Below are positions 1 to 64,000 of a stretch of DNA of 64,000 bases, piece after piece (positions within the stretch are counted from its first letter, which is position 1; each line of letters begins with the position of its first letter). Position numbers and translations under genes: made by a program. The notes under the pieces are model-generated. The model made no database searches. It was not told the DNA's origin and saw nothing but the letters and a program-made list of their open reading frames with translations. This stretch comes from Candidatus Thiodiazotropha sp. (ex Myrtea sp. 'scaly one' KF741663) (GTDB taxonomy: Bacteria > Pseudomonadota > Gammaproteobacteria > Chromatiales > Chromatiaceae), in NCBI GenBank assembly GCA_025655555.1, contig JAHXIQ010000002.1, positions 310,001 to 374,000 of the forward strand, read 5' to 3'.

Positions 1-48
1 CAGTATCGTTTGGTAGGCCTTAATCAGTAATAGAATTACTCGGCGCAT
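1..48 (-). CDS. yidD: YidD membrane protein insertion efficiency factor, N-terminus only
   Basis: The leftward reading frame from the ATG at 48 gives 16 residues (MRRVILLLIKAYQTIL) before the window ends. This matches the usual YidD start, a short hydrophobic stretch followed by an 'Ixx-YQ-xxx' segment. YidD helps insert inner-membrane proteins together with YidC. The start overlaps the rnpA stop codon by 13 bases, as is common in the rpmH-rnpA-yidD-yidC operon. The assignment rests on position and this short match; the cysteine-rich core lies outside the window. Confidence 0.72.
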   Translation of the reverse strand, partial: MRRVILLLIKAYQTIL

Positions 49-401
49 TTTTCCGCGACTCTTTGCCAGTGTTTACTTAGCGAATCAAAACAGCGTCGGT
101 TATCTGCTTGGGAGATGCCTTGTCGACTGACAACCACCAGATCAAGTCCGACAAGCTCAAGCCGATGTTGTCTGAAACTCTCCCTGATCACGCGTTTGAT
201 CCGATTTCGGTCTACCGCTCGACGACTGTTCTTTTTTGATACGGCCAATCCCAAACGGGCATCTTCGAGACCGCTGGGCGCAGCTAGGACTAAAAAGAAC
301 TTATCAACTGATCGCAGGCCATCGCTAAAAACCCGACGGTATTCGTCGGGTTTCAATAACCTTAGGCAACGGGGAAATGGGTACCCCTGTTTGCTGGGCA
401 A
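36..401 (-). CDS. rnpA: Ribonuclease P protein component
   Basis: RnpA binds the RNase P RNA and helps it remove 5' leaders from pre-tRNAs. The basic RNR signature is present in KKNSRRAVDRNRIKRVIRES, followed by the typical VVVSRQG strand. The frame is open up to 491, but that would run into rpmH. The TTG at 401, eleven bases after the rpmH stop, gives 121 residues, close to the usual length of about 119, so I chose it. The N-terminal 'CLRLLKPDEYRRVF' aligns with the family start. It is cotranscribed with rpmH upstream and overlaps yidD downstream. Confidence 0.92.
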   Translation of the reverse strand: MPSKQGYPFPRCLRLLKPDEYRRVFSDGLRSVDKFFLVLAAPSGLEDARLGLAVSKKNSRRAVDRNRIKRVIRESFRQHRLELVGLDLVVVSRQGISQADNRRCFDSLSKHWQRVAEKCAE

Positions 402-411
402 GGGGCCTGTT

Positions 412-546
412 TCAGAGTGCCAGTCTGGCCCGTCCCTTTGCACGGCGCGCCTTGAGCACCTTGCGTCCGTTGCGCGTGGCCATGCGTGCACGGAAACCGT
501 GGGTACGCGCCTTTTTCAGATTGCTGGGTTGAAACGTTCTCTTCAT
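412..546 (-). CDS. rpmH: 50S ribosomal protein L34
   Basis: This 44-residue basic protein begins [18 protein letters not shown] and ends [13 protein letters not shown], which is a full-length bacterial L34. It is a small protein of the large ribosomal subunit. It lies just upstream of rnpA (gap of 10 bases) and is divergent from dnaA, the standard gammaproteobacterial arrangement beside the origin. Confidence 0.97.
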
Positions 547-680
547 AGCTGTCTACCGGTAAATCCGTTAAAAATTTCAGTCAATTACGGACGAAAAAAA
601 GAGGCGTAGAGTAGTCCCAAAACGCCCATGCTGTCAATAGATGATTGGATATCAGATTCGCAACCAGAAAGCATCTTAAC

Positions 681-689
681 TGTGGATAA
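681..689 (-). promoter_or_regulatory. DnaA box upstream of dnaA
   Basis: TGTGGATAA is the exact reverse complement of the consensus DnaA box TTATCCACA. It lies in the rpmH-dnaA intergenic region, about 125 bases before the dnaA start, where it could mediate DnaA autoregulation or form part of the origin. It is the only perfect box I saw in this gap. Confidence 0.7.
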
Positions 690-814
690 CTCTGCTTCCT
701 CAGAGTAGACTTGTTTGCCCTACTTCGCACCTGCAGTGGCTGGCCGACAGACTGAGATGTCTCCGGTCGATTGCGTGGACTCAATTGAAATCAATGCCCG
801 GTTGGAGAGAAACT

Positions 815-2149
815 TTGGACCTTTGGCACCGCTGTGCAGAACAACTGGAACAGGAACTCTCCGCCCAGCAATTCAATACCTGGATACGTCCACTACAAGT
901 TGTCGAAGAGGCTGAGCAACTTAAACTACTGGCGCCAAATCGTTTCGTGCTCGATTGGGTCAAGAACCACTATCTCGAAACCATTCAAAACCTGCTGATC
1001 AATCTAAGCCAGGGACAAACGCCCACGGTTAAAGTCGAAATCGGCAGTAAGCAGCGCACTGAATCCAAGACTACGCCCAATCAGCCCGTCAGAGTTTATC
1101 CTGCTGAGGCGGATCGGCAGACGCGTGTCGATAGCAATCTCAATCCCAGTTTCATATTCGATACGTTTGTTGAAGGTAAATCTAACCAACTGGCACGGGC
1201 GGCATCCATGCAGATTGGAGAAAACCCCGGCAAAGCCTATAACCCACTTTTCATATATGGGGGCGTGGGACTCGGCAAAACACACTTAATGCATGCTGTC
1301 GGGAACAGTATATTGAACAACAATCCCGATGCACGGGTGATCTATCTTCACTCTGAACGATTCGTTGCAGAGATGGTCAAGGCGCTACAGCACAACACCA
1401 TTGATCAGTTCAAGAAAAAATACCGATCAGTCAACGCACTGTTGATAGATGATATTCAATTCTTCGCTGGCAAGGAGCGTTCCCAGGAGGAGTTTTTCCA
1501 CACCTTCAACGCACTTTTCGAATCTCAGCAACAGATCATTCTTTCCAGTGACCGGTTTCCGAAAGAGGTCTCTGGACTAGAAGAGCGCTTAAAATCCCGT
1601 TTTGGATGGGGACTCACCGTCGCCATAGAACCCCCGGATCTGGAGACACGTGTCGCCATACTTCAAAGTAAGGCCCTACAGCTCAATGCAGCGCTGCCAA
1701 GCGAAGTGGCATTCTTCATGGGTAAAAGGATTCGCTCCAACATCCGTGAACTCGAGGGCGCATTACGACGTGTCATTGCCAATGCCACATTTACCGGCAA
1801 AGAGATAAACCTCGATTTTGCCAAAAATGCACTACGCGACATGATCGCAGCCCACGACAAACAGGTTACCATTGAAAATATTCAAAAAACCGTCGCGGAA
1901 TATTTTCAAATCAGAACGTCTGATCTGCTGTCTGCGAAAAGAAGCCGATCTATTGCCAGGCCCAGACAGATTGCTATGACACTTTCAAAGGAACTGACTA
2001 ACCACAGTCTGCCGGAAATCGGCAATGCGTTCGGTGGGAGAGACCACACGACAGTGATACACGCCACGCGCAAGGTAAAAGAACTGAGAGAAAGCGATGC
2101 TAGAATCTCTGAGGATTATTCAAACCTGTTAAGAACACTTAGCAGTTAA
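815..2149 (+). CDS. dnaA: Chromosomal replication initiator protein DnaA
   Basis: DnaA binds DnaA boxes at oriC and melts the duplex. The Walker A motif [10 protein letters not shown], the AAA+ core and the C-terminal signature [15 protein letters not shown] of the DNA-binding domain are all present. The frame is open from TTG 785, with an ATG at 794. I prefer the TTG at 815 because GGAGAG lies at 804-809, just upstream, and the resulting start ([15 protein letters not shown]) aligns with the SLWQQCL start of E. coli DnaA. That gives 444 residues. The alternative ATG at 794 would add 7 residues. DnaA boxes lie on both sides of the gene. Confidence 0.97.
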
Positions 2150-2378
2150 TGTGGATAAATTGTAAGCAAAATAAGTTAATATCCAAATCTCAATCTGTCC
2201 ACAAACGATCAACAGGTACTCATCAGGCTACAGGGCAAACAAATAACAAGGAAAAAGTGAATAAAATCATGAAAAATCAATATGTTAATAAAACTATTCA
2301 CAGATTTTCCGGACCCTAATAATAATAATAATATTTTATCTTAAACATAATCTATATTAAGAAGGCTGAGTGGATAAC
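2150..2378. other. Probable oriC in the dnaA-dnaN gap
   Basis: This 229-bp AT-rich gap has a perfect DnaA box (TGTGGATAA, 2150-2158), near-boxes CTGTCCACA (2195-2203) and CTATTCACA (2294-2302), and AGTGGATAA (2369-2377). The box at 2294 is followed by a short GC-rich patch (ttccggaccc), then by five TAA triplets (2318-2332), then by an AT-rich run. This order of box, GC patch, repeated TAN triplets and AT-rich DNA matches the described bacterial origin unwinding element with DnaA-trios. The origin role is inferred from this architecture and the gene neighbourhood. Confidence 0.68.
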
Positions 2379-3479
2379 ATGAAGATAGTCACCGATAGGG
2401 AAAATTTACTGGAACCCCTACAGCAAATTGCAGGTGTCGTTGAAAGAAGACAGACTCTACCAATTCTTGCAAATATCCTCATCAATGCAGGAAATGGAAT
2501 TCTTCAGATGACTGCAACCGATCTAGAGGTTGAATTAAAAACCCAAGCCACAGCAGAATGCGAAGGTGTGGCTGATTTCACTGTACCAGCCAGAAAAATC
2601 CTCGACATCACAAAGGCCCTACCAGAAGGCGCAATAATCAATCTCAATATTGAAGGTGACAAGGCAAAGCTACAATCAGGGAGAAGCCGTTTTTCTTTGG
2701 GCGTCCTTTCAGCTCAGGATTATCCAGTCATTGAGCCGACACCCAGCAGCTCTGTGCTGAGTATCAAAGAGGGCTTATTGAAGCGTCTTATAGAGAAAAC
2801 ACAATTCGCGATGGCACAACAGGATGTCAGATATTATCTGAACGGCATGTTATTGGAGATTGCAAAAGGGGAAATAAAAACTGTTGCGACAGATGGACAT
2901 CGACTTGCACTCAGCAAATCTAAAGATGAAATACCTGAAGATGTTGAGATCCAGGTCATATTGCCAAGAAAGGCTGTCATCGAGTTGGGCAGGCTACTAA
3001 AAGATAGAGACAATGAAATCAAAGTAGAGTTAAACAACAGCTACATTAAAATCGTACTTGAAAACTCAGTTTTCACATCAAAATTAATAGATGGACGATT
3101 TCCAGAATACCAACGCGTTATGCCGAGTGGATCGGACAAAGAGGTAGAGGCAGAAAAGGCAACATTAAAACAATCCTTGTCTCGTGCATCGATACTCTCA
3201 AATGAGAAATACCGTGGTATACGATTCAGTGTCAGTAACGACACATTACAACTCCAGGCCCATAACCCAGAGCAGGAAGAAGCTGAAGAGGAGCTTGAAA
3301 TCGACTATCAAGGTGATGAACTAAAAATTGGATTCAATGTTGGATATTTGTTGGATGCTATCTCTGCCATAGAGGAAGAGAACGTTATTATCGAGCTCAA
3401 GGACTCAAATAGTAGCGCACTCATATACGGAAAAGGTAATGCAGAGAGCAGGTATGTCATCATGCCAATGAGAATTTAG
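2379..3479 (+). CDS. dnaN: DNA polymerase III beta subunit (sliding clamp)
   Basis: The clamp encircles DNA and tethers Pol III and other partners. The protein begins MKIVTDRENLLEPLQQIAGV, matching the E. coli start, and the 366-residue length equals that of E. coli. The C-terminus ends YVIMPMRI, the typical PMRL-like tail next to the partner-binding pocket. The frame is open from a GTG at 2370, but the ATG at 2379 fits the family start. Base composition is visibly more AT-rich than dnaA or gyrB. A strong hairpin follows the stop. Confidence 0.97.
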   Translation: MKIVTDRENLLEPLQQIAGVVERRQTLPILANILINAGNGILQMTATDLEVELKTQATAECEGVADFTVPARKILDITKALPEGAIINLNIEGDKAKLQSGRSRFSLGVLSAQDYPVIEPTPSSSVLSIKEGLLKRLIEKTQFAMAQQDVRYYLNGMLLEIAKGEIKTVATDGHRLALSKSKDEIPEDVEIQVILPRKAVIELGRLLKDRDNEIKVELNNSYIKIVLENSVFTSKLIDGRFPEYQRVMPSGSDKEVEAEKATLKQSLSRASILSNEKYRGIRFSVSNDTLQLQAHNPEQEEAEEELEIDYQGDELKIGFNVGYLLDAISAIEEENVIIELKDSNSSALIYGKGNAESRYVIMPMRI

Positions 3480-3500
3480 AAGATTCCAATAAAAAAAGGA

Positions 3501-3534
3501 AAACCGGCGAATAATCAAAATCGCCGGTTTTTTT
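3501..3534 (+). terminator. Rho-independent terminator after dnaN
   Basis: The arms AAACCGGCGA (3501-3510) and TCGCCGGTTT (3521-3530) pair perfectly over 10 bp around a 10-base loop and are followed by more Ts. It sits between the dnaN stop and the recF start only 8 bases beyond, so recF expression would need readthrough or an internal promoter. Confidence 0.85.
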
Positions 3535-3541
3535 ATTTACA

Positions 3542-4618
3542 TTGAAAATAAAAAAGTTATCAATTAATCAACTTCGAAATATCAGCAACGCTGAGCTCAA
3601 CTTCGCGCAAAGTATCAATGTCATACAAGGCGGTAACGGTGCAGGAAAAACCTCCTTAATAGAAGCAATCTACCTATTGGCAAGAGCGCGCTCATTTAGA
3701 AGTACGCAATCAAAAAAGCTCATACAGACAAAAAAAAACAGCCTCACAATTTTTGCATTAGCAGAGAGTCATAATGAAAAAGAAATCAGAATTGGTTTAA
3801 AAAAAGAGGGTGGACAAAATCTAATAAAGATAGACGGTAAACGGATTAAAAAACTTTCACAACTTGCTGCCACGCTGCCAATTGCTCTGATAACTCCACA
3901 GTCACACAGACTGATAGAAGAGGGTCCTGATTACAGGCGAAGGCTCCTAAACTGGGGTGTGTTCCACGTGGAACATAGCTATAGGGAGTTGTTATCCAAA
4001 TATAACAGGGTTATCGCACAAAGAAATGCCTCACTGAAGGGAAGAAATAAAGATATCGAAGTCTGGAATCAACAGCTAAATACTTATGCTGAGGAGATAA
4101 TGTGTCTACAAACATCTTATGTAGTCAGTTGGAATAATGCATTTAAGCAACTCACCGACGGGATAGATTTTCTGAAATCAATCAATATAGGATATCAACA
4201 AGGTTGGGAAAAAGGTCTCTCTCTAACAGACGCACTCAATAAAAAGATACAGATAGACCAGACTAGAGGGTTTACGTCAGTGGGTCCTCACAGGTCGGAT
4301 CTTCGTCTGACAATTGACGGAGCAACAGTGAAGAACCATCTTTCAAGAGGCCAACAAAAGTTTTTAGTTACGCTCCTTCTGCTGGCCCAGGCTAAAGTTA
4401 AATTCTCGAAGGAGAGAGAAAAGACTGTCATCCTGTTTGATGACTTTCAATCAGAGCTGGATCTGGTTACACAGAGCAACTTGCTTGAGATTATTCAGGG
4501 AGAAGCATGTCAGACCTTCATGACAATCATCGATAGAGAAAAAGGTCTGGAACAAAAATTAGGACCTGATGACGAGATGTTCCACGTGGAACATGGTTCT
4601 TTCTCTCCTGTGACCTAA
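3542..4618 (+). CDS. recF: DNA replication and repair protein RecF
   Basis: RecF is an ABC-type ATPase that loads RecA at gaps with RecO and RecR. Walker A is GGNGAGKT (residues 30-37), the signature is LSRGQQK, and Walker B is VILFDDFQSELD. Length is 358 residues, as expected. The only start that keeps the conserved first strand (KIKKLSINQLRNISNAEL) is the TTG at 3542, with no clear ribosome site because the dnaN terminator lies just before it. The gene is AT-rich. Two perfect parS palindromes lie inside it, both encoding FHVEH. Confidence 0.95.
   Translation: MKIKKLSINQLRNISNAELNFAQSINVIQGGNGAGKTSLIEAIYLLARARSFRSTQSKKLIQTKKNSLTIFALAESHNEKEIRIGLKKEGGQNLIKIDGKRIKKLSQLAATLPIALITPQSHRLIEEGPDYRRRLLNWGVFHVEHSYRELLSKYNRVIAQRNASLKGRNKDIEVWNQQLNTYAEEIMCLQTSYVVSWNNAFKQLTDGIDFLKSINIGYQQGWEKGLSLTDALNKKIQIDQTRGFTSVGPHRSDLRLTIDGATVKNHLSRGQQKFLVTLLLLAQAKVKFSKEREKTVILFDDFQSELDLVTQSNLLEIIQGEACQTFMTIIDREKGLEQKLGPDDEMFHVEHGSFSPVT
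3960..3975. promoter_or_regulatory. parS centromere site 1 (inside recF)
   Basis: TGTTCCACGTGGAACA is a perfect 16-bp palindrome identical to the canonical gammaproteobacterial parS core GTTCCACGTGGAAC. ParB binds such sites near oriC to start chromosome segregation. It lies in the RecF codons for V-FHVEH in the conserved WGVFHVEHSY segment. Confidence 0.9.
4578..4593. promoter_or_regulatory. parS centromere site 2 (inside recF)
   Basis: This is a second perfect copy of TGTTCCACGTGGAACA, 618 bases after the first and in the same orientation and reading frame. It encodes M-FHVEH at the very end of RecF, 25 bases before the stop. Two identical 16-mers this close to the dnaA gene make a ParB loading role very likely. 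Confidence 0.9.
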
Positions 4619-4698
4619 GAAAAGCTATTCCAAAATACCTACTAAATCATTCGTCTAGCAGTGGCCTGTAAGGGTATAATGGGATGTTGTGTAATTAA

Positions 4699-7140
<2,442 letters not shown>

Positions 7141-7230
7141 ATTGGCGGTTGCCAATAACTTAGCAGAAAGTTAGTTCTACCGAAGCTGTGGTAAAGCTGT
7201 TTAATTATTATTATTCAGTACGTTATAAAT

Positions 7231-7250
7231 GTTAGTAAGTAATTACTAAC
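7231..7250. repeat. Inverted repeat between gyrB and plsC
   Basis: GTTAGTAA-GTAA-TTACTAAC is an 8-bp perfect stem with a 4-base loop between two convergent genes. It could end transcription from either side, but it has few GC pairs and no clear T-run, so the role is uncertain. Confidence 0.4.
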
Positions 7251-7301
7251 AAATCGTCGACTTGAATCGACACCAATTCTGATAGTGTTCATCTTGTTTT
7301 G

Positions 7302-8036
7302 TTAGCGGCTCGTTTCCTCTTTGTCCTGCGGAAGAGCCTCTACTGTATCTTCAATCCATCTCTCTGCCTTGGCATTGATCTGTGAGGCAGAAAAGCCATT
7401 GGTTTCGATAGCTGGGCCAATCACCACATCAATGGTGCCTGGGTATTTTCGCAGATCACGCCTGCGCCAGAAGACCCCGGCATTATGGGCAACAGGTACT
7501 ACCGGATGAGCTGATTTTTCAGCCAATAAAGCGCCACCGATACCGTAGCGTTTGCGTGTGCCTGGTTCCACCCGCGTACCTTCAGGAAACACGATAATAT
7601 TGATGCCTTTTTCCAACTTTTCCGTGCCCTGTTCAATGATCTGATCGACCGCCTTACGGCCAGACTTACGGTCAATGGCAATGGGTTCGAAGTACCACAT
7701 AACCCAGCCGAAAAATGGAACGAAAAGCAGTTCACGTTTAAGCACCCAGGCCTTGGGTCCGGGGATCAAGCTTATCAGTGCAATGGTTTCCCATGCGGAT
7801 TGGTGTTTAGCCAAGATGATGTAGCTCTCATCCGGGATATTTTCCAGTCCCTTAATCCGGTAATTGAGATTACAGATTTTATCCAACGCCCAAAGATTCA
7901 GGCGGCTCCAGGCAGTATCAAAGATGTGCATTTTTGGTCTGGGAATGGCCCAGCCAATGAGTGACCCGATGCCTGCAATCAGAATGGTAGTAATGATCAG
8001 GAAAAGAAAAAAGAGAGAGGAGCGTAGCAGTATCAT
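7302..8036 (-). CDS. 1-acyl-sn-glycerol-3-phosphate acyltransferase (PlsC family)
   Basis: This membrane enzyme of 244 residues would move an acyl chain onto lysophosphatidate in phospholipid synthesis. An N-terminal membrane segment (residues 5-30) precedes the acyltransferase core. The first motif reads KHQSAWE, so the usual HX4D is HX4E here. The later motif VFPEGTR is intact. The ATG overlaps the gmhB stop by 4 bases, which places it in the glyQ-glyS-mazG-gmhB operon, a common gammaproteobacterial order. It might serve as a second PlsC paralogue. Confidence 0.88.
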   Translation of the reverse strand: MILLRSSLFFLFLIITTILIAGIGSLIGWAIPRPKMHIFDTAWSRLNLWALDKICNLNYRIKGLENIPDESYIILAKHQSAWETIALISLIPGPKAWVLKRELLFVPFFGWVMWYFEPIAIDRKSGRKAVDQIIEQGTEKLEKGINIIVFPEGTRVEPGTRKRYGIGGALLAEKSAHPVVPVAHNAGVFWRRRDLRKYPGTIDVVIGPAIETNGFSASQINAKAERWIEDTVEALPQDKEETSR

Positions 8037-8587
8037 TCTTCATTACTCGCTTCTGACAGCAGATGGTCGACTGCATCTGCCAGGTCCTGATAAATTTCGA
8101 TATCCTGCAACGCCTCCTTTTGCTCGCGAATAGTCTTCTTACCTTTGCCGGTTTGTACCAGAATGGGTCTTGCGCCCACGGCCAGCGCGGCCTCGAGATC
8201 TCGAAAGGAATCTCCGATGACAGGAACACCTCTCAAAGAGTCGCTGGATCTCTTACCTATCTCAAGATAAAGCCCGGGTTTTGGTTTGCGGCAGTCGCAG
8301 TCGTCGAGTGGTCCGTGGGGACAAAACAGGATCGCCTCGATAGTACCACCCAAACTTTTTACTGCCTGCATCATCTTATTGTGTATCGCATGTAGGGTTT
8401 CGATGTTAAAAAGTCTTCTCGCCAGACCGGATTGGTTGGTGGCAACATAGACCTTGTAGCCGGCATGGTTGAGTCGGGTAATAGCATTCAGACTTCCCTC
8501 AATGGGAATCCACTCATCAGGTGACTTGATGAAATTGTCTGAGTCCTGATTGATCACGCCATCGCGATCTAAAATGACCAGCTTCAT
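8033..8587 (-). CDS. gmhB: D-glycero-beta-D-manno-heptose-1,7-bisphosphate 7-phosphatase
   Basis: GmhB removes the C7 phosphate in ADP-heptose synthesis for the LPS inner core. The HAD nucleophile motif is DRDGVIN (residues 7-13), the second motif is ATNQSG, and the zinc loop CPHGPLDDCDCRKPKPG with its Cys/His ligands is diagnostic of the family. Length is 184 residues, as usual. It overlaps plsC by 4 bases and follows the MazG-like gene by 15 bases, so translation is probably coupled to the operon. Confidence 0.93.
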   Translation of the reverse strand: MKLVILDRDGVINQDSDNFIKSPDEWIPIEGSLNAITRLNHAGYKVYVATNQSGLARRLFNIETLHAIHNKMMQAVKSLGGTIEAILFCPHGPLDDCDCRKPKPGLYLEIGKRSSDSLRGVPVIGDSFRDLEAALAVGARPILVQTGKGKKTIREQKEALQDIEIYQDLADAVDHLLSEASNEE

Positions 8588-8602
8588 GTTAGTAAGTACA
8601 CA

Positions 8603-8941
8603 CTATTGATCAACGCCTTTAAATTCAGAGACTCTGATGCGACCGTTGATCATGCGGGACTCCCGCTGATTAAGCTTATCCATCTTCTCCCAAAAGGCCT
8701 GATTGAGATCAAAATCCTGGGCGATGGCTGTGCCCATCACAAGAATCAGGAGATCGGCGACCTCCTCGGCCAGTTCTGCAGGCGGCTTGCCCTTGGTGAC
8801 ACAGGAGGAGATTTCACCCAATTCCTCAGCCATCAGAGCGATACGATAGGTCATCTCCTCACCGCCTGTTTGTCTGAACTGGTGCTTGTCGTGGAATGCC
8901 TGCACAGCCGCCAGCATCTCTTTGTAGGAGTCCTGCGTCAT
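8603..8941 (-). CDS. MazG-like nucleotide pyrophosphohydrolase
   Basis: This 112-residue all-alpha protein carries the MazG-type metal site AEELGEISSCV followed by EEVADLLILVMG, that is, EExxE and ExxD pairs. Such small enzymes hydrolyse non-canonical or excess NTPs to NMPs. The ATG overlaps the glyS stop (ATGA). The substrate cannot be inferred. Its place between glyS and gmhB suggests a housekeeping role. Confidence 0.82.
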   Translation of the reverse strand: MTQDSYKEMLAAVQAFHDKHQFRQTGGEEMTYRIALMAEELGEISSCVTKGKPPAELAEEVADLLILVMGTAIAQDFDLNQAFWEKMDKLNQRESRMINGRIRVSEFKGVDQ

Positions 8942-11025
8942 GAATGGCTCTCTTGCTGTAACAGAGAGAGGTCCGCCACACTGAGAAAGATATTCTGCAA
9001 CTGGGAGAGTAAGGCAAGTCGATTGAGGCGTAGTGTCTGATCTTCCGTCATGACCATCACCTGGTCGAAGAAGGCATCTACCGGTTGTTTCAGTGCGGCG
9101 AGAATACGCAGACCCTCGGCATAGTCACCCACATCAAACAGTGGCTGGGCAATGGGCGCCAGCTCTTCCAGTTTGCTGGCCAGTGTCTTTTCCGCCTCAT
9201 CCTGAAAGAGCGCTGTATCCGCCTGGAATGGGAGTTTCTCCTCGCTCTTCTTGAGAATATTGCGAATCCGTTTGTTAGCGGCCGTCAGACTCTCCGCTTC
9301 TGGGAGTGTACGGAATTCAGCCATAGCCCTGATACGCTGATCGAAATCGGCGACCGTATGCGGATCGACTTCGGAAACTGCCTGAAACAGGTCCACCGGG
9401 ACGCCCTCGTCTACATAAATACCTTTTAACCGCTCCAGCATAAAGCGATAGACCGATTCAGCGGTATCCTTCTCAGTCAAATGTTCAGAAAGGGTTTCAC
9501 TAACTGCCTCCAGTATACCTTGGAGATATATAGTAAGTGAGTGCTCACGTATTATGCGAAGCGCACCCAGCGCGGCCCGTCTAAGCGCAAAGGGATCCCT
9601 ATCACCAGTCGGTCTCTGCCCGATACCGAAGATGCCGACCAGGGTATCCAGCTTTTCCGCCAGAGAGATGGCGATACCTGTTTTAGTCTGCGGCAACTGA
9701 TCGCCGGAAAAACGGGGCATATAGAACTCGTCCATGGCAGTGGCCAGTTCATCAGCTTCCCCATCACGGGTTGCCTGGTAGCGGCCCATGACACCCTGCA
9801 TCACAGGAAACTCGTTGACCATATCCGTCATCAGATCACAGCGGCTAAGCAGACCGGCCCGATGGGCGAGATCAGGGTCGCCATCAATTTCAATGGCAAT
9901 CATTTCTGCAAGTTTGGCTATTCGGGTCGATTTTTCGTACATCGATCCAAGTTGTTTCTGAAAAACCACGTGCTTAAGTGATTCAAGATGGTCTTCCAGA
10001 CGTTTTTTTCCATCCTGTTGCCAGAAGAACATGGCATCAGCCAGTCGAGGCCGGATGACCCGCTCGTTACCCGCTTGAATCAGTTCCGGTTGGGGGCTGT
10101 CGATATTCGCAATAGTGATGAAGTGATTCATCAATCGGCCATCTGTAGTGAACAGAGGGAAGTATTTCTGGTTTCCCTTCATGGTGGCGATCAAGGCTTC
10201 TTGAGGGACTTCTAAAAAGCGCTCCTCGAAACTTGCCGTGATGGGGACTGGCCACTCATTGAGTGCGGTGACTTCATCCAGCAGGTCATCATCGAGATCG
10301 GGATGGCCACCCAATGTTGCAGCGCTGGTCTGAATCAGGTTGCGAATCATTTCACGCCGCTCGTCAAAACCGGCTACAACCTTACCCATCTCCTTGAGCA
10401 CGGAGCTGTAGTCATCAGGGTTATAGAGGGTGATGGCTGAAGGGTGGTGAAAGCGATGGCCGTAGGTCAGTCTGTCGGATTTGGCATCGAGCAGCGTGCA
10501 GTCGACCAATTTCTCGCCGTGTATGAAGACCAGCCAGTGTACTGGGCGTACGAATTGTGCTTCGGATGCTCCCCAACGCATACGCTTGGGAATGGGTAGT
10601 TTGTTCAGCGCCTGCTCTGCGATTGAAGGTAGCAGTTTGTCGGCAGTTTGGCCTGTCTCTTCCATTTGGTAGATCAGCCACTCACCTTTCTCAGTTTCCT
10701 GTCTTTTCAGCTGATCAACGGTTGTACCGCAGGATCGGGCAAAACCTTCCGCTGCTTTGGTGGGTTTACCATCACCATCGAATGCCGCCTTGACGGCAGG
10801 GCCGCGTCTTTCGACCTGACGATCGGGTTGCCGAACAGCGCAATCCTGTATCAGTACAGCCAGCCTGCGTGGTGTGGCGTAGGCCTCGACCTGACCGTGT
10901 TTGAGGCCAGCCTGATCCAGACCCGAAATGAAACTTTGCGTGAGAGATTCGGAGAGTCGCTTTAGCGCCTTGGGTGGGAGTTCCTCGGTACCGAGCTCGA
11001 AAAGCAGAGGTGCAAAATCAGCCAT
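8938..11025 (-). CDS. glyS: Glycine--tRNA ligase beta subunit
   Basis: This is the beta subunit of the heterotetrameric bacterial glycyl-tRNA synthetase and binds the tRNA. The start [20 protein letters not shown] and the block TYGHRFHHP are typical, as is the DALR-like C-terminal anticodon-binding region. Length is 695 residues against 689 in E. coli. It overlaps glyQ by 8 bases and the MazG-like gene by 4, so the subunits are probably made in a coupled way. Confidence 0.97.
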
Positions 11026-11956
11026 TGGCCACCTCCCGGCTCTGCTTCAGCATGGGAAAATCGAGTTTCTCCCTGGCGTCGTAGTAGGCCTGAGCCACAG
11101 CGCGAGCCAGCGAGCGGACCCGCAGGATGTAGCGTTGCCGCTCGGTAACCGAGATGGCATGGCGGGCATCGAGCAGATTAAAGCTATGTGAGGCCTTCAG
11201 CACCTGCTCGTAGGCCGGTAACGGCAGGCCGGCCTCGATGAGGCGATTGGAATCTTTCTCACATTGATCAAAAAGAGTGAACAGGAAATCCACATCGGCA
11301 TGTTCGAAGTTGTAGGCAGATTGCTCCACTTCATTTTGATGAAACACATCCCCATAGGTCACGATGCCCTGCGGGCCCTCGGTCCAGACCAGGTCGAAGA
11401 TGCTCTCCACGTCCTGAAGATACATGGCAATACGTTCGATTCCGTAGGTGATCTCACCGGTCACGGGGCGGCAGTCGAGTCCGCCCACCTGCTGGAAATA
11501 GGTGAACTGGGTGACCTCCATGCCGTTGAGCCAGACTTCCCAGCCCAGTCCCCAGGCACCAAGGGTGGGAGATTCCCAGTTGTCCTCGACGAAGCGGATA
11601 TCATGAAGATTGAGATCCAGACCCAGTACTTCCAGAGAACCCAGATAGAGTTGCTGAATGTCCTTTGGAGAGGGTTTCATCACCACCTGATATTGATAAT
11701 AGTGCTGCAACCGGTTGGGATTTTCTCCATAACGGCCATCGGTGGGGCGGCGGGAGGGCTGCACATAGGCAGCATTCCAGGGCTCGGGTCCGATGGAACG
11801 CAGAAAGGTGGCAGTGTGGAAGGTGCCGGCACCCATCTCCATGTCATAGGGTTGCAGTATCAGACAACCCTGTTTGGCCCAGTAGTCCTGCAGCACGAAG
11901 AGCAGTTCCTGGAAAGTGGTCACGCCGTTTTTTTGTTTTGCAGAATCTCGACTCAC
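11018..11956 (-). CDS. glyQ: Glycine--tRNA ligase alpha subunit
   Basis: The alpha subunit forms glycyl-adenylate and charges tRNA-Gly with GlyS. The sequence [18 protein letters not shown], then [14 protein letters not shown] and [14 protein letters not shown], is the canonical alpha-subunit block. Length is 312 residues. The start is a GTG at 11956, since no ATG precedes the conserved region. It is the first gene of the leftward operon, and its promoter should lie in 11957-12146, facing the divergent PP-loop operon. Confidence 0.97.
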
Positions 11957-12146
11957 AACGAGTCTCCGGTAGTGTAGAGGAAAACCGCGTAAGTATAACG
12001 ATGCCGCCAGGGTAAGGCTAACCCGGGTTGGTGTTCAGGATAGGGATTCGTAGAGAAATAATGTGTCTTTATGAATGGCTCACGGGTGCCTGGCGGGATG
12101 TGTTGCCGTATAATCGCCGATCCACCTATCTATTCTTCATTTCTTT

Positions 12147-13190
12147 ATGACCAAACAACGCAAAGCGGCGGCACTGATCTCAGGGGGATTGGACTCTCTG
12201 TTGGCGGCCCGGGTGATGCAGGAGCAAGGCATCCACGTCGAGGGGATCAACTTTTACACCGGCTTCTGCGTCGAAGGCCACACCCATGCCATCCGCAAAA
12301 AAGACCGTCAGAAAGAGAAGCGAAACAATGCACTCTGGGTGGCGGAGCAACTGGGTATCAAGCTGCATATCGTGGATATCGTCGAGGATTACAAGCAGGT
12401 TGTGCTCAATCCGAAACATGGTTACGGGGCCAACCTGAACCCGTGTCTCGACTGTAAAATCTTTATGGTCAGCAAAGCACTGGAATGGATAAAGGCCAGG
12501 GACTTCGATTTCATCATCACCGGCGAGGTGATTGGTCAGCGACCCATGTCTCAACGAAAAGAGACCATGCCGGTGGTAGCCGATGAATCGGGTGCTGAGG
12601 ATCTGCTGTTAAGGCCCTTATGCGCACGCAATCTGCCGGAGACGCTGCCAGAGCGGGAAGGTTGGGTGGACCGGCAACAGTTACACGATTTTTCCGGCCG
12701 TAGCCGAAAGCCTCAGATGGCGCTGGCGGCCAAGTTCGGTTTTGAGGACTATGCCCAACCTGCCGGGGGCTGCTGTTTTCTCACCGATGCCCAATACTCG
12801 GTCAAGCTGGCTGACTTGTGGCGTGCCCGTGGTGACAAACAGTATGAGATGGATGACATCATGCTGCTGAAGGTCGGACGCCACCTGCGGCCCGCACCTC
12901 ACTTTAAATTGATCATCTCCAGGGAAGAGGGAGAAGGCAATTTTCTGCGTGGTTACCGACATCAGTATCCTCATCTGACGACTGTCAGCCATCCGGGTCC
13001 GCTGGCATTGATCGATGGTGATGTGAGTGCGGCCGATATCGAATTAGCAGCCAGGTTGGTGGCCCGTTACAGTCAGGGACGCAGTGAGGAAGAGGTGGTA
13101 CTCGCATTTACCAATATCGAGGGTCACCAGAAGGAGTTAAAGGTGAGACCCCTGCAACCCCATGAGATACCCAGGGAGTGGGTGATTTGA
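12147..13190 (+). CDS. PP-loop ATP pyrophosphatase, MnmA/ThiI-like
   Basis: The N-terminal SGGLDS motif (residues 12-17) is the PP-loop of ATP-dependent thiolases such as MnmA and ThiI. Cysteines stand at C41, at C100 and C103 in NPCLDCK, and as an adjacent pair C209-C210 in AGGCCFL; these could carry a persulfide or bind a metal. There is no MnmA methyltransferase-like region or THUMP domain, and the last 120 residues form another domain. It heads an operon with a TusA-like carrier and a CDF transporter. I infer a sulfur-transfer reaction on RNA or a cofactor; the substrate is unknown. Confidence 0.75.
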   Translation: MTKQRKAAALISGGLDSLLAARVMQEQGIHVEGINFYTGFCVEGHTHAIRKKDRQKEKRNNALWVAEQLGIKLHIVDIVEDYKQVVLNPKHGYGANLNPCLDCKIFMVSKALEWIKARDFDFIITGEVIGQRPMSQRKETMPVVADESGAEDLLLRPLCARNLPETLPEREGWVDRQQLHDFSGRSRKPQMALAAKFGFEDYAQPAGGCCFLTDAQYSVKLADLWRARGDKQYEMDDIMLLKVGRHLRPAPHFKLIISREEGEGNFLRGYRHQYPHLTTVSHPGPLALIDGDVSAADIELAARLVARYSQGRSEEEVVLAFTNIEGHQKELKVRPLQPHEIPREWVI

Positions 13191-13423
13191 AGCGAAAGAT
13201 TATCGACTGCCGCCGGTTGCTCTGTCCCATGCCGGTGATAAGGGTGCAGACAGCCGTGGAATCTCTGCCGGACGGCGCTCAAATTGAGGCGATCTGTACC
13301 GATCCCGGTGTGCTGACCGATATCCCTGCCTGGTCGAGGATCAACGGACATAAACTGATTGAAGCCCGGGAAGAGGATGGTGAATATATTGTGGTTGTCG
13401 AAGTCGACCATGGGATGCAGTAA
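13178..13423 (+). CDS. TusA-family sulfur carrier protein
   Basis: This 81-residue protein has the TusA core with CPMP at residues 16-19, where the cysteine carries a persulfide, plus a further cysteine at position 11. The pattern LLCPMPVIRVQ then LTDIPAW is typical. The GTG start at 13178 overlaps the end of the PP-loop gene by 13 bases; a TTG at 13187 is a second option. It most likely hands sulfur to or from the upstream PP-loop enzyme. TusA proteins of sulfur oxidisers can also feed cytoplasmic sulfite-forming pathways, but no such genes are seen here. Confidence 0.88.
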   Translation: MGDLKRKIIDCRRLLCPMPVIRVQTAVESLPDGAQIEAICTDPGVLTDIPAWSRINGHKLIEAREEDGEYIVVVEVDHGMQ

Positions 13424-14574
13424 TGAGCATACAAGCTGAAACCAGGGAAAATCGTTTTCGTATCAGTCGTCGATCGGCGCTGGTCGGTGCACTGGTCAAT
13501 ACGATTTTGGCCATTTCCAAAATTCTCTTCGGCTGGCTTGGCCAGTCACAGGCGCTGGTGGCGGACGGTATCCACTCGTTATCGGATTTGCTGACGGATG
13601 CCTTGGTCCTATTCGCCGCCCGACATGCCAAAGAGGCGCCAGATGAGGACCATCCCTACGGTCATGGTCGCTTCGAGACCGTAGGTACCCTCGTGCTGGG
13701 CGGCATATTGATTGCCGTCGGTTTCGGTATCGTATGGGATGCAGGCGAGAGATTGTTTGCGCCTGAGCAGTTGAAACTTCCTGCTTCATTCACGCTGTTT
13801 GTTGCCCTCTTCTCCATCATTGCCAACGAAGGTCTTTTCTTCTATACCCGGCATCTTGCCAATCTGATCAATTCGGATCTGCTGCGGGCCAACGCCTGGC
13901 ACCATCGCAGCGACTCGGTCTCATCCGTGGTGGTGCTGGTCGGTATCGGCGGCACCATGCTCGGTTTACCCTACCTGGACGCCATAGCGGCCGTATTGGT
14001 CGGGGTGATGGTGGCGCAGATCGGATGGAATCTGGGCTGGGGCGCCCTACAGGAGCTGGCGGATGCCGGTCTCGAAGAGCAACACCTGAAGCAGATTCGG
14101 CAATACATCAGCAGTGTTTCCGGCGTTAACAGCGTGCATATGCTGAGGACCCGCAAATTGGGTGGCCATGCGATGGCCGACGTTCACGTACAGGTCGATC
14201 CCTGGTTGAGTGTTTCGGAGGGTCATCGTATTGCAGAGGTGGTGCAGTACGGTTTGATCGATCAGGTGGATGTATTGGAAGACGTTACGGTACATATCGA
14301 TCCGGAAGATGACGAGGCGGGACCTTCCTGTTCCGAGCTGCCGTTGAGGGATGAGGCGGAATCCCTGCTGGAATCACATTGGTCACAACTCGCCTGCTAT
14401 TCAAAGCGTCATCGAATGGTGCTGCACTATCTCTCTGGCAGGATCGATGTGGATCTCTTTTTGCCCATCTCATGCTATGCATCTGGTGAGGGTGCTGATG
14501 AGGTGAAGCGAGAATTTCAGCAGGCCCTGGAGGGATCGGAGGTCTTTCGCCATGTCCGTATTTGGTTTGGATAG
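13423..14574 (+). CDS. Cation diffusion facilitator (CDF) family metal transporter
   Basis: This inner-membrane protein of 383 residues exports divalent metals by proton exchange. Metal-site motifs typical of the family are GIHSLSD (residues 49-55) and HHRSD (161-165), with DEDHPYGHGR (74-83) in the loop. A cytoplasmic CDF domain follows the membrane part, and about 90 extra C-terminal residues follow that. The ATG overlaps the TusA-like stop by one base, so all three genes are one operon. The metal (Zn, Fe, Mn or Cd) cannot be told from these motifs. The stop codon overlaps the first NtrC-like site. Confidence 0.9.
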   Translation: MSIQAETRENRFRISRRSALVGALVNTILAISKILFGWLGQSQALVADGIHSLSDLLTDALVLFAARHAKEAPDEDHPYGHGRFETVGTLVLGGILIAVGFGIVWDAGERLFAPEQLKLPASFTLFVALFSIIANEGLFFYTRHLANLINSDLLRANAWHHRSDSVSSVVVLVGIGGTMLGLPYLDAIAAVLVGVMVAQIGWNLGWGALQELADAGLEEQHLKQIRQYISSVSGVNSVHMLRTRKLGGHAMADVHVQVDPWLSVSEGHRIAEVVQYGLIDQVDVLEDVTVHIDPEDDEAGPSCSELPLRDEAESLLESHWSQLACYSKRHRMVLHYLSGRIDVDLFLPISCYASGEGADEVKREFQQALEGSEVFRHVRIWFG

Positions 14575-14588
14575 CACCATTACAGTGC
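14574..14588. promoter_or_regulatory. NtrC-binding site 1 upstream of glnA
   Basis: GCACCATTACAGTGC keeps both arms (GCAC/GTGC) with the 7-base spacing of the NtrC consensus GCACCNNNNNGGTGC. It lies about 230 bases upstream of a -24/-12 promoter, a usual enhancer distance. Confidence 0.72.
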
Positions 14589-14605
14589 GCCAATATAGTG
14601 TTAGC

Positions 14606-14620
14606 GCACCATTGTAGTGC
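14606..14620. promoter_or_regulatory. NtrC-binding site 2 upstream of glnA
   Basis: GCACCATTGTAGTGC is a second NtrC-like palindrome 32 bases after the first, three helical turns away. That places both dimers on one face of the DNA, as in known glnA enhancers. A weaker similar stretch (GCGCCAATATAGTGT) lies between them. Confidence 0.75.
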
Positions 14621-14804
14621 GATGGCGAGTCTTTACTGGCTCGCTCGATCATTTAAAGAAGATATCAGCTGATTCTCGTGAATATCTTTTGAAAGGAGAT
14701 TTGTCGGCGATCTATTTCTAAGTGGCTAATTTGAAATGGGTTTATCTTGTGCACAAAATATTGAAAAAGTGGCCTCTATTTCCCGCACGAGAACGGCAGT
14801 TGTG

Positions 14805-14820
14805 TGGCATGAATCATGCA
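14805..14820 (+). promoter_or_regulatory. Sigma-54 promoter of glnA
   Basis: TGGCATGAATCATGCA has the invariant GG and GC dinucleotides spaced by 10 bases and fits TGGCAC-N5-TTGCA with few differences. It lies 106 bases before the glnA ATG and downstream of two NtrC-like sites. The rest of the 352-base gap (14575-14926) shows no convincing gene; a 60-codon frame there lacks a ribosome site. Confidence 0.72.
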
Positions 14821-14926
14821 GATATGCGTTTTCCAAAGCGTCTGGTATCGTTTTCCGGCCGCCAAAGCTATGATGTGGCTGATTTTTTACTCAGCATCGA
14901 ATAACCCATAAATTCTGGAGACGAAG

Positions 14927-16333
14927 ATGGCCTTGAAAGCCCTGAAGATGATCAAAGACAATGACGTGAAGTTTGTCGATCTGCGTTTTACCGATACTCG
15001 CGGTAAAGAACAGCATGTGACGCTGCCAACGGGCGAAGTCAACGAAGAGATGTTCACTGACGGTAAGATGTTTGACGGCTCATCCATTGCTGGATGGAAA
15101 GGCATCAACGAATCGGACATGATCCTGATGCCTGAAGATTCGACGGCCGTCATGGATCCCTTCGCGGATGAGAACACCATGAACATCCGTTGTGACATTC
15201 TTGAGCCATCTACCATGCAGGGTTATGAGCGCGATCCCCGCTCCGTTGCCAAGCGTGCCGAGGCCTACCTGGCATCCACCGGCATCGCTGATGCTGCCTT
15301 CTTCGGTCCCGAGCCTGAATTCTTCGTGCTTGATGATGTACGCTGGAGCGTCGACATGAGCGGCTCCATGGTCAAGATCGACTCCGAAGAGGCCGAGTGG
15401 AACTCCGAGCGTGTCTATGAAGACGGCAACATCGGTCATCGTCCTGGCGTCAAGGGCGGTTACTTCCCGGTTCCCCCGGTCGATTCTCTGCACGATCTGC
15501 GTGGTGCCATGTGTCTGGCCATGGAAGAGATGGGCGTACCCGTCGAGGTTCACCATCACGAGGTGGCCACTGCCGGTCAGTGTGAAATCGGTACCCGTTT
15601 CAGCACCCTGGTAGAGCGCGCCGACTGGGTCCAGATCCAGAAATACTGCACCTGGAACGTGGCCCATGCCTATGGCAAGACCGCGACCTTCATGCCCAAG
15701 CCCATCGTTGGCGATAACGGTTCCGGTATGCATGTGCATATGTCCCTGGCCAAGGGTGGAGATAACATCTTCGCAGGCGATCAGTACGGCGGCCTTTCCG
15801 ATACCGCCCTCTACTATATTGGCGGTGTCATCAAACACGCCCGTGCACTGAATGCTTTTACCAATGCGTCTACCAACTCTTACAAGCGCCTGGTCCCAGG
15901 CTTCGAAGCCCCGGTCATGCTGGCTTACTCCGCGCGTAACCGTTCCGCTTCGATCCGTATACCATGGGTTTCCAGCCCGAAAGGCCGTCGTGTCGAGGTA
16001 CGTTTCCCCGATCCTACCGCCAATCCTTATCTGGCCTTCGCCGCCATGATGATGGCCGGTCTCGACGGTATTCAGAACAAAATCCATCCGGGCGACGCCA
16101 TGGATAAGGACCTTTATGACCTGCCGGCTGAAGAAGCGCTCAGTATCCCCACCGTATGCCACAGCCTGGATATGGCATTGGAAGCCCTGTCTGAGGACCG
16201 CGCATTCCTGACAGCAGGCGGCGTCTTCACCGATGACCTGATCGATGGTTATATCGAACTGAAGATGGAAGAGGTGACCACCATGCGTATGACCACGCAT
16301 CCGGTGGAATTCGACATGTACTACAGCCTATAA
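14927..16333 (+). CDS. glnA: Glutamine synthetase, type I
   Basis: GlnA makes glutamine from glutamate, ammonia and ATP and works as a dodecamer. The ATP and metal blocks [20 protein letters not shown] and [20 protein letters not shown] are intact. Tyr397 in MDKDLYDLP lies at exactly the adenylylation position of the E. coli enzyme, so control by GlnE is expected. Length is 468 residues. Upstream NtrC-like sites and a -24/-12 promoter indicate nitrogen control, and a strong terminator follows the stop. Confidence 0.98.
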
Positions 16334-16364
16334 GCATCAGCAGTATCTGTTGAAGTGACGAAAG

Positions 16365-16399
16365 CGCGCACTCCTGTTATGGGAGGGCGCGTTTTTTTT
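16365..16399 (+). terminator. Rho-independent terminator after glnA
   Basis: CGCGCACTCC pairs with GGAGGGCGCG around a short loop, with a small bulge, and is followed by eight Ts. It separates glnA from the DUF4124 gene. Confidence 0.85.
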
Positions 16400-16449
16400 G
16401 CGAACTGAATCGCTTGTTCAATGCTTATACCTTGGTCTATGCTAGTGCC

Positions 16450-16962
16450 ATGCGTAGCGTAGTACTTATTCTGATCTTATTGGTTTCTTGTCCGCTGCTG
16501 GCCAAGGATGTTTATAAATGGACAACGGAGACCGGCGAGGTTGTCTATTCAGACACCTATCGGCCTGGTGCAGAGCGTATTCGTGTCAGCGGTAGCAAAT
16601 CTTCGCCTTCAACAATCTCTGAAGACGCTGCTGATCAAACAACAGCCGCCGTCGATGGTGAAACCTATCAGTCTTTCGAGGTCGTTCAGCCGGAAAATGA
16701 CGAGACCATTCGTAGTAATGAAGGAACGGTCACAGTTGGGCTCACCCTATCCCCTGCCTTGGCGGCTAACCACGCGATTCACGTCTTTGTCGACGGCACC
16801 CGATTGGAAGGCGAAATGAAGTCAACCCAGTTCAGTCTCAATGGCCTGAACAGGGGAACACATTCACTCAATGCTAAAGTTGTGGACAACGAAGGGAATG
16901 AGCTGGTTGCCACACCCTCTGTTAATTTCCATCTCCGTAAAAACTCAGTCATCAAACCCTAA
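16450..16962 (+). CDS. DUF4124 domain-containing exported protein
   Basis: The ATG at 16450 is followed by a signal peptide (MRSVVLILILLVSCPLLA) and the DUF4124 motif DVYKWTTETGEVVYSD. The rest, up to residue 170, looks like a beta-sandwich domain (EGTVTVGLTLSPAL, HVFVDGTRLEG). The frame is open back to a TTG at 16414, but that would precede the signal peptide. Genes of this family are often found between glnA and ntrB in gammaproteobacteria. The function is unknown; the protein is probably periplasmic. Confidence 0.82.
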   Translation: MRSVVLILILLVSCPLLAKDVYKWTTETGEVVYSDTYRPGAERIRVSGSKSSPSTISEDAADQTTAAVDGETYQSFEVVQPENDETIRSNEGTVTVGLTLSPALAANHAIHVFVDGTRLEGEMKSTQFSLNGLNRGTHSLNAKVVDNEGNELVATPSVNFHLRKNSVIKP

Positions 16963-16972
16963 AAGCCCGCCA

Positions 16973-16989
16973 TGCACTATAATGGTGCA
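16973..16989. promoter_or_regulatory. NtrC-binding site upstream of ntrB
   Basis: TGCACTATAATGGTGCA is a near-perfect palindrome matching the NtrC consensus TGCACYNNNNTGGTGCA. It starts 10 bases after the DUF4124 stop and lies about 165 bases before ntrB. No clear -24/-12 promoter follows, so NtrC may repress or tune a sigma-70 promoter here, as at E. coli glnL. Confidence 0.78.
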
Positions 16990-17154
16990 ATTGATTGCCA
17001 GCCGCTCAGCTGACATCTTTCTCAATTTGTTTTACTCAATCGTGGTGATCCGTTAAACGGCTGTTTTGTCATGGCGTTGTGAAACGATTCTGAGATCGAC
17101 CGGTAATCCTCACAGACTGAGTCCGTTGGATCGTTTATTGCTTAAGGACACACC

Positions 17155-18231
17155 ATGGCGCCGGAACATGAACAAGTGATTCTAGAGAAACAGGTACTGG
17201 ACAACCTGAGCACAGCGATACTGCTTTTTGATTGTGACTTTAGACTGCGCTATATCAATTCCGCTGCTGAAATGCTCTTTGCTGTAAGCGCGAGGAAAGC
17301 GATGGGCACGCCTGCCACCGACCTGATCCACTGTCCAGGTAGTGTATTGGAAAGCAATCTTGCCCGTTCACTGGGTACCGGTCAGCCATTCACCGAACGT
17401 GAACATCAGCTGACTCTGCCGGATGGCAGAGAAATCACCATTGATTGCACGGTGATCCCTCAGCGACGCGGCCATCGGGTTGAAGAGCTTCTGGTCGAGA
17501 TTCAACAGGTTGACCGGCAGCTGCGTATTACGCGGGAAGAGGAGATCCTTTCGCGCAATGAGGCAACCCGGGCTTTGGTTCGGGGTCTCGCCCACGAAAT
17601 CAAAAACCCGTTGGGTGGATTGCGTGGTGCAGCACAGCTACTCGAGAGGGAGCTGCCTGACGAATCGCTGGTTGAATATACGCAGATTATCATTGAAGAG
17701 GCTGATCGGTTGCAGAACCTGGTAAACAACATGCTGGGGCCGAATCGGCTGCCTGAGTTGAAGCCGGTGAATATTCACCAGGTGTTGGAGCGGGTCTGCG
17801 GCTTGGTGAATGCCGAGGCAGGCCAAAGCCTGACTATCAATAAAGACTACGATCCCAGTATTCCTCCCTTAACCGGTGACCAGGATCAATTGATTCAATC
17901 CTTTCTCAACATAGTGAGAAATGGCGTTAGAGCCATGGGCACAAAGGGCATAATGGGAATAACCAGTCGTATTCTGCGCCAGTTCACTATCGGGAATATA
18001 CGGCACAGGCTGGTTATCTCTGTGGAGGTTGAAGACAACGGTCCCGGTATCCCGGAAGAGCTACAGGGGCGGATCTTCTTCCCAATGGTATCGGGGGCTG
18101 GTGGCATGGGCCTCGGATTGTCAATTGCCCAGACCCTGATTAATCGCCACCAGGGTTTGATCGAATTCACCAGCAAACCGGGACATACGGTTTTTAGAGT
18201 ATTACTACCTTTGGAGCAAATCGATGGATAG
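17155..18231 (+). CDS. glnL: Nitrogen regulation sensor histidine kinase NtrB
   Basis: NtrB phosphorylates NtrC when nitrogen is short and dephosphorylates it when PII is bound. A PAS domain (residues about 12-120) precedes the H-box GLAHEIKNPLGGLRGAAQLL with His147, then the N, G1 and G2 boxes (VEDNGPGIPEE, GMGLGLSIAQ). There are no membrane segments, so the kinase is cytoplasmic. Length is 358 residues. An AAGGA ribosome site precedes the ATG. It overlaps ntrC by 8 bases. Confidence 0.96.
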   Translation: MAPEHEQVILEKQVLDNLSTAILLFDCDFRLRYINSAAEMLFAVSARKAMGTPATDLIHCPGSVLESNLARSLGTGQPFTEREHQLTLPDGREITIDCTVIPQRRGHRVEELLVEIQQVDRQLRITREEEILSRNEATRALVRGLAHEIKNPLGGLRGAAQLLERELPDESLVEYTQIIIEEADRLQNLVNNMLGPNRLPELKPVNIHQVLERVCGLVNAEAGQSLTINKDYDPSIPPLTGDQDQLIQSFLNIVRNGVRAMGTKGIMGITSRILRQFTIGNIRHRLVISVEVEDNGPGIPEELQGRIFFPMVSGAGGMGLGLSIAQTLINRHQGLIEFTSKPGHTVFRVLLPLEQIDG

Positions 18232-19633
18232 AGCATGCAGGGTCTGGGTGATTGATGATGATCGCTCGATTCGCTGGGTAATGGAAAAAACCCTGCAAAA
18301 AGCGGAGATGGATGTGTCCTGCTTCGAAAGTGCAGACAAGGTACTGGCTTCACTGGAAGGGGATCAACCCGATGTGGTGGTCTCCGACATTCGCATGCCG
18401 GGTATGGACGGACTTGAACTGCTGGAAATTCTGCATGCCCGCTATCCCGGGCTGCCGGTGATTATCATGACCGCGCACTCAGATCTTGATAGTGCGGTCT
18501 CGGCCTATCATGGTGGCGCCTTCGAATATCTGCCCAAGCCTTTCGATGTAGATGAAGCGGTACAGCAGATACGCCGCGCCTGTCGGCAACAATTATCGGT
18601 GGAAGAGAAGCCTGCCTCGGATAATAGCCAGGGTGTGAAGGAGATTATCGGGGAAGCGCCAGCGATGCAGGAAGTGTTTCGTGCTATTGGGCGGTTGGCA
18701 AGGTCCAATATCACCGTATTGATCAATGGCGAATCGGGCACCGGCAAAGAATTGGTGGCCCAGGCACTCCATCGTCACAGTACCCGAGCGTCAGCACCAT
18801 TTATCGCGTTGAACATGGCGGCGATTCCGAGGGACTTGATGGAATCGGAACTGTTTGGCCATGAAAGAGGCGCCTTCACCGGGGCGCAGACCCGCCGCGA
18901 AGGCCGTTTCGAACAAGCGGACAGTGGCACACTCTTTTTAGATGAGATTGGTGACATGCCGTCTGAACTACAGACAAGATTGTTGCGTGTGCTGGCTGAT
19001 GGTGAGTTTTACCGGGTTGGTGGGCATGAACCGGTGAAGGTCGATGTGCGAATCATTGCGGCAACCCATCAGAATCTGGAAAGCCGGGTTGATGACGGCT
19101 CTTTTCGTGAAGACCTGTTTCATCGGCTTAACGTTATTCGCATCCACTTGCCAGCACTGCGGGAAAGAAAAGAGGATATCCCGCTCCTGATGAAGCACTT
19201 CCTGGATGCCGCCGCCAGTGAACTGGATGTGGAAGCGAAATTATTGCTGCCTGAAACAGAGTCCTTTCTCAGTCAGTTGGCGTGGAAAGGTAATGTTCGT
19301 CAATTGGAGAATACGGCGCGTTGGCTAACCGTCATGGCATCAGGGCAGGAGATTCATATCGACGACCTGCCAGCAGAACTCAAGGATAGCGATGCCCCCT
19401 CGGTCTTCTACGACGATTGGCGCCAACTGCTTCGCGCATGGGCAAGAAAAAAGCTGCAAGACGGTTGTGAGGGATTGCTCAATGAAGCTGAACCTGATTT
19501 TGAGACAGTAATGATTGAGACGGCTTTGGAGCACACGGCAGGCCGTCGACAGGATGCTGCCCGGCTACTGGGTTGGGGGCGTAACACCCTGACCAGGAAG
19601 ATCAAAGACCTGAAACTGGATGTTGATGGTTGA
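18224..19633 (+). CDS. glnG: Nitrogen regulation response regulator NtrC
   Basis: NtrC is the sigma-54 activator of nitrogen genes. The receiver domain has the phospho-acceptor Asp55 in VVSDIRMPGMDG. The AAA+ domain has Walker A GESGTGKE and the sigma-54 contact loop GAFTGA. A Fis-type helix-turn-helix ends the protein (RQDAARLLGWGRNTLTRKIKDL). Length is 469 residues, as in E. coli. It is translationally coupled to ntrB and should act on the NtrC-like palindromes at 14574, 14606 and 16973. Confidence 0.97.
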   Translation: MDRACRVWVIDDDRSIRWVMEKTLQKAEMDVSCFESADKVLASLEGDQPDVVVSDIRMPGMDGLELLEILHARYPGLPVIIMTAHSDLDSAVSAYHGGAFEYLPKPFDVDEAVQQIRRACRQQLSVEEKPASDNSQGVKEIIGEAPAMQEVFRAIGRLARSNITVLINGESGTGKELVAQALHRHSTRASAPFIALNMAAIPRDLMESELFGHERGAFTGAQTRREGRFEQADSGTLFLDEIGDMPSELQTRLLRVLADGEFYRVGGHEPVKVDVRIIAATHQNLESRVDDGSFREDLFHRLNVIRIHLPALRERKEDIPLLMKHFLDAAASELDVEAKLLLPETESFLSQLAWKGNVRQLENTARWLTVMASGQEIHIDDLPAELKDSDAPSVFYDDWRQLLRAWARKKLQDGCEGLLNEAEPDFETVMIETALEHTAGRRQDAARLLGWGRNTLTRKIKDLKLDVDG

Positions 19634-19746
19634 GGTCTTGATATCGGAAAAGCATGAAAAGGGCAGGGAAAAGAGAGTTGCCTGAGGATCAGAGCGGGTT
19701 ATGATGCACCCCGTTCAATTGCGAGCTTAATCACAGGAACTGCCAC

Positions 19747-20139
19747 ATGGACTCCACCACTATCGACCTGCCGGGTAGCGAGATTGAATCGATAACCTTA
19801 GACGCGGGTGTTCTTAACATTCGTTTCTCCCGCGCCTATCTCATCAAGACAATGAGTGGTTCAGAAGAGAGAACCCGATGGTGGCAGGCCGGGTCGCTGG
19901 TATTCGAAGGGGCAGAATTGTCGGGGGATCCACCTGAGTGTCCCTGTATCTGTGACGGCGGTGACGTGGGTGAAAACGTCTACACCTATCGTGACATGAT
20001 ACCGGTACCACTCGAGAGTCAGGGTCATGCACACTGCAAACTCAAAATAGAAGGCCAGGATGTGTCCATTGAAGCACAAGCGAATGGCGTAAAACTGCTG
20101 ATGGATGACCGACCACACTACATCGAACATATTCGATAG
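19747..20139 (+). CDS. Conserved hypothetical protein, 130 aa
   Basis: I do not recognise this protein. It starts at an ATG with an AGGAACTG ribosome site, has no signal peptide and looks like a small all-beta fold. It has a cluster of three cysteines in PPECPCICDGGDVGEN (residues about 61-76), which might bind a metal or form a disulfide, and the phrase TRWWQAGSLVFEGAEL before it. It lies alone between ntrC and nfi. Codon use is like its neighbours, which supports a real gene. Confidence 0.68.
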   Translation: MDSTTIDLPGSEIESITLDAGVLNIRFSRAYLIKTMSGSEERTRWWQAGSLVFEGAELSGDPPECPCICDGGDVGENVYTYRDMIPVPLESQGHAHCKLKIEGQDVSIEAQANGVKLLMDDRPHYIEHIR

Positions 20140-20177
20140 GTTCTGTGACTGGCCCCGCCATCATACTTCTTTCCCTC

Positions 20178-20867
20178 TCAACCCGATGCCAGTCGATGGG
20201 CTGCCCGTGTGGTTTCCGGCAGTTTATAGCGGGTAGTGCAGGCCATGACATACCGAATGGCTGTGTGCAGAGAGATGCGATGACCAACGGATATATAGAG
20301 TGGTTTCACCCGAGTTCGGGTGCGTAGCACAGCACCAATCTCTTCTTTTTTGTCCATGAGTGGCACCCAGGCACCTTTTTCATCTGCGAGTATCTCATGG
20401 GTACCGATCAATCGGCTTTTAGCTACACCAATGGCTGGTATGTCGGTGATTAGGCCCAGATGGCAGGCCAGGCCGAAGCGTCTCGGATGAGCGAAACCCT
20501 GACCGTCACACAATAGAAGGTCAGGTGTCAGTTTCAGTTGTTCCATCGCCTTGAGGATTGAGGGTATCTCACGGAAGGAGAGCAACCCGGGCACATAGGG
20601 AAAAGATGTGGGAAGCCTTGCGACAGCGTGTTCCAACGGCTCCAGCTCTGGGAATTTGAGTACAGCGACAGCCGCCCGCGTTATCTTGCCCTGTTGTTCA
20701 AAACCCACGTCGACACCGGCAACTCGTTTGGGTGGAGAGAAATGATCTGACAAAATCACCTTGTGACGCAGCGTATTCTGAAGCGCAATGGCTTCGGTCG
20801 GGTTAAGATCCCAGGTGTCGCTAGTGATGTTTTTCATGCCAATAAATTCATTGAGTCGCGCATGCAT
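20178..20867 (-). CDS. nfi: Endonuclease V
   Basis: Endonuclease V nicks DNA near deaminated adenine (inosine). The blocks [51 protein letters not shown] and GVAKSRLIG match the E. coli protein along its length, including the catalytic Asp in AGVDVGF and in CDGQG. The frame gives 229 residues from an ATG at 20867; an internal ATG at 20837 would also fit, and neither has a strong ribosome site. It is convergent with the 130-aa gene. Confidence 0.94.
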
Positions 20868-21043
20868 GATACAAAAGTAAAAGGTGAACGGCGTTGTAAT
20901 CCGGTTGCAATCTTCAGTAATCGGTTTAAGCTTCAGACAGTTATGTCGCTATAGGTTATTACAAGATATCTCCGGAATCGAAAAACCCGCGAGACATACG
21001 GTTCGGATCAATGCAGGAAAACTGAGAGAAGACGTAAAAAACC

Positions 21044-21802
21044 ATGTCAGTCGAACTATTCAATAATGGCAGCCACATCTGTGTCGCTTTTAGAGACCTG
21101 GTACACGGGGAAGCCGTCCAGGCCAATCAATTTCTTATCTATGATCATCAGCATGCGGCGCTGATCGATCCGGGCGGTGAGTTGACCTACTCACGGCTCT
21201 TTATGGCGATCAGCGATTACATGAACGTAAAGAAGCTCGATTATGTGGTTGCTTCACATCAGGACCCGGATATCGTTGCATCGGTTAATAAATGGTTGGT
21301 GGGTACGGATTGTAAAGTCGTGGTGCCCGCCCTCTGGGAACGCTTCATTCCCCATTTTACCCGCCCGGGGCGCTTACTCGATCGTGTTGTCGGTATACCG
21401 GATGAAGGTACTAACCTTGATTTAGGCAACATTCGTTTGATGGCCCTGCCGGCTCACTTCCTCCATGCCGAGGGGAATTTTCAATTCTACGATCCTATCA
21501 GTCGTATCCTTTTCTCGGGTGATCTAGGCGCTAATCTGCCACCGGGTGATTTGAACAAACCGGTTTCAAATATTTCGGAAGTCATGCCTTACATGGAAGG
21601 TTTCCACAAGCGTTACATGAATTCCAACAAAGTCTGCCGCCTCTGGGCAAACATGGTACGTCAGTTGGATATCGAGATGATCGTGCCACAGCATGGCCGC
21701 GCCTTTAGCGGGAAGAAAGCAGTGAAAGATTTCATTGCCTGGATAGAGGGGCTGGAGTGTGGCGTTGATCTGGTAACGCAGGAGAATTACCGACTCCCTT
21801 GA
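21044..21802 (+). CDS. Metallo-beta-lactamase-fold di-iron protein (ODP/flavodiiron-like)
   Basis: The 252-residue protein has the MBL fold seen in oxygen-binding di-iron proteins and in the N-terminal half of flavodiiron proteins. The ligand series reads SHQDPD, AHFLHAEGNFQFYD, FSGDLGA and PQHGRAF. The first motif has Asp where HxExD is usual, but the His and Asp ligands are kept. No flavodoxin domain follows. Such stand-alone domains bind O2 or NO and can serve as sensors. It lies alone and divergent from nfi. Confidence 0.8.
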   Translation: MSVELFNNGSHICVAFRDLVHGEAVQANQFLIYDHQHAALIDPGGELTYSRLFMAISDYMNVKKLDYVVASHQDPDIVASVNKWLVGTDCKVVVPALWERFIPHFTRPGRLLDRVVGIPDEGTNLDLGNIRLMALPAHFLHAEGNFQFYDPISRILFSGDLGANLPPGDLNKPVSNISEVMPYMEGFHKRYMNSNKVCRLWANMVRQLDIEMIVPQHGRAFSGKKAVKDFIAWIEGLECGVDLVTQENYRLP

Positions 21803-21850
21803 CCCGCTACCGCCGGTTTCGCGACTTGGCTAATCACCAGGTGGCTGCTT

Positions 21851-22816
21851 TCATCCGGCCCCCTGGCGATCGGCGGCCAATTCTCCGATCCAAAAGCCCA
21901 GGTTCTTGTCGATAAACTCCTCTACCGGCATATAGTGAGAACCATCGCAGGAGAAGGTCAGACCCAGCATGCCGTTCATGATATTGATGGAGGCACTGCG
22001 CAGATAGATGGTCTCATCCGCAAAGCGTAATGCCTTGAATTCATCGAGCACCTCGCGGATCTGTTTCGGTGTCACCTTTGCTCGATCGGAGTAGGCATAC
22101 AGCGGGTAAGCCAGCGCAATATCCGGATCAATAATCTCCTCTACCCCATGAATGCGGTAGCTGTAGGGGTCATCCATCAACCAGAAGGAGCAGCGGCCGC
22201 TGGAGTAGTGGACCTTGCAGTGGAAGACACCATGATCGGCCATCAGAGCAAGGATGGTTTCATGCACCGAATCGATGTGCTCATCCAAACGGCTTTGTAT
22301 CCGCTCCTGCATAAAGAGTGTCCCGCGAACGGCCGGATCACCCTTGAATTGTTGCCATTGCTGCTTATCAGCCAGTTGAGCACCTTCGCTGACCACCTTA
22401 TCCAGTGAGAAGTCGGCAGCGATGAATCCGTGCAGGATTTTATCTTTTCGTACCGCCTGCAACGCGGTTACGCACTCCTTGTCGGTAAATTGGCTGTGAT
22501 AGACGGAGGAGAGCATGATGCCCTTGAATGGTAGGTTGTTTTTCAGGTAAGGGCGTTTCGAGAGATCCCTACCCCGCCAGGCGATATCAGCACTACCCGG
22601 TTGCACCAGCGAAGAGATCTCCCTGCCCTCTAGGTCCCAGGCATAGAGAAATTCACAGTTGGTGATCTCCCTGATATGTGTGAGCAGGACCTGATCGAGT
22701 CTGTCCGGGTCCTCCCAGACAGACGCGCACCGTTCGGCAAGGCGTGAAAGCGGCTCACCGACGGACCCGGCAAGTGCGTCTTTTTTGTTGAGTATCAGTT
22801 GTCGCAGTGCTGTCAT
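21851..22816 (-). CDS. PDC/Cache sensor-domain protein
   Basis: The 321-residue protein resembles stand-alone PDC (PAS-like Cache) sensor proteins, with FLYAWDLEGREI and then the region RDLSKRPYLKNNLPFKGIML before YHSQFTDKECVTALQAVR, typical of ligand-binding Cache folds. No membrane segment or output domain (kinase, GGDEF or MCP) is visible, so it is probably a cytoplasmic binding protein or a partner of a signalling protein. The C-terminal third has DETIYLRSASINIMNGMLGL. The ligand is unknown. It converges with the di-iron protein gene. Confidence 0.66.
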   Translation of the reverse strand: MTALRQLILNKKDALAGSVGEPLSRLAERCASVWEDPDRLDQVLLTHIREITNCEFLYAWDLEGREISSLVQPGSADIAWRGRDLSKRPYLKNNLPFKGIMLSSVYHSQFTDKECVTALQAVRKDKILHGFIAADFSLDKVVSEGAQLADKQQWQQFKGDPAVRGTLFMQERIQSRLDEHIDSVHETILALMADHGVFHCKVHYSSGRCSFWLMDDPYSYRIHGVEEIIDPDIALAYPLYAYSDRAKVTPKQIREVLDEFKALRFADETIYLRSASINIMNGMLGLTFSCDGSHYMPVEEFIDKNLGFWIGELAADRQGAG

Positions 22817-23033
22817 TGGGTACCTCGAAGCGGGGATTATACCCTGCCCTTGCTTCGTGTTGTGTGACTATTAGATGGCATTTATCCGTGTGACGAGAAA
22901 TCGTTCGCAGAGCCCCCAAAGAAAGTCCCTGGACAACCCGTTGGATCGAAGCGTAAAGAGAAGCGTGATAAGTTTGTGTGTACAATTCCCCATTCATTAT
23001 ATTGAGAGATGAGCACTGAGGATCGACTGAGCC

Positions 23034-24104
23034 GTGACTACCCTGAAAAACGACCGACTGTTAAGAGCGCTGCTACGAGAACCTGTGGATGTCACACCGG
23101 TCTGGATGATGCGCCAGGCAGGCCGCTACCTGCCAGAATACCGCGCCACACGAGCAAAGGCGGGTAACTTTATGTCGCTCTGCCAGAACCCTGAACTGGC
23201 CTGCGAAGTGACCCTGCAGCCACTGGACCGCTATCCTCTGGATGCGGCGATTCTCTTCTCCGATATTCTCACGGTGCCTGATGCCATGGGGCTGGGACTC
23301 TATTTTACAGAAGGCGAAGGGCCTCACTTCGAGCGGCCGGTGCAAGACGAGGCTGCCGTCGACGCCCTGGGAATCCCCGATATGGAGGACGACCTCGGCT
23401 ATGTGATGGATGCCGTGCGGACCATCCGCCGGGAACTCGATGGCCGAGTTCCCCTGATCGGTTTCAGTGGCAGTCCCTGGACCCTGGCAACCTATATGGT
23501 TGAGGGTGGTGGGACGAAGAACTTTTCCAAGGTAAAGGGCATGATGTTCGACCGCCCGGAACTGATGCATCGTCTGCTGCAGCGAGTGAGTGAATCTGTC
23601 ACAGCCTATCTGAACGCCCAGATTGCAGCGGGCGCCCAGGCGGTGATGATCTTCGATACCTGGGGTGGTGCGCTGACGCCCCAGCATTATGAGGCCTTCT
23701 CGCTTGCCTACATGCAGCAGATCGTCAATGGCCTGACCCGTGAAGCGGAGGGGCGCAAGGTACCGGTAATTCTCTTCACCAAGGGCGGCGGGCTCTGGCT
23801 GGAAAAGATGGCCGATACCAACTGCGACGCCCTCGGTATCGACTGGACCCTGAGTCTGGCCAATGCCCGTGCACGGGTCGGCGACAGGGTGGCGTTGCAG
23901 GGCAATCTTGATCCCTGCACCCTCTACGCTTCACCTGCACACATTCGTGAAGAGGTGGGGAAAGTCCTGGCCAGCTTTGGTCATGGCAACGGCCACGTCT
24001 TCAATCTGGGTCATGGTATTCATCCTGAGATCGATCCGGAGCACGCCGGGGTTTTTATCGAAGCCGTGCATGAACTGAGTCGTCCCTATCATATTGGGAA
24101 TTGA
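23034..24104 (+). CDS. hemE: Uroporphyrinogen decarboxylase
   Basis: HemE removes four acetate carboxyls from uroporphyrinogen III in heme synthesis. The N-terminal [16 protein letters not shown] holds the substrate-binding arginines, and [17 protein letters not shown] and [10 protein letters not shown] are family signatures. Length is 356 residues. The start is a GTG at 23034 that matches the family N-terminus ([17 protein letters not shown]). It stands alone. Confidence 0.97.
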
Positions 24105-24226
24105 TCGAGAAAAGGTGCGTTGGTTGAGTTTCCCGGCGCATTTAACGAATACTTATCGTGCAAAGCGAAGCGCGTAAAATATCACCGATGCCTCTCTTGT
24201 AGGTGTTAGCCAGGGAGAACCCTGCC

Positions 24227-25114
24227 ATGAAAATCTCACTCCTGGGTCTCGGACTGATGGGACTGCCAATCGCACTGCGGCTGGTGCATTGCGGGCACGA
24301 CCTGGTGGTTTGGAACCGCTCTCCTGATCCCCTCAAGCAGGCTGCCGATGCAGGCCTGAATGTGGAAGTGGATCTCAATACGGCGATTGAATCGGGTGAA
24401 GTGATCATTCTGACCCTGAGCGATGCCGATGCCATTGAAGCAGTGCTTTTTACCGCAGAAACACCCCCATTACTGAGCGGAAAAACGGTTCTGCAGATGG
24501 GCACCATTGCGCCCAATGAGAGTCGTAACATTGCTGCCAGGGTGACTGAGGCTGGTGGAGAATATCTCGAAGCCCCAGTACTTGGCAGTATTCCCGAAGC
24601 TCGTTCGGGTCAGTTGATTGTGATGGCCGCGGGCGCTGACCATGTTTATCAACACTGCCTGTTGATGTTGCGATGCCTGGGTAAAGAGGTGGAGCATATT
24701 GGCACCGTTGGTCAGGGGGCGGCCATGAAGCTGGCAATGAATCAACTGATCGCCTCTCTCACTGCCGGGTTTTCGCAGAGCCTCGGTCTTGTACGGGCAG
24801 AGGGTGTGGATGTGGAGCAATTCATGACACTGCTGCGTGAAAGTGCACTCTATGCACCCACCTTCGACAAAAAGCTGAACAAGTTTTTAGGCCATGACTA
24901 CAGCAATCCTAATTTTCCACTGAAACATCTGATCAAAGATACTGGTCTGTTCAAGCGGGTCGCAGAGGAGTCAGGAATCAACGCAGGTATCGTGGATGCC
25001 ATGCTTGCCGTGTTCGAAAACGGTCAGGCGGCAGGCTACGGTGATGAGGATTACTCGTCACTCTATGAGGCGATCAATCCGGGATTCGATGCGGAGACCG
25101 ATATCGGTTGTTAG
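24227..25114 (+). CDS. NAD(P)-dependent oxidoreductase, 3-hydroxyisobutyrate dehydrogenase family
   Basis: The protein (295 residues) starts MKISLLGLGLMGLPIALRL, the Rossmann GxGxMG motif, and has the family substrate motif EAPVLGSIPEARSGQL and the catalytic lysine region GQGAAMKLAMNQL. It would reduce or oxidise a beta-hydroxyacid, such as tartronate semialdehyde or a succinic semialdehyde. The frame is open from a GTG at 24203, but AGGGAG before the ATG at 24227 decides the start. Its TAG stop is the first three bases of a palindromic repeat. Confidence 0.87.
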   Translation: MKISLLGLGLMGLPIALRLVHCGHDLVVWNRSPDPLKQAADAGLNVEVDLNTAIESGEVIILTLSDADAIEAVLFTAETPPLLSGKTVLQMGTIAPNESRNIAARVTEAGGEYLEAPVLGSIPEARSGQLIVMAAGADHVYQHCLLMLRCLGKEVEHIGTVGQGAAMKLAMNQLIASLTAGFSQSLGLVRAEGVDVEQFMTLLRESALYAPTFDKKLNKFLGHDYSNPNFPLKHLIKDTGLFKRVAEESGINAGIVDAMLAVFENGQAAGYGDEDYSSLYEAINPGFDAETDIGC

Positions 25115-25179
25115 GGCCTGTTAACACGATTAAGGCAAGATCCTGTGGCCCGTTGTTCTGATTAGCGTTAACAGGCCTT
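25112..25179. repeat. GGCCTGTTAAC palindromic element, copy 1
   Basis: TAGGGCCTGTTAACAC at 25112 and GCGTTAACAGGCC at 25165-25177 form an 11-bp perfect inverted repeat (GGCCTGTTAAC) around about 40 bases. The first TAG is the stop codon of the dehydrogenase. Closely related copies lie at 25725 and 32275. Confidence 0.75.
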
Positions 25180-25184
25180 CGTTT

Positions 25185-25265
25185 TTAACTGACCATCATC
25201 GCTACAACAATACCGAGAACCAGGATGCCGATGGCGCCGATAATTGCGTTTTCACTACCGTACAT
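25185..25265 (-). CDS. 26-residue membrane peptide, first of a matching pair
   Basis: This small frame begins at the ATG at 25265, 5 bases after a near-perfect ribosome site (AGGAGGTGA). It encodes MYGSENA followed by IIGAIGILVLGIVVAMMVS, a single membrane helix, and ends in TAA. A second peptide at 27247-27327 has the same length and the same pattern (MxGSxxAIxGAxxILVxGIV), which strongly supports both as real genes. I know no family or function for it. It could modulate a membrane enzyme, possibly one of the proteins between the two copies. Confidence 0.72.
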   Translation of the reverse strand: MYGSENAIIGAIGILVLGIVVAMMVS

Positions 25266-25413
25266 GAGTCACCTCCTACGTCGATGAGTTGTCACAGTAC
25301 TTTGTGCCGTATGGCTGATACTGCTGTCCTATTTGACAGAGAGTTGGAGCAAAGGGTTTCACTGTTTGCCACAGTAAAGGTGTGCCTAAGCGGCTTCCCA
25401 GAGAGGATTTCAT

Positions 25414-25728
25414 ATGAAACTGAATGATCCATTCGGCCGTTTGGAAAGCCGCCACCAGGCGGGTTATGAGACGATGCGAGATGCCCTTCGTCGTGGCGGT
25501 ATCGATTCTCCTCAGGCGGCTCAGGAGACCATCAGGCAGGCCTGGAAAAGAGGTTTTACCGTCATGGGTGTAGGGATGTTGTTGCTACTTCTGCTGATGG
25601 CCGGAATCCCAAGTGCAGCCCCGCTGGTCCTTGGTCTGGCTCTCTTCATGGTGGTCTGGGTGGTTAGCTCGACGATCAATGGTCAGCGCTACATCAAACG
25701 CTATATCGAAGAAGAGTTAAAACACTAG
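25414..25728 (+). CDS. Small membrane protein of unknown function, 104 aa
   Basis: The first 45 residues are a charged, probably helical, cytoplasmic segment (KLNDPFGRLESRHQAGYETM). Two membrane helices follow (VMGVGMLLLLLLMAGI and PLVLGLALFMVVWVVSSTI), and the protein ends with a charged tail (RYIKRYIEEELKH). An AGAGAGG site precedes the ATG. I do not recognise the family. It faces the desaturase gene, and the two are separated only by a strong palindrome. Its TAG stop lies inside that palindrome. Confidence 0.72.
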   Translation: MKLNDPFGRLESRHQAGYETMRDALRRGGIDSPQAAQETIRQAWKRGFTVMGVGMLLLLLLMAGIPSAAPLVLGLALFMVVWVVSSTINGQRYIKRYIEEELKH

Positions 25729-25783
25729 GGCCTGTTAACACTAATCCAATGCACCCTGCTGGATCAGTGTTAACAGGCCCTAG
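25725..25783. repeat. GGCCTGTTAAC palindromic element, copy 2
   Basis: CTAGGGCCTGTTAACACT pairs with AGTGTTAACAGGCCCTAG; the stem continues inward (AATCCA with TGGATC) with one mismatch around a loop of about 11 bases. The stop codon of the 104-aa gene is inside it, and the desaturase stop is 18 bases away. It could act as a bidirectional terminator or mRNA stabiliser, but no strong T-run follows on either strand. Confidence 0.8.
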
Positions 25784-25800
25784 CTTACCGATCGAGTGGG

Positions 25801-26991
25801 CTAGCTGTAGTGATGGGACTTCAGTTCATATCGACGCATCAACTGAGCAAACTCCGCCAAGGCCTGGATGCCACTGCTCTCCGCCTGGACACACCAGTTT
25901 TTGAGTGATTCGAGCCGGGCCTCATGGCTCATCGCCTGCTGCTCCCAAACAGCCTGTAATTGAAGCCTGAGCTGATAAACCGTTTTTAGCGTCGAGCTGC
26001 TTTCCAGGGCCTCGACCAAGCGTTGTCTGTCACGCTCGCTCAGTAGTGCCACGTCCCGTCTTGCCAGACGGCGTGCCCGGCGATAGAGACGTCGCCAGGA
26101 TCTCTGTGCAGCAGCATTGATTTCAGCCCGAAAGACTGGGCGCAGAACTTTGCTGCTGTAGTCACTGAGTAACTGCAACCGATTGACGGTCAGTGATTTC
26201 ACCGCGTCCAGGTCCAGTTGTGGCCTGGGTGGAATCAGCTTGGGTACTGGTGCCACCTTTTGCACCTGCGCCAGGCCCAGTAGAGAGAAGAGCCGGATAT
26301 AGAGCCAGCCGAGGTCGAACTCCCACCAGCGGATCGAGAACTTGGCGGAACTGGCATAGGCGTGGTGGTTATTGTGCAGTTCCTCACCGCCGATCAACAG
26401 CCCCCAGGGCACAATATTGGTGGAGGCGTTGGGAATCTCAAAATTACGATAACCCCAGTAGTGACCGATACCGTTAATGACACCAGCGGCCCAAAAAGGT
26501 ATCCAGATCATCTGTATGGCCCAGATGGCCACACCCGCCGGTCCGAAGAGGATCAGCAGCGCCACAAGGAGAAAGCTGACACCCAGTACATGATGGGGAG
26601 TGTAAATCCGATGTTCCAGCCAGTCATCCGGGGTGCCTTTACCATAGCGCTCCAGTGTCTCCTGATTCGCCGCCTCATGCTGATAAAGTTCTGCCCCCCG
26701 CCAGAGCACCTCATTGATTCCACGTGTCTGTGGGCTGTGGGGGTCATCAGCGGTTTCACATTTTGCATGGTGCTTTCGGTGAATGGCGACCCATTCACGG
26801 GTCACCATACCGGTGGTGAGCCACAGCCAGAAACGGAAAAAATGGCTCAATATCGGATGGAGTTCAAGCGCACGGTGGGCCTGATGCCGATGGAGAAAAA
26901 CGGTGACAGAAACGATGGTGATGTGAGTGAGGATCAGGGTAAGAACGAGATAACCCCAGAGAGACAGATCGAGCAGGCCGGTGAGTAACAT
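25801..26991 (-). CDS. Delta-9-type acyl-CoA/acyl-lipid fatty acid desaturase
   Basis: This membrane di-iron enzyme inserts a double bond into acyl chains and alters membrane fluidity. All three histidine boxes are present: HRHQAH (34-39), HRKHH (71-75) and HNNHH (206-210). Several membrane helices lie between them. About 130 residues after the core (from about 270) are charged and helical, with many arginines (RRLYRRARRLARR), longer than the usual bacterial form. It is flanked on both sides by the 26-aa membrane peptides. Confidence 0.92.
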   Translation of the reverse strand: MLLTGLLDLSLWGYLVLTLILTHITIVSVTVFLHRHQAHRALELHPILSHFFRFWLWLTTGMVTREWVAIHRKHHAKCETADDPHSPQTRGINEVLWRGAELYQHEAANQETLERYGKGTPDDWLEHRIYTPHHVLGVSFLLVALLILFGPAGVAIWAIQMIWIPFWAAGVINGIGHYWGYRNFEIPNASTNIVPWGLLIGGEELHNNHHAYASSAKFSIRWWEFDLGWLYIRLFSLLGLAQVQKVAPVPKLIPPRPQLDLDAVKSLTVNRLQLLSDYSSKVLRPVFRAEINAAAQRSWRRLYRRARRLARRDVALLSERDRQRLVEALESSSTLKTVYQLRLQLQAVWEQQAMSHEARLESLKNWCVQAESSGIQALAEFAQLMRRYELKSHHYS

Positions 26992-27246
26992 GGATTACCT
27001 TTTTAAAAGAAGGTCGTTTCCATAGAGAATCGACCGCCTGAGTGCCTCCAAACAGCCTACGATCTTGGAGAGGAATATTTGATATAGCTGCTTGAAGTGT
27101 AGTGTATTGCAGTGCACTTAGACACAGAAGCGGTTAGGGAGGTGGGAAATGGGGAGGATTAAGAGGTCGAGGGAGCAGGCCTACGAGAGTTTCTGAGAGG
27201 GCAGTATTTGTTCATGGGGCGGGAGAAATCCCCCGCCCCTGACGGG

Positions 27247-27327
27247 TTAGCCGAGCAATACCGAGATCACGATGCCCACAACCAGGATGGCCAGTGCACC
27301 GACAATTGCCTTATCACTTCCTAACAT
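27247..27327 (-). CDS. 26-residue membrane peptide, second of a matching pair
   Basis: The ATG at 27327 follows GGAGGA by 8 bases and encodes MLGSDKA followed by IVGALAILVVGIVISVLLG, then TAA. The frame is open further upstream, but that part shows no coding pattern and the ribosome site marks this start. It matches the peptide at 25185-25265 in length, N-terminal motif and helix pattern. Both lie on the same strand as the desaturase, one on each side. The function is unknown. Confidence 0.72.
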   Translation of the reverse strand: MLGSDKAIVGALAILVVGIVISVLLG

Positions 27328-27760
27328 GGTGGAGTCCTCCAAATGACTTTTACCAACAAGACATTGCGCTGAATCGGGAGCCAACCCGTGGCTGACGACC
27401 GGAAAGACAGCAATAACAATGCGGGGAGTAGGGTAATTAATTTGCTGGCGGGATGAACTGATAATTATCAATAAATTCTTAGCTAGGACAAAAATAGCCT
27501 AATCGAAGATGCAGGATGTGAAATCACACATAAAAATCCTTCGCTGAAAGACGGCCTTTTTGGCGGCTTCGTTTTCCAAGCAGTGTGTCTGATTCGGTCA
27601 TACGCCAGTACGATTGATGGTGAAAATGCGGGGAGCAGATCAAGATCTTTCAAAAGATTCAGATGCAATATCTGCCCTTCCGATACCGATTCGTGATAAA
27701 ACAGGGGCCGTCACATGTTCAACAGGGAACACTAGATTCCCGTTCAGCTCGGGGTGAATC
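27328..27760. other. Gap with no convincing protein gene
   Basis: No gene-like frame is seen in this 433-bp stretch. It should hold the promoter of the 26-aa peptide (leftward) and of the 225-aa gene (rightward). TGATAATTATCA at 27459-27470 is a perfect 12-bp palindrome resembling a short Fur-type element (GATAAT/ATTATC), but a single copy is weak evidence. Confidence 0.4.
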
Positions 27761-28438
27761 ATGCAACTGCTGTTTAGCGAACTGCCCGGCCGGCACGAAC
27801 GCCATCTGCTGCGAAAACACAATAATCCACTCTTTCCCGAGGATCAGCGTAGCCTCACTCAGGGAGAATTGACGGAAGCGCAACGGCTCGATCATGAGGA
27901 GCTCGAGGCCTACATTGGCGACCTACGCAAACTGGTGGGTGAAGCCGTAGCCCTGGGTCCACACGAGCAGAGTGATGTCATCCTTGAATTGAAGGAGCGC
28001 CTCGACAAGGCCTATGAAAGCGCCAGTCGATTAGCGGATGACCAGAGTCCCAACAAGGAGGCCATCAAAAAATTGGTTGCCGTCATTATGCGCGCCGTTT
28101 GGCAGGGGGCTGGCAATGACACCCTCGCCCAGCAGGAGCTGGAGCAGGAAGAGGAGGCGCGTAAGACCCATTTTGAACTACTGGAAACAGCGCTGGTGGC
28201 GGACCTTCTCGATCCTGAATCGCTTATCAGTGAGCATGAACTGCTGCCGGTACTTCTCAGTGCTGAGCGGGAGGACTTCGAAGCCGCAGTCACCCTTTTT
28301 GACCCCAACCAAATCCAGGTGCTGTGCGAACTGGGAGATGAGTTTTTTCAGGGCAGGGAAGATGATGATGTTGTGATGGGAGCCAGACAACGTCTACAGG
28401 AAATGAATGCTTTGGTTGATGAGCTGAACGTCAGTTAG
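27761..28438 (+). CDS. Conserved hypothetical protein, 225 aa
   Basis: I do not recognise this soluble, acidic, mostly helical protein. Its middle (residues about 65-150) is rich in Glu, Gln, Lys and Ala, with probable coiled-coil segments (ELKERLDKAYESASRLADD and LAQQELEQEEEARKTHFELL). No cysteines, signal peptide or membrane segments are seen. It begins at an ATG after a GGGGTGAATC site, and codon use matches neighbouring genes. The next gene is the CcoG-like protein, about 190 bases on, possibly after a weak terminator. Confidence 0.66.
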   Translation: MQLLFSELPGRHERHLLRKHNNPLFPEDQRSLTQGELTEAQRLDHEELEAYIGDLRKLVGEAVALGPHEQSDVILELKERLDKAYESASRLADDQSPNKEAIKKLVAVIMRAVWQGAGNDTLAQQELEQEEEARKTHFELLETALVADLLDPESLISEHELLPVLLSAEREDFEAAVTLFDPNQIQVLCELGDEFFQGREDDDVVMGARQRLQEMNALVDELNVS

Positions 28439-28627
28439 GCTCTGTCAATCGATTTCAATATCATCTTGCTGCCTTGTCAGCACGAAAAAACCATCAAATT
28501 CTCAGCGGTTTTTTTTGACATATGTCATGCCCAAACTTTCAGTACGTCTGTGTGATAGACGCCTCAGGAAGCTCTTGGCCCTAAGATGTGGCTTTCCACC
28601 AACTGCGGAGCAGCCGCAAAGGCAAGC

Positions 28628-29617
28628 ATGACGACAAACAGCATACAGAAACAGCGACTGGCCTGGCGAAGCGCATTTTTTCTGCTTTTCATACTGGCTC
28701 CGCCTCTGGACATACTGCGTTTCGATCTCACTCAGAATCACCTCATCCTGTTTGGTTTTCCCTGGACACTCGGTATGTCTGCATTCCAGGAAGGCACCAT
28801 TGGGGCGATGGAGATGGGGTTGCAGATGCTGTTTCGACTGTTTCTACCGCTTGCTTTGTTACTGACTCTGGGGGTCTACATCGCTTGGAAATGGGGGCGT
28901 CTCTACTGTGGATGGTTGTGCCCACACTTCTCTGTGGTAGAGATGATCAATTCGCTTATGCGTCGGGCCCATGGCAAGTTGTCGATCTGGGAGAAAAATC
29001 CGCTGCCTGACGTACAGCGTGACGGTACTCAGATTCAACCCAACAAGCGCTGGTGGTTTGTCACTATTGTGGCGGTGCTGTTTTTTTCTTTCCTTTGGGC
29101 GGTTGCTCTGCTCACCTATCTGCTGCCGCCAAAGGAGATATACAGCAACCTGATCACAGCCAGCCTGACAAGAAACCAATTCATTTTTATCGGTGTGGGG
29201 ACCTTACTGCTGACGATTGAGTTTACCTTTGCACGACATCTTTTCTGTCGTTTTGGCTGTGCACTGGGCCTCTTTCAGAGTCTGATCTGGATGGGCAACA
29301 AGAAAGCGATGGTGGTCGCCTATGATCGCAAACGGGCAAAGGTCTGCGTGGATTGTGACGCCTCCTGTGAGCATGCCTGTCCCATGCGCCTGAAACCGCG
29401 CAGTATTAAGCGTCGAATGTTTACCTGTACGCAATGCATGCAATGTATTGCGGCTTGTGATGCCACCCAGCAGGCAGCATCCGGCAGCGGTTTGTTGAAG
29501 ATGCTGGAGGATCAGTGTGCCTTGGACGTTTCCACACGCGACTTTGGTTTCAAGCCTGAGGTACCTCAAGCCTGCTTTTCAAAAGAGAATGCGGGTAAGA
29601 GGAAGTGTTGCCATTGA
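28628..29617 (+). CDS. CcoG/NapH-like polyferredoxin membrane protein
   Basis: The 329-residue protein has four or five membrane helices and conserved cysteine motifs: YCGWLCPH near residue 95, then CVDCDASCEHACPM and CTQCMQCIAACD, which make two [4Fe-4S] sites. CcoG (RdxA/FixG) proteins reduce copper for cbb3 oxidase assembly, and NapH and NosR relatives move electrons from quinol. The Ig-like C-terminal domain of CcoG is missing here, and no cco, nap or nos genes are adjacent, so the partner is unknown. The ATG at 28628 is preferred over one at 28586 because the latter lacks a ribosome site. Confidence 0.82.
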   Translation: MTTNSIQKQRLAWRSAFFLLFILAPPLDILRFDLTQNHLILFGFPWTLGMSAFQEGTIGAMEMGLQMLFRLFLPLALLLTLGVYIAWKWGRLYCGWLCPHFSVVEMINSLMRRAHGKLSIWEKNPLPDVQRDGTQIQPNKRWWFVTIVAVLFFSFLWAVALLTYLLPPKEIYSNLITASLTRNQFIFIGVGTLLLTIEFTFARHLFCRFGCALGLFQSLIWMGNKKAMVVAYDRKRAKVCVDCDASCEHACPMRLKPRSIKRRMFTCTQCMQCIAACDATQQAASGSGLLKMLEDQCALDVSTRDFGFKPEVPQACFSKENAGKRKCCH

Positions 29618-29684
29618 CCGGGATGGGAGACTTATCAGGTGCCGGCCGGAAATGCTGGACGCTATCTGTCTGTCGTCTTCCGTG

Positions 29685-31001
29685 TTACAGGGTTTCTGCA
29701 ACAACTTCAGATTGAAATCCCGCACTGTACAGGGCCAACTCAGTATTCCGTACCCACTGAGCGAGCGGTGTCTGCTCTTCATTGGGAATCTCTTCCTTGA
29801 TCCAGCGCCTTTGTGCCTCTCTGACAGCGCTCTGGACCAGAAAGATCATCTCCCGAACCAATGCGTCCAGTTCAGAAAGCGCCTGCTCATCGTCACCGAT
29901 AATATCGAATGGACCGGTTGATGTATTGAGAACGACACCGCATCGGTTGGCCATCTCCATAACCTGTCTCATTTGGCTGGAGACAAAATGTGCCATATCA
30001 GTACCCTCTTCGGTGTCTATGGCAGCAGCACCTTGCAGGATCTCAACCAATAGCTTCAGCCGTGCCTGCAGTACTGTCTGGTTCGTAGTTGTGGATGATG
30101 ACATAGTGGGTGTAGCGTCATCGATACGCTTTGCAGCCTCTACCAAAGGGAGGATAAGGTCACAGCCAAACCGCTCTGCATTGAGTTTTAAAACCTCGGT
30201 TGTGGAATAGAGTTTCGAACCGGTTTCTGGCTTTTCCAGTCGTATCACAACAAGCATCTCGGCAGCGCCCAACAGTCGTGCGGCGGGGAGGATTTCATCC
30301 CCGGTCAGCCCTTTGGGATAACCGCTGCCATCCAGTCTTTCGTGATGCTGGTGCACGATATTGCTGATTCGTGGGTAGTAGGCGGGAAACTCTCTCAGGA
30401 AAAGATAAGCAATAGTTGGGTGGGCATAGATCTGGCGGAGTTCCGCAGGGGACAACTGTCTTGAATTTTCGAACAGAGAGGGTTCCAGATGCATTTCGCC
30501 AAGATCGTGAAACAGTGCAGCCGTTGCCAGTTCCTGTTTGTCTCCGGAGGTCCAGCGTAATTGAGTGGCAAGGTAGAGTGCCATCAGGCTAACCCGTAAC
30601 AGATGCTGGTAGCGTTGAGGGCACTGTTCCCGGCAGACCGTCAATTTAAAAGCCAGGGGGGGCTCAAGTCTAATATGCCCTAAGGGAGTCAGGAGATCTC
30701 GTTGAATAAACTGGGTTTCCACAGCCAGCGAGAGTTCAGGTTCGTTCTCCAGTAAACGCTTTACATCGGTTATCAGTTCGGGGGGCGAAACCACATCCGC
30801 AGAAGTCAGAGAGTAGTCCAGGGGACGCAATAATTTGTGACGTACCAGCCGGTCATAGAGGGAGCTGTTAACAGCAGTGCCCTGCTTGACCAGACTGATG
30901 CCTTCATCATTGAGAATGTCTTCAGTGGCAACAACCTGATGGGTATCACCCAGAGTTGTGACCTGTTTGAGATAGGGGTCTGTTGGTGTCAAAGAGTCCA
31001 T
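29685..31001 (-). CDS. HD-GYP domain protein (probable c-di-GMP phosphodiesterase)
   Basis: The HD-GYP core has HDLGEMH near residue 186 and HHERLDGSGYPKG near 237, the metal and GYP motifs of c-di-GMP hydrolases. The N-terminal 130 residues resemble DUF3391-type partners, and about 130 C-terminal residues after the HD domain are of unknown type. No membrane segment is seen. Length is 438 residues. It converges with the CcoG-like gene. PilZ and HDOD genes nearby fit c-di-GMP signalling, but a functional link is only inferred. Confidence 0.87.
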   Translation of the reverse strand: MDSLTPTDPYLKQVTTLGDTHQVVATEDILNDEGISLVKQGTAVNSSLYDRLVRHKLLRPLDYSLTSADVVSPPELITDVKRLLENEPELSLAVETQFIQRDLLTPLGHIRLEPPLAFKLTVCREQCPQRYQHLLRVSLMALYLATQLRWTSGDKQELATAALFHDLGEMHLEPSLFENSRQLSPAELRQIYAHPTIAYLFLREFPAYYPRISNIVHQHHERLDGSGYPKGLTGDEILPAARLLGAAEMLVVIRLEKPETGSKLYSTTEVLKLNAERFGCDLILPLVEAAKRIDDATPTMSSSTTTNQTVLQARLKLLVEILQGAAAIDTEEGTDMAHFVSSQMRQVMEMANRCGVVLNTSTGPFDIIGDDEQALSELDALVREMIFLVQSAVREAQRRWIKEEIPNEEQTPLAQWVRNTELALYSAGFQSEVVAETL

Positions 31002-31403
31002 TTGCTTGACGCATTATTCTATCTATTCCTTTATCGGCCAATACCGATAGTCCTTTATCGTATGAGTAATTTTGTATGGAAATGGAAACTGCCATTCCGG
31101 CGTTTCATCTCAAGATGAGACTCCTTAGGTTCCGTATTCATCTTTAGGTAAACACATAGCTGACTGATCTCCATCATTCATGGCCCTGGAGAAACAGCCA
31201 TATTTGTGACGCAGTTCTAGAAGTTTATGTACTATCTTATTCAAGATGGACGCTACAGAAAGGGACGGTATCTGGAAATTAAATCTTTGTATCTAAATGG
31301 AAAAGTACTTGGTTAACAATTCAGTGACTGTAGCTCGCTGAGATATGAGCGCCATCTGTCACATAGAAAGTTTTCGACCCTCAGCAATCTTTGGGAGAGG
31401 ATT
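31002..31403. other. Divergent intergenic region, no gene seen
   Basis: This 402-bp gap separates the leftward HD-GYP gene from the rightward HDOD gene and must hold both promoters. TCATCT-CA-AGATGA at 31105-31118 is a perfect inverted repeat that could be an operator. No RNA gene or frame of note was recognised. AGAGGA before the ATG at 31404 is a good ribosome site. Confidence 0.4.
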
Positions 31404-32270
31404 ATGACGACGACACCACAAACACTTGTTGAAAATATCGACCAGTTGGTATCTCTCCCCGATGTCTGCATCAGGGTCAATGAGATGGTGGACTCGGCAA
31501 ATTACTCTGCAACACGGGTGGCTGAAGTCATTTCGCAGGATGTGGATATATCAGCGCGTCTCCTTCGGCTGGTAAACAGTGCGTTGTTCGGCCTGCAGTC
31601 AAAGGTCGACACCATCTCCAGAGCCGTGGCGATTGCCGGTAGCGATGAGGTTCGTAGCCTGGTGATGGCCACTACAGCCGTTAGATCGTTCACCGGAATA
31701 CCAGAAGAGCTGGTTAACATGGCCACTTTCTGGCGCCATTCGATCATGACCGGCGTGATGTCACAGCTCCTCGCCACCCATACCAAAACACTGCACAGTG
31801 AACGCCTGTTTGTCATGGGCATGCTGCACGATGTGGGAAGATTGGTGATCTATCTGACGCTGCCGGAAAAGGCCAGGGAGATTCTTCTGGTCACAGGTGG
31901 CGACGACTGGGTCTCGGCCGAGGCGGAGGAGGATGCACTCGGGTTCAACCATATGGATGTGGGAGCGGAACTGATGAGAGCCTGGGGCCTGCCGGAGGGC
32001 CTGGAAATGGTTGCCCACCATCATCATCGGCCAAGCGAAGCACGTGATCACCAGCGTGATGTCGCTTTGGTACACATTGCCTGGGCTGTAGCCAGAGGTG
32101 AGACGGCCGGTTTCTCTGTCGATGAGATGTTGTGGGCTATTGATCCTGTGGCCTGGGAGGTGACTGGCTTGAACCCGCAGATTGTTGCACCTATGGTCGA
32201 AGAGATGCTGACAAAATCTGCCGAGACCATCAATTTGATGTTGGCACCCATGTCGAGAAAACGGGCTTAG
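31404..32270 (+). CDS. HDOD domain protein
   Basis: HDOD proteins carry a degenerate HD phosphohydrolase fold and act in signalling. The core here is VSLPDVCIRVNEMVDSAN, then ISARLLRLVNSALFG and MGMLHDVGRLVIY, with HHHHRPSEA further on. The protein has 288 residues with no other domain. The HD pair is better kept than in most HDOD proteins. It is followed by a partial copy of the GGCCTGTTAAC element. Confidence 0.87.
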   Translation: MTTTPQTLVENIDQLVSLPDVCIRVNEMVDSANYSATRVAEVISQDVDISARLLRLVNSALFGLQSKVDTISRAVAIAGSDEVRSLVMATTAVRSFTGIPEELVNMATFWRHSIMTGVMSQLLATHTKTLHSERLFVMGMLHDVGRLVIYLTLPEKAREILLVTGGDDWVSAEAEEDALGFNHMDVGAELMRAWGLPEGLEMVAHHHHRPSEARDHQRDVALVHIAWAVARGETAGFSVDEMLWAIDPVAWEVTGLNPQIVAPMVEEMLTKSAETINLMLAPMSRKRA

Positions 32271-32274
32271 TCAC

Positions 32275-32290
32275 TAGGGCCTGTTAAACT
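32275..32290 (+). repeat. GGCCTGTTAA element, copy 3 (half)
   Basis: TAGGGCCTGTTAAACT starts 4 bases after the HDOD stop and matches the left arm of the elements at 25112 and 25725. The matching right arm is missing or decayed, so this looks like a remnant. Confidence 0.55.
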
Positions 32291-32374
32291 TAAATTAAAT
32301 ACATCTGCTAATTAACTAAGCGGTAACCGGCCCCGAGTTCGAAAGAAGTTAACCTGCAATATATGATTGTTGGG

Positions 32375-32836
32375 TTAATAAGAGGTCCTGAAATTACCCT
32401 TCACGGCCTCCGCGCACTCACCCTCCACTGCATGGATATCCAGCGGCTCGCCCTGTGGTGAAATGCAGCTGATCGTAATCAATTGGTCCTGCGCAATGCC
32501 GACAATTCGCTTCACCCGCATGGGGCTGGCGTTGTAGCTGAGATCGATGACGGCAAGCCGGTAATTGCCAACCTTCTCATAACGCCCCTGAGTCTCGGCA
32601 TGACTGGAACGCTCATGAGGTGGGATATTGTTCCGCTCATAGGCCTGCACCAGGCGTTGCTCCGCCGCGGCTCTGGTCTCTTCGGAGAGCGCCTGCAGAT
32701 AACCTTGGTCAAAAGCGGATTCCGTCAGGCCATTTGCGGGTACCTGGCTGATCTTGACGTTTGATTGAGATGCCACCATGTCACAGCCGACAAGAATCAA
32801 AAGGAGTGGGAGAATCAGCGTCGGGCGAAGTGGCAT
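32375..32836 (-). CDS. Putative lipoprotein, 153 aa
   Basis: From the ATG at 32836 the protein begins MPLRPTLILPLLLILVGCDM, with a lipobox LVGC for signal peptidase II. The frame is open to 32914, but that extension precedes the signal peptide. The mature part has two cysteines near the end (ITISCISPQGE and VEGECAEAV), possibly a disulfide. The function is unknown. It lies just downstream of ppc, on the same strand. Confidence 0.74.
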   Translation of the reverse strand: MPLRPTLILPLLLILVGCDMVASQSNVKISQVPANGLTESAFDQGYLQALSEETRAAAEQRLVQAYERNNIPPHERSSHAETQGRYEKVGNYRLAVIDLSYNASPMRVKRIVGIAQDQLITISCISPQGEPLDIHAVEGECAEAVKGNFRTSY

Positions 32837-32915
32837 GGTACATCCTGATAATGGTATGGCTAGGTCGACATATTCTACCCTATTCCAGCATATCTTCGGA
32901 TGGCTTGGTACCAAC

Positions 32916-35738
32916 TCAACCCGTATTCCTCAACCCGGCAGAGATAGCGTTGATGGAACGCAGTAAAGGTGTCAGCCAAAGTTCTCGCTTCTCTTCGCTG
33001 AGACGACTGTCGCGATAGTGGCGGATCAGGCCGAGCTGGATATGATTGAGAGGATCGAGATAGGCGTCACGCCGGCTGAGTGATTGCTTGAGCACCGGCG
33101 TGTCGTCGAGCAGCTCATCGATCTTCGCGATCTCCAGTATCTGCTTGCGAGTGCGATGATATTCATCACGAATCGCTTCAAATACCCGGTCCCGTGTTTC
33201 CGGGTCGTGACAGAGCCTGGCATACTGCTCGGCAATTGCCATATCCGATTTGAAAAGCGCCATCTGTGTATTGCTCAACAGGGCATGGAAGAAAGGCCAT
33301 TCCCGATACATTTTCTGCAGTTGTTTGAGATGCCCCTTACGCTTTCCCCGCCACTTTGCGAGGGCGGTGCCAACCCCATACCATCCCGGGAGGTTCTGTC
33401 TCGCTTGTCCCCAGCCGAAGACCCAGGCGATAGCGCGCACGGATGACTTGGATCGATTGCCTTTGCTGCGATGGGAAGGGCGAGAACCGATATTCATCAT
33501 GCCGATCTCATTGACCGGTGTGGCGTCGTAGAAGTAGTCGAGGAAGCCCGGTGTCTCCTCTGTCAGCTGGCGGAAGTGGCGCTCGCTTAACTCTGCGATC
33601 TCCTGCATGGCGGTGACGAAAGCCGATCGGTCTTTCTTGATATGGCGCACCACCCCCTGGCTTGCCTTAAAAAGGCCGGTGGTACCCATGGTGAGCTCAT
33701 AGATAGCGGTCTCGCGGTTACTGTATTTGTTTGAAAGCACCTCACCCTGCTCGGTGATCTTGATTTCCCCTTTCACCGTGTTGGTGGGTTGGGCCAGGAT
33801 CGAGTCATGGGTTGGGCCGCCGCCACGACCCACGGTTCCGCCTCGCCCATGGAACAGCCGACAGCGGATGCCGTTCGCCTCTGCCAGGGCGATAATGCGC
33901 TTCTGGGTCTGATAGAGATGCCAGGCGGAAGCCATGATGCCGCCGTCCTTGGCCGAATCCGAGTAGCCGAGCATCACCTCCTGGCGGTTATCGGAGGAGG
34001 CCAGCAGGGATTTATAGCAGCTGTTGGAGAAGAGGTGTGTGAGGATCGATTCACTACGCCGGAGGTCATCAATGGTCTCGAATAGCGGTGAGATCTCCAA
34101 CTGACAGAACCAACCCTGGTCGTTCTTACCCAGTAGTCCGTTCAGGTAGCCCAGAAAAGCCACTTCCATGATGTGGCTGGCCTGATGAGTCATGGAGATG
34201 ACGTATTGCCCAATGGCATTCTGGCTGATTGCCTGTTTTGCCTCTGCGATAACCTTGAATACGGCCAGTACCTGGCGTGTCTGGTCTGAGAGCGCCTCTT
34301 CATTCAGCGGCTGTGTGAGCCCCTGGGTGATCAGCCTGTCGAGCAGATCCAGCCGCGCCGAATCATCCAGTGTATCGTAGGCGTCGGTTTCACCGATGTG
34401 CGGCAAGATCTCAGCCACAGCCGCACTGTGGACAGCAGATTCCTGGCGAATATCTAGCCTTGATAGATAAAAGCCAAAGGTTTCTGCCAGATGGATCAGG
34501 TCGAGTAATCCGCCATTGGCGGCGGCATCGTCGCCGTGGCTGTGCAGGGAGGCAGAGATCAGTTTCAAGTCTCGCTGAAAGGCCTTTTCGTTGTCATAGG
34601 CCCCCTGGGTATCAATGGCCTGTGCCCCCTCAATGAATGCCTCGGCGGATGCCAGATTCTGATTGAGGCGCTGACGAATGATGAAAAGCTTGCGCCGGTA
34701 AGGCTCGTCCTCGAAACGACGTGGATTATCACACAAGAGTGCTTTACAGATTTCGATGTCGGACTCGAGGCTCTCCGTGAATGCCCAGTTCGGGTTGCAG
34801 AAGCGATAGGAGAAGGTGAGTTCGGAGATCAGCTCATCGACCCGCCGGATATACTCCCGCAGGATTGTCTGCTGCCCCATTCTGAGCGCGAGTCGGGTTA
34901 CATCCGGGGTAACGAAAGGGTTGCCGTCCCGGTCACCGCCGATCCAGGAACCGAAGTGGAGGAAAGCGGGAAGTTGTATGCCGTGATAGTCCTCATGATC
35001 GGCATAGATACGCCGGACCCCCGATTCGAGTCGCCGATAGACTTGGGGAACCGCATCAAACAGGCAGCGTTGGAAGTAGTGTTGCCCGAGCCTGATCTCG
35101 TTTCTTACCTCCGGTCTGACCGCCCTCACCTCTTCGGTTTTCCACAGGGTCTGGATCTGGGTCTTGAGTGTCCTGACTGTGTCCTCGTATTGTGTGAGGC
35201 TGCGTTTGGGGGCATCAAGCATCTCACTGGTGACGAAGATGCGTCGCAACAGATTCATCATCACCAGTCGCTTCGATTCTGTTGGATGTGCGGTGAAGAC
35301 TGGGATATAGGCCGTGTCGTCGAAGATATTCTGTAATTGAAGCGGATCGATGCCATGTTTACGAAGTTCGCGCAGAGTGTGGTCGAAAGAGCCTTCCCAG
35401 AGCTCCCCTCCCTTGCCTGCGATGCGTCGTCGCTGACGATGCAGGAAGGCCTCCTCTGCGATATTCACCAGTACGAAATAGATGCTGAAGGCTCGTACCA
35501 CGTCACCCAGGGTCTCTGGTTGCAGTGACTCGATCAGCCGGTTGAGTCGCTCGCTGTGTTTGGGATTGGGTCGTTCTGCAAGCTGGATGTACCCTTTGCG
35601 CAATCGTTCCACAATCGTGAAGGTTCTCTCCCCCACCTGTTCCCGTAGTACTTCACCCAGCAGTGTGCCGAGTAGACGTACACGGCCGCGTAGTGCTTTA
35701 TCGTGTTTGATACATGCTTCGGTGAAACTGTCAGTCAT
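32916..35738 (-). CDS. ppc: Phosphoenolpyruvate carboxylase
   Basis: Ppc makes oxaloacetate from PEP and bicarbonate. The catalytic His is in VFTAHPTESKR, the PEP site in GYSDSAKDGG and FHGRGGTVGRGGGPTHDSI, and the C-terminal block RAIAWVFGWGQARQNLPGW is present. The protein ends in NTG, the usual terminal tripeptide (GLRNTG). Length is 940 residues. It may refill the TCA cycle in an autotrophic or C1-fixing lifestyle, but that is inference. Confidence 0.97.
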   Translation of the reverse strand: MTDSFTEACIKHDKALRGRVRLLGTLLGEVLREQVGERTFTIVERLRKGYIQLAERPNPKHSERLNRLIESLQPETLGDVVRAFSIYFVLVNIAEEAFLHRQRRRIAGKGGELWEGSFDHTLRELRKHGIDPLQLQNIFDDTAYIPVFTAHPTESKRLVMMNLLRRIFVTSEMLDAPKRSLTQYEDTVRTLKTQIQTLWKTEEVRAVRPEVRNEIRLGQHYFQRCLFDAVPQVYRRLESGVRRIYADHEDYHGIQLPAFLHFGSWIGGDRDGNPFVTPDVTRLALRMGQQTILREYIRRVDELISELTFSYRFCNPNWAFTESLESDIEICKALLCDNPRRFEDEPYRRKLFIIRQRLNQNLASAEAFIEGAQAIDTQGAYDNEKAFQRDLKLISASLHSHGDDAAANGGLLDLIHLAETFGFYLSRLDIRQESAVHSAAVAEILPHIGETDAYDTLDDSARLDLLDRLITQGLTQPLNEEALSDQTRQVLAVFKVIAEAKQAISQNAIGQYVISMTHQASHIMEVAFLGYLNGLLGKNDQGWFCQLEISPLFETIDDLRRSESILTHLFSNSCYKSLLASSDNRQEVMLGYSDSAKDGGIMASAWHLYQTQKRIIALAEANGIRCRLFHGRGGTVGRGGGPTHDSILAQPTNTVKGEIKITEQGEVLSNKYSNRETAIYELTMGTTGLFKASQGVVRHIKKDRSAFVTAMQEIAELSERHFRQLTEETPGFLDYFYDATPVNEIGMMNIGSRPSHRSKGNRSKSSVRAIAWVFGWGQARQNLPGWYGVGTALAKWRGKRKGHLKQLQKMYREWPFFHALLSNTQMALFKSDMAIAEQYARLCHDPETRDRVFEAIRDEYHRTRKQILEIAKIDELLDDTPVLKQSLSRRDAYLDPLNHIQLGLIRHYRDSRLSEEKRELWLTPLLRSINAISAGLRNTG

Positions 35739-36048
35739 AACCTGTCGCCTATTTTATCTTTTGTTATTGCGGTACTCGATAGCATAGACCGGGATTCAGT
35801 ATGTATTCACACATGCTGAATATTGGTAGGTGTTTGTGGAGGGAGCTATAGGAAGCACAGAATCCTGATATGGAGTTATCGATGGGTAAATAGCTGTTAC
35901 CCAGCCATGTGACAGCGAGGCAGGTGGGCCGGCCCGAAGGGAGCCCAGCTCATGAGCTGGGCTCTGATCATTGTCTTATTTACCGCATGGTCCACAAGAT
36001 TCAGATAGTCACCATGCAAGCTGTGTATCGCAATCTAGGGGAAACGAA
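35739..36048. other. Gap upstream of ppc, with a strong palindrome
   Basis: No protein gene is seen in this 310-bp stretch. It must carry the ppc promoter (leftward). At 35941-35964 GAGCCCAGCTCATGAGCTGGGCTC is a perfect 24-bp palindrome; it lies downstream of the leftward DUF3683 gene and may stop its transcript, though no T-run follows. Confidence 0.5.
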
Positions 36049-39000
36049 TCAGACCAACACCAATTCGATACCGTCCTGCACCATCTGATCGATAAAGCGT
36101 TGCTGCCACTGCTCACCCTGTAGGCGGCGGATCGTCTCCACTACGATGTACTCCGGCATCAAACCAGTCTCATCGGTATAGCGGCTCAGACCTTGCTGGC
36201 AAGCGGGGCATGTTGTGAGTAGCTTGATATCCGGCCTGCCGGAGGTGCTGTTTTGTGTCAGATCATCGATACCTTTGTTCAGTTCTTCCGATTTGCGGTA
36301 GCGCAGCTGGTTGGCAATATCGGGTCGGCTGGTGCCGAGGGTACCGGCCTCGCCACAACAGCGATCACTCAGTAACACCTGTTTGCCGGTCAGGCTACTG
36401 GCGACCTGCAAAGGGCTGTAATGCTTGATCGGCGTATGGCAGGGATCATGATAGAGATATTCGGTGCTTTGGTTGCCGTCAAGTCCGACCCCCTTCTCCA
36501 TCATATATTCGTGAATATCGAGTAATCGGCAGCCGGGGAAGATCTTATCGAATTCATACTGCAGCAGCTGATCCATACAGGTACCGCAGGAGACAAGCAC
36601 GGTCTTGATGTCCATGTAGTTGAGGGTATTGGCGATGCGATGGAACAGTACCCTGTTTTCTGTGGTGATCTGCCGTCCGCGGGCATGCAGGCCTGCGGCG
36701 TTCTGGGGGTAGCCACAGCAGAGATAACCGGGTGGCAGGACCGTTTCGGCACCCAGTTCACCGAGCATGGCCAGCGTGGCCATGCCGATCTCGCTATAGA
36801 GGCGCTCGGAGCCACAGCCGGGGAAGTAGAAGACGGCATCGCTCTCCTCGCTGACCTTGCGCGGGTTGCGCAGGATAGGTACTGATTTTGTGTCTTGCAG
36901 ATTGAGGGCATCGCGCAAGGTCTTTGCGGGCGGCGCCACACGAATCGGCTTCTGTAGCATTTCTACCAACATTGTCTGGGGTTTGGGTGTGCCGGTAGTT
37001 GCTTTTGGCGGTTGTGCTTTGGGTTTTACCAGGCCCGCCTTGCCGGCCAGGCTATAACCGAGATTGAGACCCTTGAAGCCCCACTCCGCCATGGCTTTGC
37101 GCATCCAGCGGATGGCGGTTGGGTTAGTGATGTTGAGAAAACTCATGGCCGCGGTCGTACCCAGATTACGCCGCTTCTTGCCACGATCCACCAGGATCTT
37201 ACGCATCAGCGTGGTCACTTCACCGAAATCGATATTAACCGGGCAGGGATTCTCGCACTTGTGGCAGATGGTGCAGTGGTCAGCCACATCATTCATCTCG
37301 GCAAAGTGGGCCAGAGAGATGCCGCGGCGGGTCTGCTCCTCATAGAGGAAGGCCTCGAGGATCAGACCGGTGGCTAGAATCTTGTTGCGAGGTGAATAGA
37401 GCAGGTTGGCGCGGGGTATATGAGTCATGCAGACCGGTTTACATTTACCGCAGCGCAGGCAGTGCTTGATCTCGTCGTTGAGGGTGCCAAGCTCACTCTC
37501 TTCAAGGATGATCGCCTCGAGTTCCAGCAGGCGCAGTGAAGGTGTGTAAGCCATCTCAAGATCGGCGCCGGCAATCAGTTTGCCCCGGTTGAAGGAACCA
37601 CCAGGATCGATTTCCTGTTTGTAGCCGGCAAAAGCGGCGAGTTTGTCCGCTTCCATATATTGCAGTTTGGTCAAGCCGATGCCGTGCTCGCCTGAGATGG
37701 CGCCGTCCAGATCGAGCGCCAGGGCCATGATGCGATCGACGATGTGGTCCGCCTGCTGCAGCATGGCGTAGTTGTCAGAATGAACCGGGATGTTGGTATG
37801 TACATTGCCGTCACCCGCATGCATGTGCAGGGCCACGAAGAGACGTGAGTCGCGCAGCCGGGCATGAATCTCACGCATGGCAAGGCGCAGTGTACTCATC
37901 TCCTGACCAAGAAAGATCTCGTCCAACCGCGAGGCGACCTCGGTGCGATATGAGACAACCAGGTCCCGGCGCAGCAGCAGGTCGAGCAAACGGTCGTTGG
38001 GCTGAATGCTGGATTGCTCCTTCTCGCTCAGCAGGGATGTGTGATCTGCGGCGGGAGATTCCAGTTTGTCGAGCAGATGTTGCCAGCGTTGGCGGGCCAG
38101 AGAGACCGCTTCCTGAGCCAGCGCCAGCTTGGCTTCCAGGATAGAGCGGTTCTCGTCACTGGCTTCAAAGTCGTCATCCGGCTTGCGAAGTGAGTGGTCA
38201 CCTACCAGGTAGGCCAATACTTCATCAGCGATGAGGATCTTGTTGCTGATCGACTCCTCGATGTTGATTCGCTCAATGCCACGGCTGTACTCCGCCAGCT
38301 TGTCCAGCGGGATGACCACGTCCTCGTTGATCTTGAAAGCGTTGGTGTGGGCTGAAATGGCAGCGGTACGGGCACGATCGAGCCAGAAGTTTCGCCGTGC
38401 CTCCGGGCTGCTGGCGATGAAGGCCTCCCCTTCCCGTGCCTGGGTCATCCGTACCACTTCGGCAGCGGCTGTTTCGAGCAGTTCGGCGTTGTCGCTGGCG
38501 ATATCCGCCAACAGCACCATCTTCGGCCGCTCATGGCGAGGGGCCTTGGTCGAGTATTTGACAGCCTTCAGGTAACGCTCGTCCAAATGCTCCAGCCCTA
38601 CCAGCAGCACCTCGTCGTGTTGGTCGAGGTAATCCTTGAGTTCGACAATGGCCGGTACCGCCTTGCCGATATCACTGCCGAAAAACTCCATACAAAGTGT
38701 CCGTACCTGCGAAGGCATGCGATGCAGAATGAAGCGGGCGGAGGTGATCATGCCGTCACATCCCTCTTTCTGCACACCAGGCAGACCGGAGAGAAATTTA
38801 TCAGTCACATCCTTGCCCAGGCCTACCTTACGGAAGGTACTGCCTGGCATGCTTAGGGTCTGCGGTTCGCCGAGGACGGACTTGCCGTCTGAGCCATAGC
38901 GTGTGATGCGAAACTGCACTTCCGCCTGGTCGTGAATCTTTCCCAGGTTGTGGTTGAGCCGCTCCACCTCGAGCCATTCTCCTTGAGGCGTGACCATGCG

Positions 39001-39906
39001 CCAGCTGGCCAGGTTGTCGAGGGTCGTGCCCCAGAGGACAGCCTTTTTACCACCGGCATTCATGGCGATGTTGCCACCGATGGTGGAGGCATCCTGGGAG
39101 GTCGGGTCGACGGCGAACGCGAGACCGGCCGCCTCGGCCCGCTCGGAAACTCGCCGGGTCACCACGCCTGCACCGCTATGCACAGTAGGCACTTTGCCTT
39201 CAACTCCCGGTAATTCGATCTCCTCGACCTCACCAACCAGATCCAGTTTTTCCGTATTGATGACGGCACTGTGCGGGTCGAGTGGTACCGCACTGCCGGT
39301 ATAACCGGTACCGCCGCCACGAGGAATCAGTGTCAGTCCGGTCTCAATGCAGGCCCTGACGATAGGTGCAATCTCGGCTTCTGTGTCGGGGGTGATGACC
39401 ACGAAAGGGATCTCGACCCGCCAGTCGGTGGCATCCGTGGCATGGGAGACTCGGGCGATACCGCTGAAGTCCACATTGTCGCTACGCGTCAAGCCGATCA
39501 GGTTTCGACGGGTGTGGCGCCTCAATTCCCGCTGATCTTCGAAGCGGCGGCCGAATGACTCTACGGCATCCCGTGCAGCAGACAGCAACTTGAGCGCCGC
39601 TTGGTTACCGTTGGCGCGTAACTCAAACTGGTCAAGACGGTGATTCAGGGCATCGATCAGAGCATGTCGGCGCTCCTCGTTATCGAGCAGGTCATCCTGT
39701 AGGTAGGGATTACGGGTGATGACCCACATATCGCCCAACACTTCAAACAGCATACGGGCCGAACGGCCAGTGCGCCGGCTGCCACGCAACTGCTCGATCA
39801 GTTCCCACATGGGCTTCCCGAGGAACCGGATCACAATCTCCCGGTCAGAAAATGAAGTGTAGTTGTAAGGGATCTCGCGTATGCGGGGTGATGACTCTGT
39901 ATTCAT
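36049..39906 (-). CDS. DUF3683-type FAD-linked oxidase fused to Fe-S and CCG domains
   Basis: This 1285-residue protein joins several redox modules. A DUF3683-type N-terminus (about 1-150) is followed by an FAD-binding domain ([16 protein letters not shown] near residue 195), a FAD oxidase C-terminal domain ([33 protein letters not shown]), two [4Fe-4S] motifs ([11 protein letters not shown] and [11 protein letters not shown]) and two CCG-type heterodisulfide-reductase-like motifs (GCGSE...[16 protein letters not shown]...[10 protein letters not shown]). It resembles D-lactate, D-2-hydroxyglutarate or glycolate dehydrogenases with GlcD- and GlcF-like parts in one chain. The substrate is unknown. 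Confidence 0.9.
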
Positions 39907-40053
39907 TTGTGGGTGCTGAGGTGAGATGCCTGAAATTTTCAGGTCAGGGCTGAACAGGCGGGCTATTGTAGCTCAATTAAAGACGCGGCTTAATGCCGAA
40001 ATATAATTTTGTTTCCCGTTTTATCAACAAGACAACTCTGAAGGGAGAAGAAG

Positions 40054-40524
40054 ATGCGGTTAGATAGAAAATGCGTTGGACAGTCAGTTTCTGTATTCAT
40101 GCTGGTATTTATCTGGGGATCTGCCGGACAGGTAGCGCAAGCTGGGGAGTTGGAGCGAGCACTGGAATATCGTCAGGGTGTGATGAATGTGTTGGGCTGG
40201 AACATGAAATCGATGGGTAACATGATGAAAGGCAAGCAACCCTATGATGCTGAGGCCTTCGCAGTTCATGCCAGTGATCTGGCAAAAGCGGCCACGCTTG
40301 ATGTACTACCAGGGTTTCCTGAGGACTCAGATGAAGGCGAGACGGATGCCAGAGCGGATATCTGGCTCGATTTCGATGATTTCAAACAGAAGTTGGAGGA
40401 TCTGCGTCGCGCCAGCCAGACACTGAGTGAGATAGCATCAGGTGGTGACAAGGCTGCCATGAGTGATGCCCTGGGAAAAACGGGTAAGGCCTGTAAGGCT
40501 TGTCATGACAGTTATAAAGACTGA
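40054..40524 (+). CDS. Class II cytochrome c (cytochrome c'/c556-like)
   Basis: A signal peptide (up to AQA near residue 30) is followed by a helical mature protein with the start LERALEYRQGVMNVLGWNMK, typical of the four-helix cytochrome c' bundle. The single heme site CKACH is at the C-terminus, as in class II. Length is 156 residues. Such periplasmic proteins bind NO or shuttle electrons. GAAGGGAGAAG precedes the ATG. It is divergent from the DUF3683 gene. Confidence 0.9.
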   Translation: MRLDRKCVGQSVSVFMLVFIWGSAGQVAQAGELERALEYRQGVMNVLGWNMKSMGNMMKGKQPYDAEAFAVHASDLAKAATLDVLPGFPEDSDEGETDARADIWLDFDDFKQKLEDLRRASQTLSEIASGGDKAAMSDALGKTGKACKACHDSYKD

Positions 40525-40545
40525 ATCGGGGAGTTTTCCGATTTT
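40524..40545 (+). terminator. Probable terminator after cytochrome gene
   Basis: AATCGG pairs with CCGATT around an 8-base loop and is followed by a short T-run. The stem is only 6 bp, so termination may be partial. Confidence 0.5.
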
Positions 40546-40547
40546 CC

Positions 40548-40877
40548 CTAGGGATAGTTGTCGCCGATCTCATCCTGCGTGAGAATCCGCTCAATTGCGC
40601 AGGCGATTTCATAATTGCCCGCGTCAGCTGGTGAGCTGCGAACCACGTTAACGGTGGCCGAAAGCGGCGGGGTGATGGCCTGCTCAGGTACGATATGGAT
40701 CGCCAGCTGTGTGCCGGGGTTGATCTCTTGCGGAGCGATAAGGAGCAGACCTGCAGCACTGAGGTTCTTGACCTTGCCTTCGGCCACGTCTGCCGCACCC
40801 TGAATCCTGAACTGAGCCAGGCACTCAATGCCCATGCGATGGAAGTGTCTTTTCTCGGCAAAGTCATTCATGAGCAT
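40548..40877 (-). CDS. PilZ domain protein
   Basis: The 109-residue protein fits a stand-alone PilZ domain, a c-di-GMP receptor: EKRHFHRMGIECLAQFRI, then VKNLSAAGLLLIAPQEINPGTQLAIHI. The usual RxxxR is only partly matched (EKRHFHR) and the DxSxxG motif reads NLSAAG, so c-di-GMP binding is possible but unproven. A GAGGAGAC site precedes the ATG at 40877. It converges with the cytochrome gene. Confidence 0.8.
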   Translation of the reverse strand: MLMNDFAEKRHFHRMGIECLAQFRIQGAADVAEGKVKNLSAAGLLLIAPQEINPGTQLAIHIVPEQAITPPLSATVNVVRSSPADAGNYEIACAIERILTQDEIGDNYP

Positions 40878-41105
40878 GTCTCCTCAGTCTTACGTGGAGT
40901 GGTGCAGGATTCAATGACGCACCTACTGCCTGCTAAGTGTCTAATTTAGCAGGAAGCGACTCTGCCGACAGGGAAAAAAGCGTGAAAACAGGCGTTTTTT
41001 TCCTGGGTTTAAGGGCTTTGCGGTATGCTTGAATCAATATTGAGGCCAGATTTCTTCCGTGTAATCCGGAACAAACCTGGTCAGACCAACCTGAAGGTGA
41101 GAAGA

Positions 41106-41576
41106 ATGCGTGCAGCCACTATTTTAATTATTGCCGGGATTTCGTTTTCATCGATACCCGTCGCTGTTGCCGAGATCTACCGATCACTGGATGCAGAGGG
41201 CAATGTGACCTACACCGATGCACCGCCGGAGGGAGAGCAGACCGTGGAAAAGGTAAGGCTACCCCCTGAGCCCTCGGCTGAAAACATTCGTGATACTGAG
41301 CTGCGCAATATGGAGATACGTAGAGCGGCGGATAGTGCATCGCAAAAACGCCTGGATGAGAAGCGAAAAAAGTCAGCGAAAGTGGCCCAGGCCCGCAAAA
41401 CGTTGGCCGAGGCAGAGGCAAAGCTGGCAGAGACCAAAGCCATCAGAGATGAGGATCGCCAGAACATGGCAGGTGGAAAACGCCGAGTTCATCCGGACTA
41501 TTTTGCGCGTGTGAACGCAGCAAAACTTGAGGTGGAAAAGGCTAAAAAGGCCTTGCGGAAGGCCCGCGGCTACTGA
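41106..41576 (+). CDS. DUF4124 domain-containing exported protein
   Basis: From the ATG at 41106 a signal peptide (MRAATILIIAGISFSSIPVAVA) precedes the DUF4124 motif EIYRSLDAEGNVTYTDAPPEG. The remainder is a long basic helix with Ala, Lys, Glu and Arg (residues about 85-155), likely a coiled coil. The frame is open to 41025, but the extra part precedes the signal peptide. The stop overlaps the cca start (TGATG), so the two are coupled. It is the second DUF4124 gene in the window. Confidence 0.82.
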   Translation: MRAATILIIAGISFSSIPVAVAEIYRSLDAEGNVTYTDAPPEGEQTVEKVRLPPEPSAENIRDTELRNMEIRRAADSASQKRLDEKRKKSAKVAQARKTLAEAEAKLAETKAIRDEDRQNMAGGKRRVHPDYFARVNAAKLEVEKAKKALRKARGY

Positions 41577-42892
41577 TGCAGAGTTATCTGGTCGGGGGTG
41601 CTATTAGGGATAAACTGCTGGGGCTGCCGGTCGAGGAACGGGATTTTGTCGTGGTGGGTGCAACACCGCAGGAGATGCTGGACCTGGGCTATCGTCAGGT
41701 TGGGCGGGATTTTCCGGTTTTTCTGCATCCCAAGACCCATGAAGAGTATGCCCTTGCAAGGACTTTGAGAAGTGGTGCCAACCCAACAGGCAAACCACAC
41801 CCTGAAACATCAGTCAGTCTGCAGGAGGACCTGGCCAGGCGTGATCTGACAATTAACGCGCTCGCTGAGACCGGGGAAGGGCAGCTGATTGATCCCTTCG
41901 GTGGTGAAGAGGACTTGCGTCGGGGGGTGCTCAGACATGTCTCATCGGCGTTTGCCGAAGACCCCATTCGCATATTACGGGTTGCCCGCTTCATGGCTCG
42001 TTATGTTTCTCTGGGATTCACTGTCGCGCCGGAGACACTGGCACTGATGCAAGAAATGGTCAGGCAAGGTGCTGTGGATGCGCTTGTTCCGGAACGGGTC
42101 TGGCAAGAGTTGGTCAGTGCACTCAAGGAATCTGATCCACGTCCCTTCTTCGATACCCTGCGCGAATGCAGCGCCCTCTCCCGAGTGCTGCCGGAGATCG
42201 ATGGGCTCTACGGCGTGCCACAGCCGACCCGCTGGCATCCGGAAGTCGATTGCGGTGTGCACACATTGATGGCGCTTAGGGTTGCTTGTGAACTGAGTGA
42301 TGCAGCGGAGGTTCGTTTCGCCGTTTTGACCCATGATCTGGGTAAGGCCACCACGCCGGCACATGTGCTGCCGAGTCACTATGGCCATGAGGGCAGGGGT
42401 GAACGGCTGGTTAAACAGTTGTGTCAAAGGCTCAAGGCGCCTGTGCGTTTTAGGGATCTGGCAATGCGCTGTGCCGCTTACCACGGGTATACACATCGTC
42501 TGTACGAGTTAAGGCCAAAGACGATCCATAAGTTACTGAGTGGACTGGATGCCTTCCGTCAACCTGAGCGGCTCAAGCAGTTTCTTCTGGTGTGTGAGGC
42601 GGATTATCGGGGGCGGGAGGGTTTCCACGAGCGGTCCTATCCCCAGTCTGCAGACCTTTGGCGGCTCTATGTTGTGGCGAGCGGGGTCACGGCTGAGTCG
42701 ATTGGTGAAGGTGAGCCCGGCTGGCTGAAGGGTGAAGCGATACGCCGGGAGCGGATTCAGCTGATTGCTGATCACCTGTCTGTAATGAAACAGACGGAGA
42801 TGTCAGCGTCAGCCGGTCAAACGGTCGAAAATCCTGAAACCGGCGACATAGGTGCCAACGGCAGAACCGAGGGTGCTAAGGAAAAAGACTAA
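41576..42892 (+). CDS. cca: Multifunctional CCA tRNA nucleotidyltransferase
   Basis: Cca adds or repairs the 3' CCA end of tRNA. The catalytic block is YLVGGAIRDKLLGLPVEERDFVVVG, where the DxD-like acidic pair lies, followed by RRDLTINALA and EDPIRILRVARFMARY. A C-terminal HD domain (HDLGKATTP) marks the long gammaproteobacterial form with phosphatase and phosphodiesterase activity. Length is 438 residues. Its last 84 bases overlap the end of the convergent TraB-family gene. Confidence 0.95.
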   Translation: MQSYLVGGAIRDKLLGLPVEERDFVVVGATPQEMLDLGYRQVGRDFPVFLHPKTHEEYALARTLRSGANPTGKPHPETSVSLQEDLARRDLTINALAETGEGQLIDPFGGEEDLRRGVLRHVSSAFAEDPIRILRVARFMARYVSLGFTVAPETLALMQEMVRQGAVDALVPERVWQELVSALKESDPRPFFDTLRECSALSRVLPEIDGLYGVPQPTRWHPEVDCGVHTLMALRVACELSDAAEVRFAVLTHDLGKATTPAHVLPSHYGHEGRGERLVKQLCQRLKAPVRFRDLAMRCAAYHGYTHRLYELRPKTIHKLLSGLDAFRQPERLKQFLLVCEADYRGREGFHERSYPQSADLWRLYVVASGVTAESIGEGEPGWLKGEAIRRERIQLIADHLSVMKQTEMSASAGQTVENPETGDIGANGRTEGAKEKD

Positions 42893-44005
42893 TAGGGTGC
42901 GCGAAACCCGATTTTTCCACCAACCGCCCAGTGATGTGGTGTCATTGCGCAGTTTACTGAAATCAGCCACCGTCGGTTTGCGCAGGAAGATCTCTGCTCC
43001 CGCTGTTACCATGCCGGCGCCCACCGTCGGGTTGAGTGAGGTAAGTGGTGCGGCGAGAAAGGCTGTCAGTACGGTCAGCGGATGTGCGGCGGCAATCAGC
43101 GCACCGAGTGCCGATAGGCCGCCATTGATCAGGACCCAGTCCATGACCAATTGCCAGCCCAGGTCAGGATTACGCTGAAAACCGATAATAAAACCGGTCA
43201 GCACCAGTGCCACGATCACCCAAGGGATGAGTTTTGGCCACTGGCTGGGCCGCGGCAATTGATCAAGCTGGCGAATGGTTTCAGTCGGCGTAACGGAAGG
43301 TGACTCTAAGTATCGGGCGATGCCGTTCATGTGGCCGGCACCGACAACAGCCAGCAGGTTTTCGTGGCCTTTCTCTTCAATTTCCTCCAGCAGACGTGCA
43401 GCCATGTAACGATCGCGTTCGTCAATCAGGGGAAGATAGAGGTCCTGCCGATTCTCGGCAAACTCTGCAAACGTGGTTTCCAGGATATCCCCTTCCTTCA
43501 GGTGCTCAATCTCTGCTTCGGAGACCTCGTCTTTGGAGAGGATGCCGCCGAGCAGGCCGGCGAACAGGCCAAAACGCTTCCACCAGGAGAGATTGCCCGC
43601 TACCCGCTTAAGCGTAATACTGATTTCCCGGTCGATCAACAGCAGCGGCCGATGAGATTCCTTGGCAATACGGATCGCTTCCCGCTGTTCAGCCCCGGGC
43701 TCGATACCGAACTGTTCAGCCAGCCGCTGTTGGTAGGCGCCGAGAGCGAGACTGGCCATCACCATGGCCACTCGCCGTTCTTTCACCACCTTGAGAAGAT
43801 CCATTTTCGCCAGATCGTCTGGATTGATGAGTGCGTTGTAACGGCTGGGACAAAGCTCGACTGCGACAGCATCATAGTCACCGGTCGACAGCAGCTCGCG
43901 GACCTTCTCTGCGCTAACGCGTGAGACATGTGCGGTACCCAATAGGGTGACCCGGCTGTCTCCGATGACTATTTCCCGCTGTGGTTCCTGGGCATTTTGC
44001 GACAT
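42809..44005 (-). CDS. TraB family protein
   Basis: The TraB domain (residues about 15-225) starts with VTLLGTAHVS, then DYDAVAVELCPSRY, and holds VVGAGHMNGIARYL. Four to six membrane helices follow (PWVIVALVLTGFIIGFQ, ALGALIAAAHPLTVLTAFLA, LLVFFLSTLGSAVGTYVAGF). TraB was named from plasmid pheromone shutdown in Enterococcus, but homologues are widespread and of unclear function. The ATG at 44005 is preferred over a TTG at 44011. It overlaps cca at the 3' end by 84 bases. Confidence 0.88.
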   Translation of the reverse strand: MSQNAQEPQREIVIGDSRVTLLGTAHVSRVSAEKVRELLSTGDYDAVAVELCPSRYNALINPDDLAKMDLLKVVKERRVAMVMASLALGAYQQRLAEQFGIEPGAEQREAIRIAKESHRPLLLIDREISITLKRVAGNLSWWKRFGLFAGLLGGILSKDEVSEAEIEHLKEGDILETTFAEFAENRQDLYLPLIDERDRYMAARLLEEIEEKGHENLLAVVGAGHMNGIARYLESPSVTPTETIRQLDQLPRPSQWPKLIPWVIVALVLTGFIIGFQRNPDLGWQLVMDWVLINGGLSALGALIAAAHPLTVLTAFLAAPLTSLNPTVGAGMVTAGAEIFLRKPTVADFSKLRNDTTSLGGWWKNRVSRTLLVFFLSTLGSAVGTYVAGFRIFDRLTG

Positions 44006-44228
44006 ATTCAAGGGTTCAGTGGACGAAAGGCGTGCATTCTAGCAGTGAAAACCAGAGAGAATATGCAAAAAAATAATAAATATTGAACAATTTTTGTTGA
44101 GATAAACCTACTGCAGTTGAGATTTAGGTAGAATTGGGCTTTCAGCCGGGCACTGTTGTCAGACTAGGGTTATTTTGGTTATACATTTCGTTGCCCCACC
44201 ATTTTTGTTATGAGAGCTATTTATTATT

Positions 44229-44837
44229 ATGGATAAAAATATCGTTTGGCACAGTGCAACGGTAACCCGTGAACGTCGTGAAAAGCAGAACAAGCATCGG
44301 GCTAAACTGCTCTGGTTTACTGGCCTCTCAGGCTCAGGGAAATCTACGCTGGCACATGCGCTTGAGGAAGAGCTGCACCAGCGGGGCTGTCGCACCTATG
44401 TTTTCGATGGCGACAATGTCCGCCACGGACTCTGTGGGGATCTGGGATTTACTGTCGAGGACCGCACAGAGAATATTCGCCGAATTGGTGAGATGGCCAA
44501 GCTTTTCGTGGATGCGGGAGTCATCTCTCTGACCGCCTTTATCTCCCCTATTCGGGAGGACAGGGACAGGGCCCGGGGCCTTTTTCCCCATGGGGATTTT
44601 ATTGAGGTCTATGTAAAATGTTCGCTTGAGGCTTGTGAGGAGCGTGATGTGAAGGGGCTCTACAAGAAGGCACGCGCTGGGGAGATTCCACATTTTACAG
44701 GCATCTCATCACCCTACGAGGCGCCGAATAATCCTGAAATCGTGATCGACACGGAAAATCGAAGTGTGGAAGTGTGTGTGGCCTCGATACTGGAGGCCCT
44801 GGAAGAGCGAGGTGTGATACCTACCAATGTGGTTTAG
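44229..44837 (+). CDS. cysC: Adenylylsulfate (APS) kinase
   Basis: CysC phosphorylates APS to PAPS for sulfate assimilation or sulfation. The P-loop is [13 protein letters not shown], followed by the motif [35 protein letters not shown] and the lid [18 protein letters not shown]. Length is 202 residues. No cysD, cysN or cysH gene adjoins it, so PAPS might serve a sulfotransferase or a pathway encoded elsewhere. The 217-bp upstream gap is markedly AT-rich. Confidence 0.95.
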
Positions 44838-44879
44838 CATTGATTCCAGGCATTTAGTGAATAGGGAAAGGATCCGGCA

Positions 44880-45278
44880 ATGATCAGAAAAGTAATCCTT
44901 ATCGTGGCTGTAACGGCGCTGCTGATGGGCTGCCAGACACTCAGTGAACGAAAACAGTCCGACGCTTTGCAGGAAATTTTACGAAGCTATGAAGCAATGA
45001 TCCGCTGGGGCTCCGTGGAACAGGCGAAGGGATTTCTTAGGCCAGGTCAGGTCGGGGAAGTCGAGGCCACCACACCCAGAAATATGCGTGTGACCCATTA
45101 TGAAGTGGTACAGGGGCCGACGATGTTGGATTCAAGCCGGGCCATGCAGACCGCAATTATTCAGTATGTCTTTGAAGAGAGCCAAGTCGTGAGGGAGATG
45201 ATGAATCGGCAGACCTGGGAATATGATCAGGAATCTGAGCGTTGGTTTTTGGTCACGCCACTGCCTGCATTTAAGTAG
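44880..45278 (+). CDS. Putative lipoprotein, 132 aa
   Basis: A short signal with lipobox (MIRKVILIVAVTALLMGC) opens the protein, which then has a helical start (SDALQEILRSYEAMIRWGS) and an NTF2-like character (VTHYEVVQGPTM, TWEYDQESERWFLVTPLP). GGAAAGGATC precedes the ATG. The AI-2E gene follows by 9 bases, so they are likely cotranscribed. The function is unknown. Confidence 0.77.
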   Translation: MIRKVILIVAVTALLMGCQTLSERKQSDALQEILRSYEAMIRWGSVEQAKGFLRPGQVGEVEATTPRNMRVTHYEVVQGPTMLDSSRAMQTAIIQYVFEESQVVREMMNRQTWEYDQESERWFLVTPLPAFK

Positions 45279-45287
45279 TCGAAGCTG

Positions 45288-46328
45288 ATGAGTACAGTTA
45301 ACTTACAAGCCACACCGGCGGTTCATTTCCTCCTCGCCTTGGCGGCCTTTGTGGTGATCGTCGCCGGTATGCGAGCGGCGGATGCCCTGCTGGTGCCTTT
45401 TCTGCTTTCCCTCTTTATTGCGGTTATTGCGGCCCCGCCACTTTTCTTTCTTAAGGAGCGAGGCGTGCCAGCCGGGTTGGCCATGCTGGCAGTGATCGCC
45501 ATGATCATCGTACTTGGCATGCTCATCGGTTGGATGATCGGAGGATCGCTCAACGATTTCACCAAGAATCTACCGCAATATCAGGAACGGCTCTCAGTGC
45601 AGAGCGGGCGTGTGGTGACGTGGCTGCAGGTACAGGGGCTTGAGTTCGACCAAGAGGCACTTAAGTCTTTCATTAATCCTGGCAAGGCCATGGGGATGGC
45701 GGGTCAGGTGATCAGTGGTCTCGGCAACGTCCTCACACAGGCCTTGCTCATCCTTATCACGGTTATTTTCATGCTGGTGGAAGCAACGGCTTTTCAGGGC
45801 AAAATCCAGGCGATTTCAGATGACCCTGATGTCTCCCTTGCCCGGGTCAATGCCATCACAGAGAGTATCAAGCGCTACATGATGATAAAGACCAGCACCA
45901 GCTTATTGACTGGTGTAATGATTACTGTCTGGCTATGGATACTTGGGGTGGATTATCCGGTGCTCTGGGGTGTGTTGGCCTTTCTGTTCAACTATGTGCC
46001 CAATATCGGCTCCATCATTGCCGCAGTACCCGCGGTGTTGCTGGCTGTTGTGCAAACCGGCGTGTCAACAGCCTTGTGGGTAGCCGCCGGTTATCTGGTT
46101 GTGAATAATCTGGTTGGGAATATGATTGAACCCCGCTATATGGGAAAGGGACTGGGACTTTCGCCACTGGTTGTTTTTATCTCATTGGTCTTTTGGGGCT
46201 GGGTGCTTGGGCCGGTGGGGATGTTTCTTTCAGTGCCCCTGACAATGACCCTGAAGATTTTTCTGGACGGGTATGAGTCGAGTCAGTCGGTTGGCCATTT
46301 ATTAGGTTCGAGAGAAAGCCGCGAATAA
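45288..46328 (+). CDS. AI-2E family transporter
   Basis: This 346-residue protein has about eight membrane helices and a central soluble region. The C-terminal LWGVLAFLFNYVPNIGSIIAAVPAVLLAVVQ with the PNIGS motif, followed by NNLVGNMIEPRYMGKGLGLSPLVVFISLVFWGW, defines the family (YdiK/TqsA type). Members export small molecules or ions; naming after AI-2 does not prove that substrate. Confidence 0.92.
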   Translation: MSTVNLQATPAVHFLLALAAFVVIVAGMRAADALLVPFLLSLFIAVIAAPPLFFLKERGVPAGLAMLAVIAMIIVLGMLIGWMIGGSLNDFTKNLPQYQERLSVQSGRVVTWLQVQGLEFDQEALKSFINPGKAMGMAGQVISGLGNVLTQALLILITVIFMLVEATAFQGKIQAISDDPDVSLARVNAITESIKRYMMIKTSTSLLTGVMITVWLWILGVDYPVLWGVLAFLFNYVPNIGSIIAAVPAVLLAVVQTGVSTALWVAAGYLVVNNLVGNMIEPRYMGKGLGLSPLVVFISLVFWGWVLGPVGMFLSVPLTMTLKIFLDGYESSQSVGHLLGSRESRE

Positions 46329-46544
46329 CCGCGGTGTCGGCAGGCTTAACAATAATAAAATTCCATTTCTTTCAATTAGTTACAATGTAATTGTTGCTTA
46401 TTATTCTTCTCATCGATCTGCTTTCAGGAACCCTGTTCTTAAGTAATCTGCTTATTTCAGCTTTTTGTCGGGCAGACTAACAATACCTTACCGCTTAATG
46501 CACTTTGACTAGATATATCTAATAATATCAGATAGTTATGTTGT

Positions 46545-46560
46545 TGGCATGATTTATGTT
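46545..46560 (+). promoter_or_regulatory. Possible sigma-54 promoter of PEP-CTERM gene
   Basis: TGGCATGATTTATGTT keeps the -24 GG but has GT where -12 GC is expected, 52 bases before the ATG. PEP-CTERM genes are often controlled by PrsK/PrsR and sigma-54 promoters, so the near-match deserves note, yet it is imperfect. The rest of the AT-rich gap (46329-46611) has CAATTA-N9-TAATTG but no gene. Confidence 0.4.
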
Positions 46561-46611
46561 TATCAAAGGCAGGTTGTAAGTAAGTATGTGTTTTTTAAGG
46601 TTGGGTAAAAA

Positions 46612-47265
46612 ATGAAGAAAATTGTAATGACTGCGCTGGGACTGGTGGCATTGGGCTTCTCATCCATCTCTCTGGCAACTCCGGTTTACAGTGGAAACAC
46701 AGTGGCCGATTTCGGTACCAATCCTGGGAATGTCTCAGACACTGCTGCAGGTTTTTATATCTGGAGTGATTCTTCCCATGAAAACTGGTCTGTCCGTTGG
46801 AGCGGTAATGACTTTGGAACTAAGTATATCTATGACTGGTTCGGCACTATTGAATTGACCAGCCTTGTGGATGGGTCGGTTAAAGAAGTGAAGTTTGAGT
46901 ATGCTGACTCCATAAGGTCTTTCGTGGATATCTTTGATGACCAGGATTTTATTGCCTTTAATGGCGTGGCAGGCAAAGGCTGGGATGGTTTTGATTTCTC
47001 TATCGATACCTCAATTGCCGCTGTTGTCGACTTCGAACTGGGTAGCAGCATGTTCTCAGACATGGTTGCGGGGCCATATGCCCAGGAGAGCATGGCTATC
47101 TATATCGGTCAGGACTTCGACGCACCATTGGTGCAGGTGCAGGAGCGATCAGGTGGTCGTATCGTGCAACGCTTCGAAACCGTACCTGAGCCCGGTACTC
47201 TGCTTTTAATGGCGACAGGGCTGCTTGGCATGGGCGCGACCCGCCTTCGTCATCGGAAGAGTTGA
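46612..47265 (+). CDS. PEP-CTERM sorting-domain exported protein
   Basis: A signal peptide (ends near SLA, residue 22) is followed by a beta-rich domain rich in aromatic and acidic residues (WSDSSHENWSVRWSGNDFG). The C-terminus is VPEPGTLLLMATGLLGMGATRLRHRKS in two parts: the PEP motif VPEPGT, a membrane helix and a basic tail. This is the target signal of exosortase EpsH, so the protein is cut and exported, commonly with an exopolysaccharide. No exosortase is seen in the window. A strong terminator follows. Confidence 0.92.
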   Translation: MKKIVMTALGLVALGFSSISLATPVYSGNTVADFGTNPGNVSDTAAGFYIWSDSSHENWSVRWSGNDFGTKYIYDWFGTIELTSLVDGSVKEVKFEYADSIRSFVDIFDDQDFIAFNGVAGKGWDGFDFSIDTSIAAVVDFELGSSMFSDMVAGPYAQESMAIYIGQDFDAPLVQVQERSGGRIVQRFETVPEPGTLLLMATGLLGMGATRLRHRKS

Positions 47266-47294
47266 ATTTTAGCTAGTTGATTTTATTACTTGAG

Positions 47295-47321
47295 AGGCCG
47301 CTCTGTCAGGAGCGGCCTTTT
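47295..47321 (+). terminator. Rho-independent terminator after PEP-CTERM gene
   Basis: AGGCCGCTC and GAGCGGCCT form a 9-bp perfect stem around a 6-base loop, followed by a short T-run (TTTTAC). Confidence 0.82.
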
Positions 47322-47335
47322 ACTAAGTGCAATGT

Positions 47336-48595
47336 TTAGACACGAAGCAGCGATTCCGCGCGGGAAATTTTCTCTTCTGCCTTATCAAGGATTTTCAGGC
47401 TCAGCTTAGGTGTCAGTTCGCCCATCTTGAGCTTTTTCAATGCGGGTACCTGGTCAAGGGTAGGTAGATGTGTCATCTCAGAATGGCCGATGTAAGTGTG
47501 CAGTTGGGCGATGATGACAAGGTCTGCGTAGTCTGCCTCACCTTCATGTTCCCTTAGCCAGTTTTCGGCCTCTTCGGCAACCACGATCAGGTCTTCGATG
47601 AATCCCCAATTACGAAGGATGGCACTGCCGATCTTGCCTCGCATATCGCTAATCACCTGCTCCAGTTTTTCCACATCACCGGCCACTTCAGGAAAGCGCT
47701 CGGCATAACTGAGTATGGCCACACTGCCGATGTCATGTAGCAGGCCGGCAAGTAAAGCATGCTCGGGATTGAACTGATCAGATACTCTGGCCAGCACGTA
47801 ACAGACTGCACTGACTTTGACGCTGTGCTCCCAAAGCTGTTGCATGTGCTGCTTGAGCACTGAGGAGCGGGTGTTGAAGAGCTCCCGCAGAGCAAAGGTG
47901 AGCACCAGCTTGTGAGTGGTATCCGCACCGAGTCTGATGATTGCTGCAGGGCAGGAGTCTACCGGTGTCACACCGGCATAAAGCGGGCTGTTTGCCGCGC
48001 GTATGAGTTTTGTCGTGATCGCGGGATCAGTCTGGACCACATTTGCCAGGATGCGGGCATTGGTATTTTCGTCTCGCATGGCACGGCCGACACGAACCGC
48101 AACATCCGGCAGGCTGGGCAGCACCAGCTGGTCATTTTCCAGATCCTCCAGCAGCGCCTTGGAGAGGTTGTTTTCGGTCGTGGCCTGATCAAACGGTGTT
48201 GAATCAGTCGGTAACTCAGTGGCAGTGATGCCTTGAGTATCGCCGCTGACAAGTTCCTCCAGCAGTTTGCCGTCGATCATCAGATAATCAACGATTGTCA
48301 GCGCCTCCACGGTATAGCGCCGGGGGATCAGATTGGCGATTGGATTCGCTGCTTGGGGGGTGTCATCATCGATTTCCGAAACACGGCCATCCGCCGAGGT
48401 GAGTTGCAGAGAGCCACTGAGCAGATAGAGGCTGAAGTGGGTGGCATCACCCTCCTGTATCAGAGTCGAACCCTTGCCGGCTGAATGAATATGCAGCGAA
48501 CGGGCGAGCAGCTCCCGTTGAATATCATCCAGCCGGTCAAGGGGTTTGAAGTGTTTGAGCGTGTCAGGGCTTGGATGGTTGAGTTGGTCATTCAT
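47336..48595 (-). CDS. HDOD protein with N-terminal cyclic-nucleotide-type sensor domain
   Basis: Residues about 15-120 resemble a cNMP-binding fold (GSTLIQEGDATHFSLYLLSGSLQL), though the phosphate-binding cassette (GE.. RA..) is not evident, so nucleotide binding is doubtful. Residues about 160-360 are an HDOD domain (LPSLPDVAVRVGRAM, ITTKLIRAANSPLY, LLHDIGSVAILSY). Length is 419 residues. It is the second HDOD protein of the window and lies with pyrD on the same strand, 19 bases downstream of it. Confidence 0.84.
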   Translation of the reverse strand: MNDQLNHPSPDTLKHFKPLDRLDDIQRELLARSLHIHSAGKGSTLIQEGDATHFSLYLLSGSLQLTSADGRVSEIDDDTPQAANPIANLIPRRYTVEALTIVDYLMIDGKLLEELVSGDTQGITATELPTDSTPFDQATTENNLSKALLEDLENDQLVLPSLPDVAVRVGRAMRDENTNARILANVVQTDPAITTKLIRAANSPLYAGVTPVDSCPAAIIRLGADTTHKLVLTFALRELFNTRSSVLKQHMQQLWEHSVKVSAVCYVLARVSDQFNPEHALLAGLLHDIGSVAILSYAERFPEVAGDVEKLEQVISDMRGKIGSAILRNWGFIEDLIVVAEEAENWLREHEGEADYADLVIIAQLHTYIGHSEMTHLPTLDQVPALKKLKMGELTPKLSLKILDKAEEKISRAESLLRV

Positions 48596-48614
48596 ATCTC
48601 AGTTTCCCTTTGAG

Positions 48615-49580
48615 TCAGCAACCGCAACGCACAGGAGAGGGTTGATGGAGTTGCAGTGTGCCCACCAGCCGGTCAATCGATGGCAGGTCATGCCGCTGCA
48701 GATAGTCCAGAATCCCCGTATTAATCTTTTTACAGACCAGTGGGTCGTAGAAGAGGGCAGTACCTATGCCGATCGCGCTGGCGCCGGCAATGATGAATTC
48801 CAGCGCATCCTCTGCGGTGGTGATACCCCCCTGTCCTATGATCGGTATGTTGTGCTCTCGACACACCTGATAAACCTGATGGACCTTGAGCAGGGCGACG
48901 GGTTTGATGGCCGGGCCGGAGAGACCGCCCTGATTATTGCCGATCACAGGCACTCTGCTCTCGATATCTACCGCCATTCCCATCAATGTGTTGATGACTG
49001 AGAAAGCATCACTGCCTGCCTCAATACAGCCTTGGGCATTGCCCGCAATATCGGTCTGGTTGGGCGAGAGTTTTGTGATCAGCGGCTTTCGGGTGGCATT
49101 GCGGCATGCCTCGACCACCCGTGCCGACATGGCGGGGTCGTTGCCAAAGGCGACACCTCCCTCCTTGACATTGGGGCAGGAGATATTGATCTCGATGGCA
49201 TCAATGGGGGAGTCATCGAAACGCCGGGTGACCTCGTAGTACTCCTCCACACTGGAACCGGAGACATTGGCGATGAATCGTGTTTCACTGAAGTCGAGAG
49301 TGGGCAGAATCTCGCTGACAACCTTGTCGACCCCCGGATTCTGCAAGCCGATAGCATTGAGCATGCCATCCGGTGTTTCGTAGACCCGGTGTGGCGCATT
49401 GCCCATGCGAGGCTCCAGTGTCGTGCCTTTGAGGCAGACGGCGCCGGTGTCCCGGTTGCTAAAACCATTGACCCGCGTGTACTCTTCGCCGAAGCCGACG
49501 CAGCCGGATAGGAGTACGATCGGTGTGTTAAAAGTCATACCGCAAAATTCGGTATGCAGAGGTGAGGGGTTGTTACTCAT
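48615..49580 (-). CDS. Dihydroorotate dehydrogenase, class 1B-like catalytic subunit
   Basis: The enzyme oxidises dihydroorotate in pyrimidine synthesis. The motif NISCPNVKEGG carries the class 1 catalytic cysteine (class 2 has serine), and GIGTALFYDPLVCKKINTG matches the class 1B C-terminus. NAIGLQNPGVD is the FMN site region. Class 1B normally works with an iron-sulfur PyrK subunit, which is not present nearby. Some enzymes of this group (for example dihydropyrimidine dehydrogenase-like proteins) look similar, so a role in pyrimidine breakdown or quinone-linked reaction is not excluded. Length is 321 residues. Confidence 0.82.
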   Translation of the reverse strand: MSNNPSPLHTEFCGMTFNTPIVLLSGCVGFGEEYTRVNGFSNRDTGAVCLKGTTLEPRMGNAPHRVYETPDGMLNAIGLQNPGVDKVVSEILPTLDFSETRFIANVSGSSVEEYYEVTRRFDDSPIDAIEINISCPNVKEGGVAFGNDPAMSARVVEACRNATRKPLITKLSPNQTDIAGNAQGCIEAGSDAFSVINTLMGMAVDIESRVPVIGNNQGGLSGPAIKPVALLKVHQVYQVCREHNIPIIGQGGITTAEDALEFIIAGASAIGIGTALFYDPLVCKKINTGILDYLQRHDLPSIDRLVGTLQLHQPSPVRCGC

Positions 49581-49614
49581 GAAATCTAAAATTTTCTCCT
49601 GCCAGGTGTAAGGG

Positions 49615-50079
49615 ATGTTTCATATTGTGCTCTATGAACCCGAGATCCCACCCAATACGGGTAACATCATACGCCTCAGCGCCAATAGTGGCAGCAAATT
49701 GCATCTGATTCACCCCCTTGGGTTCGAACTGGACGACAAGCGACTGCGGCGTGCCGGTCTCGATTATCACGAATGGGCCGAGGTGCAGGAGCACAGCTCC
49801 CTCGATGCTTTTGTGGATAAGGTGAAGCCGACCTCTCTTTATGCCTGTACAACCCGCGCTCAACGACTCTATTCCAATGTGGCTTACCAGCCGGGGGATG
49901 CCCTTTTGTTTGGGCCGGAGACCCGTGGATTACCACAATCATTTTTGGATCAGCTGCCGCGGGAGCAGTGGCTTCGTATACCGATGCTACCCGATAGCCG
50001 TAGTCTTAATCTTTCCAATGCGGCCGCTTTGATTCTCTACGAGGCATGGCGTCAGCAAGGCTTCGATGGCGCGACATAG
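49615..50079 (+). CDS. trmL: tRNA (cytidine(34)-2'-O)-methyltransferase
   Basis: TrmL methylates the wobble ribose of tRNA-Leu isoacceptors with AdoMet. The SPOUT knot motifs are present: [18 protein letters not shown] near the start and [10 protein letters not shown] and [20 protein letters not shown] near the end. Length is 154 residues against 157 in E. coli. The ATG follows AAGGG. It is divergent from pyrD and convergent with gpsA; trmL near secB-gpsA is the E. coli arrangement. Confidence 0.95.
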
Positions 50080-50113
50080 CGCCAGCTCATGCCGGCAATC
50101 CAGTGTTTTGGTC

Positions 50114-51124
50114 TTACAGCCTTTCCGGTTTTTGGCTTCTTTCCAGAAGATTGTGGACTGCCGCTTTGGGGTCCAGGTTTTCGTATAGCACCTTGTAGAC
50201 TTGCTCAGAGATGGGCATCTCCACAGCCTGACGGGTAGCCAGCTTGTAGACCTCCTGCGCGGTATGGACGCCTTCGACCTCCTGGCCGATTCTCTTTCGT
50301 GCTTCTTCGATTGTGAGCCCTTCCGCCAGTGCGAGCCCCATACGGCGGTTACGGGATTGATTGTCTGTGCAGGTAAGGACCAGATCCCCCAGACCCGCCA
50401 AGCCCATGAAGGTCTCGGTTTTCCCGCCCAACTGAATGCCCAGGCGCATGATCTCGGTGAGTCCGCGAGTGATTAGGGCGGCGCGTGTATTGGCACCGAA
50501 ACCGAGTCCGTCAGCAATGCCGGCAGCGATAGCGAGCACGTTCTTGCTGGCGCCACCGACTTGAACGCCGACCATGTCATCCGTTGTATAGGCACGAAAC
50601 CAGGGCGCGTGCAGCAGGTCAGCCATGCGTGTGGCATGTTGTTGTGTCGACGCGGCGACAGTAATGGCTGTCGGCAGGCAGCGTCCTACTTCACCGGCGA
50701 AAGTGGGGCCGGATATGACAGCCAGATCACTGCCCGGTAGTAACTCCCCCGCGACATCAGAGAGTAATCGTTGCGAGCCCGGCTCAAAACCTTTGGTGGC
50801 CCAGGCAATGCCAGGGTGCTCGTCCAGAAGAGGTGAGATGGCAGTCAGGACAGATCGAAAGGCGTGGCTGGGTACCACAATCAGGATCTCAGTGGCACCG
50901 CTTACCGCGGCCGTCAGATCGGGTTCGGGATGAATGTTCTCTGGGAAGCTGATATCAGGAAGAAATACCTTGTTTTCTCGGTCACGAGACAATGACTGGA
51001 TCTCTTCTGGCAGATGTCCCCAGAGTCGTACGTCATGTCCATTATGCCCCAGCAGAACGGCAAGCGCCGTTCCCCAGGAACCTGCCCCGAGTACCGCGAT
51101 CGAGCTCTTTTCCTGGTCGGTCAC
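50114..51124 (-). CDS. gpsA: Glycerol-3-phosphate dehydrogenase [NAD(P)+]
   Basis: GpsA makes sn-glycerol-3-phosphate for phospholipids. The Rossmann motif is AVLGAGSWGTALAVLL, followed by EILIVVPSHAFR, KGFEPGSQRLLSDV and the catalytic lysine region VQVGGASKNVLAIAAGIADG. Length is 336 residues. The GTG start overlaps the secB stop by one base, so the two are translated together, as in E. coli. Confidence 0.96.
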   Translation of the reverse strand: MTDQEKSSIAVLGAGSWGTALAVLLGHNGHDVRLWGHLPEEIQSLSRDRENKVFLPDISFPENIHPEPDLTAAVSGATEILIVVPSHAFRSVLTAISPLLDEHPGIAWATKGFEPGSQRLLSDVAGELLPGSDLAVISGPTFAGEVGRCLPTAITVAASTQQHATRMADLLHAPWFRAYTTDDMVGVQVGGASKNVLAIAAGIADGLGFGANTRAALITRGLTEIMRLGIQLGGKTETFMGLAGLGDLVLTCTDNQSRNRRMGLALAEGLTIEEARKRIGQEVEGVHTAQEVYKLATRQAVEMPISEQVYKVLYENLDPKAAVHNLLERSQKPERL

Positions 51125-51600
51125 TAGTGTGTGGCTTCAGAGCTGCCTTGTGCTTTTTTAGCGAGTTCCTGCTGATGCTGAGCGTAGAGGGCATCAAAAT
51201 TTACCGGCTGAAGCACTAACTGAGGAAAGCTGCCTTTCATGATCAGGTCCGAGAGGACCTCTCTGACATAGGGAAAGAGCTGGTTGGGGCAGTAAGAGCC
51301 GAGCATCGGGCCAAGTTCCTGCTCCGAGAAACCACTGATGGTGAAGATGCCCGCCTCTTTGGCTTCTGCAAGATAGGCAGTCTGGTCACCCAACTCAGTC
51401 GTGACCGTCACGGTCAGACAGACCTCATAGACACCTTCACTCAGGGTCTGTACTTCTGTGTTGAGATTGACCTTGGTTTCGGGTTTCCACTCCTGCTGGA
51501 AGACAGCAGGTGCGTTCGGCGTCTCGAAGGAGACATCCTTGGTATAGACGCGCTGCATGGCAAATTCGCGTTTCTGTTCGTCTTGTTTGGCTTCAGTCAT
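51124..51600 (-). CDS. secB: Protein-export chaperone SecB
   Basis: SecB keeps preproteins unfolded and passes them to SecA. The order MQRVYTKDVSFETPNAP, then EVCLTVTVT and LGPMLGSYCPNQLFPYVREVLSDL, matches the family. Length is 158 residues. It sits between the rhodanese and gpsA genes. The glutaredoxin gene grxC, usually between yibN and secB in E. coli, is missing; the gap is only 20 bases. Confidence 0.96.
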   Translation of the reverse strand: MTEAKQDEQKREFAMQRVYTKDVSFETPNAPAVFQQEWKPETKVNLNTEVQTLSEGVYEVCLTVTVTTELGDQTAYLAEAKEAGIFTISGFSEQELGPMLGSYCPNQLFPYVREVLSDLIMKGSFPQLVLQPVNFDALYAQHQQELAKKAQGSSEATH

Positions 51601-51620
51601 GATGTTTCTCTGTGGGTTGG

Positions 51621-52040
51621 CTACTTTTTACGCGTGATCGGCAGGTTGGCGTTCTGCCAGGCAAGGATGCCGCCTTTGAGATTGTAGACCTGCTCGAAGC
51701 CGGACTTTTTCAATTGTTGGCAGGCCGCTGAGGATTGGGCGCCAGACCGGCAGCTGATGATAATCGGCTTGTCTTTGTGCTTGCTGAGCGTACTGATCTG
51801 ATTGTTGAAGCCGTTGCTGGGAATGTTGATGGCATTGATGATGTGGCCTTTGTGAAAATCTGCAGACGGCCTCACATCCACAACCACCGCTTGCTGGTGA
51901 TTGATCATTTCGGTGGCCGCTGCCGGATCTACTGCCCCCTTGTCGCCCAGCGCCAGGGTGTAGATCAGATAGGCTGCGATCAGGACAAAGGCTGTCACAA
52001 GGATCCAGTGGTTCATCGTGAATTCGATGAGTTGTTGCAT
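51621..52040 (-). CDS. Membrane-anchored rhodanese (YibN-like)
   Basis: An N-terminal membrane helix (HWILVTAFVLIAAYLIYTLA) anchors a single rhodanese domain (VVVDVRPSADFHKGHI), with the active-site loop IISCRSGAQS, in which the cysteine can carry a persulfide. Length is 139 residues. It is the first gene of the leftward group with secB and gpsA, and its orthologue in E. coli is yibN. The divergent sensor gene next to it fits sulfane-sulfur handling, although this link is inferred. Confidence 0.92.
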   Translation of the reverse strand: MQQLIEFTMNHWILVTAFVLIAAYLIYTLALGDKGAVDPAAATEMINHQQAVVVDVRPSADFHKGHIINAINIPSNGFNNQISTLSKHKDKPIIISCRSGAQSSAACQQLKKSGFEQVYNLKGGILAWQNANLPITRKK

Positions 52041-52229
52041 TCGGTGCCTCTTGAAAAGGGTGATTTTTTGCAGGGGGAGAGTGTATACCAGGAGACTGGG
52101 CGGGTTAAGAGCTGAAATGGAATGTTTGAATAAAGACAGGATAAACCATGTCTACCTGTATAGGCAGACAGGCCTGACGCCCTTTCTGTCAGAAGTAGGC
52201 AGGAGCCGCCGTGTTTTCATGGTTGCAGA

Positions 52230-52586
52230 TCAATGACTGCAGAACACCTCACGCATCATCCCGATCAGTCTCAGTGTGCGAAAATCGCTGACCCGGTAAT
52301 AGACACGGTTGGCATCCTTACGCGAGGCGAGTATGCCTTTGTCGCGGAGGATGGCGAGATGTTGTGAGATATTACTCTGCGAAGTACCGACCTGCTCGAC
52401 GATCTCCTGCACACTGACTTCCTGTCCTCCCAGGGTGCAAAGTATCTTCAACCTTAATGGGTGCGACATGGCTTTGAGGGAACGTGAAGCGCGATCCACA
52501 TCATCGTCAGACGCGAACAGGTTTTCCATGCCTTGCGTCTCTTCGATCGTCAGTGGTTGGGTGCTCTTGCCGAATTTGTTTTCCAT
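52230..52586 (-). CDS. ArsR-family regulator, BigR/SqrR persulfide-sensor type
   Basis: From the ATG at 52586 this is a 118-residue winged-helix repressor with SHPLRLKILCTLGG, then TSQSNISQHLAILRDKGI and RVYYRVSD. The cysteines C50 and C116 lie 66 residues apart, exactly the spacing of C41 and C107 in SqrR, where they form a tetrasulfide link on reaction with persulfides. This predicts derepression of sulfide-detoxification genes. A GTG at 52592 is an alternative start. It lies in the gap between the rhodanese and gpmI genes and has a palindrome upstream. Confidence 0.83.
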   Translation of the reverse strand: MENKFGKSTQPLTIEETQGMENLFASDDDVDRASRSLKAMSHPLRLKILCTLGGQEVSVQEIVEQVGTSQSNISQHLAILRDKGILASRKDANRVYYRVSDFRTLRLIGMMREVFCSH

Positions 52587-52609
52587 AAACACAGCCTTTT
52601 AATAGTATC

Positions 52610-52633
52610 TAATACAATAATACGCTGTATTAT
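52610..52633. promoter_or_regulatory. Probable operator upstream of the ArsR-type gene
   Basis: TAATACA-N9-TGTATTA (52610-52632) forms a symmetric AT-rich pair, and within it ATAATAC-GCT-GTATTAT is a perfect 7-bp inverted repeat. Overlapping palindromes of this AT-rich type just before the gene suggest autoregulation by the ArsR-type protein. Confidence 0.55.
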
Positions 52634-52804
52634 GGGTTAAAGAGAACCCTTTTTTATACTCAGGTTTTCCCGAATGCCGCCGTGTGATTGTATCCCCCAT
52701 ATAGCACCTGGTTTCTGGCCTGTTGCCAGCAATGATGATTTAATGCGCTATTGATCCAGATCAAGTTTTTCCCCCGATAAGTTGTACAAAAACAGAGACC
52801 TGCC

Positions 52805-54358
52805 ATGACCGAAAGACCTAAACCGGTCGTCCTGATCATTCTGGACGGCTGGGGTTACAGTGAGGACACTGAATCCAATGCGATTGCGCTAGCCAGAACA
52901 CCCGTCTGGGACCGTCTCTGGCGGGAGTTTCCACATACATTGATCAATACTGCCGGCGCAGCAGTGGGCCTGCCGGGTGGGCAGATGGGAAATTCTGAAG
53001 TGGGGCATCTCAATCTCGGTGCTGGCCGGGTTGTCTATCAGGAGTTTACCCGGGTGAGTCGTTCCATTCGCACCGGCTCATTCTTTACCAACGAAACTCT
53101 GACAGAAGCAGCAGACAAGGCAATTAAGGATGACAAAGCCATTCATCTGTTGGCTTTGCTCTCCCCCGGCGGCGTGCATAGCCACGAAGAACATATTCAT
53201 GCCATGGTGCGACTGGCAGTGGAGCGGGGCGCCAAGAAGGTCTATTTCCACGCTTTTCTGGATGGACGGGATACCCCGCCAAAAAGTGCTCAATCCTCCA
53301 TAGTTGCACTCAATGAGGTATTCGATGAGTTGGGATGTGGCCGTATCGCGAGTATTGTCGGTCGTTACTATGCGATGGATCGTGACCAGCGTTGGGAGCG
53401 TATCCAATTAGCCTACGAGATGTTGGTACAGGGTAAGGCGGAGCACCAGGTCGAAAGTGCCTGTGAAGGACTGCAGTCAGCCTATGATCGTGGTGAGACC
53501 GACGAGTTTGTGACCCCGACCCTGGTCGTGCCAGAGGGGGAGGCGCCGGTAACCATTGAGGATGGTGATGTGGTTTTTTTCCTCAACTACCGTGCCGATC
53601 GGGCCAGGCAGTTGACCAGCGCCATCATCGAGGATGACTTCGATGGCTTTCAGCGGGAAAAGAGACCCAAGCTGGGTGAATTCGTCAGTCTGACCCGTTA
53701 CCACAAGCGCTTCGACATCCCTGTGGCCTTTCCGCCGGAAAAGCTGCGCAACGGGTTTGGGGAGTATATTTCACAACAGGGTCTGCGCCAGCTGCGTTTG
53801 GCAGAGACGGAGAAATACGCGCACGTCACCTTCTTTTTCAATGGCGGTAGAGAGCGGCCCTTCGAGGGTGAGGATCGTATCCTGGTGCCTTCACCCAAGG
53901 TGGCGACCTACGATCTGAAACCAGAGATGAGCGCCGAAGAGGTGACAGATCATCTGGTGGAGGCCATTGAGGGCGGCAAGTATGACGCCGTTATCTGTAA
54001 TTACGCCAATAGCGATATGGTCGGCCATACTGGAAAGATGGATGCGGCGATCCACGCCATCGAGACACTGGACCATTGCTTGGGCAGAGTACTCAAGGCG
54101 ATTCATCTATCGGGTGGCGAGATGCTGATTACTGCAGATCACGGCAATTCGGAGCAGATGGAGGATCATGTGAATCATCAGCCCCACACCGCCCATACCG
54201 TGAATCCTGTACCGTTGGTATTTGTCGGACGTTCTGCAGAACTGGAAGAGGGCGGCTCACTCTGCGATATCGCTCCCACTTTGCTGAGAATCATGAACCT
54301 CGAGCCGCCAACAGAGATGCAGGGTCGCGCCCTGATTCACTTTGGGGAGGCAAACTGA
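52805..54358 (+). CDS. gpmI: Phosphoglycerate mutase, 2,3-bisphosphoglycerate-independent
   Basis: GpmI interconverts 3- and 2-phosphoglycerate. The start VVLIILDGWG carries the first metal ligand, and the catalytic serine S64 is in MGNSEVGHLNLGAGR. Metal-ligand motifs NYANSDMVGHTGKM and ITADHGNSEQM are intact. Length is 517 residues. It leads the rightward group with envC and ctpA, as in E. coli gpmM-envC. Confidence 0.97.
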   Translation: MTERPKPVVLIILDGWGYSEDTESNAIALARTPVWDRLWREFPHTLINTAGAAVGLPGGQMGNSEVGHLNLGAGRVVYQEFTRVSRSIRTGSFFTNETLTEAADKAIKDDKAIHLLALLSPGGVHSHEEHIHAMVRLAVERGAKKVYFHAFLDGRDTPPKSAQSSIVALNEVFDELGCGRIASIVGRYYAMDRDQRWERIQLAYEMLVQGKAEHQVESACEGLQSAYDRGETDEFVTPTLVVPEGEAPVTIEDGDVVFFLNYRADRARQLTSAIIEDDFDGFQREKRPKLGEFVSLTRYHKRFDIPVAFPPEKLRNGFGEYISQQGLRQLRLAETEKYAHVTFFFNGGRERPFEGEDRILVPSPKVATYDLKPEMSAEEVTDHLVEAIEGGKYDAVICNYANSDMVGHTGKMDAAIHAIETLDHCLGRVLKAIHLSGGEMLITADHGNSEQMEDHVNHQPHTAHTVNPVPLVFVGRSAELEEGGSLCDIAPTLLRIMNLEPPTEMQGRALIHFGEAN

Positions 54359-54361
54359 GCC

Positions 54362-55633
54362 ATGCGCCAGGGTCTGTTGGCGCTACTGCTGACAGTCTGG
54401 CTGATGCCGCCATGCCTGGCGGCGGACGAGCCTGATCTGGATGCAAAAACCCAACAGCTCAATCAAGTCAAAAGCCGTATCAAATCACTACATCAACAGT
54501 TGGTCTCGACAGAGAGCCAGCGTGACAAGCAGAGTCTGGTCCTGCAAGAGACAGAAAAGAAGATCGGGCAGATTGCCCGTCGCATCAGAACTACCGGTCA
54601 GAGCCTGCGCCGCCAGCAGCGGCAATTGGCTGATTTAGAGGCCGAGCGGGGTGATGCCAGGCTGAATCTCGACAAACACCAATCCACACTCGAGCGCCAG
54701 ATACGCGCAGCCTATGCCATGGGGCGTCAGGAGAAAGTAAAAATCCTGCTGAATCAACAAGATCCTGCCGTAGTCAGTCGGGTAATGGTGTATTACGATT
54801 ACTTTAACGAGGCTCGCATTGAGCAGATGGGGATTATCGAGGAGAGTCTGAAGGCGCTAAATAAGATAGAGCGGGAGATCTCACGTGAGGAGTTACGCTT
54901 ACAGCAGCTGCAAGCAAAGAACAAAAATGAACGCCAGCAATTGGAAGCGGCACAGAAAGGCCGCCAGCAGATCATCGCTTCTCTAGACCGGGAGTTAAAA
55001 GACAAGGGTAACGAGCTGAACAACCTGAAGCAGGATGAGAATCAGCTCCAATCATTAATCTCCAATATTCAGGAGGCACTCTCTGATCTACCTCTAGATC
55101 CTGCAGCGCATAAGCCATTCCTTACCCGCAAAGGTAAACTCCCCTGGCCATCCCGTGGCAGGCTGGTTGCCAGCTTTGGCACGCAACGGGAAGTGGGTAA
55201 ATTAAAATGGGATGGTGTCATGATTGCTGCGCCAGAGGGCAGAGAAGTCAGGGCTATCCACCATGGCCGGGTCGCTTTTGCCGACTGGCTCAGAGGTTTT
55301 GGGTTACTGCTGATTATTGACCATGGTGATGGTTATATGAGTCTCTATGGTCACAACCAGAGTCTCTTCAAGGAGACAGGCGAATGGGTCGAGCCGGGCG
55401 AAGTGGTCGCCCAGGTTGGCAGTAGCGGTGGGCGAACCACCTCAGGTGTCTACTTTGGTATCAGACATAATGGGGCGCCGCAAAACCCGAAAAAATGGTG
55501 TAAACGCATCAGTGGGCGTAGGGTTTCCCTTTGGGAAGGCGCTTTACCAGGAACTCTCGCGATTATTCCCGGCTCTCAACAGCATCGCGAGCACGAATTT
55601 GATCAAGTCGACGTAAAGGATTCCATCAGTTGA
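54362..55633 (+). CDS. envC: EnvC-like murein hydrolase activator
   Basis: EnvC sits in the periplasm and activates amidases during cell division. A signal peptide (cut after LAA, near residue 20) precedes a long coiled coil (about 25-235, QLNQVKSRIKSLHQQLVSTE). A LytM domain follows (GRLVASFGTQREVGKLKWDG to GRTTSGVYFGIRHNG). The LytM metal ligands look degenerate, as is normal in EnvC. A roughly 40-residue tail follows the domain. It begins 3 bases after gpmI. Confidence 0.93.
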   Translation: MRQGLLALLLTVWLMPPCLAADEPDLDAKTQQLNQVKSRIKSLHQQLVSTESQRDKQSLVLQETEKKIGQIARRIRTTGQSLRRQQRQLADLEAERGDARLNLDKHQSTLERQIRAAYAMGRQEKVKILLNQQDPAVVSRVMVYYDYFNEARIEQMGIIEESLKALNKIEREISREELRLQQLQAKNKNERQQLEAAQKGRQQIIASLDRELKDKGNELNNLKQDENQLQSLISNIQEALSDLPLDPAAHKPFLTRKGKLPWPSRGRLVASFGTQREVGKLKWDGVMIAAPEGREVRAIHHGRVAFADWLRGFGLLLIIDHGDGYMSLYGHNQSLFKETGEWVEPGEVVAQVGSSGGRTTSGVYFGIRHNGAPQNPKKWCKRISGRRVSLWEGALPGTLAIIPGSQQHREHEFDQVDVKDSIS

Positions 55634-55684
55634 CCGACTTGGTTATGAATACCGCCAAGGCGGTGAATTGATTAGGAAAACCAG

Positions 55685-57004
55685 ATGAATCAAGTTGTCA
55701 AAAGTGTGAATGGGCCAATTGTCGGCCTGATCTTTCTGTTGGGTTTATTGCCGCCCGGCCTTGTCAGTGCACAGGCGGAGGAGACTGCCGATACGCTACC
55801 CTTGGAAGAGTTACGTACCTTTGCGGATATCTTTGGCCGTATCAAGGCGAACTATGTTGAGAAGGTCGGGGACGATGTACTGCTGGAAAATGCCATTCGC
55901 GGTATGGTTTCCGGTCTTGATCCGCACTCCAACTTCCTCGATAAGGATGACTACAAAGATCTGCAGGTGGGCACCAAGGGTGAATTTGGCGGTCTGGGTA
56001 TCGAAGTGGGTATGGAGGACGGCTTTGTCAAGGTGATCGCACCTATTGATGACACCCCGGCACAGCGGGCCGGCGTAAGTAGCGGTGACCTGATTGTGCG
56101 TCTGGACGATACGCCGGTGAAAGGGTTGTCGCTGAATGACGCAGTAAAAATTATGCGGGGTAAGGTGGGGACTAGTCTTGAATTGACCATCATCCGTAAA
56201 GGCGTAGAGAAACCCCTCAAAATTACTGTCGTGCGCGACATTATCAAGGTGGCCAGCGTTAAGGGACGGTTGCTGGACAAGCAATTTGCCTATCTGCGTA
56301 TCTCCCAATTCCAGTCCCATACCACCAGCGATATGTTGAAGACACTAAAAAGGCTGAAAAGTGAGTCCGAAGGACAATTGCAAGGCATGGTACTCGATCT
56401 GCGCAACAATCCCGGTGGCGTGTTGAATGCCGCTGTTTCAGTGAGTGATGCCTTTCTGGAGTCGGGGCTGATTGTCTACACCCAAGGCCGTGAGAGTGAA
56501 TCACAACTTCGTTTTGAGGCGGCGCCCGACGATGTGCTGAGTGGAGCGCCCATGGTTGTGTTGGTCAATGAGGGATCTGCTTCGGCATCCGAAATTGTAG
56601 CCGGTGCACTGCAGGACCAAAAACGGGCGGTCATTATGGGTACGCAGACTTTTGGTAAGGGATCGGTGCAGACCATTATCCCAATCAGTGACTCGTCCGC
56701 TGTAAAGTTAACCACGGCACGCTATTACACGCCTTCTGGCCGCTCAATCCAGGCAGAGGGCATCAAACCCGACATCGAACTGGAAGAGGTGAAAGTCTCG
56801 AAGGTGGAGAGCAATGGTGTGAAGCCCATCAAGGAGGCCGATCTCTCCGGCCATCTGAAGAACGGCAACGGCGATAGCGATACGACTAATAAATCAAAAA
56901 ATGAAGAGAATGAGTCCTTGGCCGATAAGGATTATCAGTTAGGCGAGGCGCTCAATTTACTGAAAGGCCTGGCTATTCTACGTGGCAGAGCGGCAACAGG
57001 ATGA
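55685..57004 (+). CDS. ctpA: S41-family carboxy-terminal processing protease
   Basis: CtpA-type proteases trim or degrade periplasmic proteins, including murein hydrolases. A signal peptide (cut after VSAQA) precedes a PDZ domain (about 95-190, GFVKVIAPIDDTPAQRAGV) and the S41 domain, with the nucleophile serine in NEGSASASEIVAG (residues 298-302) and Lys325 in TFGKGSVQT. Length is 439 residues. It lies between envC and the deacetylase gene, the usual gammaproteobacterial order. Confidence 0.95.
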   Translation: MNQVVKSVNGPIVGLIFLLGLLPPGLVSAQAEETADTLPLEELRTFADIFGRIKANYVEKVGDDVLLENAIRGMVSGLDPHSNFLDKDDYKDLQVGTKGEFGGLGIEVGMEDGFVKVIAPIDDTPAQRAGVSSGDLIVRLDDTPVKGLSLNDAVKIMRGKVGTSLELTIIRKGVEKPLKITVVRDIIKVASVKGRLLDKQFAYLRISQFQSHTTSDMLKTLKRLKSESEGQLQGMVLDLRNNPGGVLNAAVSVSDAFLESGLIVYTQGRESESQLRFEAAPDDVLSGAPMVVLVNEGSASASEIVAGALQDQKRAVIMGTQTFGKGSVQTIIPISDSSAVKLTTARYYTPSGRSIQAEGIKPDIELEEVKVSKVESNGVKPIKEADLSGHLKNGNGDSDTTNKSKNEENESLADKDYQLGEALNLLKGLAILRGRAATG

Positions 57005-57020
57005 GAGGCTGACAGATTAG

Positions 57021-57854
57021 ATGCAGCGAAGAGGCTTGGGTCTGTGGTTATTGTTATTTTTGATGGCCTCGCCATGGGTCATGGCGGAACCCGCTGTCGA
57101 TACTGCGCAGAAAAAAATCAGAATTGCCCTGATCATCGATGATCTGGGTAATCAGAAGGTATCCGGTAAGCAGGCATTGGCACTGCCTGGCCCTATCACC
57201 TATGCATTTCTACCGCAGACCCCATTTGCCTGGCAGTTGGCAAGCGAAGCCCGTAGTCTGAATAAGGAGGTAATGCTACATCTGCCAATGGAGTCCGATT
57301 TTGGCAATGCACTGGGTGACGGCGCACTGACCTTGGATATGTCACAGGCAGATTTTCTTCAGACGCTGAAGCTTAACCTCGCTTCCGTGCCCTATGTGGC
57401 GGGCGTTAACAATCACATGGGCAGTCTTTTGACACGAGATCCGACAGCCATGCGCTGGCTCATGAACGGACTTCGAGAAGCAGGGCTCTATTTCATCGAT
57501 AGCCGAACAACCGATGCCACGGTGGCGGAAACGGTTGCGCGTAATCAACTTATCGCTACGGCACGGCGACATGTCTTTCTCGATAATGTACAGGAACATT
57601 CCTCCGTCAGGACCCAGCTTGCATCACTGATCGAGCTGGCACGAGAGCAGGGGAGCGCCATCGGTATCGGGCACCCCTATCCTGAAACGTTGGCAGTGTT
57701 GGCGGAAGAATTGCCTAAACTAAAGGCAGCAGGCATCGAATTGGTGCCGGCTTCCACACTGACTCACCACGGGAGTGAATTATGGCACGCGTCCTCGTAC
57801 CCCTTGCACAAGGATGTGAAGAACTCGAAGCCGTTACCATCACCGATCTACTGA
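57021..57854 (+). CDS. Divergent polysaccharide deacetylase (YibQ-like)
   Basis: After a signal peptide (cut after VMA), the domain starts IRIALIIDDLGNQ and contains ITYAFLPQTPFA, EVMLHLPMES and GVNNHMGSLLT, the family's altered NodB motifs. The role in the envelope is unknown. The conserved part ends near GIELVPAS; the following 25-residue tail lies almost entirely over the start of the DJ-1 gene in another frame. Length is 277 residues. Confidence 0.88.
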   Translation: MQRRGLGLWLLLFLMASPWVMAEPAVDTAQKKIRIALIIDDLGNQKVSGKQALALPGPITYAFLPQTPFAWQLASEARSLNKEVMLHLPMESDFGNALGDGALTLDMSQADFLQTLKLNLASVPYVAGVNNHMGSLLTRDPTAMRWLMNGLREAGLYFIDSRTTDATVAETVARNQLIATARRHVFLDNVQEHSSVRTQLASLIELAREQGSAIGIGHPYPETLAVLAEELPKLKAAGIELVPASTLTHHGSELWHASSYPLHKDVKNSKPLPSPIY

Positions 57855-58330
57855 CCCGAGCAGGTATTGAGGTCATAACAGCCGGTCTGGACGAGAAACC
57901 CGTCAAGGCCTCACGCGGAATGACGTTGATACCCGATACCACTATTGGCCAGGTGATGGATCAGGACTTCGATATGATCGTACTGCCGGGTGGTCTGCCC
58001 GGCGCCGATTATCTCAATGAAGATGTCCGTATCCATGAGATCCTCAAGCGTCTCCATGACAATGGCGGATACGCTGCGGCGATCTGTGCTGCCCCGAAAG
58101 TGCTGGCTAAAGCTGGTTTGCTGGCGGGGCGTCGTGCAACCAGTTACCCCGGTGTGCTGGACGCCATGGACCTACCGCAAGTGGAGGTACAACTCGAGCG
58201 TGTTGTCAGGGATGAACGGGTGATCACCTCTCGTGGTCCCGGGACAGCGATGGATTTTGCACTGGCGCTTATCGAGTTACTGGCAGACCGGGAAAAGCGG
58301 GACGAGGTGGAGAAGGGGCTGGTTCGCTGA
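57782..58330 (+). CDS. DJ-1/PfpI family protein (YajL/ThiJ-like)
   Basis: The 182-residue protein starts MARVLVPLAQGCEELEAVTI with Glu15, and the nucleophile elbow is AAICAAPKVL with Cys102; both are hallmarks of DJ-1/YajL. Proteins of this type act as stress chaperones, deglycases or glyoxalases. The ATG lies inside the end of the deacetylase gene, overlapping it by 73 bases in a different frame, with GGGAGTGAATT as ribosome site. Confidence 0.92.
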   Translation: MARVLVPLAQGCEELEAVTITDLLTRAGIEVITAGLDEKPVKASRGMTLIPDTTIGQVMDQDFDMIVLPGGLPGADYLNEDVRIHEILKRLHDNGGYAAAICAAPKVLAKAGLLAGRRATSYPGVLDAMDLPQVEVQLERVVRDERVITSRGPGTAMDFALALIELLADREKRDEVEKGLVR

Positions 58331-58388
58331 GGGTGTGAGTCGGGAGTTGGACACGGCATGATCTCGCCGATGTAGCTAATCCAAAGCT

Positions 58389-60287
58389 TTAAACTTTGGG
58401 AACAAGCTGAACCACTTCAGCCGGCGGCAACGCTTTATCAACCGTATCACGATGTTCCGGAACCAGTTCATCCAGGAGATTGCCAAGATTTTCGATATCC
58501 ATCTCTACGCACGACTTGGATATCTGGTCCAAAGTCAGATTGAGCCGAGCCCAGTCAACCTTACGGTGGCGGGCGAGAAGGACTTTATCGTGTGAGGTTT
58601 TTTCCAGTTGTTCCTTCTCATGGAACAGCTCTTCGTAAAGCTTTTCACCAGGGCGCAGGCCAACGTACTCAATCTCAATATCCTCACCCGGTGTTCGGCC
58701 GGAAAGGCGAATCATCTGCTCTGCCAGATAGCCGATCTTGACCGGTTCACCCATGTCGAGTACGAAAATCTCACCACCGTTGCCGAGTACCACGGTCTGC
58801 ATGATCAGTTGGCAGGCCTCGGGGATGGTCATGAAATAACGTTCCATGCGCTGGTCCGTTACAGTGACAGGACCTCCGGCCTCGATCTGTTTGCGAAAAA
58901 GAGGTATGACACTGCCGGCAGAACCCAAAACATTGCCAAAACGGACCGTAATGAATTGGGTTTCAGAGTGGGTGTTGAGATTTTGACAGAAGATCTCTGC
59001 AGCGCGTTTGCTAGCACCCATGATGTTGGCTGGATTGACTGCTTTGTCGGTGGAAACCAGGACAAAAACGCCAACACTGTGCTTGTCTGCTAATTCTGCA
59101 ACAATGCGAGTTCCGAGTACGTTGTTGCGAAGTGCTTGACGTACTTGAGGCTCCAGTAGCGGAACATGTTTATATGCTGCTGCATGAAAGACCACATCCG
59201 GTTTATGCCGTAAATAGACATCCTCAACAAATGGATGGTCCGTTACGTCTCCAAGGTGGCACTCCAGTTCGAGGCTAGGATAGGTGTTTAACAGTTCCAT
59301 CTCGATTGTGTAAATGTTGTACTCACTATTGTCGAGAACAATAAGCCTGGAGGGATTCAATTTAGCTATCTGACGGCATAGCTCAGAGCCTATGGATCCT
59401 CCCCCGCCTGTAATCATCACATTCTTCTTTGATAGAGATTGACTAATAGCAGGCCAGTCAAGAGAGACGGGGTCTCTTCCAAGTAGATCCTCAATGGAAA
59501 CTTCCCGTAGTTCATTGATTCGAACATTGCCGTCCATCAAATCATTGAGTTGAGGTACTGTGCGATAGGGGACATCTGCCGCATTACAATAACTGATAAT
59601 CTTTCTGAATTGATCCGGTTTTGCAGAGGGAACGGCGAGCATGATGATGTCGATCTGTTTTTCAAGCACTAGTTCGGGAATATCAATGCAAGTACCAGCT
59701 ACAGTGAATCCATGAATTTCCCGCCCTGTTCGTCGAGTATTGTCATCTACAAAAGCAATTAACTGATAATCCTGATTGCTACTGCGTAGTAAGTCTCTTG
59801 CCAGCATTTCTCCAGCCTTACCGGCGCCGACGATCAAGACTCTCTTGCCTGAGTTCAGGTATAGGTGCCGGTCTTTTACCCATCGATAAAATAGCCGGGA
59901 ACCGCTGAGAAAAATGATCAGTAATAGTGCAAAAAGAATAGGTACTGAACGTGGAATTCCTTCAAGTCGTGTGAGTAGGAATAGTACAATTAAGTTGAGC
60001 GCTGTTCCCACAATGACAGCTTTTATAATACGTAAGAGATCTGGGAGAGAAGCAAATCGCCATATACCACGGTATAGACCAAAGAGCAGGAATGAAACGA
60101 GTTGTATGGGAAGAACAACAGCAAGGCTCGCCAGCATGCTGGATAACAGATCGGGTGGAAATGTCTCCAGTCTGAGCCAATAGGCAAGATACCAAGCAAG
60201 GGGGACCATAAAAAAATCGTGAGCCAGGGCGGCCCCTTGTGAGCGAAAGCGTTTTGGTATGGCAGCTAGTGGCATTGGCTTAATCAA
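58389..60287 (-). CDS. WbpM-like nucleoside-diphosphate-sugar 4,6-dehydratase
   Basis: The N-terminal 130 residues hold four membrane helices, then a first Rossmann region (VLIVGAGKAGEMLARDL) and the catalytic SDR domain with GGGGSIGSELCRQIAKLNP. WbpM-type enzymes convert UDP-GlcNAc to its 4-keto-6-deoxy product for QuiNAc and FucNAc synthesis. The active-site region reads LVSTDKAVNPANIMGASKR, where Met replaces Tyr as in WbpM. Length is 632 residues. It is the last gene of the leftward polysaccharide cluster. Confidence 0.93.
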   Translation of the reverse strand: MIKPMPLAAIPKRFRSQGAALAHDFFMVPLAWYLAYWLRLETFPPDLLSSMLASLAVVLPIQLVSFLLFGLYRGIWRFASLPDLLRIIKAVIVGTALNLIVLFLLTRLEGIPRSVPILFALLLIIFLSGSRLFYRWVKDRHLYLNSGKRVLIVGAGKAGEMLARDLLRSSNQDYQLIAFVDDNTRRTGREIHGFTVAGTCIDIPELVLEKQIDIIMLAVPSAKPDQFRKIISYCNAADVPYRTVPQLNDLMDGNVRINELREVSIEDLLGRDPVSLDWPAISQSLSKKNVMITGGGGSIGSELCRQIAKLNPSRLIVLDNSEYNIYTIEMELLNTYPSLELECHLGDVTDHPFVEDVYLRHKPDVVFHAAAYKHVPLLEPQVRQALRNNVLGTRIVAELADKHSVGVFVLVSTDKAVNPANIMGASKRAAEIFCQNLNTHSETQFITVRFGNVLGSAGSVIPLFRKQIEAGGPVTVTDQRMERYFMTIPEACQLIMQTVVLGNGGEIFVLDMGEPVKIGYLAEQMIRLSGRTPGEDIEIEYVGLRPGEKLYEELFHEKEQLEKTSHDKVLLARHRKVDWARLNLTLDQISKSCVEMDIENLGNLLDELVPEHRDTVDKALPPAEVVQLVPKV

Positions 60288-60413
60288 TTTTCTCGAATCG
60301 TCTGATTATATACCTGAAACCAGTTTTATTGTTATTGAAGAATAATATTTGGTTTGGCTTTTTGCTTGAGTGTGGAAATCTGATTTATATAATGTTTCAG
60401 TGTGTCTTAGTCG

Positions 60414-61433
60414 TCATCTTTGGATTGCGGTTTTCCCGGCTTTAAAATAGATTGCTAAAAATATTAGTGGTGTGAAAGTAATGGTAATAGCTAATGGGCC
60501 ATTGATTTGTTGCATGGTGACTGCCCAGGCGGCAGGCATCAGCCAAACAATGTTAATCAGGGCTATTATTAGTGACACTTTACCGTGAGATTGAAAGCGT
60601 AATGCAGCATGCTGATAGGCATGTGATCGATGTGCTTGATGGATTTTTTGACCGGTAGTCAGCCGGCGAATAAGTGTGACTGTCGCATCAACTAGATAGA
60701 CTCCGAGAAGAATAATCCAGGCATAAAAAAGAGGTTTCGATATGGTGCTCGCATGTAGTATCAGTGCCCCAATCACGATACCTAGAAAAGCGCTGCCAGA
60801 GTCGCCCATGAAGAGTTTTGCAGGTGGAAGGTTCCAGAAGGTGAAGCCCACTGTTGATACAACCAATAAGAGCAAAATCATCCAGGATGGATCATGTGGT
60901 ACTACATACCAGGTGATGAAGGCTGCTGGTAAAGTGACAGTTATCGTTTCACTGCTTGTAATGGCGTCAATTCCATCCATGAAATTATAGAGATTTAGCA
61001 ACCAGACAAGAAATATCATAAAAAATAGAGAAGTCACCCACAGGTAGAGATCCGAAGTGTGTGATATGGGTTTGATGTAAATGCAGTAGACAACCCAACC
61101 GGCTGCAAGAAAGTGCACCAGCAAGCGTTTGTGTGCTGGTATATGGCTGCGGTCATCAATGAAACCGACCAGTGCGATGAGTGTTCCTGCGCCTAAGATT
61201 GCCAGATGAAGCAAATCGTAGTTGTTAAGTTGAATTGATAGGAACACTAGTAATAGAAGAAAAACGATTGCAATTGCGATCCCGCCACCACTGGGTGTGG
61301 GTAAGGCATGAGAGCTTCGCTTATTTGGTGTATCGATAAGTTTGAGGGTGACTGCGTGCCGGCAGACTAAGGCGCTGAATAGGTAGACGGCTGGCGCAGC
61401 GATGAGTAATGCTAAAATAAAAGGCAGATTCAT
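60414..61433 (-). CDS. Undecaprenyl-phosphate glycosyl-1-phosphate transferase (WbpL/WecA family)
   Basis: This MraY-like protein has about ten membrane helices and the motifs LVGFIDDRS, NFMDGIDAI and FMGDSGSAFLG, which bind metal and substrate. It would move a sugar-1-phosphate from a UDP-sugar to undecaprenyl phosphate, starting O-antigen synthesis. Between a WbpV-like and a WbpM-like gene it matches P. aeruginosa wbpL, whose substrates are UDP-FucNAc or UDP-QuiNAc. The ATG overlaps the upstream gene by 4 bases. Confidence 0.92.
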   Translation of the reverse strand: MNLPFILALLIAAPAVYLFSALVCRHAVTLKLIDTPNKRSSHALPTPSGGGIAIAIVFLLLLVFLSIQLNNYDLLHLAILGAGTLIALVGFIDDRSHIPAHKRLLVHFLAAGWVVYCIYIKPISHTSDLYLWVTSLFFMIFLVWLLNLYNFMDGIDAITSSETITVTLPAAFITWYVVPHDPSWMILLLLVVSTVGFTFWNLPPAKLFMGDSGSAFLGIVIGALILHASTISKPLFYAWIILLGVYLVDATVTLIRRLTTGQKIHQAHRSHAYQHAALRFQSHGKVSLIIALINIVWLMPAAWAVTMQQINGPLAITITFTPLIFLAIYFKAGKTAIQR

Positions 61434-62392
61434 GGCGAAGTGCTTCTAAGATAATCCGCAGTCGTCAATTTGATTGCATCTTCAAGCGTAATTACGGGTT
61501 GCCAGCTTAGTATTTTTTGTGTTTTTTCTATGTTTACCTGCAAGTTACCAAGTAGTCGGTTGGCCACATCACTTTTTCCAAAAAGTGCAGCAGCAGAATT
61601 TAGCCAGCTGGATGGTATATTGAACTGTCTGTCCGGTCGGCCCATTGCCTGTGCGATGATTTTGACAAGATCAGAAGTTGATATGTCTTTGCCATCAGAA
61701 ATCAGAAAGGTCTCGTTTGCAGCATCAGGATGATCGATACAGACGCTGATTAAATCAACCAGATTTTCTAACGATACCAAGCTCCGTAAGTTATGTATTG
61801 ACCCAAATGGTAACGGATAACCCTTATGAATTAATTGCATCAGTTTGTAAAAATTGGCTTTTACACCTGGCCCATATACAAGAGGCGGTCTGATAATAAC
61901 AGTTTCAAAAGACGAATCTGTAGACAAGCTAAGGAGCGCACATTCAGCTTCATATTTTGATTTTGCATAAGAATCATAGGGCTTGGGTATGTCGTCTGCA
62001 TGAAAGGGGTGTCCATCCGATGTGGACTCTCCATTGACTTTGATAGAACTCAGATAGATGAAGCGTTTAACGCCAGATCTGGCGGCATGACGAGCAAGAT
62101 GTAATGTGCCGTCATAATTGAGTGCTTTGTATGCAGGATAGGATTCCTCGTGATTATCCTTAAATCTATGCACGCGTGCGGCGAGGTGTATTATGCATTC
62201 GAATTCAGATAACTGACCTTTGTAATCAGTCGTGCCATCGATTGTATCGACAATTATTTTCTCTACACCGTGTGCAAGCATTGAGCTGCTCTTGCGTGTC
62301 AGTGCTGTTATTTGATGCGAACCATGGGACAAGAGTTTTTTTATGATCGCACGTCCAATAAACCCTGTCGCACCAGTGACTAAAATATTCAC
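61430..62392 (-). CDS. NAD-dependent epimerase/dehydratase (WbpV-like)
   Basis: The SDR protein starts MNILVTGATGFIGRAIIKKL, with the catalytic YxxxK in YDSYAKSKYEAE, and has 320 residues. Members such as WbpV, WbjF and WreQ reduce UDP-4-keto-6-deoxy-GlcNAc at C4 to UDP-QuiNAc. Gene order WbpV-WbpL-WbpM supports this role here; the exact product is inferred. It overlaps the transferase gene by 4 bases. Confidence 0.88.
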   Translation of the reverse strand: MNILVTGATGFIGRAIIKKLLSHGSHQITALTRKSSSMLAHGVEKIIVDTIDGTTDYKGQLSEFECIIHLAARVHRFKDNHEESYPAYKALNYDGTLHLARHAARSGVKRFIYLSSIKVNGESTSDGHPFHADDIPKPYDSYAKSKYEAECALLSLSTDSSFETVIIRPPLVYGPGVKANFYKLMQLIHKGYPLPFGSIHNLRSLVSLENLVDLISVCIDHPDAANETFLISDGKDISTSDLVKIIAQAMGRPDRQFNIPSSWLNSAAALFGKSDVANRLLGNLQVNIEKTQKILSWQPVITLEDAIKLTTADYLRSTSP

Positions 62393-62428
62393 ATTAAGTA
62401 ACCCAGGTAACGGCTGTTAGTTTAATAC

Positions 62429-63565
62429 TCACCCGGATGGCTGCTTGTGCCAGATTGTCCGGTTAATATAATCGGTATAGCTGAGAACGATTCGTGCAAT
62501 CTGTTTTGAAACAGATGTTTTCTGATAGTCACTAACGATAGCTATATCCCTTTCAGATGTTTGGTGTTGAGAAGTGACCATTTCGACAGCTTCCATTATT
62601 CTTTCTGACTGCAAGCCACTCATGACCAACGTACCTTCATCCATACCTTCCGGGCGTTCATGGGCATTACGGATTGTAATAGCAGGAAGGTTTAACAGAG
62701 ATGCTTCTTCCGTGATTGTGCCGCTGTCAGAGAGAATGCAGTAGGCTGACATCTGTAGTCTGATGTAGTCAAGAAATCCAAAAGGCTTCATGAATGATAT
62801 CAACGGTGACCTGGTCTTTGAGCCTAGCTCCTCCATCCTTTTTCGCGTTCTGGGATGTGTTGATACAATTATTGGCATGGTATATTTATCCGCCAAATGC
62901 TCAATCGCATTGAGTAAGCTCTTGAGGTTTTTTATGTCATCAACATTTTCTTCACGATGAGCACTGACAATGAAATATTTTCCCTCTTCAAGACCTTCCC
63001 GGGATATCACATCCGACGCGAGAACTTTTGGCATATAGAAATCGAGCACTTCCTGCATGTGCGAGCCACTTTTTATGATGGTCTCTGGCGCCAACCCCTC
63101 TGCAATCAAATAGCGTCTAGCGTGTTCAGTGAGAACCAGATTGATATCGCTAAGGTGGTCGAGGACCTTTCGGTTCAGTTCTTCTGGTGCCCGTTGGTCG
63201 AAGCAGCGGTTGCCAGCCTCCATGTGAAAAACGGGTATTTTATGCCGCTTCGCTGAGATAACTGCCATGCAGGTGTTGGTGTCACCATAGAGCAACAATG
63301 CATCAGGTTTGATCAATGTCAGTAGTTCATCAGCTTTTGCGATAACATCGGCAATTGCCTTTGACGGCGTATCTCCCTTTACGTTGAGAAAGTGGTCTGG
63401 TTTACGTATCTCAAGATCCTGGAAGAAGACTTCATTGAGTTCATAGTCGTAGTTCTGACCTGAATGAACCAGGACATGGTCCATCTGTTGGTCAAGTTCT
63501 GCGATAACACGGCTCATTTTAATCAGCTCAGGGCGTGTGCCGACGAGTGTCATGACTTTAAGCAT
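62429..63565 (-). CDS. Non-hydrolysing UDP-N-acetylglucosamine 2-epimerase family protein
   Basis: The start MLKVMTLVGTRPELIKMSRV holds the GTRPE motif of WecB-type 2-epimerases, and SDSGTITEEASLLNLPAI is the phosphate-binding part. The frame is open to 63622, but the ATG at 63565 fits the family start (378 residues). Next to a CapE/WbjB-like gene, the best guess is a WbjD/FnlC-type 2-epimerase of L-FucNAc or L-QuiNAc synthesis rather than ManNAc-forming WecB. The start overlaps the upstream gene's end by 8 bases. Confidence 0.88.
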   Translation of the reverse strand: MLKVMTLVGTRPELIKMSRVIAELDQQMDHVLVHSGQNYDYELNEVFFQDLEIRKPDHFLNVKGDTPSKAIADVIAKADELLTLIKPDALLLYGDTNTCMAVISAKRHKIPVFHMEAGNRCFDQRAPEELNRKVLDHLSDINLVLTEHARRYLIAEGLAPETIIKSGSHMQEVLDFYMPKVLASDVISREGLEEGKYFIVSAHREENVDDIKNLKSLLNAIEHLADKYTMPIIVSTHPRTRKRMEELGSKTRSPLISFMKPFGFLDYIRLQMSAYCILSDSGTITEEASLLNLPAITIRNAHERPEGMDEGTLVMSGLQSERIMEAVEMVTSQHQTSERDIAIVSDYQKTSVSKQIARIVLSYTDYINRTIWHKQPSG

Positions 63566-64000
63566 TGAGCATTTCCTGCACATAGTCGAGTTTGAGCAAT
63601 AGCTGCTTGACACCTTCGACATCCAACCTGTCTGTGTTGTGGGAGGTATAGTCGGATACTTCAGATATTTTTTGCTCTCCCTCTACAAAATATTTCTTGT
63701 AATTGAGGTCTCTATCATCTGCAGGAATGCGAAAGTAGCGTCCCATGTCTTCGGCCCGGGCCATCTCCTCTCGGGAGACTAGAGATTCATAGAGTTTCTC
63801 ACCATGCCTTGTGCCTATAATTTTAATTGGATTGTCCCTGTTGAAGAGCTCCTTCAATGCCTGCGCCAGGTCGCCTATCGTCGATGCGGGCGCTTTCTGA
63901 ATGAAAATGTCACCCTGACGACCGTACTCATAAGCATGAAGAACAAGATCTACGGAGTCTTCAAGTGACATTAAGAAGCGTGTCATTTCAGGATCAGTAA
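63558..64000 (-). CDS. UDP-GlcNAc 4,6-dehydratase/5-epimerase (CapE/WbjB/FnlA type), C-terminal part
   Basis: The frame is open through the right window edge (TDPEMTRFLMSLEDSVDLV continues the core), so this is a partial gene whose first 200 or so residues lie beyond the window. The C-terminal block IFIQKAPASTIGDLAQAL and RHGEKLYESLVSREEM matches the CapE/WbjB/FnlA group, which begins L-FucNAc and L-QuiNAc synthesis. It runs straight into the 2-epimerase gene; the C4-reductase gene (WbjC/FnlB), usually between them, is absent. Confidence 0.9.
   Translation of the reverse strand, partial: TDPEMTRFLMSLEDSVDLVLHAYEYGRQGDIFIQKAPASTIGDLAQALKELFNRDNPIKIIGTRHGEKLYESLVSREEMARAEDMGRYFRIPADDRDLNYKKYFVEGEQKISEVSDYTSHNTDRLDVEGVKQLLLKLDYVQEMLNA

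Follow-up and report, generated by a model that had tools for sequence, protein, structure and literature searches.

A paralogous pair of 26-residue membrane peptides in Candidatus Thiodiazotropha, one of them with a likely FNR-type switch

Two small genes around a desaturase

Two minus-strand genes of 26 codons each, for peptides we call A and B, lie on either side of a fatty acid desaturase gene in a 64,000-nucleotide stretch of Candidatus Thiodiazotropha DNA (the window). Are they genuine genes and, if so, is the desaturase the key to what they do? A preliminary description of the window had reported the two frames, each closed by TAA, with strong ribosome-binding sites and a common pattern, MxGSxxAIxGAxxILVxGIV: all of these were found again in the sequence, and the pattern fits both peptides. 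The statement that they flank the desaturase and a 104-aa membrane protein likewise stands, as both are located between A and B, the 104-aa ORF on the plus strand. The genes of the locus are:

25185..25265 (25265..25185 as read), minus strand: gene for peptide A, 26 codons plus TAA, MYGSENAIIGAIGILVLGIVVAMMVS
25269..25277, minus strand: ribosome-binding site of A, AGGAGGTGA, 5' of the A start
25414..25728, plus strand: gene for a 104-aa membrane protein, restricted to the three loci that also have the desaturase
25801..26991, minus strand: DesA-family fatty acid desaturase with an ISL3-like tail (NF049918, 606 bits against a cut-off of 400)
27247..27327 (27327..27247 as read), minus strand: gene for peptide B, 26 codons plus TAA, MLGSDKAIVGALAILVVGIVISVLLG
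27335..27340, minus strand: ribosome-binding site of B, GGAGGA, 5' of the B ATG
27761..28438, plus strand: 225-aa protein with no family assigned, divergent from B

The call of the ORF finder for B runs further upstream, giving 74 aa; protein-level conservation of B in its relatives is confined to the 26 codons from the ATG onward.

Sequence features and selection

In a single comparison the two peptides are identical at 13 of 25 positions and similar at 22 (E 1e-8), and their DNA differs at 25 of 78 bases. Composition-preserving shuffling, repeated 200,000 times, never attained the score of the whole peptide and attained that of the membrane part alone three times. As shuffles almost never match these scores, the likeness is not merely one of hydrophobic composition. 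Across the family, the residues after the first six form a single hydrophobic stretch of membrane length, with a best 19-residue mean hydropathy of 2.89 and 3.05 for the two peptides, and the small residues A7, G10, A11, G18, S/A22 and G/S26 are retained in almost all variants. These small residues favor one face of the helix (R 0.67), a weak statistic given that 2.3% of column sets do equally well.

Pairwise differences at codon positions 1, 2 and 3 number 709, 100 and 1166 among 16 distinct B sequences and 308, 54 and 441 among nine distinct A sequences, and the mean pN/pS is 0.28 for B and 0.45 for A, all of these from pairs that are non-independent. The pN/pS sets leave out the start codon, enter identical coding sequences once, include G192 (with a CTG start) and exclude G055 and G030 (from other genera), G195 (damaged) and G198. 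The differences follow codon position, and the 26-codon frame is kept throughout the genus, so that neither of the two refuting outcomes named in the preliminary description occurred. Purifying selection on the proteins of both A and B is evident at this level, as the preliminary description had supposed, and that they are real genes is close to certain on sequence grounds. The opposite reading, of chance ORFs or conserved non-coding DNA, can draw on the abundance of short ORFs (146 of at least 20 aa in 9 kb). It is refuted by the codon-position pattern, short of an artefact of base composition, and has the exact length, the ribosome sites and the promoter-like region found throughout the genus against it as well; we give it next to no weight.

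The earlier remark that the peptides belong to no described family held up against the libraries. In Pfam they match no family at its cut-off, the cytochrome bd small subunits CydX and CydY included; NCBIfam has no match for A and B of the window, and a PDB search with the profile of the peptides gave no chain at E values up to 10. Candidates set aside are the inovirus coat protein B (PF05356) for A (E 0.032, 14.7 bits against a cut-off of 23.5, matched by one of ten family members) and library matches to MS_channel_1st_1 and phrog_32077, which are under cut-offs or isolated and weak. The best reading is that A and B are paralogues in a new family of predicted single-helix membrane micropeptides, absent from the libraries searched.

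Phyletic distribution

The relatives of the locus belong to Candidatus Thiodiazotropha, sulfur-oxidizing gill symbionts of clams. B is present in 20 of the 22 genus genomes seen (intact in 18) and A in 10 of the 22, at a single locus. Two B copies are damaged, that of G195 and that of G192, which has lost both the ATG and the FNR-type box described below and begins with CTG; at the locus of G136 B is absent. B is hence dispensable in some species.

Beyond the genus, a single relative is present in each of two further genera in the family (G055 and G030); these relatives have 26 and 27 codons, a ribosome site and then a G+C hairpin. The search of the order matched 68 of 210 genomes at E <= 1, with full-length small frames only in the 20 genus genomes, G055 and G030, and with a few weak partial matches in short frames at E 0.37 or worse; a repeat with a wider profile (35 of 204 genomes at E <= 0.2) had the same outcome for full-length small frames. 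Samples of the class (18 of 370 genomes at E <= 0.2) and of the phylum (6 of 397 at E <= 0.01) were restricted to genomes at least 90% complete. Among the matches listed from these two, all those outside the genus are partial and inside frames of at least 69 aa, and we take them to be non-members; the first-look filter of the genome searches may overlook distant ones. A phage or plasmid origin was considered and rejected: seven pattern matches in viral contigs gave none confirmed by the profile, and a search of plasmid and phage records with B found nothing.

Gene neighborhoods

Wherever B occurs in the genus (20 loci) the 225-aa gene adjoins it; G136 and G200 have this gene too. The desaturase occurs at three of the 20 (the window, G184 and G199), between A and B; its place is taken at the remaining 17 by a convergently oriented bacteriohemerythrin gene. 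An FNR-type box accompanies each of these 17 hemerythrin genes, and none is present in the 300 nt upstream of the desaturase in the window and G184.

The preliminary description had offered, as a guess, that the peptides are a subunit or regulator of the desaturase, and proposed looking for copies beside desaturases elsewhere. The arrangement at three loci is what speaks for this; the absence of the desaturase from the other 17 largely refutes it, its upstream region in the window and G184 bears no FNR-type box, and a hairpin separates it from B. We regard such a role as highly unlikely. As B has a likely FNR-type switch and usually adjoins a hemerythrin gene, the desaturase is probably a bystander, as the 104-aa protein would be, and the case illustrates how the neighbor seen in one genome can mislead.

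Could B then be a membrane dock for the hemerythrin, a soluble oxygen-binding protein that would pass oxygen to an oxidase? Besides the recurrent adjacency and the shared box, the G136 locus lacks both genes, and a published survey has a hemerythrin, perhaps this one, as one of 36 named genes that rank within the top 100 symbiont transcripts of all three clam hosts (PMC13137333). Against this, the locus is without the hemerythrin in three genomes whose A and B are both intact, and the hemerythrin is retained in G195 and G192 despite their damaged B. The surroundings of the G055 and G030 relatives (20 kb and 11 kb) have no match for any neighbor query, desaturase and hemerythrin included. Moreover, the two long matches to the locus hemerythrin in the window's own genome (8 of 12 hemerythrin loci compared) are merely 28% and 30% identical to it, and neighbors need not interact. 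We consider the dock improbable.

The FNR-type promoter-like region of B

Upstream and downstream of B are three further conserved elements:

27459..27471, minus strand: FNR-type dyad TTGATAATTATCA, upstream of B, present at 18 of 18 intact B genes and at neither of the two damaged ones
27430..27435, minus strand: -10-like hexamer TACCCT, 23 nt past the dyad
27216..27239, minus strand: G+C hairpin resembling a terminator, immediately past B and conserved across the genus

The FNR (Anr) dyad has the consensus TTGAT-N4-ATCAA, and in class II FNR promoters it is centered about 41.5 bp before the transcription start, with the -10 hexamer at a matching distance. The site at B has the form TTGAY-N4-RTCA: its half-sites are TTGAT..ATCA in 11 genes, TTGAC..GTCA in four and mixed in three (G184, G188 and G203), mostly agreeing with each other within a flanking sequence rich in indels. 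The 23-nt spacer between dyad and hexamer is constant in all 18 intact genes, the hexamer being TACCCT in 16, TACCTT in one and TGCTCT in one. From spacer and hexamer, the region is predicted to fit the class II spacing. Of 20,000 random 350-nt draws from the window, 389 contain such a box. Lone boxes are frequent, the window having eight where 3.1 are expected. FNR-type control of B is, on the whole, likely. No box lies within 170 nt upstream of A (0 of 10) or within 350 nt upstream of the G055 and G030 relatives; low-oxygen control would thus be a trait of B and not of the family.

In the hairpin past the stop the core stem GGCGG/CCGCC is paired in 14 or 15 of 15 sequences, and the tip pairs vary, some compensated and some mismatched. 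With a promoter-like region of its own and this conserved hairpin, B has in sequence the look of a free-standing transcription unit.

A short hydrophobic peptide in two copies, on a transcript of this look, would also suit a type I toxin with its antitoxin, or a regulatory RNA of dual function with a secondary peptide; the conserved leader, in which the ribosome site may form a hairpin, is in keeping with either. The leader hairpin, which we do not claim, is broken in G184 and has little covariation. FNR-type control, purifying selection on the protein, the lack of any Rfam match in the window, of a confirmed relative in viral contigs and of a plasmid or phage match for B argue against both forms of this alternative, which we rate as quite improbable.

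Regulator and oxidases of the window's genome

In this genome a gene for a putative Crp/Fnr-type regulator, named by similarity and with an N-terminal Cys cluster, precedes the single ccoN match by about 0.5 kb. The C-terminal 107 aa of the regulator, the only part scanned, match the Fnr model best, at 84 bits against a cut-off of 228 set for the full length. As the genome has 15 Crp/Fnr-type HTH matches (12 of them above cut-off), a Dnr-like paralogue could own the site at B. The ccoN gene has an FNR-type site upstream, TTGATCTATGTCA; read by eye, the spacer between this site and the best -10-like hexamer of ccoN, TATAAA, is 16 nt instead of the 23 nt at B. The link seen between B and the cbb3 oxidase is this type of FNR box, which they share. 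For cydA (PF01654) the genome has no match; elsewhere the model is matched partially in G007, G063 and G136 only, and at full length in G055 and G030.

Proposed function

Our tentative preference is for A and B as a new paralogous family in which B would serve at low oxygen as an accessory to a complex for respiration or oxygen handling, a reading modeled on the orphan low-oxygen protein YnhF, which was found to be CydY of the bd oxidase. At low oxygen, Fnr would likely switch on B along with the adjoining hemerythrin gene and the cbb3 oxidase (ccoN). The helix of B would insert in the inner membrane, its small-residue face packing on partner helices; the partner would most likely be a low-oxygen respiratory complex such as the cbb3 oxidase, which B may stabilize or tune. 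A would be a paralogue under other control.

The same small-residue face would also suit self-packing. B might oligomerize at low oxygen, possibly in mixed oligomers with A, and alter membrane fluidity or the proton-motive force with no fixed partner, in the manner of YohP; the strong hydrophobicity and a length and membrane nature close to those of this 27-aa E. coli protein (PMC12719787) are in keeping with this. The strict 26-residue length in the genus and the near-invariant A7, G10, A11 and G18 suggest, on the other hand, a specific partner surface, and we see self-association as a possible, if rather doubtful, alternative.

A wider form of the accessory reading, which we consider unlikely, would make A and B new subunits of the low-oxygen respiratory machinery in sulfur-oxidizing symbionts of animals: a module under Fnr control, made up of a hemerythrin as soluble oxygen carrier and a 26-residue membrane helix, would supply the terminal oxidase or tune it when oxygen is short in the gill, and in one clade the oxygen-using desaturase would have replaced the carrier.

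The family adds to the physiology of chemosynthetic symbionts a genus-wide micropeptide with a testable Fnr/low-oxygen switch and a recurring hemerythrin neighbor.

Comparison with known small membrane proteins

CcoM belongs to the cbb3 oxidase, the type that here bears an FNR-type box, and is a small subunit of it, as B may be. At 36 aa in Pseudomonas stutzeri (PMC10433244) it is longer than A and B, with which it was compared in sequence only through the family libraries and the PDB. The surroundings of the peptides showed no cco gene. YohP, likened to them by description, is made under stress and is linked to nutrient starvation and stationary phase (PMC12719787). The inovirus coat protein B (PF05356) resembles A as a short helix with a weak match only. 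CydX is likewise small with a single hydrophobic helix, but differs by its invariant W6 and by acidic residues conserved beside the helix (PMC6005532); the A and B peptides seen have neither a W nor a tail.

Closest to the accessory reading is YnhF of E. coli, an orphan low-oxygen single-helix protein since recognized as CydY, the fourth subunit of cytochrome bd-I (PMC6853902). It differs in that the A/B profile matches no PDB chain, that the window's genome has no cydA match, and that A and B form a gene pair at a locus holding a hemerythrin in most of the genus. The two cases have in common a small protein with one predicted helix, low-oxygen expression (in B, predicted) and a gene distant from the oxidase operon (PMC6853902). 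If B is an oxidase accessory, it would be another orphan low-oxygen peptide of a respiratory complex of the YnhF/CydY kind, and would give grounds to seek overlooked subunits in other microaerophiles.

Peptides A and B

Two paralogous single-helix micropeptide genes are found in the window as first described.

25265-25185, minus strand: peptide A (MYGSENAIIGAIGILVLGIVVAMMVS), 26 codons plus TAA, strong ribosome site
27327-27247, minus strand: peptide B (MLGSDKAIVGALAILVVGIVISVLLG), 26 codons plus TAA, strong ribosome site

The peptides are identical at 13 of 25 aligned residues, and their genes show 25 differences over 78 bases; the whole-peptide score was reached by none of 200,000 shuffles. 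The fatty-acid desaturase and the 104-aa membrane ORF that they were said to flank are both there, with the correction that the latter lies on the plus strand. The claim of peptide-level selection was borne out by codon position: pairwise differences at positions 1/2/3 are 709/100/1166 for 16 distinct B sequences (mean pN/pS 0.28; pN<pS in 118 of 120 non-independent pairs) and 308/54/441 for nine distinct A sequences (mean 0.45; 35 of 36 pairs, likewise non-independent). Across 24 distinct variants, columns 7, 10, 11, 18, 22 and 26 are G, A or S in at least 95%. Five of these six fall on one side of the helix, but as 2.3% of column sets do equally well this small-residue face is only suggestive. 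By sequence, A and B are shown to be protein-coding genes under selection with membrane-helix-like products.

Distribution of the family

When 210 genomes of the order were searched with a peptide profile, 20 of the 22 listed genomes of the genus proved to have full-length copies; G055 and G030, from other genera of the Chromatiaceae, have a single copy apiece. Orthologues keep the reading frame: all intact copies within the genus are 26 codons long, that of G055 is 26 and that of G030 is 27. Samples of 370 class and 397 phylum genomes yielded no small-frame relatives outside the genus, nor did viral contigs (peptide profile) or plasmid and phage records (B). Most of the 12 named loci matched by the profile are labeled either Candidatus Thiodiazotropha or, as symbionts of lucinid clams, gamma proteobacterium, and one is assigned only to a Chromatiales bacterium; the nearest, L064 (isolate 'ex Monitilora ramsayi'), has peptides 92% and 100% identical and a desaturase 97% identical. 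On these grounds the window is assigned to a clam gill symbiont of Thiodiazotropha type.

Two genus genomes gave no peptide. In G200 the contig begins 377 bases upstream of a 225-aa marker gene; in the window the distance from that gene to the start of B is 434 bases, and the B site of G200 was therefore probably cut off. G136 has no peptide although the locus is present. B occurs in all 20 peptide-bearing genus genomes and is intact in 18: G192 has CTG where ATG is expected, and in G195 (locus L136) the gene's 5' end has given way to sequence that terminates in a repeat also seen in the window. A occurs in 10 of the 20, at the hydroxyisobutyrate-dehydrogenase side.

25115-25177 and 25729-25779: palindromic repeat with GGCCTGTTAAC ends (CTAGGGCCTGTTAACAC...GTGTTAACAGGCCCTAG)

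With one mismatch allowed, the window has six matches to this repeat against 0.7 expected. It has the look of a miniature mobile element, and an end of this kind adjoins the truncated B of G195.

Locus layout

When the window's neighbor genes were blasted against all peptide loci, a single syntenic place emerged in the genus: hemE, hydroxyisobutyrate dehydrogenase, A where present, an insert, B and the 225-aa gene. The G055 and G030 loci matched none of these neighbors. The suggested desaturase role does not fit this layout: the insert consists of the desaturase and the 104-aa protein in three of 20 genomes (window, G184, G199). In the other 17 a bacteriohemerythrin of 144-145 aa, convergent with B, forms part of it, and six of these 17 also have a histidine kinase there. 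The desaturase is probably a bystander. The one hemerythrin scanned, from G007, exceeds the TIGR02481 hemerythrin-domain cut-off (61.2 vs 51.75 bits) and falls below those of the remaining hemerythrin models listed.

The desaturase (25801-26991) has an ISL3-transposase-like alpha-bundle tail (NF049919, 98 bits), a fusion already modeled by NCBIfam. The 225-aa protein (27761-28438), which marks the locus in the genus, has no family match; its gene and B are divergently oriented and might have a common control region. The window's genome (G000, 4.0 Mb) has 12 hemerythrin-domain matches.

Probable FNR-type control region of B

27471-27459: FNR-type dyad upstream of B (TTGATAATTATCA)

TTGATAATTATCA fits the FNR/Anr consensus, TTGAT-N4-ATCAA. 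In aligned upstream regions of 16 distinct B genes, all but that of G192 (15 genes) have the dyad with a constant 23-nt spacer to TACCCT, and dyad and spacer persist while indels occur on either side. Over all 20 B loci, dyad and spacer accompany 18 of 18 intact and neither of two damaged genes. Among the intact genes the hexamer is TACCCT in 16, TACCTT in one and TGCTCT in one, and the half-sites are TTGAT..ATCA in 11, TTGAC..GTCA in four and mixed in three. The arrangement of dyad, spacer and hexamer is that of a class II FNR promoter. The joint loss of promoter and start suggests that the promoter serves to make the B protein, though the cases are just two and in G195 a single insertion accounts for both losses.

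Single boxes carry little weight: 389 of 20,000 random 350-nt stretches of the window contain one, and the whole window has eight matches against 3.1 expected, one site being counted on both strands. The claim of FNR-type control therefore rests on the cross-species pattern. No box lies within 170 nt upstream of A (0/10) or within 350 nt upstream of the G055 and G030 relatives; the hemerythrin genes have one 75-79 nt before the start in 17 of 17. B has an FNR-type, promoter-like region ahead of it and a conserved hairpin 3' of its stop.

The B leader (27328-27430) has in many species a GCAAT-GTT-ATTGC-like inverted repeat close to its 5' end and a block CTTTTATGGTCA ahead of the ribosome site; RNA-level control by these elements is possible. 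A NapH/CcoG-like ferredoxin membrane gene (28586-29617) has its own FNR-type box, TTGACATATGTCA, at 28515-28527, and a box with altered letters likewise precedes such a gene in loci L053 and L140. Matches to Crp/Fnr-type HTH domains number 15 in G000, and 12 of them exceed the cut-off.

Proposed function and comparison with known systems

B is likely induced at low oxygen, where it would act as an accessory helix of a membrane complex. The candidate complex in the window's genome is the cbb3 oxidase, since cydA has no match there and the sole ccoN match is preceded by a box of the same type (TTGATCTATGTCA); read by eye, TATAAA comes 16 nt, not 23, downstream of this box, and an Fnr-like gene lies about 0.5 kb before ccoN. 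The main rival is that B tunes the membrane in the manner of YohP (PMC12719787). As a third option B could be a dock for hemerythrin: PMC13137333 places a hemerythrin, not necessarily B's neighbor, among the 36 named genes that rank in all three hosts within the top 100 transcripts of Ca. T. endolucinida, in a table that leaves out hypothetical proteins. In the literature searched, hemerythrin and a small membrane protein came up together in one paper, on Streptomyces and Mycobacterium.

As first supposed, the family appears undescribed within the libraries and literature searchable, since the peptides have no Pfam family over its cut-off, no PDB match and one weak PHROGs match, NCBIfam gives no match for the two window peptides, and the literature search returned no papers on small proteins of Thiodiazotropha. 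Its kind, the low-oxygen single-helix micropeptide, is already known. In E. coli the low-oxygen peptide YnhF, encoded away from its oxidase, turned up in the structure of bd-I and was given the name CydY (PMC6853902); it is the closest precedent for B as a low-oxygen membrane accessory peptide.
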